A stretch of DNA of 64,000 bases from Photobacterium sp. DA100. Lineage in GTDB: Bacteria; Pseudomonadota; Gammaproteobacteria; Enterobacterales; Vibrionaceae. The notes beneath the pieces were generated by a model. That model did no database searches, had not been told where the DNA came from, and was given only the letters and a program-made list of their open reading frames with translations. Below are positions 1 through 64,000 of this stretch, piece by piece; position 1 is the stretch's first letter; each line of letters begins with the position of its first letter. The position numbers were made by a program, and so were the translations under genes. The stretch is from contig NZ_CP119424.1 in assembly GCF_029223585.1 (NCBI RefSeq), positions 930,001 through 994,000 of the forward strand, written 5' to 3'.

Positions 1-398
1 AAATTGCTTTGGCTGAAGATAGAGAGTGCTACGTCATTATGTTCTCGACGCAGCAAATAACCTACGAGCTGACCAAGCAAGATGGCTTGAGCGAGGTTTT
101 GAATTTTCTCTCCTATTCCTTTCACGGAGGCACGGATTTGGGGCCTGTTCTAGATCAGTCGATCGAGCTGATGTTGAGTGAAAAGTACAAAAATGCAGAT
201 TTGATTGTGTTATCGGACTTTATCGCCCCATCCCAGCCTGATGAGATGATGAAGCGCATTGCGAAACTCAAAGAGAATAGGAACCGCTTCCACGCCGTCA
301 ATTTATCGAAATACGGTAACCCTGAATTGATGACGGTCTTTGACCACTGCTGGTCTTATCATCCGTCAAAATTGGGCCGGCTTTTTAAGTGGAAGTAA
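1..398 (+). CDS. viaA: ViaA, VWA-domain protein (3' part only)
   Basis: This is the C-terminal part of a von Willebrand factor A protein; the 5' end lies outside the window. The reading frame is already open at base 3 (I-A-L-A-E-D-R-E-C), so the TTG at 9 is internal and not the start. The translation follows E. coli ViaA closely through the motifs FHGGTDLGPV, ADLIVLSDFIAP, RFHAVNLSKYG and MTVFDHCWSY. In the family, ViaA partners the MoxR-type AAA+ ATPase RavA and is linked to respiratory complexes and aminoglycoside sensitisation. The ravA gene would be expected just upstream, outside the window. A strong hairpin terminator follows the stop codon. Confidence 0.9.
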   Translation, partial: IALAEDRECYVIMFSTQQITYELTKQDGLSEVLNFLSYSFHGGTDLGPVLDQSIELMLSEKYKNADLIVLSDFIAPSQPDEMMKRIAKLKENRNRFHAVNLSKYGNPELMTVFDHCWSYHPSKLGRLFKWK

Positions 399-435
399 GC
401 CGTCCAGTTTGAAACGTTTAGTTGTCTTGGCTTTT

Positions 436-460
436 AGCGCTCTTACGAGCGCTTTTTTTT
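436..460 (+). terminator. Rho-independent terminator of viaA
   Basis: A perfect 7-bp stem, AGCGCTC (436-442) and GAGCGCT (447-453) with loop TTAC, is followed by a run of eight T. It lies between the viaA stop codon and the convergent gene that ends at 459. The U-tract is present only for plus-strand transcription. Confidence 0.9.
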
Positions 461-1553
461 AATGTTCGGCAAAGTACTCGCTGAGAGCGTGACGCCAGCC
501 TGGACTCTTTCGTATTCTTAATAAGGCTCGGTTCAATTCTTCACGATAAGGGCTGTTGTTTTCGATGACCAAGCCATAATTTTGTTTTTCGAATTGGTAA
601 GGCAACACCGAGAGTGTTTGATAGTCTCCTTTTTCTTTTCCCTTTTTGATTAAATATTTCAAAACTGCATCGTCGGCGACAATAGCTTCCACTTGGCCAC
701 TATCCAAGGCTGTGAGTAACTCATCGATATTTTGGTAGGTACGGTGAACAATGCTGTGGCTAGTCAGAAAGAGAGAGGAGGTTGATTTTGACTTTGCTCC
801 CACGGTGATATTTGCCAAGTCATTGGGACCTTTGATGTCGCTGCTCAGGAGGCCGAGAGTAAATGTACTGGCGAGAATGGCGGTGACACTGGCAATGAAA
901 AAAGTGGTAAATATGGCGAGGAATACAGTCAAAATACGACCTGTCAGGGTTTTAAATTCGAAGTAGTTAAAGGGGCCTTTTGTAATAAATAATAGCCCGA
1001 GTATAAAACCTTCAATCATCTGGGCTTTGTTCGACCGCATTGAATAAAGTTTATCGTTAACCTTGTGTTCTAGTAAGTAATAGAAGCCGCCAACAAGGCT
1101 GGCAACAATACAGATGAAGCCTAGGACAAGAAGCAGTTTTCTATTGGTTATGATGTTCTTGATGGTCGACAGATGACCTTGTTGCTTAACAGCTATAGCA
1201 AGGTGGGTTTCATAAAACGAGTGTGAGAAATCGAGTATTTCTTCACGCTCGGGTGTTATGGAGATACACGACACGCCGATATTGAGTTTATTGTTACTGA
1301 CATTATTCAGCAGCTCACCTAGCTCATGATGGCTGTATTCGAAATTCAGATTCAGCTCGGCCGCAATTTGTTCCCATAGAAAAATACTCAGGCCTATCGG
1401 AGTTTCTGTTTCACTTTCAATGACAAAAGGAGGGCAATGATAAGTACCAACGCTGACTGATATTTTGTCGGAGGCAAAAGTCGGCAGGGTGACAGCAATA
1501 AGACTACAAAAAAACAGCCACAGAGATAACACAGGGTGACAAACTGCTTGCAT
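459..1553 (-). CDS. Ionotropic glutamate receptor-like protein (substrate-binding domain with pore-like insert)
   Basis: A 364-aa protein with a signal peptide (about residues 1-28) and a bacterial class 3 periplasmic-binding fold split in two (about 30-125 and 240-360) by a membrane module. The module has one helix (about 139-161), a re-entrant loop (about 178-203) and a second helix (about 206-232). This is the architecture of prokaryotic GluR0-type receptors. In that family the loop normally carries a K+ selectivity filter (TVGYG). Here the matching stretch, just before the conserved TLTGR, reads TKGPFNYFEFK, so the filter is missing. Ion selectivity therefore cannot be inferred, and it may be a non-selective channel or only a sensor. 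The ligand is unknown but may be an amino acid. The gene stands alone, convergent with viaA. Confidence 0.75.
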   Translation of the reverse strand: MQAVCHPVLSLWLFFCSLIAVTLPTFASDKISVSVGTYHCPPFVIESETETPIGLSIFLWEQIAAELNLNFEYSHHELGELLNNVSNNKLNIGVSCISITPEREEILDFSHSFYETHLAIAVKQQGHLSTIKNIITNRKLLLVLGFICIVASLVGGFYYLLEHKVNDKLYSMRSNKAQMIEGFILGLLFITKGPFNYFEFKTLTGRILTVFLAIFTTFFIASVTAILASTFTLGLLSSDIKGPNDLANITVGAKSKSTSSLFLTSHSIVHRTYQNIDELLTALDSGQVEAIVADDAVLKYLIKKGKEKGDYQTLSVLPYQFEKQNYGLVIENNSPYREELNRALLRIRKSPGWRHALSEYFAEH

Positions 1554-1839
1554 AGGGTACCCTTACTCTACAGAGAGCTCTAAGTTTGCAATGAGTTAAG
1601 TATAAACATCATGCAAGGTTCACAAGTTTGTCATTTAGCCCTGCTGGTAACTCTTCCTGTTACCTCTCTGTCTGTCAACTATGCTTGCCAATTTTAAGCG
1701 CATTAGCAGCGATGATGCTTAGTCAATGAAGTCAATGAGCTATGCTTATTAACAAAATTGGTTAATACCTTAACGGACACCAATAGTTGGCTTAAATGCA
1801 TGATATCTGTATTACGGCCAACTTTGGCTAGGAGGGTGT

Positions 1840-3234
1840 ATGAAAGTGTTGGCTGTTTTAGCTGCACTCAGCATCTGGTTTTTTAGTCAGCCCGTATTGG
1901 CGCAAAATGTATGGGTGATTGAAATTTCCGGAGGAATAGGGCCGGCCACCAGTGATTATGTGTCACGAGAAATTGAGCAGGCACACAAAGAGCAGGCCAG
2001 TTTCATCGTATTGAAAGTGGATACCCCCGGCGGCTTGGATACCTCGATGCGAGATATCATTCGGGCTATTACTACGTCTCCTTTGCCCGTCGCTACTTGG
2101 GTCGGCCCCGCGGGGGCGCGAGCGGCCAGTGCAGGGACATACATTCTGCTTGCTAGTCATATAGCGGCCATGGCTCCGGGAACGAATCTTGGCGCAGCCA
2201 CCCCCGTTTCCCTGACTGCGCCGGGAGGTAAAGACCCAGATGATTCCGGGGGAAATCCGTTTGCTCCGAAAAAAGATAAAGAGCCAGAATCCTCCGGCAG
2301 TGATGAAGACGGCGAGGCTGCTGATAGTGACGAAAAAGTCACAGCCAAAACGGCAATGGAGAAAAAAGTGATTAACGATGCCCGGGCATACATTCGTGGT
2401 TTGGCGAAATTGCATGGACGCAACGAAGAATGGGCAGAAACGGCAGTCACAGAAGCGGCCAGTATCGATGCCGAAAAGGCACTAGAGCTGAATGTGATTG
2501 ACTTCCTTGCGTCTGATCTCGACGGGTTGATCCGCCAGTCGAATGGGCGAACGGTGATTATCAACGGTCTCGAAGCGAAGATTGAGCTCGCCAATGTCGC
2601 TTATATCGAGCGTGAGCAAGATTGGCGCTTCAAGCTACTGTCCGTTATTACCAACCCCAACGTTGCCTACATCTTGATGCTGATTGGTATCTACGGCTTG
2701 TTGCTGGAATTTTACAATCCCGGTGTCGGATTGCCGGGGGTGTTAGGGGGAATCTGTCTGCTGCTGGCAATGTACTCCTTACAAATGCTCCCGGTGAGCT
2801 ATGCTGGTCTAGGGCTACTGTTATTGGGCATTGCGCTCATGGTCGCCGAGGCCTTCAGTCCGAGCTTTGGTATTCTCGGGCTTGGCGGAATTGTAGCCTT
2901 TGCTCTTGGCTCGGTGATGCTGATGGATACAGAAACGCCGGGTTATCAAATTGCTATTCCACTCATTGTTGGACTGACAGTCGTTTCGGCCTTATTTACC
3001 TTTGTGATCCTCACGCTCTTGCTTAAAGCAAGGCGCAAGCCTGTGACTACGGGGATGGAAGCATTGTTGGGGCGGGAAGCTGTTGTTGTCAGTGGTTTTC
3101 CTGGCAGCGGTCGTGTGCTGGTGGAAGGCGAGATTTGGCAGGCCAACTGTGATGCACCATTGGTTAAGGGTGACAGGGTAACGGTGGTGCAAATCAATGG
3201 CCTGTGCTTAGAAGTTAATCAACGTTCAAAATGA
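1840..3234 (+). CDS. NfeD-family membrane serine protease
   Basis: A 464-aa membrane protein of the long NfeD (NfeD1b) type. It has a signal peptide (1-21) and a ClpP-class protease domain with the nucleophile in ARAASAG (Ser97). Four or more membrane helices follow (about 270-390), then a C-terminal OB-fold NfeD domain (about 405-464). Family members cleave partner stomatin/slipin proteins, and the next gene encodes one. An acidic, Gly/Ser/Asp-rich insertion (about residues 128-165) interrupts the protease domain and is probably a disordered loop. The start has an AGGAGG-type ribosome site (taggagggtgt) directly upstream. It forms a two-gene operon with the slipin. Confidence 0.9.
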
Positions 3235-3277
3235 ATCGAATGTGTTTGGTATCCCCCTTTTTATAAGGATAAATAAT

Positions 3278-4051
3278 ATGATCACATACTCATTAGCAAC
3301 GATTATTGTATTGGTGTTCGTGCTAATTGTTAGCATGTTCAGAGTGCTCCGAGAGTACGAGCGTGCAGTTGTATTCTTACTTGGGCGTTTTTACCAGGTA
3401 AAGGGGCCGGGGCTTATCATCATTATCCCAGTCATTCAGCAAATGGTACGGGTTGACCTGAGGACGATTGTATTGGATGTCCCTACTCAGGATTTGATCA
3501 CTCGTGATAACGTCTCGGTTAAAGTGAATGCGGTAGTGTATTTCCGGGTCGTTGATCCAAAAATGGCTATCAATAATGTGGAAAATTACCTTGAAGCGAC
3601 GAGCCAGCTTTCCCAGACCACGCTGCGCTCTGTGCTCGGTCAGCATGAGCTGGATGAATTACTCTCGGCCCGTGACGAGCTGAACAAAGATCTGCAGGCG
3701 ATTTTGGATCAGCATACGGACAATTGGGGAATAAAAGTTGCCAATGTGGAAATCAAGCATGTGGATCTTGATGACAGTATGGTACGCGCTCTGGCACGCC
3801 AAGCCGAGGCGGAGCGTTCACGCCGTGCGAAGGTCATACATGCTACTGGTGAACTGGAGGCATCGGCCAAATTACGAGAGGCCGCCGATGTCCTCAATCA
3901 GGCACCCAATGCGGTACAGCTGCGTTATATGCAGACGCTGACGGAAATTTCCAATGATAGAACCACGACAATTGTCTTCCCGATGCCAATAGACTTGGTA
4001 GACAAATTTAGCAATGTGATGGCCTCAGCTAAGAAACAAGAAGATCAATAG
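3278..4051 (+). CDS. Slipin (stomatin/SPFH band-7 protein)
   Basis: A 257-aa SPFH protein. One N-terminal membrane helix (about 1-20, [16 protein letters not shown]) is followed by the band-7 domain, including [14 protein letters not shown] and [21 protein letters not shown] helical oligomerisation segment rich in Ala/Glu/Arg follows ([20 protein letters not shown]). I place the start at the ATG at 3278 because AAGGA sits 6-8 bases upstream; an in-frame GTG at 3242 would add 12 residues without a ribosome site. Slipins form membrane microdomain scaffolds and are processed by NfeD proteases. The nfeD gene ends 43 bp upstream, so the pair is a classic functional unit. Confidence 0.92.
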
Positions 4052-4297
4052 GTATAACTGATGGCAAGGGGAGGATCCCGGTGTGGTTGTCGCCTTGCCT
4101 AACATTCTCTGTCTTGGGGATATTGTCATATCACTTCTTGCTACGGTGGCGATGGGCTGAAGCAAGAGAGAATATATCAGCGGTCTGCTGGTTAATTGCC
4201 CAGGGGCGCGTATTGTCGGTTCCAAGGGGGGGCAGATTCAAGTAGGATACTTCTCTTTTTGGCATCAGGCCGACTTTGACTCAAATAGAAAAGCGAT

Positions 4298-5323
4298 ATG
4301 GCACAAAAACATAAGCAGAAAGCGCCGAGCAAGGGGCTGCACCCTCGAAACCCTCATCGAGCCCGTTATGATTTTGACAAGCTAATCCAAAGCTGTCCCG
4401 AATTATCACCGTTTGTAGCGAAGAACCCTTATGGTGATTTGTCGGTTAATTTCAGTGATCCTGAAGCGGTTAAGGTGCTTAATCGGGCCCTGCTGAGCCA
4501 TTTCTATTCAGTGTCATACTGGGATATTCCTGCTGGTTTCCTGTGTCCGCCCATTCCGGGCAGAGCGGACTATCTGCATTATATTGCCGATCTATTGGCT
4601 GACTCTAACGGCGGCAAAATTCCCAAGGGCAAAACCATCAAGGGAATCGACATAGGGGCGGGCGCCAATTGTGTTTATCCGATCATTGGGCATCGCGTAT
4701 ATGGTTGGCAGTTTGTGGCTGCCGACATTGATCCGGTATCAATCAAGTCGGCCAGGTTCATTGTTGAATCCAACCCATCATTAAAAGGGGCGATTCAATG
4801 TCGATTGCAGAAAAACCCAGATCATATCTTTGCCGGTATGATCAATGACAGCGATCTTTTCGACTTCACTATGTGTAATCCTCCGTTTCATGCTTCACTC
4901 GAAGAGGCGATGGCTGGCAGTGCTAGAAAGGTAAAAAATCTGGCGGCGAACTCAGAAAAGAAAGGGGGACGCAAGCAGGATTTTCAGCGCGATAAAACAT
5001 CGAATGCAATGAAAGGTAATAAGCCGGTATTGAACTTTGGTGGGCAAAAAGCGGAACTGTGGTGTCCCGGAGGGGAAGCGGCTTTTATCAAGCGCATGAT
5101 CAATCAAAGCGTGGAGAAATCCAGCCAGTGTTTCTGGTTTACCACCTTGGTATCGAAAAAAGACAATCTGTCACTCATCTACAAGCAGTTGAAAAAGGCT
5201 GGGGCGGTAGAGGTCAAAACGATTGATATGGCCCAGGGGCAGAAGCTGACTAGAATCGTGGCTTGGACATTCCTGACGCCCGAGCAGCAGGGGGTGTGGC
5301 GCAATACCCGCTGGGTTAATTAG
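4298..5323 (+). CDS. rlmF: 23S rRNA (adenine-1618 N6) methyltransferase RlmF
   Basis: A 341-aa SAM-dependent methyltransferase matching E. coli RlmF (YbiN) over its length. The N-terminal [15 protein letters not shown] stretch is family-specific. The SAM site is [13 protein letters not shown] (about 119-131), and the N6-adenine catalytic motif NPPF lies at about residue 197 in MCNPPFHAS. It methylates A1618 of 23S rRNA. A lysine-rich linker follows the catalytic motif, as in other members. It is a single-gene unit; the 246 bp before it, after the slipin gene, contain no convincing ORF. Confidence 0.95.
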
Positions 5324-5352
5324 TTCCAACCTGTCGCAAAGACCCATAAGGC

Positions 5353-7011
5353 TTACATATTGGGATAATTTGGTCCGCCGCCCCCTTCCGGAGGCACCCA
5401 GGTTATGTTCTGTGAAGGGTCTTTGATATCACAGGTTTTACAATGGACACAGTTGGTGGCATTGATCTGAAATGCCGCCTTGCCTTCTTTTTCAATGATC
5501 TCATATACCCCAGCAGGACAGTAGCGTTGGCTGGGCTCTCCATAGCGCTCTAGGTGTAAGTTAATCGGGATTGAACCATCACTGAGCAGCAAATGGCATG
5601 GCTGATTTTCTTCATGTTGGGTGCCAGACAAAAAGACTGATGAGGCTTTATCAAAGCTCAATTGGCCGTCGGGTTTCGGGTAATTGATTGGCTGGTGGTT
5701 GGCAATGGGTTCCAGGCATTCATGATCAGGTTTATCGTCTTTCAGGGTCCAATTGAGCGATTTACGGAACCACCTCTGCTCGATGGCCGCTAAGGTTCCA
5801 CCGATTAAGGTGCCAAAGCGATGGATCTCAGCCCCGAAATTACGGGAGTCGTGCAGCTCCTCGTATAACCAAGATTGACAGAAAATTTGGTCATACCCCG
5901 GCGTGGTCTGATGGAAACCTTGTTCTAGTTCGTGAAAAATCGCTTCTGCGGCAATCATACCGGACTTCATAGCCGTATGGCTTCCTTTTATCTTCGCCAT
6001 ATTTAGCGTGCCTGCATCGCAGCCAACCAATAGCCCTCCAGGAAATTGCTGCCTGGGCAATGAGGGGAGCCCCCCTTTGGCTATCGCCCTTGCTCCAAAG
6101 GCTATGCGATGACCTCCGGCTAGGTGCTGGCTAAACAAGGGGTGGTGCTTCAGCTGCTGGAACTCATCAAATGGGCTGAGGTAGGGGTTGTGATAGTTCA
6201 GATCGACAATTAAACCGACAGCGACCTGATTGTTGTCGAGGTGGTACAAAAAGCTGCCGCCATTCGTGCCGGTTTGGCTGAGCGGCCATCCGACACCATG
6301 GATAACTTGGCCGGGCTTATGATGTTCTGGCGGAATTTCCCATAGCTCTTTGAGCCCTAAGGCATAATGTTGTGGTTGTTTGCCATGGTCGAGGTGGAAT
6401 TGCTTGATAAGCTGCTTCCCCAAATGTCCTCTGGCACCTTCGGCAAAAATGGTGTACTTGGCCCGAAGTTCAATGCCGGGCTCGAAAGTGGCTTTTTGCC
6501 CTCCTTGTTTATCAAGGCCCATATCTTTGGTCAGCACTCCAGAGACAACGCCCTGGTTGTTGTAGAGTATTTCGCTGGCGGGGAAGCCGGGAAAGATTTC
6601 AACACCGAGATTTTCAGCTTGCTTTGCCAGCCAGCGGCATAGGTTTCCCAGGCTAATTATAAAGTTACCGATATTCTGTAGGGTCTCTGGCACCAGTGGC
6701 TCTGCAACGGTGATGTGATTGAATTCATTGGTGAGATAGCAAAACTTATCATCAGACACAGCGTTGTGTAATGGGGCTTCCATGCGCTCCCAGTCAGGGA
6801 AGAGTTCATCCAGTGCTTTATGTTCGAACAACGCGCCAGACAGGATATGGCTGCCAATCTCTGCACCTTTTTCGACCACACAGACTGAGAGGGGGTGTTC
6901 ATTCTCGTTGGCAAGCTGCATCAGGCGGCAGGCTGCAGACAAACCGGCAGGGCCAGCGCCAACAATCACAACATCAAACGACATGCTTTCTCTTTGTTGT
7001 TCTGAACTCAT
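5353..7011 (-). CDS. Electron transfer flavoprotein:ubiquinone oxidoreductase
   Basis: A 552-aa ETF-QO. It has an N-terminal FAD-binding motif (VVIVGAGPAGLSAACRL), a central quinone-binding and membrane-associating region, and a C-terminal [4Fe-4S] ferredoxin-like domain with CVHCKTCDIKDPSQNITW and the family-typical ending PPEGGGGPNYPNM. It passes electrons from reduced ETF to the ubiquinone pool at the inner membrane. etfB and etfA are divergently transcribed 128 bp away, so this locus encodes the whole route from acyl-CoA or amino-acid dehydrogenases to the respiratory chain. Length matches the bacterial family (about 550 aa). Confidence 0.95.
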   Translation of the reverse strand: MSSEQQRESMSFDVVIVGAGPAGLSAACRLMQLANENEHPLSVCVVEKGAEIGSHILSGALFEHKALDELFPDWERMEAPLHNAVSDDKFCYLTNEFNHITVAEPLVPETLQNIGNFIISLGNLCRWLAKQAENLGVEIFPGFPASEILYNNQGVVSGVLTKDMGLDKQGGQKATFEPGIELRAKYTIFAEGARGHLGKQLIKQFHLDHGKQPQHYALGLKELWEIPPEHHKPGQVIHGVGWPLSQTGTNGGSFLYHLDNNQVAVGLIVDLNYHNPYLSPFDEFQQLKHHPLFSQHLAGGHRIAFGARAIAKGGLPSLPRQQFPGGLLVGCDAGTLNMAKIKGSHTAMKSGMIAAEAIFHELEQGFHQTTPGYDQIFCQSWLYEELHDSRNFGAEIHRFGTLIGGTLAAIEQRWFRKSLNWTLKDDKPDHECLEPIANHQPINYPKPDGQLSFDKASSVFLSGTQHEENQPCHLLLSDGSIPINLHLERYGEPSQRYCPAGVYEIIEKEGKAAFQINATNCVHCKTCDIKDPSQNITWVPPEGGGGPNYPNM

Positions 7012-7139
7012 GCTTCAATCCCTAACTGAACAGCGCTTGGTTAAAATATAGTCCAGTTGACGTAAACGTAAACTCAACTAGGCTCAAAGAATAAATCAAT
7101 TGCAAGGCGTTAGCGCTTTGGTTTGATAAGGAAGTGCCT

Positions 7140-7913
7140 GTGAAAGTATATGTTGCGATTAAGCGTGTCATTGATCCTTACGTTAAGGTAAGAGTAAAAA
7201 CTGACGGCTCCGGCGTTGAAACCGCCAACGTGAAAATGGCCATGAATCCGTTTTGTGAAATTGCGGTAGAGGAAGCGATACGGCTGCGAGAAGCGGGCCA
7301 GGCTGATGAAGTGGTGGTCATTTCTGCCGGAGAGGTTGCTTGCCAAGAACAATTAAGAACGGCTTTGGCATTGGGTGCCGACAGGGCAATTCACATTGAA
7401 TGTGATGCCGTGATTGAGCCTTTATCCGTGGCGAAATTATTAGCGGCTTTAGTCAAGCAAGACCAACCCGAGTTGATTATTCTGGGTAAGCAATCGATAG
7501 ATACTGACAACAATCAGGTGGCACAAATGTTGTCAGCCTTGCTGGGATATCCGCAGGGTACATTTGCTTCGAATGTTGAGCTGATGGGTGACGGTGTCAC
7601 TATTGATGGCAAACGAGTAGTGAAAGTAACCCGGGAAGTAGATGGAGGATTGGAAACGCTGCAATTGGCCTTGCCGGCAGTATTGAGTACAGACTTGCGG
7701 CTAAATGAACCTCGTTATGCATCATTACCCAACATCATGAAAGCAAAGAAAAAGCCTCTTGATGTAATGACCCCGGAAGCGCTCGGGGTAACAATCAAGA
7801 ACCACCAAGAGGTGATTGAGATAATGGCGCCGAAGCCGCGTTCTGGCGGAGTGAAGGTTGGCTCAGTGGCAGAGCTTGTCGATAAACTCAAAAATAGTGC
7901 TAAGGTGATCTAA
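7140..7913 (+). CDS. etfB: Electron transfer flavoprotein beta subunit
   Basis: A 257-aa ETF beta subunit beginning [19 protein letters not shown], typical of the family. It also contains the AMP-binding segment and the recognition-loop region ([25 protein letters not shown]). I choose the GTG at 7140 because AAGGAA (7128-7133) is then 6 bases upstream; the earlier GTG at 7134 would abut the ribosome site. The stop overlaps the etfA start (TAATG), showing translational coupling. Partners are etfA and the divergent ETF-QO. Confidence 0.95.
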
Positions 7914-8842
7914 TGCGGGTACTAGTCATTGCAGAGCATGATAATGAGCGCTTGGGTGGGGAAACACTGAAGGCGGTTGGGGCGGCTAGATCATTTGATA
8001 TGGCTATTGAAGTATTGGTTATTGGCTATCAATGTCACTCGGTTGTTGAAGATGCGTCAAATATAGAAGGCGTCAGCCGGGTCATGGTTGCAGATAAGCC
8101 AGAGTATGAGCATCAGCTGGCGGAAAACAGTGCATTGTTAATTTCCGAAATAGCCTCTGATTATAGCCATATCCTGGCATCGGCCACGACGTTTGGAAAA
8201 AACGTAATGCCTCGTGTGGCTGCGTTGTTGGATGTTGGCATGCTGTCTGATGTCATCGCTATAGAAAGTGAGGATACGGTTATCAGGCCCATCTATGCCG
8301 GTAATGCACTGGCAAGAGTGCGCAGCACTGATCCCACAAAGATAATCACTGTTCGTGGTTCGGCATTTGATGCGGCCCCGATGGGCAGCGGCCAAGCAGA
8401 TCAGCAGCAGTTAGATATTTCGATTGATAATAAATTGAGTGAGTTTGTCGGATGTCAGGCATCGGAAAGTGAAAGGCCTGAGTTAACCGCTGCCCGTGTT
8501 GTCGTATCGGGCGGCAGGGCGCTCGGCAGCAGAGAGAATTTTGCTTTGATCGAGCAACTAGCCGATAAACTCGGAGGGGCAATTGGCGCCTCTCGGGCGG
8601 CTGTAGATGCCGGTTTTATTTCCAATGATTACCAGGTTGGCCAGACAGGTAAAATTGTGGCCCCGGAATTATATATTGCAATAGGCATTTCCGGTGCTAT
8701 TCAGCACCTCGCCGGCATGAAAGATGCCAAAGTGATTGTTGCTATCAACAGTGATCCTGAAGCGCCGATTTTTGAGATCGCTGATTATGGACTGGTCGGG
8801 GATCTTTTTGACATCCTGCCTGAGCTGATTGAGTCAGTGTGA
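7913..8842 (+). CDS. etfA: Electron transfer flavoprotein alpha subunit
   Basis: A 309-aa ETF alpha subunit. The N-terminal half is variable. The conserved C-terminal FAD-binding domain includes VVSGGRALGSRENF, GASRAAVDAGF, QVGQTGKIVAPELYIAIGISGAIQH and AINSDPEAPIFEIADYGLVGD, all standard family signatures; Arg in GASRAAVD contacts FAD. The ATG overlaps the etfB stop by one base. It forms the heterodimer that collects electrons from dehydrogenases. No acyl-CoA dehydrogenase gene is adjacent. Confidence 0.96.
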   Translation: MRVLVIAEHDNERLGGETLKAVGAARSFDMAIEVLVIGYQCHSVVEDASNIEGVSRVMVADKPEYEHQLAENSALLISEIASDYSHILASATTFGKNVMPRVAALLDVGMLSDVIAIESEDTVIRPIYAGNALARVRSTDPTKIITVRGSAFDAAPMGSGQADQQQLDISIDNKLSEFVGCQASESERPELTAARVVVSGGRALGSRENFALIEQLADKLGGAIGASRAAVDAGFISNDYQVGQTGKIVAPELYIAIGISGAIQHLAGMKDAKVIVAINSDPEAPIFEIADYGLVGDLFDILPELIESV

Positions 8843-8869
8843 GTTGCTCAAAGACACACTCATTTGAAA

Positions 8870-9883
8870 TCAATCGATGATTTTCCAGCCGTGCTGCTCG
8901 GCCATACGGGTTAGCGCGGCCATGTCCTTCCTTTCTTCTTCAACCATCCAGTCAATAAATCGCGTGACGGTGTCACCCTTGCTGATGGTTTGATAGTAAT
9001 ACTGCCAGGTGTTGTTGGTGACGATAGTCGCCCCGGTAGGCAGTTTCAAATAGCCTTGCTGCAATTCATGGACGACCAGCATCAGATCGGTAATGGTGAT
9101 GCCCTGGCCCGCAAAGCAGGAAGTTAAAGCCATATCCAAGGTATTGAAGGTTAGACCGTCTTTTTTTATCTGATCGCTTCGCCCATTTCGGCTAAGCCAC
9201 TCTCGCCAGTCAGATTGGTCGGGGGTCGGGTGTAATCGAGGGTAGTTAGCGATGAGCTTGTCCACATCGATTGGCTCGTCGGTTTTGGTCAAGAGTTCAG
9301 AATAGACGGGTGCCAAGTACTCTTTTCTGAGAAAAGTCGGCATGTTGCTGCTTTGATGGACTTCAGGGACGTTATATATCGCTATATCATAGTCACCCTC
9401 TTCTAAGTGCAAGAGTTCATTGTCATGTCCCATACTGGACGACAATATAATGTTGACATCTGGGTTGAGTGACTTAAAAGAATGCAAACGGGGAATCAGC
9501 CAACGTACGGCGAAACTCATTGCAACCTGCACTCGCAAAGTGCCCGTTTCCTTAGTTTTCAATTGGCGGATGGTTTGGTTTAGTTCGCTGTATTGACGGG
9601 TAAGCAGCAGAGCGATTTCTTTTCCTTGGGCTGACAGTTCCAGTGAGCGGTGGTGGCGAATAAACAGTGAGAAACCAAGTTTATCTTCTAACTGTCTGAT
9701 TTGCCTGCTGACCGCACTTTGCGTCACATTGAGTTCCTCTGCGGCAAGTGTAAAACTCAGGTGTCTTGCAGAGGCTTCAAATACTCTTAACCCATTTAAA
9801 GATGATGGAAGTAGGTTGTGTCTTTTCTTCATAGGCAATTGTGTTCGCCACGCGAGCGGCTCAGTTTGTGATAACTCTTGCAT
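8870..9883 (-). CDS. LysR-family transcriptional regulator (GcvA-like)
   Basis: A LysR regulator of up to 337 aa. The winged helix-turn-helix lies near the N terminus (LRVFEASARHLSFTLAAEELNVTQSAVSRQIRQL, split here by family position), followed by a two-subdomain effector-binding region. The N-terminal wording is like the GcvA group. The start is uncertain: an internal Met (MKKRHNLLP, at 9832) is closer to the usual start, and neither has an obvious ribosome site. It converges on etfA with a gap of about 27 bp, so regulation of the ETF genes is possible but not shown. Confidence 0.85.
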   Translation of the reverse strand: MQELSQTEPLAWRTQLPMKKRHNLLPSSLNGLRVFEASARHLSFTLAAEELNVTQSAVSRQIRQLEDKLGFSLFIRHHRSLELSAQGKEIALLLTRQYSELNQTIRQLKTKETGTLRVQVAMSFAVRWLIPRLHSFKSLNPDVNIILSSSMGHDNELLHLEEGDYDIAIYNVPEVHQSSNMPTFLRKEYLAPVYSELLTKTDEPIDVDKLIANYPRLHPTPDQSDWREWLSRNGRSDQIKKDGLTFNTLDMALTSCFAGQGITITDLMLVVHELQQGYLKLPTGATIVTNNTWQYYYQTISKGDTVTRFIDWMVEEERKDMAALTRMAEQHGWKIID

Positions 9884-10088
9884 GAGTTTTATGAATGCTA
9901 AGGTACTATAAATGTCGTTTGAAACACAAACATGAAGATTTTACATTATCCCTATCTCTGCAGTTTGATGGCCGTTACGCACTTTAAACCTACATTTTCT
10001 GATCTAGGTTTCCTCAAATAGGTCGCCTTTACCGTCACTGCTGAAGATCCTTTCTGCTTTTCGATACTCTAGTGTCTTGTGGTGATAA

Positions 10089-11465
10089 ATGAAAAAATTA
10101 ATCAGCTTGGCTGTGCCGCTCATCATTTCACAGCTGGTTGCGCAATTATTGGTATTTACTGATGTGTGGATGATGGCCCAACTCAGTATCCTTGCTATTG
10201 CCGGCGGTGGCCTGGGAGCAGCTGTCTACTCAATCGTTTTTACTGTTGCGGGCAGTACCGTTGGATGTGTTGCGAATTTAATTGCTATCGCCTACGGCAA
10301 AAGAATAAAAGATATGGAGAAGGGTGACGCCGAAGTCAGTATTTCTCTCAAAAGTGGACTGCTGCTATCGGTTATCCTGACCGTGACGTTATTGCCCGTC
10401 TTCTTCTGGATGCACGACCTACTGCTCAAAGCCGGTCAAGATCCTGAAACCGTCGTGCTGGCGGTAGATTATCTCAATGCCTTGAAGTGGGCGATGCTGC
10501 CGACGTTGATTCTGTTGGTTCTGCGCAGCTTGGTTAGTGCGTTTGGTGACACCCGCTCGGTTATGGTGATGTCAATTGCCACTGTTATCCTTAATGTGCC
10601 GCTAAGCTACCTGATGGCGTTTCATTGGGATATGGGGTTGGCAGGCTTGGGTTACGGTACTGCACTGGCCGCCTTCGTTGTCATGCTCGGCTATGGCTAT
10701 TGGGTCTTCACCCTTGATAAATACCGTCAATATAATCCATTTGCCAATTGGCAGGAGTATCGTTTGGGTATCCTGGTGCCGTTGTTGGCGATCGGGGTGC
10801 CTATAATGATTGCGACCCTGATGGAGCATGCTCTGTTTTCGAGCGCGGCACTGTTGGCGGGGACCTTAGGGGCCGTGTCGCTGGCTATTCACCAGATTGC
10901 AATGCAATGCTTGAATTTGTCGTGGAACGTAGCCTTTGGCCTGTCCCAGGCAGCTTCTATTTTGGTTAGCCAGCATGTCGGTCTGCAAGAACCTGGCATG
11001 GTAAAACGCTATGCCAAACAGGGTTTGTTGCTGGTAACAATCACCAGTGCTCTATTTGGGGTATTGTTGATTGCAAAACCAGAGTTCTTGACTGTTGTCT
11101 TCAATGTCGAAGGTGATGCATTAGCGGAAGAGTTAGTCACAGCATTGCCCAGTGTGATGATTATGGTTGCGGCTTGTTTTGTGGTTGATGCTTGGCAATT
11201 GTCTGCTATTAGTATTCTTCGCGGCATGAAAGTGGTGAAAGCCCCGACGGTAACGACTGGTATTGGCTACTGGCTCATTGGTCTGCCTTCTGCCTGGGTG
11301 TTGATGAACATGTTTGGTTTGGAAGGTGTTTGGGGTGGTTTGGCCGTTGGTTTGGCTGCTACGGGCTTAATGCTACTGTTCATCTTGTTGCGTGAACTTC
11401 ACAAGCTTGAAGGACGTGAAGTGCAAAGCCACAAAACACAAAGTGCAGGGGCTATGTCATCTTAA
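10089..11465 (+). CDS. MATE-family multidrug/metabolite exporter
   Basis: A 458-aa integral membrane protein with about twelve predicted helices arranged as two related halves, beginning directly with SLAVPLIISQLVAQLLVFTDVWMMAQLS. This is the usual MATE N terminus, in which Pro and Asp-containing helices bind substrate and cation. Members are Na+ or H+ driven antiporters exporting cationic drugs or metabolites. The substrate cannot be told from sequence. It is a single gene. A palindromic stretch 33 bp after the stop belongs to the next gene pair and has no T-run. Confidence 0.88.
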   Translation: MKKLISLAVPLIISQLVAQLLVFTDVWMMAQLSILAIAGGGLGAAVYSIVFTVAGSTVGCVANLIAIAYGKRIKDMEKGDAEVSISLKSGLLLSVILTVTLLPVFFWMHDLLLKAGQDPETVVLAVDYLNALKWAMLPTLILLVLRSLVSAFGDTRSVMVMSIATVILNVPLSYLMAFHWDMGLAGLGYGTALAAFVVMLGYGYWVFTLDKYRQYNPFANWQEYRLGILVPLLAIGVPIMIATLMEHALFSSAALLAGTLGAVSLAIHQIAMQCLNLSWNVAFGLSQAASILVSQHVGLQEPGMVKRYAKQGLLLVTITSALFGVLLIAKPEFLTVVFNVEGDALAEELVTALPSVMIMVAACFVVDAWQLSAISILRGMKVVKAPTVTTGIGYWLIGLPSAWVLMNMFGLEGVWGGLAVGLAATGLMLLFILLRELHKLEGREVQSHKTQSAGAMSS

Positions 11466-11497
11466 AGGAATGATATCCCGTTGTTGATACTGAAATC

Positions 11498-11516
11498 GTA
11501 CGGAAGCTTTCCGTAC
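11498..11516. promoter_or_regulatory. Operator 1 of the toxin-antitoxin operon
   Basis: A palindrome GTACGGA-N5-TCCGTAC, extended outward to 13-bp arms (11493-11521). The same 7-5-7 pattern recurs at 11555, centre-to-centre 57 bp away, just before the DUF1778 antitoxin gene. Ribbon-helix-helix antitoxins of this family autoregulate through such palindromes. A terminator role for the MATE gene is unlikely because no T-run follows. Confidence 0.75.
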
Positions 11517-11554
11517 GATTTGCTGTGTCGGTGAACAAGGAGTATACTTTTTAT

Positions 11555-11573
11555 GTACGGAGTGTTTCCGTAC
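11555..11573. promoter_or_regulatory. Operator 2 of the toxin-antitoxin operon
   Basis: The second copy of GTACGGA-N5-TCCGTAC. It ends 14 bp before the antitoxin ATG and 4 bp before its ribosome site (GGAGG), so bound repressor would block transcription or leader clearance. Arms are identical to operator 1 and the spacer differs. Confidence 0.75.
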
Positions 11574-11587
11574 TGATGGAGGTGGAT

Positions 11588-11857
11588 ATGGCAACAGCAC
11601 GTTTGGACTTGCGCCTGGATGAAGAAATTAAAGCCAAAGCTGAAAAGGCCTCGGCACTTTTGGGGCTGAAAAGTCTGACTGAGTACGTGGTCCGTCTGAT
11701 GGATGAAGATGCCAGCCAGGTAATCGCTCAGCATGAAAGCATCACTGTTGATGGTGATGTATTTGATCGGTTCGTTGATGCTTGCGATAAGGCTAAATCA
11801 CCGAATAAAGCTTTGCTCGATGCTGTGGATTTTGCAGATGAAAAGGGCTTTAAGTAA
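11588..11857 (+). CDS. DUF1778 antitoxin (TacA-like, ribbon-helix-helix)
   Basis: An 89-aa protein. The N-terminal ribbon-helix-helix segment (MATARLDLRLDEEIKAKAEK) is the DUF1778 DNA-binding domain, and the Asp/Glu-rich C-terminal half is the region that wraps and neutralises the GNAT toxin in TacA-type pairs. The ATG at 11588 is preceded by GGAGGTGG, which fixes the start; upstream in-frame codons read through operator 2. The stop codon abuts the toxin start. Two matching palindromes upstream point to autorepression. Confidence 0.88.
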   Translation: MATARLDLRLDEEIKAKAEKASALLGLKSLTEYVVRLMDEDASQVIAQHESITVDGDVFDRFVDACDKAKSPNKALLDAVDFADEKGFK

Positions 11858-12394
11858 GTGAGTTGGGCCAAAGAGTTTATCGAGCTTGATAAAAAGCTGC
11901 ATGACCGCGCGTCCTTTGACTGCGGTGAACCGGAACTAAATACCTTCATTCAGACTCAGGCGGCAAAACATATGCAGGCAGGTATCAGCCGTACCATGGT
12001 GCTACCTGCCTTACTTCCGCTACCCAATCAAAAACGGCCCATTTGTGCTTTCTATAGCATTGCGCCGAGCTCGATATGTCGCGATACATTACCGGCGGCA
12101 ATGGCTAAAAAGCTTCCCAAGTATCCGATTCCTGTTTTTTTGCTTGCTCAACTTGCCGTTCACCATGAATATCATGGCAATGGACTGGGTAAAGTGAGTT
12201 TGGTCAAGGCATTGAGATATCTTTGGCAAGTCAATGCTCATATGAGGGCGTATGCGATTGTCGTTGATTGTCTGAGCTCCGAAGCGGAATCCTTTTATAC
12301 CAAATATGGCTTTGAAGTGCTTTGCGAGCACAACGGGCGGGTACGGATGTTTATACCGATGAAAACTGTCGGCCAGTTGTTTGAAGGGCGATAA
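11858..12394 (+). CDS. GNAT-family acetyltransferase toxin (TacT-like)
   Basis: A 178-aa GNAT acetyltransferase starting at GTG directly after the antitoxin stop. It has the family N terminus FDCGEPELNTFIQTQA, the acetyl-CoA P-loop region HHEYHGNGLGKVSLVKAL, and a C-terminal Tyr in FYTKYGFEVL, where the catalytic Tyr of TacT-type toxins lies. Such toxins acetylate aminoacyl-tRNA and stop translation until the DUF1778 partner rescues the cell. Target tRNA is unknown here. A strong terminator follows. Confidence 0.87.
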   Translation: MSWAKEFIELDKKLHDRASFDCGEPELNTFIQTQAAKHMQAGISRTMVLPALLPLPNQKRPICAFYSIAPSSICRDTLPAAMAKKLPKYPIPVFLLAQLAVHHEYHGNGLGKVSLVKALRYLWQVNAHMRAYAIVVDCLSSEAESFYTKYGFEVLCEHNGRVRMFIPMKTVGQLFEGR

Positions 12395-12407
12395 TTGAAA
12401 GAATCGA

Positions 12408-12436
12408 AAGCCGGAGTGAAACACTCCGGCTTTTTT
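12408..12436 (+). terminator. Terminator between the toxin gene and the convergent SPOR lipoprotein gene
   Basis: A 12-bp stem AAAGCCGGAGTG / CACTCCGGCTTT with loop AAA, followed by T6. The long stem with A residues on the other side may also help end the minus-strand gene that terminates at 12439. Confidence 0.88.
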
Positions 12437-12438
12437 GA

Positions 12439-12849
12439 TCAACGCAGGCGGAAGACGTCAGTTTGCTTGTCACTTTGTACTTCGGCAAAGCTTCTGATGA
12501 ATGGCCCCTGCTGGCGTACGGCTTCTGGCAGGCGGTCAATGACAGCTTTGGCTTCGTCTTTGGTTGCAAAATCGCCGTAAATAACAGCATACCAGCGACC
12601 GCTTGAACTTTTCTTCCAGTTCACCCAGATTGGCTGTTGGCCCTGGATGTGGTTGATATAGTTTCTGACATCGGCTTGACGCTCTTCGGTCAGAGCGAGC
12701 ACCTGAATGGTGAAACGCTCAGGGTTGAGGTGGCCGTAGGCTTCCTCTGTGGTCATCTGGCCTATACATTGGCTGTCAGTGTGCGTGTTTTCGGTGGTGG
12801 AACAGCCGGCTAAAAGAAGCACAGCCAAAACTGCAAAAATTTTTTGCAT
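12439..12849 (-). CDS. SPOR-domain lipoprotein
   Basis: A 136-aa lipoprotein with lipobox LLLAGC (Cys15) and a C-terminal SPOR domain (about 45-125: FTIQVLALTEER, WYAVIYGDF, PFIRSFAEVQ). SPOR domains bind denuded peptidoglycan at the septum. The protein is a clear paralogue of the one at 34857-35381, sharing IQVLAL, WY, YG-F and PFIRS in the same order. It is a single gene; its specific role is unknown. Confidence 0.82.
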   Translation of the reverse strand: MQKIFAVLAVLLLAGCSTTENTHTDSQCIGQMTTEEAYGHLNPERFTIQVLALTEERQADVRNYINHIQGQQPIWVNWKKSSSGRWYAVIYGDFATKDEAKAVIDRLPEAVRQQGPFIRSFAEVQSDKQTDVFRLR

Positions 12850-13147
12850 TAAAAACTCCTTGGTAATAACCCCATACCCAATTCATTGGATATATCTTTT
12901 AGTTTTTATAAACGACAATTTTACCAATAATGATGAGCGTTTGTTTGACAATACTCGTCGGTAAAAGCGTGTTTGCCGAAGATGGCAGCAAAAGTTGCTG
13001 ATTTATTCGGCGTTGACGGAATAAGGCGCAGCGAAATATTGCCAGGTGATTGAAATTGTATAGAAAATAGCTCGTTTGTTGGTTCGGTCTTCAGTTACCT
13101 TGAAAGTTAACACTAAGGTGTGACTATTCTATCTATTTTTCAGTATA
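12850..13147. other. Intergenic region between a SPOR lipoprotein and umuDC
   Basis: About 300 bp between divergent genes. It must contain the promoters for the SPOR lipoprotein gene (leftward) and umuDC (rightward). I see no further ORF; the only clear motif is the LexA box at its right end. Confidence 0.5.
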
Positions 13148-13163
13148 CTGTATATATATACAG
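13148..13163 (+). promoter_or_regulatory. LexA (SOS) box of umuDC
   Basis: The sequence CTGT-ATATATAT-ACAG is a perfect match to the gammaproteobacterial LexA consensus CTGT-N8-ACAG. It lies 13 bp before the umuD start, so LexA would cover the promoter or leader. Confidence 0.95.
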
Positions 13164-13176
13164 TTAACTGAGAACG

Positions 13177-13566
13177 ATGGAGATGAAGCTATTTCCTTAC
13201 TTTATTGAAGGGGTGAAGTGCGGCTTTCCGTCACCTGCTGACGGCCATCAAGAGGAGCTCGACCTAGAGAGCTATCTCATTAGAAACCCCAATGCCACTT
13301 TTTTCCTGCGGGCGTCTGGTGAATCCATGATAGGTGCCGGTATTTACGACGGTGACCTATTGGTCGTTGATCGGGCCGAGCCCGTTGCTCCCGGGCGAAT
13401 TGTGATTGCCAGGATATATGATGAATTCACATGCAAGCGCCTGATGCGCCATGACCAAACATGGTGGTTGGTTGCCGAAAACCCGAGTTTCAAGCCTTTT
13501 CCCATGCCCGAAGATTCAGAAATTTTTGGGGTGGTAACGCGCAATGTGCATAACTTACTGGGGTGA
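13177..13566 (+). CDS. umuD: UmuD, translesion polymerase accessory protein
   Basis: A 129-aa LexA-fold autoprotease. The cleavage site Cys-Gly lies in VKCGFPSP, the nucleophile Ser in ASGESMIGAGI, and the general-base Lys in FTCKRL. RecA-stimulated self-cleavage makes UmuD', which combines with UmuC to form DNA polymerase V. The start at 13177 is favoured by a GAGAA sequence 6 bases upstream; a second Met two codons on has its ribosome site too close. It is transcribed with umuC (3 bp apart) behind a perfect LexA box. Confidence 0.95.
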   Translation: MEMKLFPYFIEGVKCGFPSPADGHQEELDLESYLIRNPNATFFLRASGESMIGAGIYDGDLLVVDRAEPVAPGRIVIARIYDEFTCKRLMRHDQTWWLVAENPSFKPFPMPEDSEIFGVVTRNVHNLLG

Positions 13567-13569
13567 ACG

Positions 13570-14871
13570 ATGGCGGCATTAGACGGATATCGTGATCAGG
13601 TGTGGGCGCTGGTTGATGCCAAAAGTTTCTACTGTGCCTGTGAACAGCTGTTTGACCCAAAGTTGGTGAATAAACCGCTTGTGGTGCTATCTAACAATGA
13701 TGGGTGCTGTGTCGCGCTTTCTCCTGAGGCCAAAGCGCTCGGTATCAAGCGTGGTGCGCCGTGGTTCAAAATTGAACGCGAAGCCAGGAAGATGGGGGTT
13801 GAAGTCAGGAGTTCGAATTATACCCTGTATGCTGATATGAGCCGCCGCTTCATCGAAGAACTGCATCGCTTTTCGCCTCATGTTGAGCAGTACTCTATCG
13901 ATGAAGCTTTTGTACGGCTGGACGGTTTCCAGCTCGATGGGTTGACCCATTACGGTAAGGAGATCCGCGACAGGATTTATCAGCATTTGGGGCTGCCTGT
14001 CAGGGTGGGTATTGGTTCGAGTCCAACATTAGCCAAACTTGGCAATCAGGCTGCCAAACAATACGAGCAAAGGGTGGATGGCGTTATTCAAATTGACAGC
14101 GAACAGCGTCGCCGCTGGTTGCTAGAAAGGTGCTGTGTGCAAGATATATGGGGGGTCGGAGCGAAGACCGCGACCCGGCTGCAAACCAGTGGTATCACCA
14201 ATGCACTGCAATTAGCCGAACAGAATCCGGCCGATATGCGCCGATTGTGGAATGTCGGGCTTGCCCGAACTGTGCTTGAGCTTCAAGGTGTTGCTTGTAT
14301 TGACCCCGGCGACATAGACGAGAAGCGTAAGCAGATTTTATCGAGCCGCAGTTTTGGTGTTGACCTAAGCGATCTCGACGATTTGAAATCGGCCCTTGCA
14401 TTTCATTGCCAGCGGGCTGGCGAGAAGCTTCGGCGTCAACATAGCCAAGCCGGTGTGGTTGGTGTTTTTCTTCGTACCAATCGCTATAAAGATTTGCCGC
14501 AGCATAATGTTAGTTGTGCGAGAGAGTTGCTGTGCCCGAGTCAGGACAGTTATAAATTTCTCGATATTGCGTTGCAGCAACTGGAGTCTATTTACCGACC
14601 GGGTTACGCCTACCAGAAGATCGGGGTAATATTGGATGGTTTAACCGATGCCAATAATGATCAATTCCAGTTTGATATGTTTGATGACAGTGCTCTGGAA
14701 GAGATGAAGCGGCGTGATCTCATGGCAATCACCGATCAGATGAATGCAAAATTCAAAAACGGTGTAAAGCCTGCTTCTGTCATCGGCTCTACCAATTGGC
14801 ACATGCGCCAAGCATTTAGATCAAACCGTTGGACGACACGGCTGGACGAGCTACAGGTCGCCAAGTGTTAA
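13570..14871 (+). CDS. umuC: UmuC, DNA polymerase V catalytic subunit
   Basis: A 433-aa Y-family polymerase. The N-terminal metal ligand region is ALVDAKSFYCACEQLF, the catalytic acidic motif is YSIDEAFVRLD, the thumb has paired helix-hairpin-helix segments (about 185-230), and a little-finger domain and C-terminal tail follow. It carries out error-prone bypass of DNA lesions after SOS induction. Full length (E. coli UmuC is 422 aa). It is co-transcribed with umuD. Confidence 0.95.
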   Translation: MAALDGYRDQVWALVDAKSFYCACEQLFDPKLVNKPLVVLSNNDGCCVALSPEAKALGIKRGAPWFKIEREARKMGVEVRSSNYTLYADMSRRFIEELHRFSPHVEQYSIDEAFVRLDGFQLDGLTHYGKEIRDRIYQHLGLPVRVGIGSSPTLAKLGNQAAKQYEQRVDGVIQIDSEQRRRWLLERCCVQDIWGVGAKTATRLQTSGITNALQLAEQNPADMRRLWNVGLARTVLELQGVACIDPGDIDEKRKQILSSRSFGVDLSDLDDLKSALAFHCQRAGEKLRRQHSQAGVVGVFLRTNRYKDLPQHNVSCARELLCPSQDSYKFLDIALQQLESIYRPGYAYQKIGVILDGLTDANNDQFQFDMFDDSALEEMKRRDLMAITDQMNAKFKNGVKPASVIGSTNWHMRQAFRSNRWTTRLDELQVAKC

Positions 14872-14980
14872 TGGCGTGCCATATAACAAAACTGTATGTC
14901 ATAGAGTGAAAGCGAATTTCTGGATTTAACCAATTGGTTAATAATTACCTTCATTGAAACAGGAAGGTATGAGGTTGCGG

Positions 14981-15232
14981 ATGTTTGTATGGATAGGCTT
15001 AGTATGTGGCATTCTGATCGCCTCATCGTATACCTCTGGGCTGGTAAGCGCAGTATTAGACCTTGCCGCATTTGTCATTATTTTAGGCCTAGGTGTACGC
15101 AGGGTAAGGCAAGGTAAAGTGGATAAAAAGGGAAGTGTGCGTCAGTTGAAGACTGAGGCGGATAGCTCGGGCTTTATTGAAGAAGTGAAGCAAATTAACA
15201 GTGTGACAGACCGGCTGGACATTACACCGTAA
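14981..15232 (+). CDS. Small membrane protein of unknown function
   Basis: An 83-aa protein with two predicted membrane helices (MFVWIGLVCGILIASSY and LVSAVLDLAAFVIILGLGV) followed by a basic then acidic cytoplasmic tail. I place the start at 14981 because GAGG is 6 bases upstream; in-frame ATGs at 14954 and 14969 lack a well-spaced site. I do not recognise a family. It stands alone between umuC and yeiH. Confidence 0.55.
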   Translation: MFVWIGLVCGILIASSYTSGLVSAVLDLAAFVIILGLGVRRVRQGKVDKKGSVRQLKTEADSSGFIEEVKQINSVTDRLDITP

Positions 15233-15250
15233 CGTATTGTGGCAAGCGAC

Positions 15251-15285
15251 TAAAAAACAGCCCCTTAAAGTGAATAAGGGGCTGT
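15251..15285 (-). terminator. Terminator of yeiH
   Basis: An 11-bp stem ACAGCCCCTTA / TAAGGGGCTGT with a 7-base loop. Read on the minus strand it is followed by T6, so it ends the leftward yeiH transcript. Confidence 0.88.
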
Positions 15286-15307
15286 ATTGTTTGTGTGATA
15301 CCGAAAA

Positions 15308-16258
15308 TTAGCCAGCAAGCTGGATATAGGCCAGTGAGCCTCCACCGATACATAGCCATAGCAGCACACCCAGTAACAACGGCTGGATACCTGCGGCTCG
15401 AAGCTTCTGGATGGTGATCCCTGAACCGATCAGGAACAGACACACCACCAGAATACGTTTGGATACCGAGAATATTGCCGAATACATCGGTTGAAAACCA
15501 GGTAGTAGGTAGGCAATGCCAATTGCCAAGCAATAGAACACAATAAAGAAAGGCACACCGATTTTTTTACTGTTACCCTTGAACATCAGAGCGCTGAGGA
15601 AGGCAATTGGAATGATCCATAGCGCACGGGCAAGCTTCAACGTCGTTGCTGTTTTCAGTGCCTCGTCCCCGTAGGCACCAGCAGCACCCACAACCGACGA
15701 TGTATCATGAATTGCAATTGCTGCCCATGTGCCGAAAGCATGCTGGCTCATTTCCAAGTAATGGCCAATGACAGGGAAGATAAACAATGCAATCGCATTC
15801 AGGACAAAAACCGTGGCCAGTGCTAAAGAGGTTTGGTCGTCTTTGGCATTAATGGCCGGTGCAACCGCCGCAATAGCACTGCCGCCACAGATGGCTGTGC
15901 CTGAGGCAATAAGGTGACCCGTTTTCTGTTCTATACGCAGTAATTTAGTGAGTACATAGCCCAGTAGCAAAGTACAAAAGATCGAGGCAATGATAAGGCC
16001 CAGGCCTTGTTTGCTTGCTTCTATTGCCTGATCTAGCTGGATACCAAAACCAAGTCCAATGATGGAGTAAGAGAGGAGTTTCTTAGTCAGTGCAGCCAAA
16101 TTAAATTGTGTTGGGACCAAACCGAAAGTGGCAAGGGTGAAGCCTAGCACCAGGGCAACCGGAGAGCTGACAACCGGTAGCAAGCATAGCAATGCCACTG
16201 CGATGAAAAGGCCATCGGTCTTGGAGAGTTTGTTGAAAAGAGAGAATTTAGCAGACAT
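15308..16258 (-). CDS. YeiH-family putative sulfate exporter (UPF0324)
   Basis: A 316-aa membrane protein of about ten helices. It shows the family signatures [30 protein letters not shown] and [16 protein letters not shown]. Members are described as putative sulfate or anion exporters, and no substrate is shown here. It is a single gene with its own terminator. Slightly short of E. coli YeiH (349 aa) but both conserved motifs are intact. Confidence 0.85.
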
Positions 16259-16410
16259 TGGTTATACAGATGAACAAAACTTGGCAGGAGTATATGCGTA
16301 AAGAGTAGTAAGGATAATTATAATATTTTGATGCCAGGGTTAAGATCTACTTAACATATGGTTATGCAGTATTGAACCGATAGAGGTTAAATGTAGCAAT
16401 CCTGTCCAGG

Positions 16411-16734
16411 TCATTTTTTAATCCACCTGCCAGATGGATCCTGGTAATAATGACCAGGTGCGGTTTTATCGACGGCTTTTTTGTGGGCGATATGGCCAAC
16501 TTCCTTGACGGTGAGCCCGTGTGAGACGGCAATTCTTTTGAAAGTATTTGTTCTGCGTGTATTCACCTCGGAAACCAAACTTTTTACCTGCGGTGACGGG
16601 CGGGCAGTAATAGGGGCGATCAGTCCAGTGTTTGCTTCACCAACAAGTCCTTGATCCTTGGCTTGCTGAAGATCGAGAGCAAATGCACTAAATGTCAGAA
16701 AGACGGAAAGTAAGAACAGCATTTTTCGCGTCAT
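16411..16734 (-). CDS. ydbL: YdbL-family periplasmic protein (DUF1318)
   Basis: A 107-aa secreted protein with a signal peptide (about 1-19) and the DUF1318 body (LQQAKDQGLVGEANTGLIAP, VNTRRTNTFKRIA, GHYYQDPSGRWIKK). In Enterobacteriaceae ydbL is last in the ydbH-ynbE-ydbL operon, as here. The YdbH-YnbE pair is proposed to form a phospholipid bridge between membranes, with YdbL modulating it. Confidence 0.9.
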   Translation of the reverse strand: MTRKMLFLLSVFLTFSAFALDLQQAKDQGLVGEANTGLIAPITARPSPQVKSLVSEVNTRRTNTFKRIAVSHGLTVKEVGHIAHKKAVDKTAPGHYYQDPSGRWIKK

Positions 16735-16752
16735 GGCATACTCCCTGCCAGC

Positions 16753-16968
16753 TTAAAAGACATCATCATCATTAAACAGCTCATCGATTTCCTTATCAAC
16801 TTTAATACGAATTTCGTGTTCTATCTTGACATTCAAATTAACTTCTATTGGCTTATCAGAGGCAGTGACTTGTACCGTTGGGGTACAGCCAGATAGTGCC
16901 ATAAGCGACATGACCGAAAACAGGGCGATAAAAAATGGTATATAAAACAGCTTAAGTTGGATATCCAT
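16753..16968 (-). CDS. ynbE: YnbE-family outer-membrane lipoprotein
   Basis: A 71-aa lipoprotein with lipobox LMALSGC and the family core CTPTVQVTASDKPIEVNLNVKIEHEIRI. YnbE is thought to stack onto the C terminus of YdbH and complete its beta-groove at the outer membrane. It lies 18 bp before ydbL and 92 bp after ydbH in the same direction. Confidence 0.9.
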   Translation of the reverse strand: MDIQLKLFYIPFFIALFSVMSLMALSGCTPTVQVTASDKPIEVNLNVKIEHEIRIKVDKEIDELFNDDDVF

Positions 16969-17060
16969 TGGTTACAACCTTTTGTGGACCCTTACCTTTG
17001 ACCTCGCTTTAGCTCAAAGGCGTGTCCAACTAAGTGATTTTGAGTTCAAGCGCAAAAATG

Positions 17061-20000
17061 CTACTTATCCACACCAATCTGCTTTAAGAACATGTTTTCC
17101 AGCTTTTTTGAATTAATCATGTTAAGTGTTTTTAGTAGTGCTGGAATATTTTCTTCTATGCTGAGATTCAGATTAATGGGTCGCCCGGATAAAACATCTG
17201 GGTTTCGCCCTTTAAAATGTGATCTAGCACTTAGCTGTCCTTCTTTAGAATAGTCTAGATTAACGATTAGCGAGTGGTAGTTATAATTTTTGAGAATCGT
17301 ACTCACAACTAACAAACTATTTTCACCCGCGGCCTCTACGTTTTGATCGATACGGGATCCCTCCTTGTACTTAAGGATCCCGCCCGGGTATCGAGCGTGC
17401 AGTTTTCCACCTGCTATTATTGGTGCGCTATCCTTTATTCCAAATGGCAGCAGACCATCGATAACTCCGGACATCTCGATATCATCAGCCGCAACAGCCT
17501 CAATGAGTTTTGGCAATTTTATGCCATGGACCTGGATGGGCACGGTGGGAATATTGGACAGGGAGTCGCTGGCGATGTCGTGAATACTGATGTCCCCACC
17601 CAGCAAATAAGCTTTGCCCCTATAGAGTTTGTAATATGGTTTTTGGCTGTCGAACTCCAGTATGGCATACAGGTTTTCCAATAGTATTCCTGCGTGCAGG
17701 TAGCTGACATGAAGGCTGATAGGTTGACGTGACCGGACACCGTGATTGGAGATGTCTATAGACAGGGAGACATTGAGATCGGCGAAATGAATATCATGGA
17801 CATAACCACTTAAATTGTGGGTAAACAGGCTGATCTGACCTGACCATTGATCGCCACGGACCGTGAGATTCGCTTCGAAGCCAAGTGAACCCGAGTGTAT
17901 ATCATGATCCAAGGGCAATTTGGGCAGGTAATGCTTTTTCAAAGATTGCTTGCTGGAAAATGGAATATCATTACGGTGTAACTCTATGTTGGCTTGTTGC
18001 TGAGGTATCAGATATTCAATGGTATAGACAAACAGTTTGGTATGGCGCTTGTTTAAGATTTCGCCTTTGAAGCTCGACCTCACTGGATCTACAGTCAGTA
18101 CACCATTAGTCATTAAACCGGGCAGGCGCTGATTATTTTGATTGACCGTGATGCTGGCTTGATAGTCGGTGGTGAGAAGAAACTCAGCCGAGTGCTCAGG
18201 CTTGATTGCTAGTTTTAAACCCAGCTTTGAGAGCACAGCTGACAGCTGACCGCTATAACGTTGCACGGGTAATTGGTTAATATTTTCTTTTTGCCTCATG
18301 GCTCTAATTTCAGCTTCATAGGTACCTTCTGGGGTGATCAACTTAAGTGCAGCAAGGTTGTCGGCATTAACTCTGATCGGGTGGTTAACGTCCGTAGAAA
18401 TAAATAAGCCCGTGGTTTTGTCAAGTTTGAAATCTTGCTTGATGGTTACCATCTGAGCTTCTATCGTGATGTTTTCGGCATCAGCTTCGAGCCATTCACC
18501 ACTGTGCTCAATGCGCATTTTATCGATGATGAGCTGGGAATCATTGAGCTGGAATTCAATTTGCTCACCAGACCAATTGCCTTCAATCACCGACTGGATT
18601 CGACTGTTATGGATACTCACCGCAGGGGTCGGAAATAACTGTGGAACTAACGCGTTAATTATGCTTTTTGCGTGACACTGTAGCGTTTCGTTGCTGTCGA
18701 TAAAGGGTATGAGGCAGTGGAGGGCCGAGAAATCAAGCTTCAAGTCATAGCCTAGTTTGTCATTACGGAAGTGGAGTTGTTCAGTGCTTTTGTCCAGTCC
18801 TAAAGCAATACTGCCATCACGGTAGTCGGCATTGAATGTCAGAGTGCCATCGGTGTTGAGCTCAAGTACAGCAAGGGATGATTTCGATGTCGCATTTTGG
18901 GCCAATAATGGATGCTCGAAGGCAAAGCGATTGAGCTCGACATTGACCTGCTCAGGTAGAGCGACGTCGATGGTATAACGGACGTGCTCGACATCATGGA
19001 AATGGAGTGGGTCACTTTTGTTTTCGGGGCTGCCATTCTTGAAAGTCAATGCTCTTTGACTGGCAGAGATTATGATAGGCTTTGTTAATTTTGCGCTTGG
19101 TATATCGTAAAGCTTGAGCCTGTCGGTGAGATCCCGGGTGTGTTTGAAGTTTGCCTCACACCGAAATGTTTTGGGTAACGGGCTAATGAAGCTGATGTCG
19201 GCGTTACAATCTAGCTGGTTGCCTCTTGGACCGATAACAGTACCGGTGAACTCTGCCTCTTCGAGAGTACGGTGCTTGATAATTACATCAATATCGTAAG
19301 GTTGTTCTGGTCCCAGAGCCTTGCCGATCAACCGTAGCTCGGCTTGTTTATCAGGCCTGTTGTGCCGAACCCTGGGAGTGTCCAATACCAGTTTGGCATC
19401 CATGATCAGGTTACCGTAGGTGAAGTGGCTGACCTTTAGGTGCTTTAATGGGAGTTGCGCCAAATTCGCAATGGCATGGCCTAAATGCAAGCCCTCATGG
19501 GCGTCGTCGGGTTTTTCCAGAAACTCAGGCAGCTCTGTCGGCTGGGCAAAGCGTAATACGTCGGCCTGCAAGCGCATACTCTGGCTTGGTTGGTTGAGGT
19601 CGACAGTCAATGCGATATCATGGCCTGTCTGTTGAAAGTTATCTATTTCCGTTTGCCATAGCGGTGTCAGGGCGTCGAGATGGACGGCCAAGGGAGTTTT
19701 ACCATTTTGCCAACTCAGTGAAAAATGCCCTTTGCTTAACTCGATCGGATAGCTGTTTTGGCCAATATCCTGGGGCAGAAAGATGTTGAGTTTGGCGGCA
19801 TCGATGATCCCGGTAAGCGTGACGAATGGTTCTGTGGTAAGGACCAGCTGTAAATTGTTTACTAGCTGCGGCATGCGATTGCCTACTGTGTTTTCGAGGG
19901 TGACTGAAGCCTGCTGGCTATGTGCACTGAACACATATGGCGCTGAAAGATCCGTTAAGTTAAAAGTGGTGTTGCTGAAGTGAATGTCATTAATAATGAG

Positions 20001-20375
20001 GCCGTGGGGCTTAAGTGCATGTTGAATTTCGGGAGCTAACCGGACAACTGTATGCGGCGACAGCAAGCGCCAAGACGATGTTGAAATGGCACTTTGGTCA
20101 TCTGAAAAGTGTTCGAGAGTGAGTTTCCTGATGGTAATCGCTGTTTTGTTTACGGCGATCGAGACCCTATCAATTTGAATGCGCTTGCCAATGTGAATGC
20201 CGGAAATCGCATTGATCTCTATCCCTTTCGAAGCCAGCCAAGGAGGGATGAAAACGGCAAGGATGACAATTGTGAAGACAAGGAAAAACACGCCATAGGT
20301 CAACAGTCGGACATAGCGGTAGCGGCTGCGCTTCGAGGGCGGCGGTGTGTTTTTTTTGCCTACAGCGTTATTCAT
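17061..20375 (-). CDS. ydbH: YdbH, AsmA-like intermembrane lipid transport protein
   Basis: A 1104-aa protein with one N-terminal membrane anchor (about 22-50) and a long periplasmic beta-rich body ending in the YdbH C-terminal domain (MSGVIDGLLPFGIKDSAPIIAGG type). YdbH, TamB and YhdP are the AsmA-like proteins that move phospholipids to the outer membrane. Bacterial members are 800-1300 aa, so it is full length. It leads the operon ydbH-ynbE-ydbL, supporting the assignment. Confidence 0.92.
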   Translation of the reverse strand: MNNAVGKKNTPPPSKRSRYRYVRLLTYGVFFLVFTIVILAVFIPPWLASKGIEINAISGIHIGKRIQIDRVSIAVNKTAITIRKLTLEHFSDDQSAISTSSWRLLSPHTVVRLAPEIQHALKPHGLIINDIHFSNTTFNLTDLSAPYVFSAHSQQASVTLENTVGNRMPQLVNNLQLVLTTEPFVTLTGIIDAAKLNIFLPQDIGQNSYPIELSKGHFSLSWQNGKTPLAVHLDALTPLWQTEIDNFQQTGHDIALTVDLNQPSQSMRLQADVLRFAQPTELPEFLEKPDDAHEGLHLGHAIANLAQLPLKHLKVSHFTYGNLIMDAKLVLDTPRVRHNRPDKQAELRLIGKALGPEQPYDIDVIIKHRTLEEAEFTGTVIGPRGNQLDCNADISFISPLPKTFRCEANFKHTRDLTDRLKLYDIPSAKLTKPIIISASQRALTFKNGSPENKSDPLHFHDVEHVRYTIDVALPEQVNVELNRFAFEHPLLAQNATSKSSLAVLELNTDGTLTFNADYRDGSIALGLDKSTEQLHFRNDKLGYDLKLDFSALHCLIPFIDSNETLQCHAKSIINALVPQLFPTPAVSIHNSRIQSVIEGNWSGEQIEFQLNDSQLIIDKMRIEHSGEWLEADAENITIEAQMVTIKQDFKLDKTTGLFISTDVNHPIRVNADNLAALKLITPEGTYEAEIRAMRQKENINQLPVQRYSGQLSAVLSKLGLKLAIKPEHSAEFLLTTDYQASITVNQNNQRLPGLMTNGVLTVDPVRSSFKGEILNKRHTKLFVYTIEYLIPQQQANIELHRNDIPFSSKQSLKKHYLPKLPLDHDIHSGSLGFEANLTVRGDQWSGQISLFTHNLSGYVHDIHFADLNVSLSIDISNHGVRSRQPISLHVSYLHAGILLENLYAILEFDSQKPYYKLYRGKAYLLGGDISIHDIASDSLSNIPTVPIQVHGIKLPKLIEAVAADDIEMSGVIDGLLPFGIKDSAPIIAGGKLHARYPGGILKYKEGSRIDQNVEAAGENSLLVVSTILKNYNYHSLIVNLDYSKEGQLSARSHFKGRNPDVLSGRPINLNLSIEENIPALLKTLNMINSKKLENMFLKQIGVDK

Positions 20376-20767
20376 ATAGGATTGAAATTCTAACCAGCAA
20401 AAATGGGTTCGTGGCTTTTTATAAGCATAAACGCTAGCTTGAAGCTTGGGAGAAATATTGTATAAATCAACTACTTCAACCAGAATTCAAGGCTGGATGA
20501 TTCTACTGAATTGTGGTGATGGTTTTTAGCCAGGATAAAAGAGTGTCATATTCTGAAGTTGCTGAATTGCTGTGATTTTTTTATTGTTTTTTTGCGCGGG
20601 TTTACCTGATATCACAAAAGTGCAATAGGGGTGGTTTGCTACTATTCACTAAGTCTTGGTCTTGTAATGGCGTAATCATCTTATTGATGGTTTTGGCCAG
20701 GTTGAATGTTTGTGACAAACCTGAGACAAAATGAGGCTATCTCATAGAAAATCATCAGGATGTGATT
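20376..20767. other. Divergent intergenic region, ydbH / Nramp-like gene
   Basis: About 390 bp between divergent genes, T/A-rich near the middle. It must hold both promoters. I see no credible ORF, long inverted repeat or RNA gene in it. Confidence 0.5.
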
Positions 20768-22045
20768 ATGTCTGACACAACTCCAATACAGCCGAACTCC
20801 TCAGGCCCCTTGCCATTACACCGACTTATTCGTTCATTAGGCCCTGGCATAATGATGGCAACGGCAGCCGTCGGCGGTTCCCACTTAGTGGCATCGACCA
20901 AAGCCGGTGCAATATATGGATGGCAGCTTGCCGCTCTGATTTTGCTGGTAAACCTTTTGAAATATCCATTTTTTCGTGCCGGCGTTCAGTACACTATGGG
21001 GACAGGCAATAGCTTGGTTCAAGGTTATGATGGAATGGGCCGCGGCTATTTATGGGTGTTTACCGCGTTAAGCTTGATTTCTGGCGTCGTCAATACAGCC
21101 GCATTATTATTGTTCAGTGCTAGCCTGTTGGGGTACTTCTTACCGTTTAGCTTATCTCTGCCTGTATTGTCCGGCATAGTGGTTGTCGCTTGTTTGGTTA
21201 TCTTGATGGCTGGCCACTATAAGGCGTTGGACAGCCTGTCAAAGGTCATCATGTCAGTGCTGGTCATAGCCACGCTATCAGCCGTGGTTATTGCTGCGGG
21301 AAAGGGGAGTGTGGCTCCGGCTGATTTCCAAGCACCCTCAGCTTGGTCGCTGGCGGCTATTGGCTTTATTGTTGTAATGATGGGCTGGATGCCTGCGCCC
21401 ATTGAAATTTCATGTCTAACATCGCTGTGGCTAAAGAGCCAACGAAAAGAACAACAGGTCACACCCGAGTCAGCATTGTTTGATTTCAACGTCGGTTATA
21501 TCGGTACGGCTATCCTGGCAATTGTCTTTCTCTCTCTCGGGGCGCTGGTATTGCATGGCAGCGGCACAGAGCTAAAAGCATCAGGTATTGGTTTTTCACA
21601 TCAATTAGTCAGTATGTACGCATCAACGATCGGTGAGTGGTCGCGTTACTTGATCGCGGTTGTGGCTTTCTTCTGTATCTTTGGTAGTACCATTACCGTG
21701 ATTGACGGTTATGCCCGTTCTCTGGCCGAAGCTCAGTCACTGCTTCAATCCAAACCGGTTGGTCAGCGTGCATTTCATAACGGCTGGATGTTGTTTACCG
21801 CGGCCTCTGCCATGGGGATCATCTTGTTCTTCAGCTCAGCGCTAATGCCAATGCTTGATTTTGCTATGGTAATGGCTTTTATGACGACACCAATTTTTGC
21901 TTTGCTCAACTACCAATTGGTTTCTAAAACTGATTTGCCCCAAGCTTTACAATGGTCTAAATCGATGAAAGTGTTGTCATGGGTTGGCCTGAGCTATCTG
22001 TTTGGCTTCCTTGCTGTGTTTGTCTGGTGGAAGTGGCTGATGTAA
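20768..22045 (+). CDS. Nramp-family transporter with atypical metal site
   Basis: A 425-aa protein with about eleven predicted helices and Nramp-like layout (SLGPGIMMATAAVGGSHLVAST in helix 1; GWMPAPIEIS in helix 6). Canonical Nramp Mn/Fe transporters use DPGN in helix 1 and MPH in helix 6. Here helix 1 has AAVGGSH at that position and helix 6 lacks the His, so the classical transition-metal ligands are absent and substrate is unclear. Start is the ATG at 20768, 7 bases after AGGA. It is transcribed alone. Confidence 0.75.
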   Translation: MSDTTPIQPNSSGPLPLHRLIRSLGPGIMMATAAVGGSHLVASTKAGAIYGWQLAALILLVNLLKYPFFRAGVQYTMGTGNSLVQGYDGMGRGYLWVFTALSLISGVVNTAALLLFSASLLGYFLPFSLSLPVLSGIVVVACLVILMAGHYKALDSLSKVIMSVLVIATLSAVVIAAGKGSVAPADFQAPSAWSLAAIGFIVVMMGWMPAPIEISCLTSLWLKSQRKEQQVTPESALFDFNVGYIGTAILAIVFLSLGALVLHGSGTELKASGIGFSHQLVSMYASTIGEWSRYLIAVVAFFCIFGSTITVIDGYARSLAEAQSLLQSKPVGQRAFHNGWMLFTAASAMGIILFFSSALMPMLDFAMVMAFMTTPIFALLNYQLVSKTDLPQALQWSKSMKVLSWVGLSYLFGFLAVFVWWKWLM

Positions 22046-22081
22046 AAAAAGCCGGATACCGACAGGACGAAGGTATCCGGC
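22044..22081 (-). terminator. Terminator for the minus-strand gene ending at 22179
   Basis: A perfect 10-bp stem GCCGGATACC / GGTATCCGGC with an 11-base loop, followed on the minus strand by T7. A second inverted repeat (GGGCGGCT at 22103, AGCCGCCC at 22126) sits between it and the gene. Confidence 0.8.
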
Positions 22082-22178
22082 AGATTCCACGTTGGCTATC
22101 GGGGGCGGCTTGTTTAAAAAGAAAAAGCCGCCCAGTTATAGTTATTAAAATTCAGGTTGTTTTGCTGTAAATACGGTC

Positions 22179-22535
22179 TTAGCCAACTAACGCAGGATCA
22201 CTCAATTCCTCATTACCTACACATGCATTGGACAAGCCCTTTTTCTTTGGGACGGTTAACTCGTGATTAATCTGTTCAATCGCGTCGATAAGTGCATCAT
22301 GAACCATGGCAGATTGCCCAGCCTCTAGTGCATGCAATGCGCGAAATAATGTTTTCTGTAGCTCGGTGACTTGCTCATTGGCATGATCCAACTCAATTGA
22401 TTCGAGTGAAATGAGGTCATTAATGTGCTTTGCTGAACCCGCTTGAGAAACTGAAAGTTGGCTAGAGATGATTTGGGAGGTGCATAACTTTAAGTAAGAG
22501 AGGGTTTGGGTTAGCGACTGCGAGGGTTTGTCCAT
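22179..22535 (-). CDS. Hypothetical helical protein
   Basis: A 118-aa predicted cytoplasmic protein that looks wholly alpha-helical (ELQKTLFRALHALEAGQ, MVHDALIDAIEQINHEL). It has no signal peptide, membrane segment or metal motif, and I do not recognise a family. An AAGGAG-like sequence precedes the ATG (caaggagttttcgg read on the minus strand). It stands alone, with a terminator downstream, which supports it being a real gene. Confidence 0.5.
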   Translation of the reverse strand: MDKPSQSLTQTLSYLKLCTSQIISSQLSVSQAGSAKHINDLISLESIELDHANEQVTELQKTLFRALHALEAGQSAMVHDALIDAIEQINHELTVPKKKGLSNACVGNEELSDPALVG

Positions 22536-22914
22536 CCGAAAACTCCTTGAGATTTCACTATGCTAAAACGGTTAAGGCATAATGATGTCCGTTATTGATG
22601 CGCAATGATTTGCATAAAATGGTTGTTGGCTTGTTACTTAACGTTTAATCACAATCTAAAGCAGTGTGAAATGTAAGAACTTGGCTCAGATCAAATTGAG
22701 TGTAAACAAAGAGTTATGTTGATTTTGTTTCAGTCATTTTTATGACTAACTTATCACGTTGGTATGAAAATTCACCGGGGATATACAAAATATTTTGAAT
22801 GGTTATTCTGTGGCGTGAATAATCTGTGTTATTGGAATCGGATCTAACCCCAAGCTGTTTCATTATCTTGGGGCTATGTAAAAGATCTACTCTGTAAGTC
22901 TGGTTTAGCTGTAC
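22536..22914. other. Intergenic region after the copper/heme operon
   Basis: About 380 bp with no ORF. It holds the promoter of the 22179-22535 gene and a weak hairpin CCCCAAG (22848) / CTTGGGG (22867) that may end the leftward cytochrome operon, although it lacks a good U-tract. Confidence 0.5.
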
Positions 22915-23235
22915 TTAGAATGACGCCAGGTATTTGGCAATCTGGCGGATATCTTCATCGCTATAGTGTTCCATTGCTACTTCCATTGGGACAAATAACC
23001 CGTTTTTCCGCTTCTTGAGCTTGTAGTCTTGCATCTGGTTAATCAGATACATTTCCATCTGCCCGCCAATCTTCGGGTACATCGGCATGACCGGCTCGTT
23101 ACCGGTCTCCCCATGGCAAGTTGCACAGCCGCCCTTACCTGGTGAGAGGTATAATTGCCTACCGGATTCTGTTTCCACAGAAGCGAATGCCGAAACTGAA
23201 AGGCAAGTTATGGCTGCCACCACTACTTTCTTCAT
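22915..23235 (-). CDS. Small class I cytochrome c
   Basis: A 106-aa periplasmic monoheme cytochrome. After a signal peptide (about 1-19) it has the heme motif CATCHG and a distal Met in the MEVAMEHYSDEDIRQIAKYL segment. I trimmed eight codons: the start at 23235 follows AAGGAG, and its ATGA overlaps the TlpA-like stop. It is the last gene of the eight-gene operon starting at 29142. It resembles the central cytochrome domain of the 25439-27094 protein, so it may be its electron donor or acceptor. Confidence 0.88.
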   Translation of the reverse strand: MKKVVVAAITCLSVSAFASVETESGRQLYLSPGKGGCATCHGETGNEPVMPMYPKIGGQMEMYLINQMQDYKLKKRKNGLFVPMEVAMEHYSDEDIRQIAKYLASF

Positions 23236-23705
23236 TGTGTATTCTCCTTGCTTAAGCATTGCAGCCAGTGTCTGATGAACTCGGCTTCTTGGTTGATATA
23301 GCCGGAGTAGCGATACACTATTCGGTTGTCAATCACCACAAAACTGGCGGGTAACCCTTGAAAGCCAAGTTGTTGCAGCAAAGCCAAATCGGGTTCTATT
23401 GTCTTCGGTAGATGTTTGATCTGTAACTGCTTAAATTTGACGTCGACACTATCCGGAACATCACCTAGGTGGATGGTATCGATAGCATAGATATTACTAT
23501 TGGCAATACTGTCCAGCATCGGCAGCTCTTTTAGGCAAGGCGGGCACCATACGGCCCACAAATTGACCAGTGTGACAGGCTTAGTATTGCTTTCCCATCT
23601 TTGCGAGCCATCCGTTGCGATAAAGCCGTCTGGAGCTGGGCACTGGCTGGCGTTGGCTATCGCGGTTAGCACTAGCGAGCCGAACAAAAAGGCAATTTTA
23701 TTCAT
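23232..23705 (-). CDS. TlpA-like periplasmic thioredoxin
   Basis: A 157-aa secreted thioredoxin-fold protein: signal peptide (1-19), active site AVWCPPCLKELP (Cys54, Cys57), and cis-Pro region GLPASFVV. TlpA-type proteins reduce cysteines of Cu-binding or heme-accepting proteins. It overlaps the upstream SCO1 gene by 8 bp and the downstream cytochrome gene by 4 bp. This is tight coupling, fitting a role in metal-site maturation of the same system. Confidence 0.88.
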   Translation of the reverse strand: MNKIAFLFGSLVLTAIANASQCPAPDGFIATDGSQRWESNTKPVTLVNLWAVWCPPCLKELPMLDSIANSNIYAIDTIHLGDVPDSVDVKFKQLQIKHLPKTIEPDLALLQQLGFQGLPASFVVIDNRIVYRYSGYINQEAEFIRHWLQCLSKENTQ

Positions 23706-24267
23706 CGAGGTGCCTTTTTAAGCTCTGGCCAATCTTGACGCCGCCCACGCCGTATCCGTATACATCGATCAGCTCGCGATCTGGGCCATAGAAATAGATG
23801 TACGCGGAGTGGAACACTTCGTAGTGGTTCGGCAAAGGGGGATAAATCGGTTTCCCCTCCAGTGAATAGCCAAAAGTGGCTTTTAGGCTTCTGGCCGCAG
23901 CTCGTGTTTGCTCGAAACTACCGACCAAGCCGACCATTTTGGGATCGAAGTATTTGACATACAGATCCATGTTTTCGACGGTATCACGTTTGGGATCCAC
24001 GGAGATGAAAATAGGCACGACCGCGTTTTTTTTGTCACCCAATGTATGGACGGCTGTTGCCAAGTCAATCACGGTGGTGGGGCAAATATCTGGGCAACTG
24101 GTGTAACCGACGCCTATCAGCAGGTACTTATCGGGCCAGTTTTTTTCAGTAACGGTGCCAAGGTCATGCTCTTGTAGTTCGAACGTGAGTGGCTTTGCCA
24201 CAGCAACCGGGGGCAGCATGCCTAGTGTTAATAGGGTAAGAACAAAATAGGAAACGAGTAAACGCAT
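23698..24267 (-). CDS. SCO1/SenC-family copper chaperone
   Basis: A 189-aa protein with an N-terminal signal or anchor, the copper-binding motif YTSCPDICPTT (Cys58, Cys62) and the distal His in EVFHSAYIYFYG, the third Cu ligand in SCO proteins. SCO proteins load copper into Cu centres such as CuA of cytochrome oxidase. No oxidase gene is nearby, so here it probably serves a copper site in a protein of this operon. Confidence 0.9.
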   Translation of the reverse strand: MRLLVSYFVLTLLTLGMLPPVAVAKPLTFELQEHDLGTVTEKNWPDKYLLIGVGYTSCPDICPTTVIDLATAVHTLGDKKNAVVPIFISVDPKRDTVENMDLYVKYFDPKMVGLVGSFEQTRAAARSLKATFGYSLEGKPIYPPLPNHYEVFHSAYIYFYGPDRELIDVYGYGVGGVKIGQSLKRHLDE

Positions 24268-24276
24268 ACCTGCTCC

Positions 24277-25377
24277 TTAGTGACAAATGGTGTTGGTGAT
24301 CCCCATAACAATATGCTGGGGCTGTTTAAGACCGGTGTTAATAGCCGGCAGCAGTTTGTTTTGGCGTATATCGTAGATAAACAAATCACTGCTGTTTTGT
24401 TGGGTCGCAAACAGGGTTTTGGAATCAGAAACGACCACGACCTCGTTGAGGGGATGTTTAAGGGCAAGTGAGGTCGCTTTGTTTGCTTTGGTTAGCTCAA
24501 AGATGTTTAGCGATTTTTCGCTTTCGACAATCCCAATGGTTTCTAACCAGCCGGTGCGAATCGATTTGGGCGCCTGCTTGAATTGGAAATTATTCACTGT
24601 TTCTCCAGACCAAGTGTTGACGATCTGGGCTAGGCCATTGTCATCGACAAATATCATGTGTTCGGAATCAGAGCTGACGTAAGGGCGCCAGGGCTTGGCT
24701 GTCATCGGGTACGATTTATAGGGAGCCTCGTTAAAGAGATCCCATACGAAAACGGAGTTGGTTGAATGGTCCGAGACCAGGGCCAGCCGCGCATCAGGTG
24801 AAAGAGTCAGTGCCGATACGTTGCCTTCTCCCAGCTGAATGTGGGTCTGTTGGCCGTCGTGGTTTCTGTAAATCAGTGTGTTACCTGTTTTGGCTTCGGT
24901 GATGTACAGGTTATAGCCACCATTGTCAAAGTTCATGCTAAATGGTGACTTGATGCCTTCAATTGAGGCAACATATTCCTGTTTCAATGGCTTGATGATG
25001 TCAATGCGATCTTGGCTTGCAACAGCCAATTGCGCACCATCCGAATGGAAAACGATCGAGTGGGGCACCCGTTCTAAAGCCATTTCACTGTGGGTGTGCG
25101 TTATCAAATCATAGCTAAAGACTTTATTACTGACGCCATCGATATAAACCAGTACATCTTGCACGTCAGAAACTACAAGTTCGGTGGGTACCGCTTTGAG
25201 TTCAAGTCTGTCCGCCAACTGATATTTGAATGTATCAACGACGGCAATGTGTTTTGAATCGGCTTCAGAGATGAATGCCCAACGGGCACCGTCGTCATAG
25301 CGAGGCAGTTCTGCATTGCTACAAACAGCGAATACGGCTAGAAAACACAATGTAAGCTTGCGCATTAATAAGGTCAT
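24277..25377 (-). CDS. Periplasmic beta-propeller protein (YVTN/YncE-like)
   Basis: A 366-aa exported protein with signal peptide (LTLCFLAVFAVCSNA) and repeated WD/YVTN-like blades (ALTLSPDARLALVSDHSTNSVFVWDL, broken here by blade position), probably seven. The first 26 codons of the longer frame are dropped because AGGAG lies 7 bases before the ATG at 25377. The chain ends in TICH, a Cys-His pair that could bind metal. It may be a docking or catalytic subunit. Related propellers occur near nitrite and nitrous oxide reduction genes, but I cannot assign one of those functions. Confidence 0.7.
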   Translation of the reverse strand: MTLLMRKLTLCFLAVFAVCSNAELPRYDDGARWAFISEADSKHIAVVDTFKYQLADRLELKAVPTELVVSDVQDVLVYIDGVSNKVFSYDLITHTHSEMALERVPHSIVFHSDGAQLAVASQDRIDIIKPLKQEYVASIEGIKSPFSMNFDNGGYNLYITEAKTGNTLIYRNHDGQQTHIQLGEGNVSALTLSPDARLALVSDHSTNSVFVWDLFNEAPYKSYPMTAKPWRPYVSSDSEHMIFVDDNGLAQIVNTWSGETVNNFQFKQAPKSIRTGWLETIGIVESEKSLNIFELTKANKATSLALKHPLNEVVVVSDSKTLFATQQNSSDLFIYDIRQNKLLPAINTGLKQPQHIVMGITNTICH

Positions 25378-25438
25378 GGTAGAGCTCCTGAACCTAAGGT
25401 TGGCAAAAAAGCCACCCAAGCTGGGTGGCCTGAGTCGG

Positions 25439-27094
25439 TTAAGGGGTGCGAACACAACGGCTGTAGAATTCCGTGTCTTTTTGCATCCCCAGGCCCGAAC
25501 CGATCATATAGCCTTGCGCCCATGCTTCGTTGTCGGTGGTATTGCGCAGATCAAGCTGCTCGGGAGATTGATCTTTCTTGCGTAACCCCAGTGGACGAAC
25601 GTGCAGGGTCGGGCCGGCAACATCGGAGGTGCTGGTCCAGAAAAAATATTTCACCGGGGTATCCGGGAAAAACTCTTCGTCGATTGACGGTGATGTTTTG
25701 TTGTAGTTGACGATAGAAACAGCTTCTTTGATATTTGGCAGGCGCCAGTCGTCATAGCCTGCCAGCTCGAGGTTGTTGCAGTACTGCAGTGAGTCTTCCC
25801 AGTTTCTGCGGGTATAGTCTATTTTCTGTTGCCACATACGGTTAGTGACTTGTTCTGTAACCGTACCATCACCGTTGTCTACGTAACTCATGTTGTGATA
25901 TGCCGCACCGTTGTCGGCGCGAACGCAGCGTACCAGCTTGGTAGACGCCGTGTGCTGGCCCATAATATGGGCGTCGGGGAAACCAATGTGCCAAGCGTGA
26001 TCGGGATGATCACTGACAGGGAAGGTCCAGATCCCCGAGTTCTGTCGTGGCATATTCAAGAATGCATCCATATCAATAGCAGGGCGGAAGTTACCCATAT
26101 CAGCGATACTTTGTAGCTCTTTCATCAGCGGGAAGCGCCAGTCGGTATAGCCGTCGAGTTCCAGGTTGTCACAATACTGCTGGCCTTCAACCGCTGTCAT
26201 CCAAATGCGCGAGGCATCACGCTCCCACATGAGCTTGGTGTTGTTATCTAGGGTCACCTTGCCAGATTTACTGATCGTATAACTGAGCGGGTTTTGAGGG
26301 TTATCAGAGTCCTCGTTCGGAATATCGGTGAACTGCTGGATTTGACCGGTATCTGGTAGCTTAAACCCTTCTGGGGCAGGCATGCCGATGCCGGTGATGA
26401 ACTCACGGCGCTCGATCAGTTTTACTTCCTGGCCGGTGACATAGGCAATGATGTCTTTGTAGTCATCCTCTGAGTACATTTTGGCAAATGGCACCATCAT
26501 TGGTGCATTGCGGTTGATTCGCTTGCCATCGCGGTAAGAATTCATCTGTTCAAACAGATAAGTCGGCATCTGGCCTTTGAGTGGTGGATAGGCTGCTTGA
26601 GTGCTTGCCCCCTGGTCGCCATGACACATCTTACAAGATTGGTCGTATTTTTCTTTGCCGCGCTGGAAGGCCTCGCTCTCAAGTACATGCTCCATTGGGT
26701 TATACTTCATGGTGCGAGTGCTTAACACGATTGCGGTATTGGCCATATCTCTCGGGCTGTTCGCGTACACGATTTCTTTCATTTGTGAGGCAATTCCCGA
26801 GTGGCGCTCGTTATCCATGTCCACCCATTGATCGAAGAAGTACTGTGGATCAAACCCCTCGATTTTTGGGCTCAGGGTCTCCGGCACTTCTTCTTTTGCA
26901 GGACGGTGGCAACCGAGGTAGCAACCGAAAATAATCCGGTTAGCGATTTGTTTTTCTTCGGCTGTTAAATCGGCAATAGTTCGATTGATGGTATAGTCCT
27001 CGTAGCCATTGTCGATATCTTCTGCGGCCAGTAGTGCTGGCGAGCTCAGCAAGGCAGAGGCGATACTGAGAGAAAGCAGAGTCAAAGATTTCAT
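25439..27094 (-). CDS. Cytochrome c fused to two DUF1566 (Lcl C-terminal) domains
   Basis: A 551-aa periplasmic protein with signal peptide (1-24). The N-terminal domain carries an unusual heme-type motif CYLGCH (Cys58, Cys62, His63), i.e. CX3CH. A class I cytochrome domain with canonical CKMCH (154-158) follows. Two DUF1566 domains come next (about 280-400 and 405-551; WMTAVEGQQYCDNLELDGY and NWEDSLQYCNNLELAGY are matching repeat starts). DUF1566 is a formylglycine-enzyme-like or lectin-like fold. This is the largest and most distinctive protein of the operon and the best candidate for its catalytic or substrate-binding subunit. Confidence 0.8.
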   Translation of the reverse strand: MKSLTLLSLSIASALLSSPALLAAEDIDNGYEDYTINRTIADLTAEEKQIANRIIFGCYLGCHRPAKEEVPETLSPKIEGFDPQYFFDQWVDMDNERHSGIASQMKEIVYANSPRDMANTAIVLSTRTMKYNPMEHVLESEAFQRGKEKYDQSCKMCHGDQGASTQAAYPPLKGQMPTYLFEQMNSYRDGKRINRNAPMMVPFAKMYSEDDYKDIIAYVTGQEVKLIERREFITGIGMPAPEGFKLPDTGQIQQFTDIPNEDSDNPQNPLSYTISKSGKVTLDNNTKLMWERDASRIWMTAVEGQQYCDNLELDGYTDWRFPLMKELQSIADMGNFRPAIDMDAFLNMPRQNSGIWTFPVSDHPDHAWHIGFPDAHIMGQHTASTKLVRCVRADNGAAYHNMSYVDNGDGTVTEQVTNRMWQQKIDYTRRNWEDSLQYCNNLELAGYDDWRLPNIKEAVSIVNYNKTSPSIDEEFFPDTPVKYFFWTSTSDVAGPTLHVRPLGLRKKDQSPEQLDLRNTTDNEAWAQGYMIGSGLGMQKDTEFYSRCVRTP

Positions 27095-27706
27095 TTATAG
27101 GCCTCCTACTGCCGCTAGTTCGCGGATTTTTTCTTCTTCACGTAGACGCATGTTGCGTTTCAAATTCGGGTGGGCGATGTCGTAGTGACAGCTAGAGCAT
27201 TGGTAATCTGTGTCAGTGTCACGGTTGGCAAAAGCCATCTGGTGTACCTGATCGGAAACTGCAGATTGTTCATCGGCTATAGAGGCCCGATGTTCTAAAG
27301 TGCGGTGACAGTTTTCACAACCGGAATCGAAAACAAATTCTGTACGCTTTTCATGGTTAGCCTGGTAATCAAGGGCATCCATTCCCTTTACATATTCACC
27401 CCACAGATGGCGCATGCCCGATGTCCCTTTGACGTAGAGCTGTTCAACAACATTGGACTTGGGTAAGTGGCAATCAACACACTCTGCGACAAAACCCTGG
27501 GAGTTATTACCGCCATGAATACTTTGCTCGAAGGTTTCTACCATAGGTTGCATGGTATGGCATGAGCCACAAAATTCGTTGGTACTGAATGCATGTAGCA
27601 CTTCAGTCGCTGGGAGGGCGAATAGCAAGCCTAGGCCTGTACCGGCCAAGGCAATGACGGCAATAACCGAGCGCTTCACTTGTTTGATTTGCTGAATTAT
27701 TTTCAT
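27095..27706 (-). CDS. NapC/NirT-family tetraheme quinol dehydrogenase
   Basis: A 203-aa protein with one N-terminal membrane anchor (about 13-33) and four CXXCH heme sites (CGSCH 46-50, CVDCH 76-80, CENCH 130-134, CSSCH 170-174). This is the NapC/NirT/NrfH plan. Such proteins oxidise menaquinol or ubiquinol and hand electrons to a periplasmic reductase. It lies directly before the cytochrome-DUF1566 gene (no gap), suggesting that protein is its partner. No nap, nrf or tor catalytic gene is present. Confidence 0.9.
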   Translation of the reverse strand: MKIIQQIKQVKRSVIAVIALAGTGLGLLFALPATEVLHAFSTNEFCGSCHTMQPMVETFEQSIHGGNNSQGFVAECVDCHLPKSNVVEQLYVKGTSGMRHLWGEYVKGMDALDYQANHEKRTEFVFDSGCENCHRTLEHRASIADEQSAVSDQVHQMAFANRDTDTDYQCSSCHYDIAHPNLKRNMRLREEEKIRELAAVGGL

Positions 27707-27717
27707 TGCGCCCTCAA

Positions 27718-28170
27718 TTAAAGTTGGTTTGCTTTAACAACGCTGGCTTCGCACTGGGCGTCAGCGAGATAGGTTAGCCATATGTTGACAGGGTAGCTTT
27801 CGCCAGCAACGGGACGCTTTTTCAGATCCATCAACATAAAGTGCAAGCCACCTCTTTTGAGCACGGTTTTCCCATCCTTCTCCAGGAACAGTTTCGGGAT
27901 ACGTTGCATTTTCATAACGCCATCCTTCATTTCTGTTTTATGGATCTGCACATTGTCAGTTAATGCCGATATGTCCCCGCCGAGAATAGCCTCTGGAGAG
28001 GGCAAGCGAAGCGCTTTCACTTCTTCATTAACGGAATAGTCAGCGGTGAAAAAAAGGGCGGTGCGATTAACATTGGGTGCTGGCTCTACGATAACGCAGT
28101 CGCGGATGGTGACATCAGCTTGAGCGCATAGCGTTGTGAGCAGTCCTAGGCTAGCAATGAGTTTTTTCAT
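27718..28170 (-). CDS. Periplasmic copper chaperone, PCu(A)C family
   Basis: A 150-aa exported protein with signal peptide (1-18) and the Cu(I) site of the PCu(A)C family: His in QIHKTEMKDGVMKMQ and the His/Met pair in GGLHFMLMDL. Together with SCO1 and the TlpA-like thioredoxin in the same operon it forms a complete copper-delivery set, implying that one operon product holds copper. Confidence 0.88.
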   Translation of the reverse strand: MKKLIASLGLLTTLCAQADVTIRDCVIVEPAPNVNRTALFFTADYSVNEEVKALRLPSPEAILGGDISALTDNVQIHKTEMKDGVMKMQRIPKLFLEKDGKTVLKRGGLHFMLMDLKKRPVAGESYPVNIWLTYLADAQCEASVVKANQL

Positions 28171-28179
28171 AAAAGCTCC

Positions 28180-29142
28180 TTAAAAGTGAAAGTTCAGGCC
28201 GATGTTGATGCGATCGTTTTTGCTGTCTTCTGCGTACTCCGCTAGCTCAACAAAGGTGGTGAAATGTTTGTCGAACGCATAGCTGGCGTTCGCTAGGTAG
28301 AGGGTTTCGTTATTTTGGCTAGCATCGTCATAATCCTTGAATTGGGCTCCCAGCTTGAAGGTCACGTTATTGAGCTGATACTTTGTGGATAAGCCATAGA
28401 CATTGCTGTCACCCGCAGGGTCGTCTTGGTTTAATTCAACCAAGCCAGCGAGATAGAAGTCTTTGAGTTGGAATGAGGAGACAAATGCGTAGCGGACATA
28501 GTCCTCGGTCGCATTGGCTGGAAGCTGCTTGTGGTGGGTGGATGCTCTATTTAAAGTCGCATTAAAGTTGCCCTTGTTATAAATCAGGCGTAAGCCGTAG
28601 ACATCGACATTGTTGCCATTGCTGTCATTCGGGCTGATGATGGCTCCCTTAAATTGCAGCCCGTTCCAAATCGGTGTCCCGTAAGCAATTTGGTTGGTAC
28701 CGTACACACCCTGGCGATAGAGAGTTGAACCGCTCCAACGTTTCATATTGTTATTGTCAAAGATATCGACTTTTGAATACAAGTCCTTGTAGGTACCGAC
28801 AGTGCCATTGCCGAAATACAGAGAGCCAAGAGAGTGGTTAAGCAAAATGAGGTTGGCTTCGCTCAGACGGATGTCAAAATCTCGGTCTTGTTCTGTTTTT
28901 GCCGTTAGATCCCGGCCGTATTCCGCCTCAATGTTGTAGCGAACCCGGACTAAATCTGTTCGGTGGTGCCCAAGCAGGCCGAGTTGAACGCTCTGAATTT
29001 CAGATTGATAGTCTTTATTGTCCTCCCATTTTATTTGGCCCAGAACATAGCCGTAGACCGACGGTGGTACAAACTCGCTGGCTAAAGCCGGCGTCGACAG
29101 CACGGCCATTGCACAGTAGAGCACTTTAGTTTTTACATCCAT
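28180..29142 (-). CDS. Outer-membrane porin-like protein
   Basis: A 320-aa beta-barrel protein with signal peptide (MDVKTKVLYCAMAVLSTPALA) and C-terminal Phe (GLNFHF), the classic outer-membrane sorting signal. It is built of alternating strands like the Gram-negative general porin family. I start at 29142 (MDVKTK) because the longer frame adds 23 residues before the signal peptide. It is the first gene of the operon, so it may admit the substrate of the electron-transfer system. Confidence 0.8.
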   Translation of the reverse strand: MDVKTKVLYCAMAVLSTPALASEFVPPSVYGYVLGQIKWEDNKDYQSEIQSVQLGLLGHHRTDLVRVRYNIEAEYGRDLTAKTEQDRDFDIRLSEANLILLNHSLGSLYFGNGTVGTYKDLYSKVDIFDNNNMKRWSGSTLYRQGVYGTNQIAYGTPIWNGLQFKGAIISPNDSNGNNVDVYGLRLIYNKGNFNATLNRASTHHKQLPANATEDYVRYAFVSSFQLKDFYLAGLVELNQDDPAGDSNVYGLSTKYQLNNVTFKLGAQFKDYDDASQNNETLYLANASYAFDKHFTTFVELAEYAEDSKNDRINIGLNFHF

Positions 29143-29231
29143 GAAATACTTACTCGAAAGGGTTAGATATGAAGAATTGTGTTGAATTATATCGAGTTGT
29201 TTTTTTTGCAATACGCAGGTCCGTAATGACT

Positions 29232-29252
29232 GCTATTCATAAAATGAATAGC
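29232..29252. promoter_or_regulatory. Palindromic LysR-type operator between the divergent LysR gene and the porin operon
   Basis: Perfect 9-bp arms GCTATTCAT and ATGAATAGC flank AAA. This contains a T-N11-A LysR-type motif. It sits midway in the 230-bp divergent region, 90 bp before the porin start and 120 bp before the LysR start, as expected for a LysR activator and autorepressor site. Confidence 0.7.
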
Positions 29253-29372
29253 GCATACGAGATCAAAAAAGGGGCAGGTTTTTCTGCTAATTAAGTGATG
29301 CACCGAGAATATTGAGGTGATAGTCAGTAAAATTCGATTGCACGGATGATAGGTACTTAACGCGAGGATTTA

Positions 29373-30287
29373 ATGGATATTGAAGCGGTTAAAATGTTTG
29401 CCTTGCTGGCAAAAAAACTCAATTACACGGAAACTGCTAAGGCGCTGGATGTGAGCCAGCCGACATTAAGCCGAAAGATTAAAGCGCTGGAACAAGACTT
29501 AAATGTCACATTGGTACACCGGCGGGGCAACAATATTAGCTTAACTCCGCAAGGGGAGGCATTTCTTGAGTCGGCAACAAAGATCCTCGATCTGATAGAC
29601 CATACTGTCGAGCAACTGCATGTTGAAAGAAAGGGAATTAGTGGCCAGCTTCGAATTGGTTGCCTTCATCCTATGGCGCGCTTTCTGACCAAGTTTTTCC
29701 TACCGAGTTTTCATGAAAAGCACCCAAATATCCATATACACTTCCATACCTTGACACCCTGCACATTGACCTTGTTTGAGGACGTGGATTTGATGATTGC
29801 CCCGTTTTGGCTAAGCGATGAAAGTGTAGTTTGCCGAAAAGTGTCAACCTTTGTGCGCTGCTGTTACGCTTCACCGGCGTACTTGAAAAAGCAGGGGGTG
29901 CCGCAATTTGTCCATGATCTCGAGTTACACCAGTGTATTACCCAAACCAATACGCCGAACGTAGAACGTTATTGGAATTTGCAAAACCGTGACGGTAATA
30001 AAAGGCAAGTCGAAGTCTCTGGCGACATGACGACCAACTCGATTGATATCGCGATAAATCTAGCTCTGGGAGGTTTCGGGATTGGGTTGATACCGGCCAA
30101 CCAGGTTCGAGAATATGTTGAGAGTGGTGAACTGGTTCGTTTGTTTGATGGTAACTGGTTCGAACAAGGAGAGTTGTTCATACTCTACAAGCAGAGTCTG
30201 CATACACCAAAACGCTATAAAGTGTTCATCGAAGAGTTCGAGGCTTTTCACTACCAGTGGGGCTCTGGCTTGCACAATCTCGAATAA
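29373..30287 (+). CDS. LysR-family regulator divergent from the copper/heme operon
   Basis: A 304-aa LysR protein with N-terminal winged helix-turn-helix (NYTETAKALDVSQPTLSRK) and effector domain. The effector domain has an unusual run of Cys residues (GCLHPMAR, TPCTL, VVCRK, VRCCY, HQCIT) for a cytoplasmic LysR protein, which could sense metal or redox state; this is inference. GAGG lies 6 bases before the ATG. Its position and the shared palindrome make it the likely regulator of the 29142-22915 operon. Confidence 0.88.
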   Translation: MDIEAVKMFALLAKKLNYTETAKALDVSQPTLSRKIKALEQDLNVTLVHRRGNNISLTPQGEAFLESATKILDLIDHTVEQLHVERKGISGQLRIGCLHPMARFLTKFFLPSFHEKHPNIHIHFHTLTPCTLTLFEDVDLMIAPFWLSDESVVCRKVSTFVRCCYASPAYLKKQGVPQFVHDLELHQCITQTNTPNVERYWNLQNRDGNKRQVEVSGDMTTNSIDIAINLALGGFGIGLIPANQVREYVESGELVRLFDGNWFEQGELFILYKQSLHTPKRYKVFIEEFEAFHYQWGSGLHNLE

Positions 30288-30403
30288 CTATCTGGCATGT
30301 TAACCAATTATTTATGGATTTGCTTGCAAAGGATAGTTAAGGTGAATTCCTAGAAAGGGTAAGTTGGTTTCCGTAGTGATTTTTAAGACCGCAAGGAGAA
30401 AAG

Positions 30404-31300
30404 GTGAATAAGCTATTGTCTTTTGAAGCTTTGATGGTGCTCGATGCTATTGAGCGACGGGGAAGTTTCGCAGCAGCATCGGAAGAGCTAGGCAGAGCGC
30501 CTTCATCTTTGAGCTATCAGGTGCAGAAACTGGAGCAAGATCTAGATTTGGTTATTTTTGATCGCTCTGGTCATAAAGCCGTCTTTACCAAAGCGGGTCA
30601 TCTTCTCCTCGAGAGGGGGCGTATGTTATTGACTGCCGCCGATGAAATGATCGCCGATGCCAGTGCACTGGCGCATGGTTGGGAGCTCGATATTACCATT
30701 GCCTACGATGGCCTGGTGAAGGTGGACACGTTATTTCCGCTGGTGGATGGCTTGGCCCAGCAAAGCAAGACGCGAATTCGCTTCCAGGAAGAAATTTTGG
30801 CGGGCTGCTGGGAAGCGCTAGCGCAAGACCGTGCTGATATCCTCGTTGCTCCGGCCCCGAGCGTGGCACCACCGGAAGTCAAAACCCAGAGTCTGGGAAC
30901 CATAGATGTTATTTGGCTGGCACACCCAGATCATCCCATTCATAAACATAAATACCCGCTGGATCCGCTTATTCGCAAACAATACCGCGGTATTGCCGTT
31001 GCTGATACGGCACGTAATCTACCGCCTATGACCTATAACATTCTCGATGATCAACCTTTGCTAACGGTTGGCTCAATGCATGACAAGTTACAAGCATTGA
31101 AGGCCGGGCTAGGTATCGCGACGATGTCGTATTGCCATGCTCAAGATGCCATAGAAAGTGGGGAGCTGGTGGTTATTGGAGATGATCCCGTCCAGGAGCT
31201 TGAATTGGTGATAGCTTGGAATCGTAGCCGAATGGGGAAAGCGAAGTCTTGGTGCATACAGCATATTACCTCGCTGTGGAAAAAACAGGCTAACCACTAG
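30404..31300 (+). CDS. LysR-family regulator, YhaJ-like
   Basis: A 298-aa LysR protein starting at GTG with AAGGAG 5 bases upstream. It matches E. coli YhaJ through RRGSFAAASEELGRAPSSL, DRSGHKAVFTKAGHLLLERG, YRGIAVADTARN and MGKAKSWC. YhaJ senses aromatic compounds and activates yqjF and yhaK in E. coli. No such target gene is next to it here, so the target is unknown. Confidence 0.9.
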   Translation: MNKLLSFEALMVLDAIERRGSFAAASEELGRAPSSLSYQVQKLEQDLDLVIFDRSGHKAVFTKAGHLLLERGRMLLTAADEMIADASALAHGWELDITIAYDGLVKVDTLFPLVDGLAQQSKTRIRFQEEILAGCWEALAQDRADILVAPAPSVAPPEVKTQSLGTIDVIWLAHPDHPIHKHKYPLDPLIRKQYRGIAVADTARNLPPMTYNILDDQPLLTVGSMHDKLQALKAGLGIATMSYCHAQDAIESGELVVIGDDPVQELELVIAWNRSRMGKAKSWCIQHITSLWKKQANH

Positions 31301-31311
31301 TTGTTAGCCTG
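31279..31311 (-). terminator. Terminator of patZ, inside the end of the YhaJ-like gene
   Basis: A 9-bp stem CAGGCTAAC / GTTAGCCTG followed on the minus strand by T6. It lies 27 bp beyond the leftward patZ stop and overlaps the last codons of the convergent LysR gene. Confidence 0.8.
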
Positions 31312-31337
31312 CCGCTGTCAGTGGTTTACTGCCTCTA

Positions 31338-34028
31338 TTATTTAAGTGGTAGCAACATTTCAACGATACCGTCCTCCATTTGGATATCTATCTCGAAACC
31401 CACCTTTTGTGCCAGCATGACCATGCCTCGGTTAGAGGGCATGGTCATACCGGTAATGCGCTTTAGGCCGGCTTCTCGGCAATAGCGGATGATCTTATTC
31501 ATTAATATACTACCCAGCCCGATCCCTTTGAGATCTGAACGCACAAGGATAGCAAATTCGGCTTCGATATTTTCTGGATCAGATAGAGCCCGTGTTACCC
31601 CTATTATTGACTCTTCCAATTTGCCATTTTCATTTGTCGACGCCTTTACGGCGACAAAAGCCATTTCACGGTCGTAATCAATTTGCGTTAAGTTAGCCAA
31701 TGCTTCATGGTTAAACTCACCGACATCAGAGAAGAAGCGCTTATACAGATCTTCAACAGAAACCTTGGCGATAAAATCGGCATGCTGAGGCTCATCTTCT
31801 GGCAGGATCGGTCGCAGCAATATCCGCTCGCCATTTTTGAGCGCAACTTCTTCCTCAAGCTCTTTGGGATAAGGGCGAATTGCTAGCTGTTTCTGGCGGT
31901 TACCCTCAAAATGGCGAATTGTCATCGAAGCGTCAATAACAGTCATTTCGTCGCCTGTCGCCAGCAACGGGTGTATATCGAAAGACTCTATCTCCGGGCA
32001 ATCGATAATTAACTGAGAGGTTTTCACCAGCAGTCTGCACAGCGCGGGGATATCGATTTTGTCCGGTAGATTTCGCTGGGTAATTTTCCCTGTTTTAATG
32101 GCATTGATAACCATATAGCGGGCTAGCGCCATATTTAAAGGCGGGATGCCGACGGCGGCATTCTTATGAATGTCCCAATCTCCGGTATCTTCACCCAATA
32201 ATATAACCGGACCAAAAATACTGTCGTGGTGAACCGATAACCGTAACTCTTGTGAACCGGCGCGCTTGGCCATTCGCTGTACCAACAGACCGTCAATTCT
32301 GGCTTTCGGGTAGTCAAGCGATACACGGTCAAGAATCGCCTGTGCACCGTTGGCGACTTCCTCCGCGGTGCGTAAGTAAAGTAATACACCATGGACCTCA
32401 GACTTATGAGGAATATCGGGGGAGCGTAACTTTACTGCAACCGGGTAACCGATTTGGTTGGCAATATGGGCCGCTTCTGCAGGATCACTGGCGATCCAAG
32501 TAGGGAGAGTCTTAAAACCATAGGCTTCCAGAACCGGCCTGACATCATGAGTTTCAAGCTGGGTGACACCCTGAGCAAGCAGGTGGTTGACGACATCATG
32601 TACGTGACGCGGATTGGCCTTTGTCTCACCATACGAGACGGGGGTTTCCATCAGCTGCTTTTGGTTCCTGCGGTACTCAACCAAATGCATGAAGGCTGAA
32701 ACCGCACTTTCTGGCGTGCGGTAAGCGGGATAACCCGCTTGGGTGAAAATCTTGCGTGATACGACCGCTTCATCTTCACCGGCCCAGTTAGTCAATATAT
32801 TAAACTTTCGAGTCCGTGGATGGGCATTGAGCACTTCAACCAATCGTTGGGCGGTTTCGTTACCTTGAGCAATCGCAGAAGGTGAGTGCATGATCAATAA
32901 GGCGTCAAAGTCATCGCTGTCCAGAAGGATTTTGACTGCCTGTTCATAGCGGCTGATATCTGCATCACCGATGATGTCGATGGGGTTGGCCTTGGACCAG
33001 CACGAAGGCAATATGGCGGAAAGTTTGCTGGTGGTTTCGTCGCTTAATTGGGCAAGTTTCCCCCCCCGGTCAGCTAACGCATCAACGGCCATTATCGCAG
33101 GGCCACCGCCGTTGGTTAAAATGGCCAAGCGTTCACCACGCAGAGGCACTGAATGGGCAAGGGTTTCAACAGCAGCGAAAAGCTCGTGAGTGTTGTTGAC
33201 TCGTAACATCCCTGAGCGACGTATGGCGGCGTCGTAAACGGCATCGAGCCCTGCTGGAGAGCCTGTATGCAAAAAGGCTGCTGCGCTACCGGCAGGTGTC
33301 CTGCCACTTTTGACAACCAGGATCCTTCGGTTGCGAGCAGCGGCTCGGGCTGCGGACATAAACCGCCTTGCGTCTTTTACCGAGTCGATGTAGAGCAAAA
33401 TGGCTTCGGTTTTACTGTCTCGGCACAAGTTATCAAGCAGCTCGGCAAAATTGATATCGCAAGCATCACCCAGCGAGAGGAAAGTAGAAAAGCCAACGTT
33501 TTTATTTTTTGCCCAATCCAAGATAGTGGTACAGACCGCTGCCGATTGTGAAATAAAGGCAATATTTCCTTTGTTGGCCGCAATCGGCGAGAAAGAGGCA
33601 TTAAGGTTAATCCATGGCAGGATAAGCCCCATGCTATTTGGACCGACCAAGCGCATATTAAACTGATTGGCAACGGCAAACATGCGTTGCTCTTCTGTTT
33701 CACCTTCAGTCACGATATTGGCCATGCCAGCTGCGAGTACGATGGCAACTTTTACGCCTTTTTCTCCTAACTGTCTGATAATCTCGACATTACGGTGAGC
33801 ATTGGTACAGACGATGGCCAAATCAGGAACACGTGGGAGGCTGTCTATAGTCGGATAAGCCAGGACACCGGCAACCGCATCGTATTTTGGGGTGACAGGC
33901 ATAATAGGGCCATGGAAGGATCCCGACAATAGGTTGCGGATGACCACATTACCGGCTCGTTTGGGATTATCCGAGGCACCAATCACGGCGATTGACTTGG
34001 GTTTAAGGAGTTTGTCTAGTCCATCCAT
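31338..34028 (-). CDS. patZ: Protein lysine acetyltransferase PatZ (acyl-CoA synthetase-like + GNAT)
   Basis: An 896-aa protein. The NDP-forming acyl-CoA synthetase domains come first (CoA-binding KSIAVIGASDNPKRAGNVV at about 9-27; ligase domains to about 480; ATP-grasp about 490-700). A C-terminal GNAT acetyltransferase domain follows (LVRSDLKGIGLGSILMNKII). This is the plan of PatZ/YfiQ (Pka/Pat), which acetylates and inactivates acetyl-CoA synthetase and other proteins. I start at MDGLDKLLKPK, which aligns with E. coli PatZ; the longer frame adds 14 residues. Confidence 0.92.
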   Translation of the reverse strand: MDGLDKLLKPKSIAVIGASDNPKRAGNVVIRNLLSGSFHGPIMPVTPKYDAVAGVLAYPTIDSLPRVPDLAIVCTNAHRNVEIIRQLGEKGVKVAIVLAAGMANIVTEGETEEQRMFAVANQFNMRLVGPNSMGLILPWINLNASFSPIAANKGNIAFISQSAAVCTTILDWAKNKNVGFSTFLSLGDACDINFAELLDNLCRDSKTEAILLYIDSVKDARRFMSAARAAARNRRILVVKSGRTPAGSAAAFLHTGSPAGLDAVYDAAIRRSGMLRVNNTHELFAAVETLAHSVPLRGERLAILTNGGGPAIMAVDALADRGGKLAQLSDETTSKLSAILPSCWSKANPIDIIGDADISRYEQAVKILLDSDDFDALLIMHSPSAIAQGNETAQRLVEVLNAHPRTRKFNILTNWAGEDEAVVSRKIFTQAGYPAYRTPESAVSAFMHLVEYRRNQKQLMETPVSYGETKANPRHVHDVVNHLLAQGVTQLETHDVRPVLEAYGFKTLPTWIASDPAEAAHIANQIGYPVAVKLRSPDIPHKSEVHGVLLYLRTAEEVANGAQAILDRVSLDYPKARIDGLLVQRMAKRAGSQELRLSVHHDSIFGPVILLGEDTGDWDIHKNAAVGIPPLNMALARYMVINAIKTGKITQRNLPDKIDIPALCRLLVKTSQLIIDCPEIESFDIHPLLATGDEMTVIDASMTIRHFEGNRQKQLAIRPYPKELEEEVALKNGERILLRPILPEDEPQHADFIAKVSVEDLYKRFFSDVGEFNHEALANLTQIDYDREMAFVAVKASTNENGKLEESIIGVTRALSDPENIEAEFAILVRSDLKGIGLGSILMNKIIRYCREAGLKRITGMTMPSNRGMVMLAQKVGFEIDIQMEDGIVEMLLPLK

Positions 34029-34194
34029 ATCACACTCATTCTGCCAATGCTTTTCACTGAGTGTAACCAAAGCAACGGCGAGTTTCTGACTAAAGTGTAT
34101 GAGCTGTGATCAAGGCCTAATATCAATAGATTAGGGAGGGCTGGTTGATGTGGCAGCTCCTTTGCCACATGATTAACTTATCGGTGGGTGACAG

Positions 34195-34704
34195 TTAAAT
34201 TTGGTACTTTGTTTTATCACCGATATCGTAGTGCATAGGCATTCGCCATTTAGAAAATGCCGCAACGGCAAGCAGGATTGCTCCTGTCATGCTAAATGCG
34301 ATACTGATTTGGTTTTGGTTAAGCACCAAACAGAACCAGAAGCCTGCCAGAGCCAGAGGGGTTAACAACAATGGCTTTATTTGGAAGCAAAAGTACTCTT
34401 TTATCGCAAGGGCGCTGAAAGAGAATAGCGCAGCACCTAATGCCAGCGGTGCCCACAAACCAGCCAGCAACCAGGTGACAGCGAAAAGGGCGCTGCCGAG
34501 GATTAGCCAACGGAAGCGTTTATCGTAGATGTGTACTGTAGTGGTAGCCAGAATGGCGGCAATAACAAGCGCCGTAGTGCCGGTTTCAACTTCCCAGGCC
34601 AGAATAGACAGAATTACGGCTGAGGCAGAAAGAGCAGTGCGATAAAGGATGACTGTTAACTTATCCAGAATATCTAAATCACACTGAATATGGGGATCGG
34701 CCAT
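34195..34704 (-). CDS. Integral membrane protein, possibly DUF2301 family
   Basis: A 169-aa protein with about five or six membrane helices and a short cytoplasmic N terminus (MADPHIQCDLDILDKLTVIL). The start at 34704 follows GGAG by 6 bases; the earlier ATG (34716) overlaps that ribosome site. I believe it belongs to the DUF2301 group of small inner-membrane proteins, from memory and with moderate certainty. Function is unknown. Confidence 0.6.
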   Translation of the reverse strand: MADPHIQCDLDILDKLTVILYRTALSASAVILSILAWEVETGTTALVIAAILATTTVHIYDKRFRWLILGSALFAVTWLLAGLWAPLALGAALFSFSALAIKEYFCFQIKPLLLTPLALAGFWFCLVLNQNQISIAFSMTGAILLAVAAFSKWRMPMHYDIGDKTKYQI

Positions 34705-34856
34705 GATGGACTCCAAAAATAAAAAATGCAGTAATATTTTACCTTTAAATCCTGTGATGAAGGGCAGATAGTTATTGATCTATCTTAATCTTAGGCTTGA
34801 ATGGTTGAATTTCCGACGGCAAAATGGCACAAGATTTTTTGTCTGGCAGAGAAATA

Positions 34857-35381
34857 ATGAAAAAACTAGCCGTATTAGCCGTTGTTGCGGCGATTTCAGG
34901 GTGTGCTTCGGATTCAGGAAATACTGAAATAATCAGTTCATCAAAGCAGGAAATATTTCATCAAGACCCGCTGGAGTCTGAAACTCTGGCGAACTTGGCT
35001 GAGTCAACCATTTCAGATGGGGATCATGCCGACCAAGCGACAGCCGCGGATATTATTAAAAAAGCTGCCGAAGAAGATAAAGCAGCTCAGCCACAATCAG
35101 CGAAGGTTGGCTACTCGATTCAGGTCTTGGCGTTGAGCCACAACAAAGGCTTCACCTCTTACATGAATAAGTTGCCTTCTGATAAGCCTGTTTGGACGAA
35201 CAAGAAGGAGCTTAATGGTATCCCATGGTATACCTTGCTTTACGGGCAGTTTGATACCAGAGAGCAAGCCCGTCAGGCACTGGATGCGCTACCCAATGAC
35301 GTTAAATCTTACGGTCCTTTCATCCGTAGCTTAGACGAGGTGAAAGCCTCTCCAAGCCCTAAACTGACTCGTCTCAACTAG
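34857..35381 (+). CDS. SPOR-domain lipoprotein (paralogue of 12439-12849)
   Basis: A 174-aa lipoprotein with lipobox AAISGC, an acidic Ser/Glu/Ala-rich linker (about 17-78) and a C-terminal SPOR domain (YSIQVLALSHNKGF, WYTLLYGQFDTREQARQAL, PFIRSLDEV). The start at 34857 makes a normal signal peptide; the longer frame does not. It differs from its paralogue by the long linker, which could span the periplasm to reach septal peptidoglycan. A terminator follows. Confidence 0.82.
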   Translation: MKKLAVLAVVAAISGCASDSGNTEIISSSKQEIFHQDPLESETLANLAESTISDGDHADQATAADIIKKAAEEDKAAQPQSAKVGYSIQVLALSHNKGFTSYMNKLPSDKPVWTNKKELNGIPWYTLLYGQFDTREQARQALDALPNDVKSYGPFIRSLDEVKASPSPKLTRLN

Positions 35382-35397
35382 TAATAATGAGTTTTAT

Positions 35398-35420
35398 AGC
35401 AGCCTTTGGCTGCTTTTTTT
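35398..35420 (+). terminator. Terminator of the SPOR lipoprotein gene
   Basis: A 7-bp stem AGCAGCC / GGCTGCT with loop TTT, followed by T7. Confidence 0.9.
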
Positions 35421-35499
35421 ATGTGTATAAGCTATTGATTCGGTATTTCGTGAAACATCGAAGCTTGATCATTTCAATAGTTCTTGTAATATTGAAATT

Positions 35500-35844
35500 A
35501 TGAATAGAGATAATGCAACAACAATATTTGACTCATTGTCTTCAGGTGTACGGCTTGATGCATGGCGATTGCTGGTGAAGGCTGGAAATGAAGGCAAGGT
35601 CGCGGGGGAAATGGCAAAGGAAATGGGGATAGCCCCGAACGCTTTGTCGTTTCACTTGAAGGCGATGTTACATGCGGGGCTAGTATCCGTTGAACAACAG
35701 GGGAGGTTTTTGCGCTACAGAGCAAATATCACTTTGATGATGGACTTGATCAAGTATCTGACCGAAGAGTGTTGCGGTGAGGATACCCAAGCTAGTTGTC
35801 ACCCGAGCCAGCTCAATACTCTGTGTAAACAAGCAGATAAGTAA
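35500..35844 (+). CDS. arsR: ArsR-family arsenic-responsive repressor
   Basis: A 114-aa winged helix-turn-helix protein (EMAKEMGIAPNALSFHLKAMLHAGLVSVEQQGRFLRYRA). A Cys pair in TEECCGED and further Cys residues in the tail (SCHPSQLNTLC) could form the As(III) site. Classical ArsR binds As(III) with Cys in the recognition helix; C-terminal sites as here occur in the group that controls Acr3 operons. It precedes acr3 by 97 bp, the usual order. Confidence 0.88.
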   Translation: MNRDNATTIFDSLSSGVRLDAWRLLVKAGNEGKVAGEMAKEMGIAPNALSFHLKAMLHAGLVSVEQQGRFLRYRANITLMMDLIKYLTEECCGEDTQASCHPSQLNTLCKQADK

Positions 35845-35941
35845 TCATGCCCATATTGGGTTGAGTGGCCGATGTCTTAAAATTTTATTATGTAGTTTGT
35901 TTCAAAAAACGTAAATTCAATAAGTTGTAGAGGTTCCCATT

Positions 35942-36973
35942 ATGGGTGTTTTCGAGCGTTTCCTCAGTGCATGGGTTGGGCTGGGTATGCTGGCTGGAAT
36001 TGTTGGTGGCGTACTGTTTCCTGAGCTGTTTTCACTGCTGGGTGACATACAATATGCGCAAATCAACATGGTTATAGCGGTGTTGATTTGGCTAATGATT
36101 TATCCAATGATGATGCAGGTAGATTTTGCATCGATTAAACAATTTCATCGCCGCCCTAAAGGCTTGGTTGTGACCATTGTTGTCAACTGGTTCATTAAAC
36201 CATTCTCCATGGCATTGCTGGCTATCTTTTTTATCCGCTACCTGTTTGGCGGGTGGATTTCACCGTCGTTGGGGGAAGAGTATATCGCCGGTATGATCCT
36301 GCTGGGTGTGGCACCTTGTACTGCGATGGTCTTCGTATGGAGTCAGTTAACCAGAGGTGATGCCAATTATACTGTGGTCCAGGTTGCGATTAATGACTTG
36401 ATTATGGTTGTTGCTTTCGCTCCCATCGCGGCCTTGCTCCTAGGGGTAACGGATATCACTGTACCATGGGATACTTTGTTGCTTTCGGTCACATTGTTCG
36501 TTGTTATCCCATTAATTGCCGGGGCCATTACCCGTCATTACCTGCACAGAAAAGGTAGTAAACAAGACAAGCTGGATAAATTGGCTGCAACTCTCAAACC
36601 TTTCTCTATCTTGGGTTTGGTCGGTACGGTAGTCCTTCTGTTCGGTTTTCAAGCCCAAACAATTATTGATAACCCGCTAGATATTATACTGATAGCAATT
36701 CCACTGTTGATTCAGACTTATTTGATCTTTGCCGTTGCATATATGTGGATGAAAAAATGGAAGCAACCGCATAATATTGCGGCACCCGGCGCAATGATAG
36801 GTGCTTCTAACTTTTTTGAGTTAGCTGTCGCAGTGGCGATCAGTCTGTTTGGTATTCATTCTGGTGCGGCATTGGCTACAGTCGTGGGGGTGCTAGTTGA
36901 GGTACCTGTTATGCTGTCGCTGGTTGCATACGCCAATAAAACGCGTCACCAGTTTGGGGCGGATGCAGCTTAA
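35942..36973 (+). CDS. acr3: Arsenite efflux transporter, ACR3 family
   Basis: A 343-aa, ten-helix transporter. The conserved thiolate region [23 protein letters not shown] in helix 4 (split here by family position) and the helix 9-10 motif [18 protein letters not shown] are ACR3 signatures. It extrudes As(III) using the proton motive force. A GAGG ribosome site lies 9 bases before the ATG. There is no arsC or arsH in the operon, so arsenate reduction must be encoded elsewhere. Confidence 0.92.
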
Positions 36974-37266
36974 CGGCAATAACACACGCCCACCGTCTTA
37001 CCTAATGAGACTGTGGGTTTTGTGTTTTGCCACCAAAAATTACATTGGTTGGGTGATTTTTGGTTCAAGCGGCTGCTATTTGTCAAAAAAACGAAAGAAA
37101 TCGCCATAAGTATAGATATGAGGTGCAATAGTCACCTTTTTTTTATTACTATTAAGAAAGATTTTTATATACAGCTTATCTTTGTACAGTATTGGCATGC
37201 ATTAAGGTGTATAAGCAACAATTAGCCACTGGCTATGAGAGCCAGTGACAATAACAAGGGATGATA

Positions 37267-38259
37267 ATGAGCTCAATCCACGTATTATTACTCTGTGGCG
37301 GCGGAAGTGCCGAACACGAAGTCTCTCTAGTATCTGCAAATTACATTGAACAGCAGCTCAAGCAGATTGACAACATTACCTATACCCGAATAGAAATGAA
37401 ATCTGATGGCTGGTTCAATCACCAGGGCCAGCTTTGTCACCTTAACCTCGACCGCACATTACAGCAGGGCGGTGACAAATCAACCGTCGATTATGTTATT
37501 CCGTGTGTTCATGGTTTTCCTGGTGAAACTGGCGATCTCCAGTCGTTTCTTGATATGGCCAAACTGCCTTACCTTGGTTGTGGTGCGGAAGCGAGCACTA
37601 ATTGCTTCAACAAAATAACAACCAAGCTATGGTTCGATGCACTGGGAATTCCAAATACGCCATATGTGTTCTTGAGTGAAAATACCTCTGAAGCACACCA
37701 GCAGGCAGCAGACGCTTTTGATAAGTGGGGTAAAGTATTTGTCAAAGCCGCGAGCCAAGGTTCGTCTGTTGGCTGTTACCGAGTCACTGAAAAAGAGGCG
37801 TTGGAAGAGGCTATCAATGCGGCATTCGGTTATTCAGAGCAAGTTTTGATTGAAAAAGCGATTAAGCCGCGTGAGTTGGAGATCTCTTCTTACCAGTATA
37901 ATGGTGAGCTAATTATTACTAAGCCTGGTGAAGTATCGTGTCCTGACGACCAATTCTACACCTACGAAGAGAAATACAGTGCAGATAGCCACTCGACAAC
38001 GGTGGTTGAAGCGACAAACCTTACCGAGGAGCAAATCGATGCGATCAGGGGGTATGCTCGCAAAGCCTTTGTTCATATGAAGCTAAAGGATCTGTCGCGA
38101 ATTGATTTCTTCTTGAGTGAGGAAGGTGAGATCCTTCTGAATGAAATCAATACATTCCCTGGAATGACTCCGATATCGATGTTCCCTAAAATGCTTGAGC
38201 ACCATGGCCATACGTTCAAAGGCTTCTTGGAGCAAGCAATCAAGAATGCTGTGGAATAA
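37267..38259 (+). CDS. ddl: D-alanine--D-alanine ligase
   Basis: A 330-aa ATP-grasp ligase with N-terminal LLLCGGGSAEHEVSLVSA, the Ddl loop VKAASQGSSVGCYRV and the C-terminal metal site SRIDFFLSEEGEILLNEINTFPGMT. It makes the D-Ala-D-Ala dipeptide for peptidoglycan. It is outside the dcw cluster, hence DdlA-type. The start at 37267 is preferred to 37261 because AAGGG (37255-37259) is then 7 bases away. Confidence 0.95.
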   Translation: MSSIHVLLLCGGGSAEHEVSLVSANYIEQQLKQIDNITYTRIEMKSDGWFNHQGQLCHLNLDRTLQQGGDKSTVDYVIPCVHGFPGETGDLQSFLDMAKLPYLGCGAEASTNCFNKITTKLWFDALGIPNTPYVFLSENTSEAHQQAADAFDKWGKVFVKAASQGSSVGCYRVTEKEALEEAINAAFGYSEQVLIEKAIKPRELEISSYQYNGELIITKPGEVSCPDDQFYTYEEKYSADSHSTTVVEATNLTEEQIDAIRGYARKAFVHMKLKDLSRIDFFLSEEGEILLNEINTFPGMTPISMFPKMLEHHGHTFKGFLEQAIKNAVE

Positions 38260-38265
38260 TTGAAG

Positions 38266-38289
38266 AGCCGGGTTAGCCCGGCTTTTTTT
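38266..38289 (+). terminator. Terminator of ddl
   Basis: A 7-bp stem AGCCGGG / CCCGGCT with loop TTAG, followed by T7. Confidence 0.92.
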
Positions 38290-38364
38290 CATCTCAAATC
38301 AGACTGGCTATAATCAGATATAGCACGCCAGCACAGATAACGATTATGAGGCGACAGATAATTA

Positions 38365-38538
38365 ATGTTAACGGATGATGAGAAAAAGAGGCACTTTAAG
38401 CAGTTACAGGCGAAGAATTACCGTGCCAGTCTGCGACTTGAAGGTATTCACCTTGAGCCTGAAGAGAGTGTCAGCCATGATGGCGGTCTGCTGGAAGTTG
38501 AACAAATCAACAAGTTGAAAGGTCAATATGCCAGATAG
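38365..38538 (+). CDS. YhfG-like antitoxin of a Fic module
   Basis: A 57-aa protein with the class I Fic antitoxin motif (S/T)xxxE(G/N) present as SLRLEG in NYRASLRLEGIHL. The surrounding residues resemble E. coli YhfG, the FicA partner of Fic. The Glu of this motif blocks the ATP site of the toxin. The gene overlaps fic by 11 bp. It was found by reading the leader of fic. Confidence 0.82.
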   Translation: MLTDDEKKRHFKQLQAKNYRASLRLEGIHLEPEESVSHDGGLLEVEQINKLKGQYAR

Positions 38539-39166
38539 GTATGGGGTAGATAGAGATCCAGACTGTTATCCAAACAGTACGGTACTTATTAATTTGCTCA
38601 ACATTCGAGATGAGGACGAACTCGAAGCGGCTGAGCGTGATTTTACGCGGGTCCGGGCTAGTCATTTTGAGCCTGATTTCAATAACTTCTCGTTTGACTA
38701 CCTGAAAAAAATTCATCGCATCCTTTTCCAGGATCTCTACCCGTGGGCTGGCATACCAAGAACCGTTGATATCACAAAAGGTGAGACACGGTTTTGCCAC
38801 TGGGAAAATATTGAACGTGAATCCGTAAAGTTACTGGAGCAGTTGTCTAGGCAAGATCATTTGTGTCACTTAGGACGGCAAGAATTTATTGAGAAAATTG
38901 CTTTTTTCTATTGTGAGCTGAATGTTATCCACCCATTCAGAGAAGGAAATGGGCGGGTACAACGGATTTTCTTTGAAATCCTGGCAATTAATGCTGGTTA
39001 TGAAGTGTGTTGGGAAGGGATAGGGCTTGATGAGTGGGTAGAGGCAAATCAGGCAGGTTATTTTGGCAATATGGAACCATTAATGTCCTTATTCGACAGA
39101 ATAACCGCATCCATAGATATGTCGAAAGGCTACAGCGAGCATTGGACTGATGAACCCAAAAGATAA
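38528..39166 (+). CDS. fic: Fic-family AMP-transferase toxin
   Basis: A 212-aa Fic protein with the full catalytic motif HPFREGNGRVQR (His to Arg) and the upstream beta-hairpin flap (ITKGETRFCHWENIE). It transfers AMP from ATP to target hydroxyl groups; relatives such as VbhT and FicT modify gyrase and topoisomerase IV. There is no inhibitory Ser-xxx-Glu in the Fic protein itself near its ends; that is supplied by the small gene in front, so this is a class I toxin-antitoxin pair. Confidence 0.92.
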   Translation: MPDRYGVDRDPDCYPNSTVLINLLNIRDEDELEAAERDFTRVRASHFEPDFNNFSFDYLKKIHRILFQDLYPWAGIPRTVDITKGETRFCHWENIERESVKLLEQLSRQDHLCHLGRQEFIEKIAFFYCELNVIHPFREGNGRVQRIFFEILAINAGYEVCWEGIGLDEWVEANQAGYFGNMEPLMSLFDRITASIDMSKGYSEHWTDEPKR

Positions 39167-39182
39167 AACACCTTTTTTGCCC

Positions 39183-39199
39183 CTAACGCACTATAATTT
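39183..39199. repeat. Direct repeat (left) flanking a solitary recombinase gene
   Basis: CTAACGCACTATAATTT, which recurs at 40233-40249 with one difference (T for C at the fifth base). The pair brackets the recombinase gene 39250-40221 at a distance of 1050 bp. Confidence 0.7.
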
Positions 39200-39249
39200 T
39201 ATGGTTGTTGAAAATAACTACAATTTCCTCTCCAAACAAAAATTCAGCG

Positions 39250-40221
39250 TTACTTTTCCCAAGGTTTTGGCTTAATAAACTTACTAATTTCTTTTTCATG
39301 CCTATCGGTGTTGCCGACATATTGCGCGGGCATCGCCGGGCTTTTCCATCGGCCTTGTTCTTGGATTTCAACAATTGAAAGTCCGGCGTCTGATAGGTCC
39401 TGAGCGGCACCTACACGTGGAGATTGGCCCGAAAACAGGGAGGTATTGCCAAGCCCCAGTTCTTCGCTTGCCCGGCGGAACACACGGTAGATAGATGAAT
39501 GGTCTAATGGTTTGTCGCCAATATTGCCGTGACGGTCGATACGTCTAAAAACAAACCCGTCGTTGACCATACCGAGCATCAGCCATCTTTGTAGAGCTTT
39601 TGAGGCAATTGAGCTAAGTGAGATTGTTGTACTGCCTACCTCTAGGTCAATGAGACCGGAACTATGGATATAAAGGTTTTCTACGCATAGCGCAGCCAAT
39701 TCACTTCGTTTTAGCATAGCTTCGAACATAACAGCCCATATCGCTAAATCTCTGACATCCTTAGGCTTTGTAGACAATTCAAAATAGTCGACCAGTTGCT
39801 GAAGATGTTCATCTCGAAATGGGGCGGCGTTCTGAGAGTCATCATGTTTTTCAAGCTGCTGTTTTTTCATAGCAATACGTATCTCAGCTTTAGCGCAAGG
39901 ATCACTGAGGTTGTGGCAGCGATGGATAAGTGAAATAGTGACCATGTAACGTTTCAAGCTGGCCAATTTCCGTTTCTTCGCCATTTGTTCGATATAACGA
40001 TGAACCGTATCCGGCTTGGCCGGCAGGGCTGGTATGTGCTCTGCGCTGCAGAAGCTCAAGAAATTATTCCAGTCGTTCTTGAATGAAATGAGCGTATTCG
40101 AGGCGTACTTATTGTGAGTTAAGTTATCGAGAAGGGCTGTGGACTCGATCGGTTTCGAAAAACGTTTAATGCTTTTCAAACATTCAGTCTTATCTAGTAT
40201 TGCAGCAATCTCTTTGGCCAT
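39250..40221 (-). CDS. Cre-like tyrosine recombinase
   Basis: A 323-aa tyrosine recombinase with an N-terminal core-binding domain (about 30-120) and C-terminal catalytic domain. The first catalytic Arg is in MLKRSELAAL. The second lies in SGQSPRVGAAQDL, which matches the Cre sequence SGHSARVGAARDM except that the catalytic His is Gln. The Trp and Tyr of the last motif (QGRWKSPAMPAQYVGN) are present. It is not an IntI integron integrase. The gene is flanked by 17-bp direct repeats and carries no cargo between them. Target and function are unknown. Confidence 0.85.
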   Translation of the reverse strand: MAKEIAAILDKTECLKSIKRFSKPIESTALLDNLTHNKYASNTLISFKNDWNNFLSFCSAEHIPALPAKPDTVHRYIEQMAKKRKLASLKRYMVTISLIHRCHNLSDPCAKAEIRIAMKKQQLEKHDDSQNAAPFRDEHLQQLVDYFELSTKPKDVRDLAIWAVMFEAMLKRSELAALCVENLYIHSSGLIDLEVGSTTISLSSIASKALQRWLMLGMVNDGFVFRRIDRHGNIGDKPLDHSSIYRVFRRASEELGLGNTSLFSGQSPRVGAAQDLSDAGLSIVEIQEQGRWKSPAMPAQYVGNTDRHEKEISKFIKPKPWEK

Positions 40222-40232
40222 AACTTACTCTT

Positions 40233-40249
40233 CTAATGCACTATAATTT
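40233..40249. repeat. Direct repeat (right) flanking the recombinase gene
   Basis: CTAATGCACTATAATTT, 12 bp upstream of the recombinase start codon. It is followed by GTATTAG, making a partial inverted repeat (CTAATGC / GTATTAG) around an 11-bp core, loosely like a recombinase target. Confidence 0.7.
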
Positions 40250-40390
40250 GTATTAGGTAATATTCTAATATAGAAATTGATGAACTTCATATATAATTGC
40301 AAAAAAATAACATTAATGAGCCTTGACAGCAGACAAACGCAGATTTTGATGCTTATATTAAAATAACTGATGATAATCATGAGGTTCATT

Positions 40391-40771
40391 ATGGCTCAAC
40401 CAAACGAGGCAGAAATGAAAAAAAGACTGTTCCATCGAGGCCACAATATTGAAAACGCCTCAGGAGCACCCGATGGTTGGAAGACAACTATCAATGGAAA
40501 TACTGTTATCAATAAGCTTACTCTTGTAAAAAAGAGCATTGACTGGTGGTACGATATGCAAACGTTCATGCCACCGGAAAAATTCCTTGCCCGAAATTCA
40601 TCAGAGAAGAATGGTCAAAAAATAGAAGAATACAAAGGCTATAAGTTGATCAATGATAATGGTGAGCCTAATGGCTGGTATGTTATCTTAGGGACTAAAC
40701 TCTTAAAAGGCTCTCCGGCTGCAATAAAAAAGCACCTAGATTTAGTTATTACAAAAATGCAGAAGAGCTAA
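40391..40771 (+). CDS. DUF3319-like protein with an internal duplication
   Basis: A 126-aa protein made of two related halves: APDGWKTTINGNT...TLVKKSIDWW (about 25-60) and EPNGWYVILGTKL...AAIKKHLDLV (about 90-122), each a small beta-strand pair then a helix. This resembles the DUF3319 proteins common in Vibrio accessory regions, from memory. The start at 40391 is set by GAGG 6 bases upstream. Function unknown. A terminator follows. Confidence 0.6.
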   Translation: MAQPNEAEMKKRLFHRGHNIENASGAPDGWKTTINGNTVINKLTLVKKSIDWWYDMQTFMPPEKFLARNSSEKNGQKIEEYKGYKLINDNGEPNGWYVILGTKLLKGSPAAIKKHLDLVITKMQKS

Positions 40772-40776
40772 TAGAA

Positions 40777-40800
40777 AACGCCCAGAGTAGGGCGTTTTTG
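40777..40800 (+). terminator. Terminator of the DUF3319-like gene
   Basis: A 7-bp stem AACGCCC / GGGCGTT with a 6-base loop followed by TTTG TT. Confidence 0.8.
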
Positions 40801-40826
40801 TTAACTATATTTATATAACGAATGAG

Positions 40827-41342
40827 TTAATCATCTTCATCTAGCTTTTCAACGTCTACGAGATAATCACCCTCAAGCCAGTTTCTTCCAATCAGTAGCT
40901 TATACTCAAGTTTGCTCCGGTCTCGCAAATTGACCGCGACAGTTTTGTGTTCACCATTCCAGCCTAAGTCCATTTTTACTGCATAACGGCGCTCAACTCC
41001 CTGGGCATTACGAATTTTACTAACCTTGACAATTTTCCCTTTGAAGGTGGCTTCTTCACCTTTTTCATTAATAGAGGTGAATTGGACGGTATGGCCAAGG
41101 TGATCGCGCATGTTATCACTGTCACTTTCTTCACCTATGACCTTGATATCCTTAGCATGAATGGATGTTGTCGCAGCACCAGTATCGATGCGGGCTAGAT
41201 AATCCATATCTAAATCATAGACTTTGATTGTCTCGACTTGACCTACAATAGATTTGGAATCATCATTTTTAGCCTCAGCTAAGGCAAGGTTAGAACCCGC
41301 AACAGAGAACAACAGCAATGCAGGGATTAAAAGTCTCTTCAC
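40827..41342 (-). CDS. Retropepsin-like periplasmic protease (RimB/RloA family)
   Basis: A 171-aa exported protein with signal peptide (about 1-22) and a retroviral-aspartyl-protease-like active site ARIDTGAATTSIHA, followed by LLIGRNWLEGDYLVDV. It belongs to the group annotated as ATP-dependent zinc proteases (COG4067), related to the RimB/RloA proteins that process ATP-grasp products. Substrate is unknown. It is a single gene. Confidence 0.82.
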   Translation of the reverse strand: MKRLLIPALLLFSVAGSNLALAEAKNDDSKSIVGQVETIKVYDLDMDYLARIDTGAATTSIHAKDIKVIGEESDSDNMRDHLGHTVQFTSINEKGEEATFKGKIVKVSKIRNAQGVERRYAVKMDLGWNGEHKTVAVNLRDRSKLEYKLLIGRNWLEGDYLVDVEKLDEDD

Positions 41343-41432
41343 GAATACTCCTGACTATTAGGTACTAATTAGTAGGCAATATGCCATTTTTAAGATGAAC
41401 GATAAATGAATTTCATCTTGTTATGAGAAATT

Positions 41433-42038
41433 CTAGTTAATTTTTAGCAAATTACGAATATCGCGACAGCTTTCCTGCGGGGATTTAAACAGAAAAACCT
41501 TGAAACCAAGCGATTTAGCTGCCTCTAAATTTTTAGGTTGGTCATCAATAAATAATGACTCTTCCGGATTGATCTCAAAGCGCTGGCATAGTAATTCAAA
41601 AATTTCAGCTTCAGGTTTAATGCTAAGCTCTTTGCCAGAGACTAAGCCTCCGTCGAAGAGTTGGTACAACCCATGACGTTCATTGAGCTTTTCAAAAAAA
41701 GCGCTACTCATATTTGTGAGAAAGTAGGCTGAAAGGTTAAGGCTAAGTACCTGGTTAACCAGGTTGTAGGTTTCATCTATCAAGCACAGGCTATTTTGGA
41801 TATGCTCGAAAAAATCTTCCATCCTCGATTCGGGAAAATTGACTCGACCAGCGCAACGCGGAATTGCTTCGGCCATCAGCATCGTCCCGCGATCTAGGGC
41901 AAGCCAGTCGGGATGATTAAGAACACGTTCTAGCAAAAGGGTTTGTTCATCCTTCGAATCTGTAAAGGTAGAGACGATTTTTGCAGGATTCCACTCGAAC
42001 AAAACCGCACCAAAATCAAAAATTACGTTTTTAATCAT
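41433..42038 (-). CDS. HAD-family hydrolase (YihX-like)
   Basis: A 201-aa haloacid dehalogenase-type phosphatase. Motif I is VIFDFGAVLFEW (nucleophile Asp), motif II FLTNMSS, motif III the Lys near LSIKPEAEIFE, and motif IV FIDDQPKNLEAAKSLGF. It resembles E. coli YihX, a sugar-phosphate phosphatase. In motif I the second Asp of the usual DxD is Gly, as in the YihX group. Single gene. Confidence 0.85.
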   Translation of the reverse strand: MIKNVIFDFGAVLFEWNPAKIVSTFTDSKDEQTLLLERVLNHPDWLALDRGTMLMAEAIPRCAGRVNFPESRMEDFFEHIQNSLCLIDETYNLVNQVLSLNLSAYFLTNMSSAFFEKLNERHGLYQLFDGGLVSGKELSIKPEAEIFELLCQRFEINPEESLFIDDQPKNLEAAKSLGFKVFLFKSPQESCRDIRNLLKIN

Positions 42039-42155
42039 AACTGTTTCCGTTACAGTACCTATTATTGATACTATTCTGGTTCAGGTGATATTCAAATGAG
42101 AAGTCACAAGATATTACCTGGTTCACAGTTCCAAGAATTTAAACGAGATTATCCC

Positions 42156-42479
42156 ATGAACGACAACAGCCGTTTGGTTTTTTCAACAGAAACAGGCCGC
42201 ATTAAAGAAGATAAACCAGCAGCTCAACGCCCAAAAGGTGATGGCATTGTTCGTATCCAACGCCAAACCAAAGGTCGTAAAGGCAAAGGTGTCTGCATCG
42301 TAACAGGCTTAGACCTCGAGGATGCACAGTTGAAGCTGCTGGCTGCTGAATTGAAAAAAGTTTGCGGCTGTGGTGGCTCGGTTAAAGACGGCAACATCGA
42401 GATTCAAGGCGACAAGCGCGATGTCATTAAAGCTGCACTTGAGAAGAAAGGCCACACAGTAAAACTAGCCGGCGGCTAA
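42156..42479 (+). CDS. yciH: YciH, SUI1/eIF1-like translation factor
   Basis: A 107-aa SUI1-domain protein (GIVRIQRQTKGRKGKGVCIVTGL, split by strand; KKVCGCGGSVKDGNIEIQGDKRDVI) starting at MNDNSRLVFST, as in E. coli YciH. The longer frame upstream lacks family residues. It acts at translation initiation. It is the last chromosomal gene before the prophage. Confidence 0.93.
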   Translation: MNDNSRLVFSTETGRIKEDKPAAQRPKGDGIVRIQRQTKGRKGKGVCIVTGLDLEDAQLKLLAAELKKVCGCGGSVKDGNIEIQGDKRDVIKAALEKKGHTVKLAGG

Positions 42480-42507
42480 TAAGCTTCATCTTAAGGCAAA
42501 CATCCCA

Positions 42508-42537
42508 AAGCCCCGAGCATTGCTTGGGGCTTTTTTT
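42508..42537 (+). terminator. Terminator of yciH
   Basis: A stem AAGCCCC / GGGGCTT extended inward by AGCA / TGCT with single bulges, followed by T7. Confidence 0.9.
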
Positions 42538-42757
42538 CAGATAATTTTCACGATAGCAAACTGGCACACGCAAACTTGCGAGAGGCATTTTGCTGATCTG
42601 CAAATTATCTACTTTATGGTAAATCAGCATTACGGTTAAATAGCACGAAGTGACACTGTAATTGCCACCAAACTTTACAATGCACTGATGAAAGAGTGTA
42701 GTAGACAGCGTGATTGATGTAACTAGAGTAAAATTGATATTTCTATACCAATCCTTA

Positions 42758-42785
42758 ATTTAACATAATATACATAATGCGTACT
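42758..42785. other. dif: dif-like XerC/XerD site, left end of the prophage
   Basis: On the plus strand the XerD arm ATTTAACATAA, a 6-bp centre TATACA and the XerC arm TAATGCGTACT. On the other strand this differs from Vibrio cholerae dif1, as I remember it, at only two of 28 positions. It is the best preserved of three such sites and marks the junction of chromosome and filamentous prophage. It also supplies the last codons of the repressor gene. Confidence 0.88.
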
Positions 42786-43116
42786 GAGGGATGGTTGGCA
42801 CCAGGGCTAAAAATCCTGTCAAACCAAGGACTAAGCCCCTAAATCCTTGGTTACTTAACTTTGCCGTTATGTCCTGCCATAACTTTTGCGCCTTAACATC
42901 CTTGGCCTTGTCGGCTGCCAGAAAGATCAATGCTTCATGAGGATCTATGTTTGTACTTTCCGCAAGAAAGATTGCTTCACTATCAGTTAGATACCGTTCA
43001 CCTTTGCGGATTTTACTAATCTTCTGTGGACTGATATCCAAGTCGTGTGCAATTTGCTTGTCTTGTATGTAGTTTTTTGATGTTTTGTAGGCATCAAGCA
43101 ATTTATTAGCGTACAT
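42760..43116 (-). CDS. DUF3693 phage repressor-like regulator
   Basis: A 118-aa protein with an N-terminal helix-turn-helix (DKQIAHDLDISPQKISKIRKGERYLTDSEAI, split here by helix position) and a C-terminal hydrophobic segment (GFRGLVLGLTGFLALVP), as in DUF3693 regulators of Vibrio filamentous phages. It faces away from the phage genes, the usual place for an RstR-like repressor. Its last eight residues (QYALCILC) and stop are encoded by the dif site. Confidence 0.82.
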   Translation of the reverse strand: MYANKLLDAYKTSKNYIQDKQIAHDLDISPQKISKIRKGERYLTDSEAIFLAESTNIDPHEALIFLAADKAKDVKAQKLWQDITAKLSNQGFRGLVLGLTGFLALVPTIPQYALCILC

Positions 43117-43149
43117 ATAATCCCTCCGTTTATTCCATTCTAGCGCGTT

Positions 43150-43213
43150 AATCCCGAAATTTGTCTATTTACAATCCCGATTATTGTCACTTACGCTATA
43201 CATAAATCGGGAT
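43150..43213. promoter_or_regulatory. Candidate repressor operators, three ATCCCGA copies
   Basis: Between the divergent repressor and rep genes the heptamer ATCCCGA occurs at 43151 and 43174, and inverted (AATCGGGAT) at 43205. The second and third form an inverted pair. The spacing of multiple half-sites in the shared promoter region is typical of phage lysogeny switches. Confidence 0.6.
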
Positions 43214-43227
43214 TTGGATGCAGAAAC

Positions 43228-43437
43228 ATGGCCTCACAGCTCTACTACGAAATCAACGACGACGGGACTGGCTTTGCCTTCATTGATGGCGAACCCGAGT
43301 ACTTCCGTTCGTTGGCTGAGCTGCACCAAATCGGACAAGAATTTTACCCCGCCGGCTATGAGCTTCATCTGGTCACGGCGGATAACTGGCAATCACTTTA
43401 TGACTCGGGGGTTTTCGACAATGGCTGCGATTATTGA
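43228..43437 (+). CDS. Small inovirus leader gene
   Basis: A 69-aa acidic protein (MASQLYYEINDDGTGFAFIDG...) that overlaps the start of rep by 17 bp. Genes of this size and place occur before rep in Vibrio filamentous phages. Function unknown; it could couple translation to rep. Confidence 0.65.
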   Translation: MASQLYYEINDDGTGFAFIDGEPEYFRSLAELHQIGQEFYPAGYELHLVTADNWQSLYDSGVFDNGCDY

Positions 43438-44692
43438 TTACCTGTCCTTCTCGTGGACACCCGAGGAACTGAGCCAAATCTTCGACCTCGCCAAAATGGG
43501 CGCTTCCATCAAGGCTATCCGTGGTTTCGAATTCAATGAATATGGTGACAGTGTAACCCGTGACGCCTTGGATACTGCCGCTATTGATTACAAGGCCGCT
43601 ATCCGCGCCAAACTTCGCGATACTGAATTTGCTATCGGTGCTGACTCGCGCAAGTTCCATGAAATCAAACGTGACATGCTCGACCACTTCGGCCTGAACA
43701 CCTTGGACTGTCTTTGTCGTGGTGAAGTTGACCGCTTCATCAATCGCCTTAATCACGGCCTTGGCCTGTTCGGCAATGACTGGTCTTTCTCCCTGCGTTC
43801 CGGCGGCTTCTCTGGTTACTCGCATTCCGCCAACATTCTCGTTAACGGCCAACAAGCTGGCCTGTGTGCTTGGGGCGCAAAAAACCACGGCTGCTATGTG
43901 TCGTTCTCCGGTACGGGTACGGCTGTGTTGGATTTGAATGAAGTTCATAACGCACTGCACCAACTACCAGGTGCAAAAATTACTCGCGTAGATATCGCAT
44001 TCGATTCTCTCGACGGTAAATACAACATCCAGACAGCGCGCAAAATGGCTGAGCATGGTCAGTTTGTTACCCGTGGCCGTCCGTCTTCTTACTGTTATAT
44101 CGAGTCGGGCCATATGTCCCAAGTGGCCTGCTACCAGAAAACCTCTGGCAACAGTGAAACACTCAAGAAACGTTTTGGTTTCGTGGCTGACAAAGGCAAG
44201 TCGCTTTATGTCGGTACTCGTGATGCTGGCAAGATGCTTCGCGTGTACGAAAAAGGCAAACAGCTCAAGTCCGAGCACAAAGACTGGGTACGCTGGGAAC
44301 TCGAGCTACGCGCCAAAGATCGTGTACTGCCGTTTGATGTGCTGCTTGAACCCGACAAGTATCTGGCAGGCGCTTACCCTGCCCTTAGCTTCGTCAGCAA
44401 GGAAAACCAATGCCGCATTGCTACCCATAAGCGCAAATGGTTTACCAGCGTTGATAACGCAGTGCGTAACGGTGCTACCCAATGCGGCAAGCTGGTTAAC
44501 TTCATGCGCCAATGTCTGGATATGGATGACTCCCAGATTGTCCGTTTGCTGACTAACCATCTTGAATCCCATGAGATACCAGACCGACTCAATCAGCCTG
44601 TCTATGAGGATACGGACGAATCCAGTGGTATCCGGCTCCGATGTATGAAGTTCATCGAACCCGATAACCACGACATTTATTCACTAGCGTAA
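43421..44692 (+). CDS. Inovirus replication initiation protein (gpII/Rep)
   Basis: A 423-aa rolling-circle initiator of the phage gpII/CRI type. Conserved segments include GYSHSANILVNG, KITRVDIAFDSLDGKY, SHMSQVACYQKT and KSLYVGTRDAGKMLRVYEKG, plus VRWELELRAKDRVLP. It nicks the plus strand to start replication. The start is MAAIIDYLSFSW at 43421; an 79-codon longer frame upstream reads through the leader gene and is not used. Full length for the family. Confidence 0.88.
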   Translation: MAAIIDYLSFSWTPEELSQIFDLAKMGASIKAIRGFEFNEYGDSVTRDALDTAAIDYKAAIRAKLRDTEFAIGADSRKFHEIKRDMLDHFGLNTLDCLCRGEVDRFINRLNHGLGLFGNDWSFSLRSGGFSGYSHSANILVNGQQAGLCAWGAKNHGCYVSFSGTGTAVLDLNEVHNALHQLPGAKITRVDIAFDSLDGKYNIQTARKMAEHGQFVTRGRPSSYCYIESGHMSQVACYQKTSGNSETLKKRFGFVADKGKSLYVGTRDAGKMLRVYEKGKQLKSEHKDWVRWELELRAKDRVLPFDVLLEPDKYLAGAYPALSFVSKENQCRIATHKRKWFTSVDNAVRNGATQCGKLVNFMRQCLDMDDSQIVRLLTNHLESHEIPDRLNQPVYEDTDESSGIRLRCMKFIEPDNHDIYSLA

Positions 44693-44714
44693 TGACATAC
44701 AGGGAAATAAGACA

Positions 44715-45017
44715 ATGACAACTTTAAACGTAATGGTAACGGGCGCTGTATTGGGCAGCGGCGTATCAAAGAAATCCGGCTCACCCAAGCCTTACCAAAT
44801 GGCAAACGTAATGTACTTGGCGTCGGCTGAATCTTTCGTCAACGACGACCACAACATCCAGCGTTGCGGTATGCAGGAAAAACAAATCCCGATGGCGTTC
44901 AACCAGAACCTATACGCCCAGTTCGCCGGACTCTCCTATCCTACCCAGCTCCAGCTGGTCTTGGAGCCTGACCCGCAGAACCCGACCCGTAATGTTGTCG
45001 TGGACTTTAAGGATTAG
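44715..45017 (+). CDS. Inovirus ssDNA-binding protein (gpV-like, DUF1293)
   Basis: A 100-aa protein (MTTLNVMVTGAVLGSGVSKK...) matching the DUF1293 family of Vibrio filamentous phages, which coat the single-stranded genome before assembly. It follows rep by 22 bp and precedes the small-gene and coat-protein block, the standard order. Confidence 0.85.
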   Translation: MTTLNVMVTGAVLGSGVSKKSGSPKPYQMANVMYLASAESFVNDDHNIQRCGMQEKQIPMAFNQNLYAQFAGLSYPTQLQLVLEPDPQNPTRNVVVDFKD

Positions 45018-45018
45018 T

Positions 45019-45126
45019 ATGAAAACAAACTTTATTGTCCATTATTATCGACTCCAATCCGAACATGGAAAAATGCTGCCGATATGGATTTACGATAAAT
45101 ATATTCTTCCAAGTGTTAGGTACTAA
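45019..45126 (+). CDS. Tiny inovirus ORF (35 aa)
   Basis: A 35-aa ORF (MKTNFIVHYYRLQSEHGKML...) beginning 1 bp after the ssDNA-binding gene stop and ending 2 bp before the next ORF. Tight packing supports it as a gene. Small basic ORFs of unknown function are common here in inoviruses. Confidence 0.5.
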   Translation: MKTNFIVHYYRLQSEHGKMLPIWIYDKYILPSVRY

Positions 45127-45128
45127 AA

Positions 45129-45311
45129 ATGTATATCCCAGTCTGCACGGTCGAGCTTATAAATGGTGATTGCCCTGTAGGCTGGACAGTTAAATATGTT
45201 GCTGAAGTGTCTTTATCGGTAGCAGATTTAAAAACTCTAATAGGAACGTCTTTGATTCCTTTAGTTACTGCGTATGCCTTTAGGCAAATACGTTTATCTA
45301 TTTCTGATTAA
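45129..45311 (+). CDS. Small inovirus protein (60 aa)
   Basis: A 60-aa protein with a hydrophobic middle-to-C-terminal segment (LKTLIGTSLIPLVTAYAF) that could be a single membrane helix, consistent with a minor coat or assembly protein. It sits directly before the major coat gene. I cannot assign it further. Confidence 0.55.
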   Translation: MYIPVCTVELINGDCPVGWTVKYVAEVSLSVADLKTLIGTSLIPLVTAYAFRQIRLSISD

Positions 45312-45324
45312 TAAGGAATGTTAT

Positions 45325-45528
45325 ATGAAAAAGTCTAATGTGATTTTAATTGCAGCTGCTGTTTTGGCGTCTTCCTCACCTGCTTTTGCAGAAGCAGTCG
45401 ATGTTAGCGGTGCTGTTACTGTTATTGCTGGTATTACTGCCGCGGTATCTGCAATTGGTGTAGCAAAGCTTGCTCCAGCTGCAACTTCTGTTGCTTTCAA
45501 GTGGGTTAAAGGTGCCATCTTTAGTTAA
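45325..45528 (+). CDS. Major coat protein pVIII
   Basis: A 67-aa precoat protein. Signal peptide MKKSNVILIAAAVLASSSPAFA is cleaved before EAVD. The mature chain is about 45 aa with an amphipathic start, a hydrophobic core (AVTVIAGITAAVSAIGVAKL) and a basic C terminus (KWVKG) that contacts DNA. The start at 45325 follows AAGGA. The longer frame upstream is rejected. A terminator lies just after it. Confidence 0.9.
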   Translation: MKKSNVILIAAAVLASSSPAFAEAVDVSGAVTVIAGITAAVSAIGVAKLAPAATSVAFKWVKGAIFS

Positions 45529-45555
45529 TTAACTTCGGTTGTTTCATTTCTAATT

Positions 45556-45582
45556 AAGGGTGGCGGATTGCTGCCCTTTTTT
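45556..45582 (+). terminator. Terminator/attenuator after the major coat gene
   Basis: A 9-bp stem with two wobble pairs (AAGGGTGGC / GCTGCCCTT, loop GGATT) followed by T6. Filamentous phages use a terminator here to make far more coat protein than downstream minor proteins. Confidence 0.75.
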
Positions 45583-45594
45583 ATTGGAGGCTTT

Positions 45595-45681
45595 ATGTTA
45601 GACCAATCATGGATGTTGGGTGGATATTGTATGGCTGTGTTTGTTTTATCTATGTCAATTTTACTTAGTGATGGAAGGTAG
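45595..45681 (+). CDS. Tiny hydrophobic protein, possible minor coat (pVII/pIX-like)
   Basis: A 28-aa hydrophobic peptide (MLDQSWMLGGYCMAVFVLSM...) with GGAGG 4 bases upstream and ending 3 bp before the pIII gene. Size, hydrophobicity and location fit the minor tip proteins pVII/pIX, but homology is not provable at this length. Confidence 0.6.
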   Translation: MLDQSWMLGGYCMAVFVLSMSILLSDGR

Positions 45682-45684
45682 TAA

Positions 45685-47250
45685 ATGTTTCTTCGAGTCA
45701 TAATCTTTACATTACTTTTATTTTCAGCTAATTCCTATTCTTCGGATTATTATTGGGTGACTGTACCACCATTATCTCAAGGTTATTTAGAGTTAAAACA
45801 ATATCCAACATGTGATGCATGGTTTGCCAAACACAAACCTAATTTTGATACGTATCCAAACGCTAAGCCATTGGTTGATACATGTAAACCTTCACCTATT
45901 CCTGATCATCCTTATTTACAGGCTTCACTTGCTTGGGGGTTTCCATCGAAACACTGCCCTGAGGGTTCGACACATGGTGAATATCCAAGTACTGAATGTG
46001 TTCCTGATAATTATTGTTCATCAGAACAATTCAACCAAGACAAACAAGCTGCAGAACAGCAATGCTTTGATGGCCTACCAGAAAACCACAACATGAACTT
46101 CTCTGCATCATGTAATGCAGAAACCCAATCGGCTAATTTTCAGTGTGACTATATCCCTATTGATGATTGCATAGGCCCTGACTGTGGTGGCCCTGATGGT
46201 GGTGGCCCTGATGGTGGTGGCCCTGATGGTGGTGGCCCTGATGGTGGTGGTCCCGATGGTGGTGGCCCTGATGGTGGTGGTCCCGATGGTGGTGGCCCTG
46301 ATGGTGGTGGTCCCGATGGTGGTGGCCCTGATGGTGGTGGTCCCGATGGTGGTGGTCCCGGTGAAATGCCCGATTTCTGTCGTGATAATCCTGATGTTTG
46401 TTTGTATCCGCCAGATGATCCTGCCTGCATTGAAAACCCTGCATTGTGCGATGTGGAACCTTCGGAAGATGTATTAGCAGCCATCAGGCAAGTTACTGCT
46501 GCAATTAAAGACCAGCACTATAATACTAATGTGGCAATTAAAAATAACACTACAACCGCAAATAACATTGCTAATGATATTTTAAGTTCTTCGGAATACT
46601 CAAATAAACAAATCACCGCCCTAATTGATGCCAATATGGTTTCTAACGATTTGGCTATCGAGGGCAATGACTTAATGGCTAAGAATACAAATGATGTAGT
46701 CAAATCTGTTAGCGACGGAACTGATGATATTGTAAAGGCTGTAGATAAAGGCACTGACCAACTAAAGAAAATAAAACAAGGCGTAGATGATGTTAACAGT
46801 ACCTTATTGGAAGGCTTCTGTGAGCGAAACAAAGACCATTCATCATGCCAATCTAAAAAGGCAGATATTACTAAATGTGCTGAGTTTGTCTGTGAAGGTG
46901 AACCAGTTCTCTGCAATCTGCTTAGACTTGAACATGCTAAACAATGTTATGAACCTGACTTTAAGGGAATAGATTCGGGAATTGATGCAATCATTGCCGC
47001 TGGTGAGAATGCTGATTTTGTTAACCCTGACGTGTTAGATTTCAGCAATCCGGATACAAAATACTTAAATAGTGGTGTCTCGCTTTCATCAAGTTGCCCT
47101 TCTCCTATTTCTGCATCTGTGCTTGGGGAAACTGTTGAATTCAGTTATCAACCGTTATGTGATTTGGCGAAATATTTACAGCCATTCATTATTGCTATTG
47201 CTTGGTTAGTTGCTGCTTTAACGGTTGGTCGTGGGATTGGTAACTTATAG
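45685..47250 (+). CDS. Minor coat / adsorption protein pIII
   Basis: A 521-aa protein with signal peptide (about 1-19), a Cys-rich N-terminal domain (about 20-165), a flexible GGGPD linker repeated about eleven times (about 172-227), a Cys-containing middle region and a C-terminal membrane helix (FIIAIAWLVAALTVG) that anchors it during assembly. This is the pIII plan: receptor-binding domain, glycine linker, anchor domain. The N-terminal domain is usually strain-specific and decides the receptor, often a pilus. Confidence 0.85.
   Translation: MFLRVIIFTLLLFSANSYSSDYYWVTVPPLSQGYLELKQYPTCDAWFAKHKPNFDTYPNAKPLVDTCKPSPIPDHPYLQASLAWGFPSKHCPEGSTHGEYPSTECVPDNYCSSEQFNQDKQAAEQQCFDGLPENHNMNFSASCNAETQSANFQCDYIPIDDCIGPDCGGPDGGGPDGGGPDGGGPDGGGPDGGGPDGGGPDGGGPDGGGPDGGGPDGGGPDGGGPGEMPDFCRDNPDVCLYPPDDPACIENPALCDVEPSEDVLAAIRQVTAAIKDQHYNTNVAIKNNTTTANNIANDILSSSEYSNKQITALIDANMVSNDLAIEGNDLMAKNTNDVVKSVSDGTDDIVKAVDKGTDQLKKIKQGVDDVNSTLLEGFCERNKDHSSCQSKKADITKCAEFVCEGEPVLCNLLRLEHAKQCYEPDFKGIDSGIDAIIAAGENADFVNPDVLDFSNPDTKYLNSGVSLSSSCPSPISASVLGETVEFSYQPLCDLAKYLQPFIIAIAWLVAALTVGRGIGNL
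46198..46362 (+). repeat. 15-bp tandem repeat in the pIII gene
   Basis: About eleven copies of GGTGGTGGYCCYGAT, encoding GGGPD. Two synonymous forms (GGCCCT and GGTCCC) alternate in the later copies, giving a 30-bp higher-order period. It is a coding repeat, probably variable in copy number, and not a CRISPR array. Confidence 0.92.
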
Positions 47251-47258
47251 GTGGAATT

Positions 47259-47588
47259 ATGGGTCTAATTGTTAATTTAATATCTTGGATTGGTGCTTCA
47301 TTCCTTCCCAAATTAGTGCCTTTCATTACTTCTATTTTTATTCAGGGAGCTGTCACACTGGGGTTTTCATTATTGGTAGTAGAAGGGATTAATGTTGGCC
47401 TCGATTACTTTGTGAATAAGATAGATGCCAGCTTTGGTGGTATGCCTGCTGATATAGTCGGGATTATGGGCTTACTGGGATTGGATAAGGCCATCAACAT
47501 TATTCTTACTGCTCATTTGTTTGTACTTGGTCTTAAAGGGCTGTCGTCGAAAAAATATCTTCCTTCATGGAATGGGACGGGGAAATAA
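47259..47588 (+). CDS. Minor coat protein pVI (DUF2523)
   Basis: A 109-aa, mostly hydrophobic protein with three predicted helices (LISWIGASFLPKLVPFITSIF, TLGFSLLVVEGINVGL, INIILTAHLFVLGL, each broken by loops), matching DUF2523. It partners pIII at the phage tip. It lies 8 bp after pIII and 3 bp before zot. Confidence 0.82.
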   Translation: MGLIVNLISWIGASFLPKLVPFITSIFIQGAVTLGFSLLVVEGINVGLDYFVNKIDASFGGMPADIVGIMGLLGLDKAINIILTAHLFVLGLKGLSSKKYLPSWNGTGK

Positions 47589-47591
47589 CTC

Positions 47592-48869
47592 ATGGAATAT
47601 GGCATATCAGGACTACCAGGTGCGGGTAAAACCCTCAACACCATTGATATGGTAACGAGTGAATCTAACTTTGAAGGCCGTGAAGTTTATTATCACCGAA
47701 TCCCCTTGTTGATGCTGGACTTTGATGTATGTTCATCATTTCAGGGTTGGTTCTACGGCTGGTATCTTCACAACAACAAATCCAATACGGCATTGGTTCG
47801 CAAGGTACAGTCCATCCATAAGAAAGAAGATCGCTTTATTGAACTGGAAGACTTCCCTTACCTCAAACAAGATCATAGTAATTCGAATCCGGTCGAGATC
47901 TTGCTGTATTGGGTTCGTCGTGTCTATTCCAAGGAACGGCTAGCACAGCTAGATGAATACCTAACTATTAAGCAGATGGATGAAACTGCCCTGACCTTCG
48001 ACCAACTCAAGCCGCTCAATTATCACTGGACGCATTTCGATAATCCGAAGTCTTGGGTCGAGTTGCCAAATCAGTCAGTAATTGTCATGGACGAAATACA
48101 TCATTACTGGCCGCCGAGAACGCGCGGTGATGTACCCAAGGAACTCGAGGCAATTTCTACCCACCGCCATACTGGCAAGGATCTTGTTTTCATTACTCAA
48201 GACTTTGCCAATGTCGATATCTTTATCCGGCGCATGATGAACTACCATACACACTATGAGTTCGCCGGTGCTGATCGTGTTGCGTGTTATAAGAAGAAAA
48301 AGTACATCGATATTAGCAACCCATTCGAAAAGAAAGCTGCTGACAAATCATTGGTTAAGCGCCCTGTTCACCTTTATGGTTCTTACTACTCGACCGAGCT
48401 TGATACCAACAACAACAAACTAAGCAAAGGAGCAAAACGCGGCCTTATCCTTGGGGCTGCATCCATTTTTGCTTTCCTATTGATGTTGTTTGTCGGCTTC
48501 CCATATGTCTATTCCCTCTTTTTCAGTGATGAGCAGCCAACCGATAGTGAAATCGTATCAAGCAGTGACTCAACCATTCCAACAACCCAAAAATCGAACA
48601 CCGATATTTTAGCTTATCAGCCAATGATAAAAGCTTTGCCTTGGACAGCTCCTATCTATAACGGTGGATTAGAACCAGCTTCGTACCCCGATTTGATGTG
48701 CTACCAGACTTCAACTGATTGTCGGTGTATTACCCAGCAAGCGACCGCCTATTCGATTGAATTGGAGAGCTGCTTAAGCATTGCTAACAACGGATTATTT
48801 GATCCGCATCTAGCTTCAACTAGTCAAAGGATTAACAAGAAAACACAATCAAAGGGACTGTTCAAATGA
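47592..48869 (+). CDS. zot: Zot/pI-like phage assembly ATPase
   Basis: A 425-aa protein with N-terminal Walker A GLPGAGKT (residues 7-14), Walker B VIVMDEIHHYWP, a sensor region (STHRHTGKDLVFITQDF) and a single membrane helix (about 287-312) before a periplasmic tail with Cys residues. It drives extrusion of filamentous particles. In Vibrio the homologous CTX phage product is zonula occludens toxin; toxicity cannot be inferred here. It overlaps the next gene by 4 bp. Confidence 0.9.
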   Translation: MEYGISGLPGAGKTLNTIDMVTSESNFEGREVYYHRIPLLMLDFDVCSSFQGWFYGWYLHNNKSNTALVRKVQSIHKKEDRFIELEDFPYLKQDHSNSNPVEILLYWVRRVYSKERLAQLDEYLTIKQMDETALTFDQLKPLNYHWTHFDNPKSWVELPNQSVIVMDEIHHYWPPRTRGDVPKELEAISTHRHTGKDLVFITQDFANVDIFIRRMMNYHTHYEFAGADRVACYKKKKYIDISNPFEKKAADKSLVKRPVHLYGSYYSTELDTNNNKLSKGAKRGLILGAASIFAFLLMLFVGFPYVYSLFFSDEQPTDSEIVSSSDSTIPTTQKSNTDILAYQPMIKALPWTAPIYNGGLEPASYPDLMCYQTSTDCRCITQQATAYSIELESCLSIANNGLFDPHLASTSQRINKKTQSKGLFK

Positions 48870-49483
48870 GGATTATCTTACTATTGATCGCATTGCTGGC
48901 CCCAACAGCTCAAGCAACGGTGTCAGTTAATGCAGCCGGGAAAACACTCGACCAATTTTTTGTTATGGCCTCGGAGGTCTTTTCCAAAGCTGTCATTGTT
49001 GACCCTGCCATAAATGGCACTCTCAAAGTATATGGTGTCTCACATGGGAATTTCCAAAGGTTGTTTTACAGCATCTTGCGTGCGCATAACCTCAGCTATA
49101 TGGAAACCGATGACGTGTTACGTATCTATCCTAAAACTGATTTAAATCGTTCGAATTTAACCAACAGACAGTCTCTGTTTGATTTTATTGCCTCCTCGGT
49201 TTCTGGTGTATACATCACTGGGAGCATGGCCTATCACTCGGATGCAAAGATTCGTTATGAGTATGCTTTTGTACAGTCAGGAACGCGAGATACCTTTCGG
49301 CCTGAGCACATAGGGTTGAAGGTAACAGCCATACACTCTTGTTTAGCCCAGCTAAGCTTTGATACCTACACAACTTTTGTGACTTGTGAGCCTTATGAGA
49401 CACCTCAACCAGTAGAAGACGAAGAGCGCCCTATAATCCCATCAATCTTTGAAGAAATTTCCGAAACTAAAGAATCTGAATAA
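48866..49483 (+). CDS. Secretin N-domain-only protein (pIV-like adaptor)
   Basis: A 205-aa exported protein with signal peptide (about 1-17) and an STN/N0-type secretin N domain (about 18-95: AGKTLDQFFVMASEVFSKAVIVDP, split by helix; FQRLFYSILRAHNLSYME). A second small domain and an acidic tail follow. It lacks the secretin barrel of pIV. Vibrio filamentous phages exit through the host EpsD secretin, so this may dock the assembly complex to it. That role is inference. Confidence 0.7.
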   Translation: MRIILLLIALLAPTAQATVSVNAAGKTLDQFFVMASEVFSKAVIVDPAINGTLKVYGVSHGNFQRLFYSILRAHNLSYMETDDVLRIYPKTDLNRSNLTNRQSLFDFIASSVSGVYITGSMAYHSDAKIRYEYAFVQSGTRDTFRPEHIGLKVTAIHSCLAQLSFDTYTTFVTCEPYETPQPVEDEERPIIPSIFEEISETKESE

Positions 49484-49613
49484 ATGATATTCATATTGAG
49501 TTGAAACTATAGAGTTGTCTAATTTCAACCCCTGTCTTGGTATTTGTACATCATGATTAGTAAAACAAGTCAAAACTCTATAAAGTTGCTAGCGTAAAGT
49601 TGCGGAATGAAAA

Positions 49614-50588
49614 ATGAGTGAGAAAGACAGTAATGATAATATCATGGAAAAAAGTAAACGATTGACTCATCTTCTTTGGGGGGGTATGGCAATATTAACT
49701 ATGGCATTAATTGTAGTGACATATACATCGATAGTAATAAATCCACCGCGATTTGAAAATTATCCATATCGAGTATTTAATTCTAATGATGCTAACCAGT
49801 CTAGCAATATAGATGGGGAATATAGAAAAAAAGAAGATGATTCTGAAAAATCAGGAGGCGAACCTACAAAAAAAATCATGAGTGAACCACCATCAAAAAA
49901 CGATCATTTTGTCCAATATATTGCTTATCATACTTATGAAAAAATTATATCTTGGGTTGGAATTATTGGAGGAATATTCTTTATTGTTGGTGGTATTAGT
50001 ATGTCTATACTAGGTTTCGAAATATGGAATATAAGAAAATCACTTGAAAAAACCCTTGAAAAAGCACGGTCTGAACAAGATAAAATTGAAGCTCAATTAA
50101 AGAGTAATAGTAAAAAATTTCAAGAGGTTTCAGATGATACAACAAGGAAAATAGACTACTTAGAAGAACAAAGTAAAGAAATAGAGGCTATTAGGAAAAA
50201 TGCACTTCAAGATATCGAAGATTTGAAAAAGTTGGTATCAATGAAACAATCCGATGGTGATGAAAGGACAAACTTTACAGAGGGCTTTGTTAAGTTTGGT
50301 GATATAAGTGAAGACGGGAGAGTTGTAAATACGCTATGGACAACAATTAATTCTCAAGTTGAAATTAATAGACTTCCTGAAATGCACTCTAGGCTTAAAG
50401 CTAATACGTGTGTTTTTTTAAGAAGCGATTTACCAGAGTTAATTAAGAATGATGTTAAATTAGCAAGCCCAAAAAGAATAATAGAAAAAAAATCTGTTGT
50501 AGAAGTATTAGATTCATTTACTTTTCAAATTAATCCCAAAAATGTTCGAATATGGCTGCGTGTTAAGTTAATTGTTCCTGAATGTTGA
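49614..50588 (+). CDS. Membrane protein with coiled coil (phage cargo, unknown function)
   Basis: A 324-aa protein with two membrane helices (about 22-44 and 118-142) around a polar periplasmic loop, then a long coiled coil (about 145-215, rich in Glu/Lys/Gln) and a C-terminal beta-rich domain. It is much more A/T-rich than the core phage genes and lies after the assembly block, where inoviruses carry accessory genes. Family not recognised. A superinfection or anti-phage role is possible but unsupported. Confidence 0.55.
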   Translation: MSEKDSNDNIMEKSKRLTHLLWGGMAILTMALIVVTYTSIVINPPRFENYPYRVFNSNDANQSSNIDGEYRKKEDDSEKSGGEPTKKIMSEPPSKNDHFVQYIAYHTYEKIISWVGIIGGIFFIVGGISMSILGFEIWNIRKSLEKTLEKARSEQDKIEAQLKSNSKKFQEVSDDTTRKIDYLEEQSKEIEAIRKNALQDIEDLKKLVSMKQSDGDERTNFTEGFVKFGDISEDGRVVNTLWTTINSQVEINRLPEMHSRLKANTCVFLRSDLPELIKNDVKLASPKRIIEKKSVVEVLDSFTFQINPKNVRIWLRVKLIVPEC

Positions 50589-50619
50589 AGTAAATACAAA
50601 GTTTGATTGACTAAACAAA

Positions 50620-50664
50620 GCCTTTCATGCAGGCAGATCAAGCGCAGCGCTGCCGCATGAAGGC
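50620..50664. promoter_or_regulatory. Large imperfect hairpin in the phage intergenic region
   Basis: GCCTTTCATGCAGGCAG (50620-50636) pairs with CTGCCGCATGAAGGC (50650-50664) with two one-base bulges; the loop itself contains CAGCGCTG. Filamentous phages keep the packaging signal and origins as hairpins in such intergenic regions. It lacks a T-run, so it is not a simple terminator. Confidence 0.6.
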
Positions 50665-50880
50665 CTCCCACCCGGCTCTTATCCCGCAGGGATGCTAGGC
50701 ACCTTTACACTAGTTTCCACAAGTGCTGTACATACCATGCGGAGCTTCCCAAAAAAGCCAACAGAATTTCACGAACCCACCATCCTGCTAGGCTGCTCTT
50801 CCATGATTTTGCATTTAGATTTTAATTCTTGTGGATGATATGGAAGGATTCACTGTTCATAATATTGGGAAGGTTGTTCT

Positions 50881-51489
50881 ATGGAAGTGTTGGTTTTATT
50901 GGTTGTATTAGTAATTGTGGTGTCTTTTTTTAAAGCTCATAAAACGAATCAAAATTTCGCAGAACACAAGTATCGTCCCGCAGGACCACTACTTACTCCA
51001 GCAGAACGTTCGTTCTATGGCGTGCTTGTAAAAGCTATTTCTAATGACTATCTGATTTTCTCTAAGGTACGTGTAGCTGATGTTATTGTGCCTGTTAAGT
51101 GTGGAACTAAGAAAAATTGGCGAATTGCTTTCAATAAGATCTCTAGTAAACATTTTGATTTCATAATATGTGATAAGGAAGCTCTAAATATTTTATGTGC
51201 TATAGAATTGAATGACTCTAGCCATAACACGTCCAAACGTATCAAACGTGATGCCTTCCTTGTTGACTCAATGAAAACTGCCAATATCCCTTTGTACCAA
51301 ATCGACGCAAAGAACAGCTATGTTATAAGTGAAGTCAGAAAGCAGCTGGCCTGCTTGAATCCTTCGTTAATCAAAACCTGCCCTCGTTGCTCATCACTAC
51401 TAGTCGAACGGATTGCATCGAGTACCAGGGCAACTTTTGTTGGATGCTCCTCTTACCCAAGATGTACATATACTGAATCATCTTCATGA
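50881..51489 (+). CDS. DUF2726 nuclease-like protein with zinc ribbon
   Basis: A 202-aa protein: N-terminal membrane helix (about 1-19), a DUF2726 domain (LTPAERSFYGVLVKAIS ... DFIICDKEALNILCAIELNDSSH), which has the D-x(n)-E-x-D/N layout of PD-(D/E)XK nucleases, and a C-terminal topoisomerase-type zinc ribbon (CPRCSSLL ... VGCSSYPRC). Likely binds or cuts nucleic acid. It is the last gene inside the prophage unit. Confidence 0.75.
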   Translation: MEVLVLLVVLVIVVSFFKAHKTNQNFAEHKYRPAGPLLTPAERSFYGVLVKAISNDYLIFSKVRVADVIVPVKCGTKKNWRIAFNKISSKHFDFIICDKEALNILCAIELNDSSHNTSKRIKRDAFLVDSMKTANIPLYQIDAKNSYVISEVRKQLACLNPSLIKTCPRCSSLLVERIASSTRATFVGCSSYPRCTYTESSS

Positions 51490-51771
51490 TCCCAAGTCGA
51501 AAACATGTACTTATGGAGCTTTAAGGCTCTTAATCCCACCAAGTCTAACCTCACCTTTTGCCTATGTGATGTACACCTGATTGTGTAACTAATTTTCAAG
51601 TCAGTAGTGTATGATTTTGCTTGCATTTGGGTGTAGAATTGACGGCATTATGACGTTAAGTGTCCGAATACCCTGTTTTAGTACGAAAAATCGGCTATTT
51701 AACGTAATGGATATAATGTCTACCGGATTGCTTAAGGGTGGATATGTGAAACAAGATCGCAAAATTAAATG
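51490..51771. other. Junction region between prophage and cassette array
   Basis: About 280 bp with no ORF. It holds the second dif-like site (51697-51724). Its last base pair is the G of the first cassette boundary G|TT at 51771. I see no attI or attC sequence before that boundary. Confidence 0.65.
51697..51724. other. dif-like site, right end of the prophage
   Basis: XerD-type arm ATTTAACGTAA, 6-bp centre TGGATA, XerC-type arm TAATGTCTACC. Arms match the left site at 10/11 and 8/11 positions with identical spacing, the usual pattern for a phage-derived attachment site whose XerC arm has diverged. Confidence 0.78.
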
Positions 51772-51818
51772 TTAGCTCACTTTTCATCAGCATAGTTATC
51801 AAAGGTAAAAGAGTTAAA

Positions 51819-52526
51819 ATGAATTTAAATGAATATCAGTTAGATAATGATGGGAATTTCGATAGTGGGTTCATTGACAATAGTATGCATTCTTCAAATG
51901 GTATTAATGTCTACTTTCGTGATTTAGAAAAGCATCTGATCGGTCATATTAACAATGCTGATTTAGTTATTGGAGCCGTAGCTTGGCTAACCAGTGACGC
52001 AATACTAGATGCGCTTGCGTGTGTTAAAAATGTACAAATTGTGGTTCAAAAAGAAGATTTTCTCAGACCGGATGTATATTCCCGCATGAATTGGAAGTCA
52101 AAGTTACGTTCGAAATATGATGCACTTAAGTGTGATCTAACGAGGTATGAGTTTGGTAATATTCTAAGTAGCGCCTCAGTCGCGTCAGATCCGACTATTG
52201 ATGCTGTTAGGTGTGTGGGAAACCATAACAGAGATAAGGTGCCAGCATTTCCAAGAATGCATAATAAATTCCTCATTTTTGCAAACGTTCAAGAAATTCA
52301 GAACTCTTTTGGTCATACACACTATAAAGTTACTCCTTATGGTGTTTGGACAGGTTCGTTCAATCTCACTAAAAATGCTTCAATGTCTCTAGAAAATGCA
52401 TTGTATATAACTGAGCCAGATATAGTCGATGCATATTTCAAGGAGTATGGTCAAATTGCAGCTATGTCAGAAAAGTTAGACTGGACTGCAGATTGGGCTG
52501 CCCCTCAATGGCGTATTGGTACCTAA
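51819..52526 (+). CDS. Phospholipase D-family protein (cassette 1)
   Basis: A 235-aa protein with one HKD-type motif MHNKFLIFANV followed by GSFNLTKNAS (PLD superfamily, Nuc-like) and N-terminal LIGHINNADLVIGAVAWLTSD. Single-HKD proteins usually dimerise to act as nucleases or phosphohydrolases. The HKD Asp is replaced by Asn (FAN), which may lower activity. PLD-type nucleases occur in phage defence systems, but no partner helicase is present. Ribosome site AAAGG lies about 10 bases upstream. Confidence 0.78.
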   Translation: MNLNEYQLDNDGNFDSGFIDNSMHSSNGINVYFRDLEKHLIGHINNADLVIGAVAWLTSDAILDALACVKNVQIVVQKEDFLRPDVYSRMNWKSKLRSKYDALKCDLTRYEFGNILSSASVASDPTIDAVRCVGNHNRDKVPAFPRMHNKFLIFANVQEIQNSFGHTHYKVTPYGVWTGSFNLTKNASMSLENALYITEPDIVDAYFKEYGQIAAMSEKLDWTADWAAPQWRIGT

Positions 52527-52531
52527 AAGTG

Positions 52532-52657
52532 AGCTAACAAACTGTTTAAGAGTGATTCGCAACGCGTGGCATTTTTACTATGCGTTGTGTTTAGTGTTTA
52601 AGGTGGTTTGCAGTGGCTTTGGTATTGCATTGCTCACACCTTAACAGGGCGTTAGGC
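52532..52657 (+). repeat. attC site of cassette 1 (VCR type)
   Basis: Begins AGCTAAC AAACTGTTTAAG and ends GGGCGTTAGGC, 126 bp, with the inner imperfect dyad typical of Vibrio repeats. The cassette start GTTAGCTCACTTTT at 51771 is the exact complement of AAAAGTGAGCTAAC at 52525, a 14-bp match. Confidence 0.93.
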
Positions 52658-52671
52658 TACAAGGAGAAAAT

Positions 52672-53202
52672 ATGACACATCGAGTAAGAGTTTACCCACA
52701 TAATGATCTTATGAATTTAGCTCATTATCAGCGAGAAACGATTCGTGTAAAAGTTGCCAATGAAGATCGTGATGGGATTAAACTAGATTGTCTTTCATGT
52801 TTAATCTCTTTGGCTTTTTCTGTCGAAGCACTGGTTAACTTTGTGGGATACAAGAAAGTCGATAAATGGAAAGAGTTTGACCGATACATAAATAAGATTA
52901 CAAAAGTATGTGCTAAAGCAGGTGTAGAGTTCGACAAAAATGTCGGTATGTACGCACAACTATGGCAATTAAAGAAGTTACGAGATGATGTTGCTCATGG
53001 TAAACCCATTGAAATTAACACTGAGGTCAATACTCGTGAAGAACTTCGTGAAAGAATGAGTTGTCCTTGGGATGTTAACTTAACGCCTGAAACTGTCGAA
53101 GCCATGTTTGTGGTAGTTAAAGATTTTGAGAAACTCCTCTTCAAGAATTGCCAAATCAATATTGGTGATACATTAACTTCAGCGGTGAGAGTGGGTCAGT
53201 AG
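52672..53202 (+). CDS. HEPN-motif protein (cassette 2)
   Basis: A 176-aa all-helical protein with a HEPN RNase signature R-x4-H as KLRDDVAHGKP. The N-terminal part (LISLAFSVEALVNFVGY) fits a HEPN-type helical bundle. HEPN proteins often act as toxin RNases or defence effectors; no MNT antitoxin gene is beside it. AAGGAG precedes the ATG by 6 bases. The stop is inside the attC border. Confidence 0.72.
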   Translation: MTHRVRVYPHNDLMNLAHYQRETIRVKVANEDRDGIKLDCLSCLISLAFSVEALVNFVGYKKVDKWKEFDRYINKITKVCAKAGVEFDKNVGMYAQLWQLKKLRDDVAHGKPIEINTEVNTREELRERMSCPWDVNLTPETVEAMFVVVKDFEKLLFKNCQINIGDTLTSAVRVGQ

Positions 53203-53327
53203 CCTAACAAACAATTTAAAAGGGATTCCCCACGCTTGGCATTTTTGGTTCGGGTCAAGTTTAGTGTTTACGGTGTCCAAATTGAGTATCGTGGTAGCGT
53301 GGCTCACCCCTTAATTGGGCGTTATAT
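53202..53327 (+). repeat. attC site of cassette 2 (VCR type)
   Basis: Begins GCCTAAC AAACAATTTAAAAG and ends GGGCGTTATAT, 126 bp. Cassette start GTTAGGCTAC (52651) complements GTAGCCTAAC at its own 3' end, 10 bp. Confidence 0.93.
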
Positions 53328-53342
53328 TTTTTAAGGAAACTT

Positions 53343-54170
53343 ATGGCAGCAATTAAAAGTCTAGATTTTAGTATTATTGAATCTATTTGTAAGTTACTTG
53401 GTGATACAACAAGCGGTTTTACTGGGACTGAAATTGGCAAGTTGCTCTATGAATCAGGAATTGAGGATATTGATTCTGCAAACACCAAATGGAAAAGGTT
53501 GAATTCAGCACTAGCCAATAAGCAATCCATCGATGGTTGTGCCAATAATGTGTTGGCTTTTATCCAAAATGCAATTAACCCTGCTCGTCATTACAACAAC
53601 TTAGAGAGGTTTAATGATACTCGATATCAGCTCAACCAAATTCTTAGTTTCGCTGGCTTTAACATCGGTGAAAATGGAAAAATTGGAACAGTTACAAAAT
53701 CGAATACAATCAGCGAAGCTGCTGCCAGAGCTTATAAACTCAAAGATCAGCTTGTTTCCCGAAATGTTCACCCTGATGTTCTGAAGTATTGCAAAGAGGA
53801 ATTGGTTGTAGATAACTATTTCCATGCTGTATTTGAAGCTACAAAAAGTGTTGCTGATAAAATTAGGCATAAAACTGGCTTAACTTCAGATGGTTCCGTG
53901 TTGGTTGATGAAGCATTCTCTTTTAAGCACATACCTCACTTAGCATTAAATTCATTGGTTACTGAAAGTGAAAAGAGTGAGCAAAAAGGTTTTATGAATT
54001 TACTCAAAGGACTGTTCGGTACTTTTCGTAATACAACAGCGCATGCACCAAAAATCACTTGGTCAATCGAAGAGATTGACGCACTAGATATCCTTTCAAT
54101 GGTTTCTTTAGTTCATCGTCGGTTAGACAAAGCAACACAAGCAAAAATGATATACGAATCAAAAATATAA
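53343..54170 (+). CDS. TIGR02391/Ymh-like protein with HEPN motif (cassette 3)
   Basis: A 275-aa protein of the TIGR02391 (Ymh) kind, with an N-terminal helical region and a C-terminal domain containing VVDNYFHAVFEATKSVADKI and the motif FRNTTAHAP, a second R-x4-H HEPN signature. Family members are linked to abortive infection or restriction loci. AAGG lies 8 bases before the ATG. It directly follows another HEPN cassette. Confidence 0.78.
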   Translation: MAAIKSLDFSIIESICKLLGDTTSGFTGTEIGKLLYESGIEDIDSANTKWKRLNSALANKQSIDGCANNVLAFIQNAINPARHYNNLERFNDTRYQLNQILSFAGFNIGENGKIGTVTKSNTISEAAARAYKLKDQLVSRNVHPDVLKYCKEELVVDNYFHAVFEATKSVADKIRHKTGLTSDGSVLVDEAFSFKHIPHLALNSLVTESEKSEQKGFMNLLKGLFGTFRNTTAHAPKITWSIEEIDALDILSMVSLVHRRLDKATQAKMIYESKI

Positions 54171-54257
54171 CAAAGCAATCAAGGTGATGCGTTACACTCG
54201 GCGGTTTTGGTATAAAGTTCGGTGCGCTTTGCTGGTTCAGTGGGGCAGACGTTAGCT
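54165..54257 (+). repeat. attC site of cassette 3 (short type)
   Basis: Begins ATATAAC AAAGC and ends CAGACGTTAGCT, 93 bp, with a shorter and different inner dyad than its neighbours, suggesting origin from another integron lineage. Cassette start GTTATATTTTT complements AAAAATATAAC, 11 bp. Confidence 0.85.
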
Positions 54258-54285
54258 GCCAAGAAGTTCATATGAGTGGAGTGGA

Positions 54286-55068
54286 ATGAATAAAGAACGA
54301 TTATTTGAGCTATATGAGAAGCTTTACTTCCATGAGATGGAAGTACGAGAGCGTATTACAGGTCGAGTTCAGATTACTTTTGCTTTGGTTGCTACGGGAT
54401 ACACCATTCTCAGTTATATGCTCAGAATGCTTGATTACACTGCGTTGCGTAGTGCAATCATGGTCTTTGCCATTTCTGCTAGTCTTACATTCTTATTGTC
54501 TTTTGTATGTTTGTATTTTTTGGTACGTGCTTTCTGGGGTAATACCTATAAAGGTATGCCTTCGCCAATAAAAACAGATGAATACAGAGAAAAGCTGATT
54601 GCACATAAGAAAGAGATTGAAGACTACAATAGTTCTTATCCTAGCAATCGACAACCAGAGGTTGATGTCGATTCGTTAGTCGCTGACCATCTATATCAAA
54701 AATTTCGAGATTGTTCGGCACATAATACAGAAGTAAACGATCGCCGCTCGCAGCAACTGCATCGAGCTTTCAAATGGTTATTGTTTGCCTCAATCCCTAT
54801 GCTTGTAGCAAGCGTTACCTATATTGCACATGACCTAGACGTGTCTTCTCCTAGAAAAGAAACCCCAATAGTCGATTTATCTGTAGCAACTGAGTTAAAT
54901 GGTATAAAGACAAAATTAGAAGCCCTAAACCTATCACTAAAACAAGGAGTGAAAATCGTGCCTGAAGTTGAAGATAATTATGTTCCACCACCACCTCCTC
55001 CTCCGCAAGAACCTGATGCTCGTCCTTTAGTAGAGGACAATTATCCAACACCAAATGCAGGAGAGTAA
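54286..55068 (+). CDS. Membrane protein with polyproline tail (cassette 4)
   Basis: A 260-aa protein with two adjacent N-terminal helices (about 28-46 and 57-82), a cytoplasmic helical segment, a third helix (about 163-184) and a C-terminal tail containing PPPPPPPQEPDARP. Plan similar to SLATT-like membrane effectors, but I cannot prove that. A tiny gene follows that repeats the polyproline run. Confidence 0.6.
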   Translation: MNKERLFELYEKLYFHEMEVRERITGRVQITFALVATGYTILSYMLRMLDYTALRSAIMVFAISASLTFLLSFVCLYFLVRAFWGNTYKGMPSPIKTDEYREKLIAHKKEIEDYNSSYPSNRQPEVDVDSLVADHLYQKFRDCSAHNTEVNDRRSQQLHRAFKWLLFASIPMLVASVTYIAHDLDVSSPRKETPIVDLSVATELNGIKTKLEALNLSLKQGVKIVPEVEDNYVPPPPPPPQEPDARPLVEDNYPTPNAGE

Positions 55069-55069
55069 C

Positions 55070-55177
55070 ATGACTGATGAAAAGAAAAGTGAAGCACCAC
55101 CACCGCCACCACCGCCACCTGAGCCTCCTCGTGTTCGTATGATTAACGAAGATCTCACTAAGAAAAAAGGCAGCTAA
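55070..55177 (+). CDS. Tiny polyproline protein (cassette 4, second gene)
   Basis: A 35-aa protein (MTDEKKSEAPPPPPPPPEPP, then RVRMINEDLTKKKGS) beginning 1 bp after the membrane protein stop and ending exactly at the attC border. Both genes of the cassette share the Pro run, so they may interact or come from a duplication. A two-gene cassette is uncommon. Confidence 0.65.
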   Translation: MTDEKKSEAPPPPPPPPEPPRVRMINEDLTKKKGS

Positions 55178-55297
55178 CAATCTGTTTAAGAGTAATTCGC
55201 AACGCTTGGCATTTTTGCTATGCGTTGCGTTTAGTGTTTAAGGTGGTTTGCGGCGACTTCGGTATTGCGTTGCTCACCCCTTAGCAGGGCGTTAGGT
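55172..55297 (+). repeat. attC site of cassette 4 (VCR type)
   Basis: Begins AGCTAAC AATCTGTTTAAG and ends GGGCGTTAGGT, 126 bp, nearly identical to the cassette 1 site. Cassette start GTTAGCTGCC complements GGCAGCTAAC, 10 bp. Confidence 0.93.
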
Positions 55298-55313
55298 TTT
55301 ATAAGGGAAAGCT

Positions 55314-56084
55314 ATGAGTTTCTTATCCAAGATATTTAGAGTATTCGGTAATAGTCGTACCGAGGGGAACAAAACAACTGAGATACCTAGAGTAGGAAAC
55401 AAAGAGCCATTTTGTCCTTATTGCAGTAGTACTTTGGATAAGATGCCTGGGCGAAAGAAAAAATGCCCTAGTTGCAGTCAATTTATGTATGTTCGAACTT
55501 GCCCTGATGAACGAGTTAAGATTTTAGTACGTGAAGATCAAATTGAACTCATAGAAGAAAAGTGGGCAATTGAGAACGGTACCCATGAACAATTCTTAGC
55601 GGAAAAGCGGGATAGAGAAGCAACAAAAAACAAGCTGATGAGTCAAGGCATCAACACTCCTACGGACTTAGATGTTAAGTGGGAACAATTAAAGGTTTCA
55701 TTGCCTCAACTAGCATCAGAGTATAAATGGGGGCTATATCGTAATGCTCGCTTGGGAATGGGAGATGTTCTAAAGAAGCAAGGTAAACTATCTGAAGCGT
55801 TGGACACATATCTTGAGGTCTGCTTTATAGATCTAAACGGACCGAATAATTGTGGCACAAAGGACCCTGAGATATTGAAGATGTACCCTCCATTCGATCC
55901 TAAATCTGCATTTTTAGCCCCGGGCGTACTGGGCTACATAGACAAACTGTGTAAAGAACTTAATGTAAAGCCAGAAGACTTAGGCTCTAGGTTTATTGGT
56001 CTTTCGTCCAAAGTAGAGCATCAACTGAAGTTACCTATATCCGCTGATGAAGCATGGAAAGAACTTTCTGGGGAACTACGTTGA
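55314..56084 (+). CDS. Zinc-ribbon protein with helical repeats (cassette 5)
   Basis: A 256-aa protein with an N-terminal double-CxxC zinc ribbon (FCPYCSSTLDKMPGRKKKCPSCSQ, split here between the knuckles) and a TPR-like C-terminal region (GMGDVLKKQGKLSEALDTYLEVCF). Possibly nucleic-acid or protein binding; family not recognised. AAGGG lies 8 bases before the ATG. Confidence 0.68.
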   Translation: MSFLSKIFRVFGNSRTEGNKTTEIPRVGNKEPFCPYCSSTLDKMPGRKKKCPSCSQFMYVRTCPDERVKILVREDQIELIEEKWAIENGTHEQFLAEKRDREATKNKLMSQGINTPTDLDVKWEQLKVSLPQLASEYKWGLYRNARLGMGDVLKKQGKLSEALDTYLEVCFIDLNGPNNCGTKDPEILKMYPPFDPKSAFLAPGVLGYIDKLCKELNVKPEDLGSRFIGLSSKVEHQLKLPISADEAWKELSGELR

Positions 56085-56090
56085 ACCAAA

Positions 56091-56217
56091 ACCTAACAAA
56101 CTGTTTAAGAGTGATTCTCAACGCTTGGCATTTTTAATTCCATCATTGAGTTCAGTGTTTACGGTGGTATGGTTGAGTTTCGTGGTCGCGTTGTTCACAC
56201 CTTAATGCGGCTATAAG
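56091..56217 (+). repeat. attC site of cassette 5 with damaged terminal core
   Basis: Begins ACCTAAC AAACTGTTTAAG like the others, but ends GCGGCTATAAGG where GCG(G)CGTTATAAGG would be expected. Two bases (GT) of the recombination core are missing. Cassette start GTTAGGTTTT complements AAAACCTAAC, 10 bp. Confidence 0.85.
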
Positions 56218-56350
56218 GTTCTCCATGAAGGCTGTTACAGTGTGGCGGTGTTGATTTGATGCCCCGTCTAGTAATACGGGGTGAAAGTTTTTGGGGTCGT
56301 CGTGCCCTACAGCGTGGTGAAATGTTGCAGCTATCAAAATTGGCATTTGT

Positions 56351-56459
56351 CCCTGGAACAATTTTGCGGTTTTGCTATCAATTTTTATCCAGACTTATTG
56401 TAACCTCACTTAGGATTGCTATCATTTACATTAATTTGTTCCAGGGAAGAATGAGGTTA
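56351..56459. promoter_or_regulatory. Nested inverted repeats upstream of the small RHH-like gene
   Basis: CCCTGGAACAA (56351-56361) pairs with TTGTTCCAGGG (56436-56446), and TAACCTCA (56401-56408) with TGAGGTTA (56452-56459). The second ends just before the start codon. A hairpin CCCCGT/ACGGGG (56263-56282) lies further upstream. They could be operators for the following gene or parts of a phage origin. Confidence 0.5.
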
Positions 56460-56462
56460 ATG

Positions 56463-56708
56463 ATGGCAATCACGATTAGAGATACAGAAAAGCACCAGAA
56501 TATGATCGATGCTCTTAAGGAACTCACAGGTAAAGCAACTCAGTCTGGTGCTCTCATCGAAGGTGGCTATGCTGCTTTAGAGTTTAGCCAGTTACATGAT
56601 GAGCAGCTCAGAGAAAATCGAAGACTTCAGCAAGAGATTTATCATTTGAAGTCCAAAGTACTTAACTATGTTAATGCCTTAGATGGTCTAAGAGAAGTTA
56701 CAGAGTAA
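56463..56708 (+). CDS. Small RHH-like, coiled-coil regulator
   Basis: An 81-aa protein: N-terminal strand-helix-helix (MAITIRDTEKHQNMIDALKE, then TGKATQSGALIEGGYAAL) as in ribbon-helix-helix proteins, then a coiled coil (EQLRENRRLQQEIYHLKSKV). Start set at 56463 with GAGG 6 bases upstream; the long upstream frame crosses the repeats and is not used. Probably a phage or plasmid regulator. Confidence 0.62.
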   Translation: MAITIRDTEKHQNMIDALKELTGKATQSGALIEGGYAALEFSQLHDEQLRENRRLQQEIYHLKSKVLNYVNALDGLREVTE

Positions 56709-56742
56709 ATATGAAATAGCCCCTTCTTCGGGGCTTACCTTT

Positions 56743-57114
56743 TTACACTAGAGGCAGTCTTTTTAGCATTCTCGCAGTTTTGATGATCGCGGCCTTCATC
56801 TCCCTATCGTTCTCGGCACTGATTTGTAAAAGCGCATTCCCCGTTACGATCCTGTCTGGGGTTAAAGTCCATCCGTTTGGCGTCACCAACTCCCCTTGTT
56901 TGATTTGCCACCCTCTCCAGTCGTCATTAATAGCTGCAAGATCTCTACATGAATAGAGCTTCATTAGCCGTCTGCACTCCGGTGGTATCTTCTGACCCGA
57001 GTCCCAACGTGTGATGGTTCTCACAGATTTGAAACATAGCTCAGCTACCCTTTTTTTACTCAGTCCACAGACAAATTTTCTAAAAATGTAGTTTTCGGTC
57101 AACTTACTAGTCAT
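56743..57114 (-). CDS. DUF3653 phage regulator-like protein
   Basis: A 123-aa basic protein with a helix-turn-helix (LSKKRVAELCFKSVRTITRWDSG, split by helix) and a C-terminal part WRGWQIKQGELVTPNGWTLTP, matching the DUF3653 proteins found near Vibrio filamentous phages. It lies between the cassette array and the third dif-like site and is probably a remnant of a second phage. Confidence 0.75.
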   Translation of the reverse strand: MTSKLTENYIFRKFVCGLSKKRVAELCFKSVRTITRWDSGQKIPPECRRLMKLYSCRDLAAINDDWRGWQIKQGELVTPNGWTLTPDRIVTGNALLQISAENDREMKAAIIKTARMLKRLPLV

Positions 57115-57696
57115 AGTGCTTATTTATTCAATCTATCATTAATCAACTGATTGAATAATAAATCCCCTAACCTGTTGATGTTTCGAGTTATTTAACAACT
57201 TTGCCAACGACCGTATTTAACATAACGCACCCATAATACGTACTGATGGTGTAGAGCCACAAAGCTAAAGTGTCTCTTTTCTACAAAGTGAAAATGTCCT
57301 GTTTTTCCTATGTTCTGCCTGTGTGAGATGAACTGAAGATGTTGGTAAGCCAGGTACAAAGTATAGTGGCACGTTTTAGTTAACCAGGTACCACTCTCCA
57401 TCAATGCCGTGAAAAAACAAATTGGGATGCATTTGACTCTTCACGAGTAAATATATTGTGACTCTCTGAAACCGCATTCAAGGAATTGATGCGTGCAATA
57501 GCAAAAATCAGCATGTGTCGGTATAACTGCTATCACAGTTACTACTAATCAGATTTTTATGGATTTAGTTACCGGCCTCTATCTTTGGGTTGTATTTACC
57601 TTATTTATATTCTTGTTGCTGGTTCTTTACTTGCTCAAGTAAAGGGCTCAGAATGTTTCACCAGTGAACACTTTAGTGTGTTGAGTATAGCTGTAT
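57115..57696. other. Right border of the accessory block
   Basis: About 580 bp with no gene I trust. It contains the third dif-like site (57215-57244). A 74-codon frame at 57585-57809 overlaps the end of the acyl-CoA synthetase gene and is not accepted. Confidence 0.55.
57215..57244. other. Third dif-like site, with an 8-bp centre
   Basis: XerD arm ATTTAACATAA (identical to the left site), centre CGCACCCA (8 bp rather than 6), XerC arm TAATACGTACT (10/11 to the left site). Altered centre lengths are known for phage attP sites used by XerCD. It marks the right end of the second dif-bounded unit. Confidence 0.8.
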
Positions 57697-59400
57697 TCAT
57701 TTTTTCTGGTACTTTTCGATTTCTTTTTCACGCATTTCAAATTTCTGGAATTTTCCCGTCACGGTCATCGGAAATGAGTTCACAAATCGAATATAACGTG
57801 GCACTTTGAAGTGTGTGATTTGATCACGACAGTAATTACGAACTTCCTCTTCTGTCATACTTTCATTTTCATGTAACTGTACCCATGCAACCACTTCTTC
57901 ACCGTAAAATTCATCAGGAATACCGAACACAGCCACTTGCTGAACCTTCGGGTGGGAAAACAGGAGATCTTCGACTTCTCTAGGATAGATATTTTCGCCT
58001 CCACGGATGATTAACTCTTTTATCCGTCCAGTAATTCTGACATACCCATCGGCATCCATAGTGCCCAGATCGCCGGAATGCAACCATCCTTGTTCATCTA
58101 TGGCTTCCTTCGTCCCTTGTCTATTGCCATAGTAGCCTTTCATTATGTGGTAACCTCGAAAACAGATCTCACCAATCTCGTCCAAAGCGACAGTCCTTCC
58201 TGACTCAATCGCAACCACTTTCACTTCTTGGTGAGGTAGATTTTTTCCAACCGTCTGTGTTCTACGTTCAAGAGTATCTTCTATTGCCGTAAGGTGTGTC
58301 AGTGGCGAAGCTTCCGTTTCACCATAACCAATCAATATTTCACGACAATGCATATCGTTCATCACCCGCATCATCAAAGGCATCGGGCATGGAGCCCCAG
58401 CCATAATGCCAGTCCGCAAACTGCTAAGGTCATAACAATGAAAACTTTCGTGTTCTAACTCGGCAATGAACATCGTTGGTACACCATGAACCGCAGTACA
58501 TCTTTCTGTATGTATTGCCCGTAATACATCTTCCGGATCAAAGTGCTCTGATGGAATGACAATGCAAGCGCCAACAGATAAACACAGCAAGTTGGCCAGA
58601 ACCATGCCGAAGCAGTGGTAGAAAGGAACCGGTACACACAGCCTATCCTGCTCACCGAAATGCATGGATTTTGCTGCAAAATAGGCGTTATTTAAAATGT
58701 TATGGTGGCTTAACACAACAGCTTTAGGGAACCCTGTCGTTCCTGATGTATATTGAATGTTTATTGCATCGTCGCAGTCCAAACTGGACGTCACTTCATC
58801 GAGCTCTTGGATGGAGATGTTCCTACCTTTTTCAAGGATATCGGCCCATACCTTGAAGCCATGTGCCGGACGGTCAGTCTCCTCCGGGTTCATAGGATCG
58901 AACACAACCACCGAATGTAAATGAGGGAACGCTTTGTTGCTGAGGTATGGAGATTGACGATTCAGTTCAGGCAGTAGAGTCATTAGCATGGCAATATAAT
59001 TACTACCGCGAAATGAAGGTATAACAAAAAGCCCCTGCACTTCTGAACACTTCAATGCATAAGCTAGTTCGTGCTGACGATATGCCGGATTGATATTAAC
59101 CAAAATGCAGCCTATTCTTGCGGTCGCCATCTGTAACAATAACCATTCGACATTATCAGTAGACCATATACCGATTCGGTCACCTTTCTTGAAGCCTGAA
59201 CCGATAAGTCCTTTTGCTAGCTTATCGACCTCTTCCGACAGCTCAACGTAATTTAATCGCCTGTTTTGGTGCATGGAAACTACAGCATCGCTTTGTGACG
59301 ATTGCCTGACAATATCGTTGAAATGTTCAGGGATCGTTTTTCCAAGCAATGGTTCTAATCCACCTCGGTGAAAGTAACTTCTATTAGTCCTGTTCATCAT
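57697..59400 (-). CDS. Acyl-CoA synthetase (AMP-binding)
   Basis: A 567-aa adenylate-forming ligase: P-loop-like YTSGTTGFPKAVVLSHHN, YGETEASP, HSGDLGTMDADGYVRITGR and catalytic Lys in PMTVTGKFQKFEMRE. It activates a fatty or branched acid to the CoA ester. Start at 59400 (GGTGGAG upstream); the longer frame adds 12 residues and overlaps the previous gene by 4 bp. Operon with the amino-acid dehydrogenase suggests a branched-chain or short-chain acid substrate. Confidence 0.88.
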   Translation of the reverse strand: MMNRTNRSYFHRGGLEPLLGKTIPEHFNDIVRQSSQSDAVVSMHQNRRLNYVELSEEVDKLAKGLIGSGFKKGDRIGIWSTDNVEWLLLQMATARIGCILVNINPAYRQHELAYALKCSEVQGLFVIPSFRGSNYIAMLMTLLPELNRQSPYLSNKAFPHLHSVVVFDPMNPEETDRPAHGFKVWADILEKGRNISIQELDEVTSSLDCDDAINIQYTSGTTGFPKAVVLSHHNILNNAYFAAKSMHFGEQDRLCVPVPFYHCFGMVLANLLCLSVGACIVIPSEHFDPEDVLRAIHTERCTAVHGVPTMFIAELEHESFHCYDLSSLRTGIMAGAPCPMPLMMRVMNDMHCREILIGYGETEASPLTHLTAIEDTLERRTQTVGKNLPHQEVKVVAIESGRTVALDEIGEICFRGYHIMKGYYGNRQGTKEAIDEQGWLHSGDLGTMDADGYVRITGRIKELIIRGGENIYPREVEDLLFSHPKVQQVAVFGIPDEFYGEEVVAWVQLHENESMTEEEVRNYCRDQITHFKVPRYIRFVNSFPMTVTGKFQKFEMREKEIEKYQKK

Positions 59401-59432
59401 GTTCTCCACCTTATATCCCGACATACAAGCAC

Positions 59433-60566
59433 TCAAAGAAAATGAGGTGCAGTTGAAAATAGTGAATAGCGTCTATAGGACATTGCTTTTTCTAGGCGGT
59501 GTTTCGCTAATGCTAGCGCGGCATCTCGTGGCAAGATGGACCGCTCATTAACTAACTGGATTACCTGTTTGGTATTTTGCCGTACCTTTTCTTCTATCGC
59601 TTCAAATGCTGCTTTTTGAGTCGCACCGTGATATTCCATCGAAGCACAAATCACTCCACCGGCATTGGCAATAAAATCAGGAATACAGAGTACCCCATGC
59701 TGATGGAGGTATTTCTCTGCCGCTAGGGTACACGGAATATTGGCTCCTTGGAGCATGACTTTGGTATTGAGGTATTGGACATTACCCTCGTGGATAACAT
59801 CGGGTCTTGCTGCAGGTATCCAAATATCACATTCAAGCTTAACCAAATCATCATTTGACACCTTTTTTGCACCCTGAAGGTCAGTAACTGACTTACCTTC
59901 ATTTTTCAGGGCTATTAACGTGTTCACGTCCAAACCATTTTCATCACATATAGCACCACGAGAATCAGCCACACCAATCAGTACTGCCCCTTTCTCAACT
60001 AGGAAGCGGCTGACATGTTTGCCCACGGCCCCAAAGCCTTGAACTACAAATTGTGCCCCTTGAACATTAAAGCCGCATTCATCTGCTGCTAAATCTACAA
60101 CCTGAGCAAGCCCCCACCCTGTAGCACCTAACTCATCAAGCGGGATCCCCCCCAACTCGCGAGGCAATCCCACCACACGACCAACCTCATCACGGATCCA
60201 AGCCATGCACTCTTCATCAACACCCATATCAGGGGCAAAAATGTATGTATCTTCATTGCGTAATCCATTTGCAAATGCCCTAATCAGTGCCTCTTTATCT
60301 TTTTTAGGCATTTTGGGGTCGGCAAGGATCACGGCTTTACCACCACCATGAGGTAACCCTGCCGCTGCATTCTTATAAGTCATCGCTCTCGCAAGACGCA
60401 TACACTCTTCGGTTGTGACATCTGCCGCCATGCGTATACCACCGACTGACGGCCCGAGGGCAACGTTATCCACCACTAGAACTGCTTTCAAATCAACAGA
60501 AGGCTCATAAAGGTGGATCACTTTGAATGGGCCTAGTTTATCTGAGTATTGAAGATTTGGGTTCAT
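59433..60566 (-). CDS. Glu/Leu/Phe/Val-type amino acid dehydrogenase
   Basis: A 377-aa dehydrogenase with the catalytic Lys region LARAMTYKNAAAGLPHGGGKAVI and NAD-binding fold FVVQGFGAVGKHVSRFL. It deaminates an amino acid to a 2-oxo acid. The glycine-rich segment and PDMGVDE motif fit the leucine/valine dehydrogenase side more than glutamate dehydrogenase, but substrate is not settled. First gene of the operon with the acyl-CoA synthetase. Confidence 0.88.
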   Translation of the reverse strand: MNPNLQYSDKLGPFKVIHLYEPSVDLKAVLVVDNVALGPSVGGIRMAADVTTEECMRLARAMTYKNAAAGLPHGGGKAVILADPKMPKKDKEALIRAFANGLRNEDTYIFAPDMGVDEECMAWIRDEVGRVVGLPRELGGIPLDELGATGWGLAQVVDLAADECGFNVQGAQFVVQGFGAVGKHVSRFLVEKGAVLIGVADSRGAICDENGLDVNTLIALKNEGKSVTDLQGAKKVSNDDLVKLECDIWIPAARPDVIHEGNVQYLNTKVMLQGANIPCTLAAEKYLHQHGVLCIPDFIANAGGVICASMEYHGATQKAAFEAIEEKVRQNTKQVIQLVNERSILPRDAALALAKHRLEKAMSYRRYSLFSTAPHFL

Positions 60567-60778
60567 CTTCCCCTCGCATATGCTATGTGCCGTATTTACA
60601 ACATAGCCTTAAATTCAACGGCAAGGCGTGAAGATTAGAACAGTTTTGCAATGAATGATTATTCAGCAATCTTTTTGATTATCAGGATAAATAACCCGAT
60701 TAGTTGTAATTCAATATCTCTGTTTAAATAGCACCATAGATATTTCCAATCTAATTGTTAATAAACAAGGTGTTATAT

Positions 60779-60931
60779 ATGTTTTCAGTAGACGATCGTG
60801 TAGTAGCGACTAAAGGTATTGAACTTGGTGAAATGGTTGTTACTGGCCTAAGCAGTGGCGGCTTCTACGTTCATGTTACAGTTAATGGCATGACTTTGAC
60901 TTACCCTGTTAAAGATCTGAAGAAAGCATAA
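60779..60931 (+). CDS. Small conserved-looking protein (50 aa)
   Basis: A 50-aa beta-rich protein (MFSVDDRVVATKGIELGEMV, then VTGLSSGGFYVHVTVNGMTL). It has AAGG 9 bases before its ATG and a terminator after it, so it looks like a true single gene. The content suggests a small SH3/KOW-like fold (inference). Family not recognised. Confidence 0.65.
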   Translation: MFSVDDRVVATKGIELGEMVVTGLSSGGFYVHVTVNGMTLTYPVKDLKKA

Positions 60932-60954
60932 TTCTTGCTCTCCCAATTTACTAA

Positions 60955-60978
60955 AAGGTAGCCTCGGCTGCCTTTTTT
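60955..60978 (+). terminator. Terminator of the 50-aa gene
   Basis: Stem AAGGTAGCC / GGCTGCCTT with one wobble pair and a short loop, followed by T6. Confidence 0.82.
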
Positions 60979-61059
60979 CGTTTTGATTGCTATAGCGATA
61001 ATACCGACAAAACCTATACTTACCCTAATTGATGAATCGACATTAACCAGGGGCTGCTT

Positions 61060-61416
61060 ATGACCATTGCCTATCATCCTGATTCAGAACTAGACGATGT
61101 GAAGCTTCAGCAATTGCATCAAGAACTGTTGCTTAAGCGAGAGCACTTTAAGGAGGAAATCAACAAGTTGAATCACGAAATTTCAATAAAAGAAGATTGC
61201 TCGGTCACTGATGTTGCCGAAGCAGCGAATATTCGTGAAGAAGCAGATCGGGCTATGGGGCTGGTCGAACAGTATACCGAAACATTGTCATATATTGAGA
61301 GAGCCCTATTGCATATGGAACACGGTACCTATGGTGTAAGTGATAAGACGGGCAACCCTATTCCCTTTGAGCGCCTGAAGATCATACCCTGGACTTCGAC
61401 ATGTGCCGATGACTAG
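61060..61416 (+). CDS. DksA/TraR-like coiled-coil protein lacking the zinc finger
   Basis: A 118-aa protein: a helical hairpin (about 12-85, with the tip acidic region SIKEDCSVTDVAEAANIREEADRA, split by helix) and a C-terminal tail GTYGVSDKTGNPIPFERLKIIP. In DksA/TraR proteins this tail is YGxCxxCGxxIxxxRL...CxxC; here the layout is kept but the zinc-ligand Cys are gone. It may bind RNA polymerase without zinc, as DksA2-type proteins partly do. Overlaps the convergent NUDIX gene by 4 bp. Confidence 0.75.
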   Translation: MTIAYHPDSELDDVKLQQLHQELLLKREHFKEEINKLNHEISIKEDCSVTDVAEAANIREEADRAMGLVEQYTETLSYIERALLHMEHGTYGVSDKTGNPIPFERLKIIPWTSTCADD

Positions 61417-61886
61417 TAAATATCTCTGAAATGTACTGTGCTGGATTCTAATTTCAATTCTAATGCGGGGTTTTGTGCAACGAAATACTGCCAAACGTGT
61501 TGATAGAACTTCCGTTGATTGGGGAATGGCACCAACTCCAGTGCCTCTTCCAAGGTGCACCAACGATAATCAGTATGTTCATGATTTAAAACAACCTGCG
61601 TATCTGGTTCACAATAGGCAACAAAACCCGCGGCAACAAAAATCTGATCGCTATGAAAATTATAAAATTGTTGCAAGTAATCGGCACTATATAATTCGTA
61701 GGGAGAAACCTGAGTCTCCTCATACAGTTCACGTAGAAAAGCCTGCCAGGCAGACTCACTTTTTTCTATACTTCCCGCCACCTGGCACCAATATCCACCA
61801 TCCGCCCTTTTGAGCAATAGCATTCTGGTTTGTTGTTGATGCTTTGTTAAAACCACTCCCGATACAAAATTTGTTACAAGCTCCAT
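61413..61886 (-). CDS. NUDIX hydrolase
   Basis: A 157-aa NUDIX protein with the box GSIEKSESAWQAFLRELYEE followed by TQVSP (G-x5-E-x7-REUxEE-xGU pattern, final Gly replaced by Gln-Val). It hydrolyses a nucleoside diphosphate linked to another group. Local sequence resembles the dihydroneopterin triphosphate pyrophosphatase (NudB) group, without certainty. Single gene. Confidence 0.82.
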   Translation of the reverse strand: MELVTNFVSGVVLTKHQQQTRMLLLKRADGGYWCQVAGSIEKSESAWQAFLRELYEETQVSPYELYSADYLQQFYNFHSDQIFVAAGFVAYCEPDTQVVLNHEHTDYRWCTLEEALELVPFPNQRKFYQHVWQYFVAQNPALELKLESSTVHFRDIY

Positions 61887-62239
61887 TGCGCTTCTCCTCT
61901 GTCACATATTGATATAATAACTATGACTATTATTACGCTTTATTGTATAAGATTTGGATGAAAGCACGTTAATTACATATGCACAACATACTGATAAATT
62001 AGACAGCAGCCAATGTATATGCCAAATTGAAATTACTCCGCAGTGCTAAAAACCATATTAGCGCCTTGTTGCAACCCGAATGGCTTTGTCAATAGTCTTT
62101 TTCGATACAAAATTGCTTTTATATAAAAATGCACGATTCCTCAATGGCATATGCATAACGTTCATGATAGTGTGGGTGTGTAACAAATTAAAACAAAGAT
62201 ATAACATTTAAGATTGTCATTGATTGTTAGGGGTAAGAT
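61887..62239. other. Leader and promoter region of the RpoS-like sigma gene
   Basis: About 350 bp, strongly A/T-rich, no ORF. It contains the promoters of the NUDIX gene (leftward) and the sigma-factor gene (rightward). A weak GGGG ribosome-like site (taggggtaag) lies 5-9 bases before the sigma ATG. I see no clear operator. Confidence 0.5.
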
Positions 62240-63115
62240 ATGGATATCAAATCACAAGAACTTAATGGTTTCGATGCTGATGTTATTCATCTGTATCTAC
62301 AAGAAATCGCGCACAAACCTTTACTTACCAAAGATGAAGAAGTTCTTTACAGCAGGAAGTGCTTACGAGGTGACCCGTTCTCAAAAGCGACAATGATTGA
62401 AAGTAACCTGCGCCTGGTTGTCAGTATTGCCAAAAAATACCGTAACAGTGGTATGTTGTTAAGCGATTTAATCGATGAAGGAAACATTGGTTTAATTACC
62501 GCGGTGGAGAAATTTGATCCTGAACGTGGTTTTAGATTCTCGACATATGCGACATGGTGGATAAAGCAGACTATTGAGCGTGCCATTCACAACCAAGCAC
62601 GCACTATACGACTACCTGTTCATGTTTCAAAAGAAATAAATACGATTTTGCGAACACATAAGCAGTTGATGAAAACCACTAACCAAGAACCAAGCCAGGA
62701 AGAAATTGCTGCTAAGTTAGAACGTTCAGTAGAAGATATATCAAATGTGCTTGCTTATGATGCCCCTGTTGTCTCTATTGATCAGCAAATCTCCGATGAA
62801 TCAGGCTCACAGACAATTTCAGCCTTCATTGCTGATGATGAAGGTATGAAGCCGGAAAATGAGCTCGACAAGCAAGATATTAGTAAACTCGCAATTGCGA
62901 TGCTGGAAAGCCTAAATGCACGTGATCGTGAAATTTTGTGCCGCCGTTTTGGCTTATTAGGTTACGAAGCACAAACCCTTCAGCAGGTCGCTGATGAAGT
63001 CGGCCTGACTCGAGAACGAATTCGTCAATTACAGGTAAGTTCTCTGAAGAAACTAAAGAATACACTTAACCGTGAAAATTATGACTTAGAATTATTATTT
63101 GCAGAAACAGCGTAA
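62240..63115 (+). CDS. RpoS-like alternative sigma factor (RpoQ-type)
   Basis: A 291-aa sigma-70 group 2 protein with regions 1.2 (DVIHLYLQEIAHKPLLTKDEE), 2.1-2.4 (ESNLRLVVSIAKKYRNSGM, FDPERGFRFSTYATWWIKQT), 3 and 4.2 (LQQVADEVGLTRERIRQLQ). It is close to RpoS but shorter and divergent, like the RpoS paralogue RpoQ of some Vibrionaceae, which links quorum sensing to motility and luminescence. Whether it is that orthologue is not certain. A terminator follows. Confidence 0.82.
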   Translation: MDIKSQELNGFDADVIHLYLQEIAHKPLLTKDEEVLYSRKCLRGDPFSKATMIESNLRLVVSIAKKYRNSGMLLSDLIDEGNIGLITAVEKFDPERGFRFSTYATWWIKQTIERAIHNQARTIRLPVHVSKEINTILRTHKQLMKTTNQEPSQEEIAAKLERSVEDISNVLAYDAPVVSIDQQISDESGSQTISAFIADDEGMKPENELDKQDISKLAIAMLESLNARDREILCRRFGLLGYEAQTLQQVADEVGLTRERIRQLQVSSLKKLKNTLNRENYDLELLFAETA

Positions 63116-63136
63116 AAGTTGGCATGTACCGGTACG

Positions 63137-63159
63137 CCCTCCACTTGGAGGGTTTTTTT
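63137..63159 (+). terminator. Terminator of the sigma-factor gene
   Basis: A 6-bp G/C-rich stem CCCTCC / GGAGGG with loop ACTT, followed by T7. Confidence 0.9.
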
Positions 63160-63285
63160 GTAACCAACAATCTCATCACTCTCTTTTTCTTTGATTCAGA
63201 TTCTAACCACACTCCCCAGCCATTTTAGATAGCCAGACTACAGCATATATTAGCATCTTAACATGATGATAAAGCGAGCTCGTAT

Positions 63286-63513
63286 ATGACAGTAAATACC
63301 AAGTTGATATCAGTAATAGCGATTATGTTGTTCTTTAATACAAGTATAAGCCATTCATCAACTGCCAAAAAAGCCAAGGATTGTAAAAAGGTCAATCAGA
63401 AAATCGAATCTATCCAGAAAAAAATGCGTAGTGGCTACCCCCCAAAGCAAGGTAAGAAGTACCATAAACAATTGAATAAGTTATACAAGAAGCAATTCGA
63501 GTCATGCTTTTAA
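63286..63513 (+). CDS. Small secreted basic protein
   Basis: A 75-aa protein with signal peptide (about 1-24) and a Lys-rich mature part with two Cys residues (KDCKKVNQKIESIQKKMRSG, then ESCF at the end) that could form a disulfide. Function and family unknown. Single gene. Confidence 0.6.
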   Translation: MTVNTKLISVIAIMLFFNTSISHSSTAKKAKDCKKVNQKIESIQKKMRSGYPPKQGKKYHKQLNKLYKKQFESCF

Positions 63514-63612
63514 ACCCACAAAAATACGTCTGCCTATCTCGGAACTGAGCCTCTGATACACCGCCGATCTGATAACCTATAGATGTACGATTAAAGGCGC
63601 GAGGCAGGTATT

Positions 63613-64000
63613 TTGAAAATCATCTTTGCTCTAGTTATTGCACTGTTATTAACATCATGCGCAAGTTACAGCGTCACAGAGCAACAAATACAGGAGTACC
63701 TTGATGATCGAAGCGGATTTGAGAGGACAGTAGGCGTTAAAGGGCTAGCACATGCCAACGTAAAATTTGACAATGTTAAGGTAGGAATAGGAAGAGTTGC
63801 TGATGATCGTGTTAACTTAGATGCCGACTCTACCGCTAAGATATCGATTCAGGGTCAAAGTACTCAACAGCTACAGATAAAGGTTAGCTTTAGTGCCGTG
63901 CCCTACTATGACAAAGACGAAGGCGCGATTTTTCTCAATGATCTGAATGTTGAAGATATCGATATCCAACCAAATGATTTTAACCTTCCTAGTAAACAAC
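63613..64000 (+). CDS. YceB-like lipoprotein (DUF1439), 5' part
   Basis: An open frame from a TTG at 63613 to the window end (129 codons). It starts LKIIFALVIALLLTSCASYS with a lipobox and continues VTEQQIQEYLDDR, GLAHANVKFDNVKVGIGR and LDADSTAKISIQG, the pattern of DUF1439/YceB lipoproteins. AGG lies about 6 bases before TTG. An upstream ATG is absent, so TTG is the likely start. Truncated by the window edge. Confidence 0.75.
   Translation, partial: MKIIFALVIALLLTSCASYSVTEQQIQEYLDDRSGFERTVGVKGLAHANVKFDNVKVGIGRVADDRVNLDADSTAKISIQGQSTQQLQIKVSFSAVPYYDKDEGAIFLNDLNVEDIDIQPNDFNLPSKQ

Follow-up and report, generated by a model that had tools for sequence, protein, structure and literature searches.

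A recurring operon encoding a cytochrome–Lcl fusion protein in Photobacterium and its relatives: a candidate quinol-linked periplasmic reductase

Which reaction could be served by an operon that encodes a quinol dehydrogenase, c-type cytochromes and copper chaperones, and no known terminal reductase? The question is raised by a 64,000-nucleotide stretch of the Photobacterium sp. DA100 genome (the window), in which eight minus-strand open reading frames run from 29142 to 22915, spaced by 0–61 bases or overlapping slightly (Table 1). The host genome comprises 6.0 Mb in two contigs. A parts list of eight genes had been proposed from the DNA alone, and it was borne out by the open reading frames and by Pfam profile matches. 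The absence of a known terminal reductase from the operon was likewise confirmed by Pfam analysis of its genes, which gave no match to NosZ, NirK or molybdopterin enzymes and revealed no Nap, Nrf or Tor catalytic genes. Ten neighbouring genes in the window, also tested with Pfam, look unrelated to the operon.

The best explanation, to which we assign a probability of about one-half, is a dedicated quinol-linked periplasmic respiratory reductase. From the observed gene content, gene order, modelled folds and residue conservation, we infer quinol oxidation, a copper cofactor, the direction of electron flow and the reduction itself. The operon is real, conserved and of a heme–copper type, and as far as literature searches go it is undescribed: no description of such an operon or of a cytochrome–Lcl/DUF1566 protein was found, many subscription papers lying outside the coverage.

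Table 1. Positions of the operon genes, their subfeatures and the divergent regulator in the window
Feature	Coordinates	Strand	Evidence
Porin	28180..29142	-	Pfam Porin_4 5.6e-21
PCu(A)C copper chaperone	27718..28170	-	Pfam PCuAC 2.6e-16; residue conservation
NapC/NirT-family tetraheme quinol dehydrogenase, NrfH-like	27095..27706	-	Cytochrom_NNT 3.1e-29
551-aa diheme cytochrome c4-like and double Lcl protein (proposed enzyme)	25439..27094	-	Pfam, model
Cytochrome c4-like module, residues 42-222	26429..26971	-	
CX3CH heme motif, residues 58-63	26906..26923	-	36/40 cytochrome–Lcl relatives
Canonical CKMCH heme motif, residues 154-158	26621..26635	-	
First Lcl domain, residues 239-394	25913..26380	-	
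Candidate metal hairpin, residues 363-378 (H363, H369, H376, M378)	25961..26008	-	Conservation and DSSP
Second Lcl domain, residues 405-551, without the motif	25442..25882	-	
Terminator-like hairpin, junction of genes 4 and 5	25414..25435	-	MFE -16.6 kcal/mol, z -2.21
Beta-propeller protein, 366 aa	24277..25377	-	
SCO1 copper chaperone	23698..24267	-	SCO1-SenC 3.8e-32
TlpA/DsbE-like thioredoxin	23232..23705	-	NCBIfam dsbE 43.5 bits, under cut-off
Monoheme cytochrome c	22915..23232	-	Pfam Cytochrom_C 1.7e-8
LysR-type regulator, divergent to the operon	29373..30287	+	Pfam LysR_substrate, HTH_1
Inverted repeat GCTATTCAT..ATGAATAGC, LysR–porin intergenic region, possible operator	29232..29252	.	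Found by eye

Gene products of the operon

For the 551-aa protein, Pfam returned Lcl_C in two stretches (1.8e-47) and Cytochrom_C (6.3e-11). The original prediction had described a cytochrome fused to two DUF1566 domains; the fusion stands, but a second cytochrome domain in front of the first, with the heme motif CX3CH (C58-C62-H63), had been missed, as it is by Pfam. The protein is thus diheme-like, and is modelled as a cytochrome c4 followed by two C-type-lectin-like Lcl/DUF1566 domains. In the model, residues 42-222 fold as a tandem of class I cytochrome domains arranged as in c4; unlike cytochrome c4, with its two canonical CXXCH motifs, the protein has CX3CH as the first motif and is fused to two Lcl domains. 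Relatives were drawn from the best 120 of 4287 matches, among which CX3CH is the first heme motif in 36 of the 40 cytochrome–Lcl proteins listed. None of the matches listed is a protein of known substrate, in keeping with the original prediction.

The NapC-family protein scores 102.3 bits against PF03264 (cut-off 24.1) and carries four CXXCH motifs, all of which are kept in 10 of 10 aligned members. These features it shares with the NapC/NirT/NrfH family, whereas it falls under every listed NCBIfam equivalog cut-off (Nap, Nrf and Tor); the best of these models was NrfH, at 74.7 bits against a cut-off of 134.2, and NrfH was also matched in the PDB (2j7a, 8.5e-5). Oxidation of membrane quinol by this protein would be expected from its family. 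The route first proposed, from quinol through NapC to a cytochrome, is supported.

Both copper chaperones retain their copper-ligand residues. In PCu(A)C, H77, M86, M88, H110 and M112 are kept in 10 of 10 sequences, as are C58, C62 and H153 in SCO1; we take the three SCO1 residues and H77, M88, H110 and M112 of PCu(A)C to be the copper ligands. Because the window's genome holds a second, separate SCO gene, finding an SCO in the operon is no proof by itself that its client is local. The TlpA-like protein matches a thioredoxin-like Pfam family at the cut-off and has a CPPC motif, with C54 and C57 present in 8 of 8 sequences.

Pfam matches for the beta-propeller protein were weak and all under their cut-offs. 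Its relatives (53 of 53 matches) are mostly 361–394 aa long, so the start at 25377 is the most likely one. The whole mature chain is modelled as propeller strands, and no CXXCH occurs in the sequence. A multi-histidine copper site in the propeller was ruled out, since no histidine is invariant in 41 sequences.

Lcl domains and a candidate metal site

The 551-aa protein matches PF07603 (Lcl_C/DUF1566) and has the Lcl fold. When 52 chosen relatives were aligned, W368, H369, G371, H376 and M378 in the first Lcl domain were invariant (52/52), and H363 was present in 50. For comparison by domain, 20 chosen relatives were set beside 42 ordinary Lcl domains, which come from 28 proteins. The combination of H369, H376 and M378 is complete in all 20 first domains of the family and wholly absent from all 20 second domains; of the ordinary domains, 33 have none of the three residues and 9 have one. 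In the tree of these domains, the first domains of the fused proteins and of the split proteins described below form one clade (0.999) and the second domains another (0.925), and the His-His-Met set has a single origin. C308 and C390 are also invariant in the relatives, yet they are usual in ordinary Lcl domains (26/42 and 31/42, respectively).

DSSP assigned strands to residues 366-371 and 376-381 of the model, and strand parity would place H369, H376 and M378 on the same face of the hairpin. If PCu(A)C, SCO1 and TlpA point to a copper site, this hairpin is where it would most plausibly lie. An implied copper site, as in the original prediction, is supported. Copper is the natural guess for the metal because PCu(A)C and SCO1 keep their ligands in 10 of 10 sequences; the guess draws on residue conservation and gene neighbours.

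The motif was found in 163 of 210 proteins, including all 40 cytochrome–Lcl proteins and all 120 split-protein relatives listed. Of the 47 proteins that lack it, one is the propeller; the rest are 46 Lcl proteins, namely P0108, P0122 and 44 proteins with lengths of 623–957 aa. Scoring blind to the motif gave no clean separation of the family, since long proteins with several Lcl domains accumulate score from each; hence the comparison was made per domain.

Formylglycine-generating enzyme (FGE), which shares the C-type-lectin-like fold, was absent from the 50 structural matches listed for the 551-aa model, an absence that excludes nothing. FGE offers a precedent for mononuclear copper chemistry, with a bis-thiolate Cu(I) site (PMC12123546), whereas the candidate site here is His/Met. 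Legionella Lcl is described in PMC11162425 as a glycosaminoglycan-binding adhesin; its C-terminal domain (DUF1566) is part of that adhesin, and ordinary Lcl domains are without the His-His-Met set. Tentatively, and with less confidence than we place in a respiratory reductase as such, we suggest that a fold known as an adhesin part may have been turned into a mononuclear copper active site, with His2Met or His3Met ligands, and that the resulting quinol-linked periplasmic oxidoreductases may form a new class, perhaps catalysing an unrecognised respiratory reaction.

Recurrence of the gene set and a split form

The original prediction depended on the gene set being present in other genomes, and there it was found again. 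Besides the window, 19 loci with the fused gene were counted after removal of duplicates by contig. In 12 of these (L031, L032, L033, L034, L035, L041, L080, L084, L085, L087, L088 and L090) the eight genes are complete, collinear with the window and accompanied by a divergent LysR gene; the porin of L088 lies in two reading frames, and L080 is 98–100% identical to the window and so not independent. Elsewhere the set is reduced or rearranged: the porin alone is missing from L043 and L091, L036 is split into two blocks with the break exactly 3' of the 551-aa gene, L039 (Ferrimonas) is without NapC and TlpA, and the frames of L040 are broken. L037 and L038 share a contig of Rhodobacteraceae bacterium Alg231_30, both with PCu(A)C, NapC, the 551-aa protein and the propeller, and L037 also with SCO1. 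When 12 loci were clustered by similarity with the window (L042, described below, included and L040 left out), the only families common to more than three loci were those of the operon and LysR. The eight-gene operon is a recurring module, beyond chance, and LysR is counted as a member because a divergent LysR gene adjoins the operon in most related loci.

A split form was read at locus L042 of Photobacterium frigidiphilum. Genes on one strand there specify a 218-aa NapC protein, a 263-aa diheme cytochrome, a double-Lcl protein of 382 aa that carries the motif, SCO1, and a short cytochrome of 84 aa that reaches 19.0 bits in Pfam, under the cut-off of 27; no relative of the porin, PCu(A)C, the propeller or TlpA was found at this locus. 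This reading rests on one cultured locus (on the same contig as L094), as the genome surveys yielded no others. All of the best 120 of 224 relatives of the 382-aa protein carry the motif; Motiliproteus and Roseibium metagenome-assembled genomes are named among them, and the many short contigs suggest metagenomes. In P0048, a single chain of 619 aa, a canonical diheme cytochrome is fused to an Lcl part that has 72% identity with the split protein. The NapC of the split form is 24% identical to that of the window, and its best model was NapC/NirT (276.9 bits, under the cut-off of 310.6). Occurrence of the same core with two distant quinol dehydrogenases favours a real quinol input, though the split-form NapC might have been inherited and diverged instead of being separately recruited.

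Genome surveys speak against a wide spread. In Vibrionaceae, the fused gene was found in 16 of 296 genomes (in one of them in pieces) and the split form in one more, a patchy distribution as for an accessory trait. At full length, the fused gene was present in 4 of 60 relatives' genomes, in 3 of 295 genomes of the order sample and in 1 of 152 genomes of the family to which Ferrimonas belongs; one further match there covered Lcl only in part. With the split protein as query, 369 class genomes at 1e-30 returned the window's own fused gene only; a 398-genome phylum sample at 1e-25 gave seven matches (three fused and four weaker Lcl), and in the class around Alg231_30 the single positive genome of 385 was that of Alg231_30, with its own two fused genes. 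The split protein had no match in plasmids, nor had either form in viral contigs. The fused class is known from Vibrionaceae and Ferrimonas, and the two-protein version mainly from environmental sequences.

Proposed reaction and its alternatives

In the proposed mechanism, the membrane-anchored NapC/NrfH-like tetraheme protein would oxidise quinol and pass electrons to the two c4-like hemes of the 551-aa protein, perhaps with the small monoheme cytochrome in between. Their destination would be a mononuclear copper site on the first Lcl domain, held by H369, H376 and M378 with H363 nearby, where a small acceptor entering via the porin would be reduced. Copper loading and the maintenance of reduced thiols would fall to PCu(A)C, SCO1 and TlpA, the propeller may be a dedicated partner or assembly factor, and LysR would induce the operon.

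Several observations argue for a respiratory reductase. Gene order is kept in 12 of the 19 loci with no other neighbours shared in the clustered loci, both copper chaperones keep their ligands, and the His-His-Met set is confined to one Lcl domain, to which the c4-like diheme module is directly fused. The core appears again as the split form, alongside another NapC as well as SCO1 and the 84-aa cytochrome. A low-scoring NapC paralogue of the same kind, elsewhere in the window's genome, adjoins an FAD_binding_2 protein and a c3-type cytochrome, a setting that looks like a flavin-based periplasmic reductase operon; and the Ferrimonas genome whose locus lacks NapC encodes three other NapC-family proteins. 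Counting against it are the second SCO gene, the two COX2-family oxidase subunits encoded in the genome, and the lack of a full site for an anaerobic regulator in the 10 intergenic regions.

Other readings were weighed against the respiratory reductase. Quinol electrons might instead allow copper to activate O2, so that a compound imported through the porin is oxidised or hydroxylated; the enzyme would then be a periplasmic monooxygenase or oxidase. A small organic substrate would go well with both the LysR–porin pair and a copper site made of His and Met, the 10 intergenic regions contain no full FNR site, and FGE is a precedent for mononuclear copper O2 chemistry (PMC12123546); since supply by a NapC-family protein and the reductase-like surroundings of its nearest paralogue point to respiration, and accessory catabolic genes are not common to the clustered loci, we consider such an enzyme unlikely. 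It is somewhat less likely still that the copper proteins work for a different client, for instance cytochrome oxidase, with the 551-aa protein confined to electron transfer or binding and its Lcl domains free of metal. Two COX2-family oxidase subunits encoded elsewhere in the genome would fit this, whereas the separate SCO gene, the operon chaperones that stay with the 551-aa gene across loci and the invariant His-His-Met set do not.

The propeller as catalytic subunit, with the 551-aa protein as its electron donor, appears improbable. Among matches to the modelled fold of the propeller, d1-type candidates and WD40 propellers are nearly tied, and it differs from the propellers of cd1 nitrite reductase, NirF and NirN in having no attached cytochrome domain. 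Handling of periplasmic copper or oxidative stress would account for copper proteins and hemes in one operon and for its patchy presence (16 fused genes in 296 Vibrionaceae genomes), but a porin and a dedicated quinol dehydrogenase fit it poorly and the clustered loci share neither a copper efflux family nor a multicopper oxidase family, making it very improbable.

MccA/SirA, an eight-heme cytochrome, shares with the proposed reductase the idea of a quinol-linked periplasmic reductase, hemes, copper and an unusual heme motif. According to PMC6976685, it has many hemes and the motif CX12NKGCH/CX15CH, and its operon is sirAIGCDJKLM with its own heme lyase parts. Here, one CXXCH and one CX3CH are present, and none of the sir accessory genes, heme lyase parts included, is common to the loci. 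Heme motifs and gene set thus rule out membership in this class, just as the locus had been said to recall Mcc without matching it.

If the respiratory reductase reading is true, catalysis at copper would be added to a domain family that has no known generic role, and marine bacteria would possess a respiratory enzyme with a substrate that no one has sought; as the split form comes mainly from environmental sequences, the reaction may matter outside Vibrionaceae. With a self-contained operon, a linked regulator and named key residues, the metal-site prediction is testable.

Control by FNR or CRP was rejected, as no full site occurs in 10 intergenic regions (best FNR match 9/10 in L035 and 8/10 in the window). 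Terminator-like sites are not commoner in the region than in shuffled sequence (6 found, 7.2 expected). Strong hairpins at the junction of genes 4 and 5 were seen in 11 of the 16 loci read, a count made without shuffle control. By eye, the LysR–porin inverted repeat is near-perfect also in L034, and half or imperfect in L031, L032, L035 and L041.

Junction and intergenic features of the operon

The operon carries a terminator-like hairpin between gene 4, encoding the 551-aa fused cytochrome–Lcl protein, and gene 5, encoding the propeller. Strong hairpins were found at this junction in 11 of the 16 loci read, their sequences differing from one locus to another, and in L036, a relative in which the set is arranged as two blocks, the operon is broken at exactly this point. 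Given these hairpins and the position of the break, the two halves of the operon on either side of the junction may therefore differ in expression level. Between the porin gene and the divergent LysR gene lies an inverted repeat, near-perfect in the window and in the related locus L034 and partial in several other loci, which is a possible LysR operator.

Positions of the features discussed
Feature	Location	Strand	Context
Inverted repeat	window 29232-29252		between LysR and porin
Terminator-like hairpin	window 25414-25435	-	between genes 4 and 5
118-aa ORF	window 22179-22535	-	downstream of operon
FAD_binding_2 protein, c3-type tetraheme-like cytochrome and NrfH-like NapC, in a row	L107:5888-8511

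Downstream ORF and another NapC locus

The 118-aa ORF gave no match in a Pfam search at 1e-5; among the 19 loci listed, a relative was present only in the near-identical genome (L080). Elsewhere in the window's own genome (contig C2, near 603 kb), the gene row of L107 probably encodes a flavin-based periplasmic reductase.

Variants of the operon and its propeller

By name, Rhodobacteraceae bacterium Alg231_30 is the sole record among the fused loci outside Gammaproteobacteria, and it holds two diverged copies of the core (L037 and L038) on one contig. A 434-aa protein of Vibrio alfacsensis (P0263) combines PCuAC, Lcl and propeller domain matches, and is perhaps a deletion product fusing parts of the operon. 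The propeller itself (window 24277-25377) ends at residues 365-366 in an invariant C365 followed by a near-invariant H366; this C-terminal end is a low-confidence part of the model.
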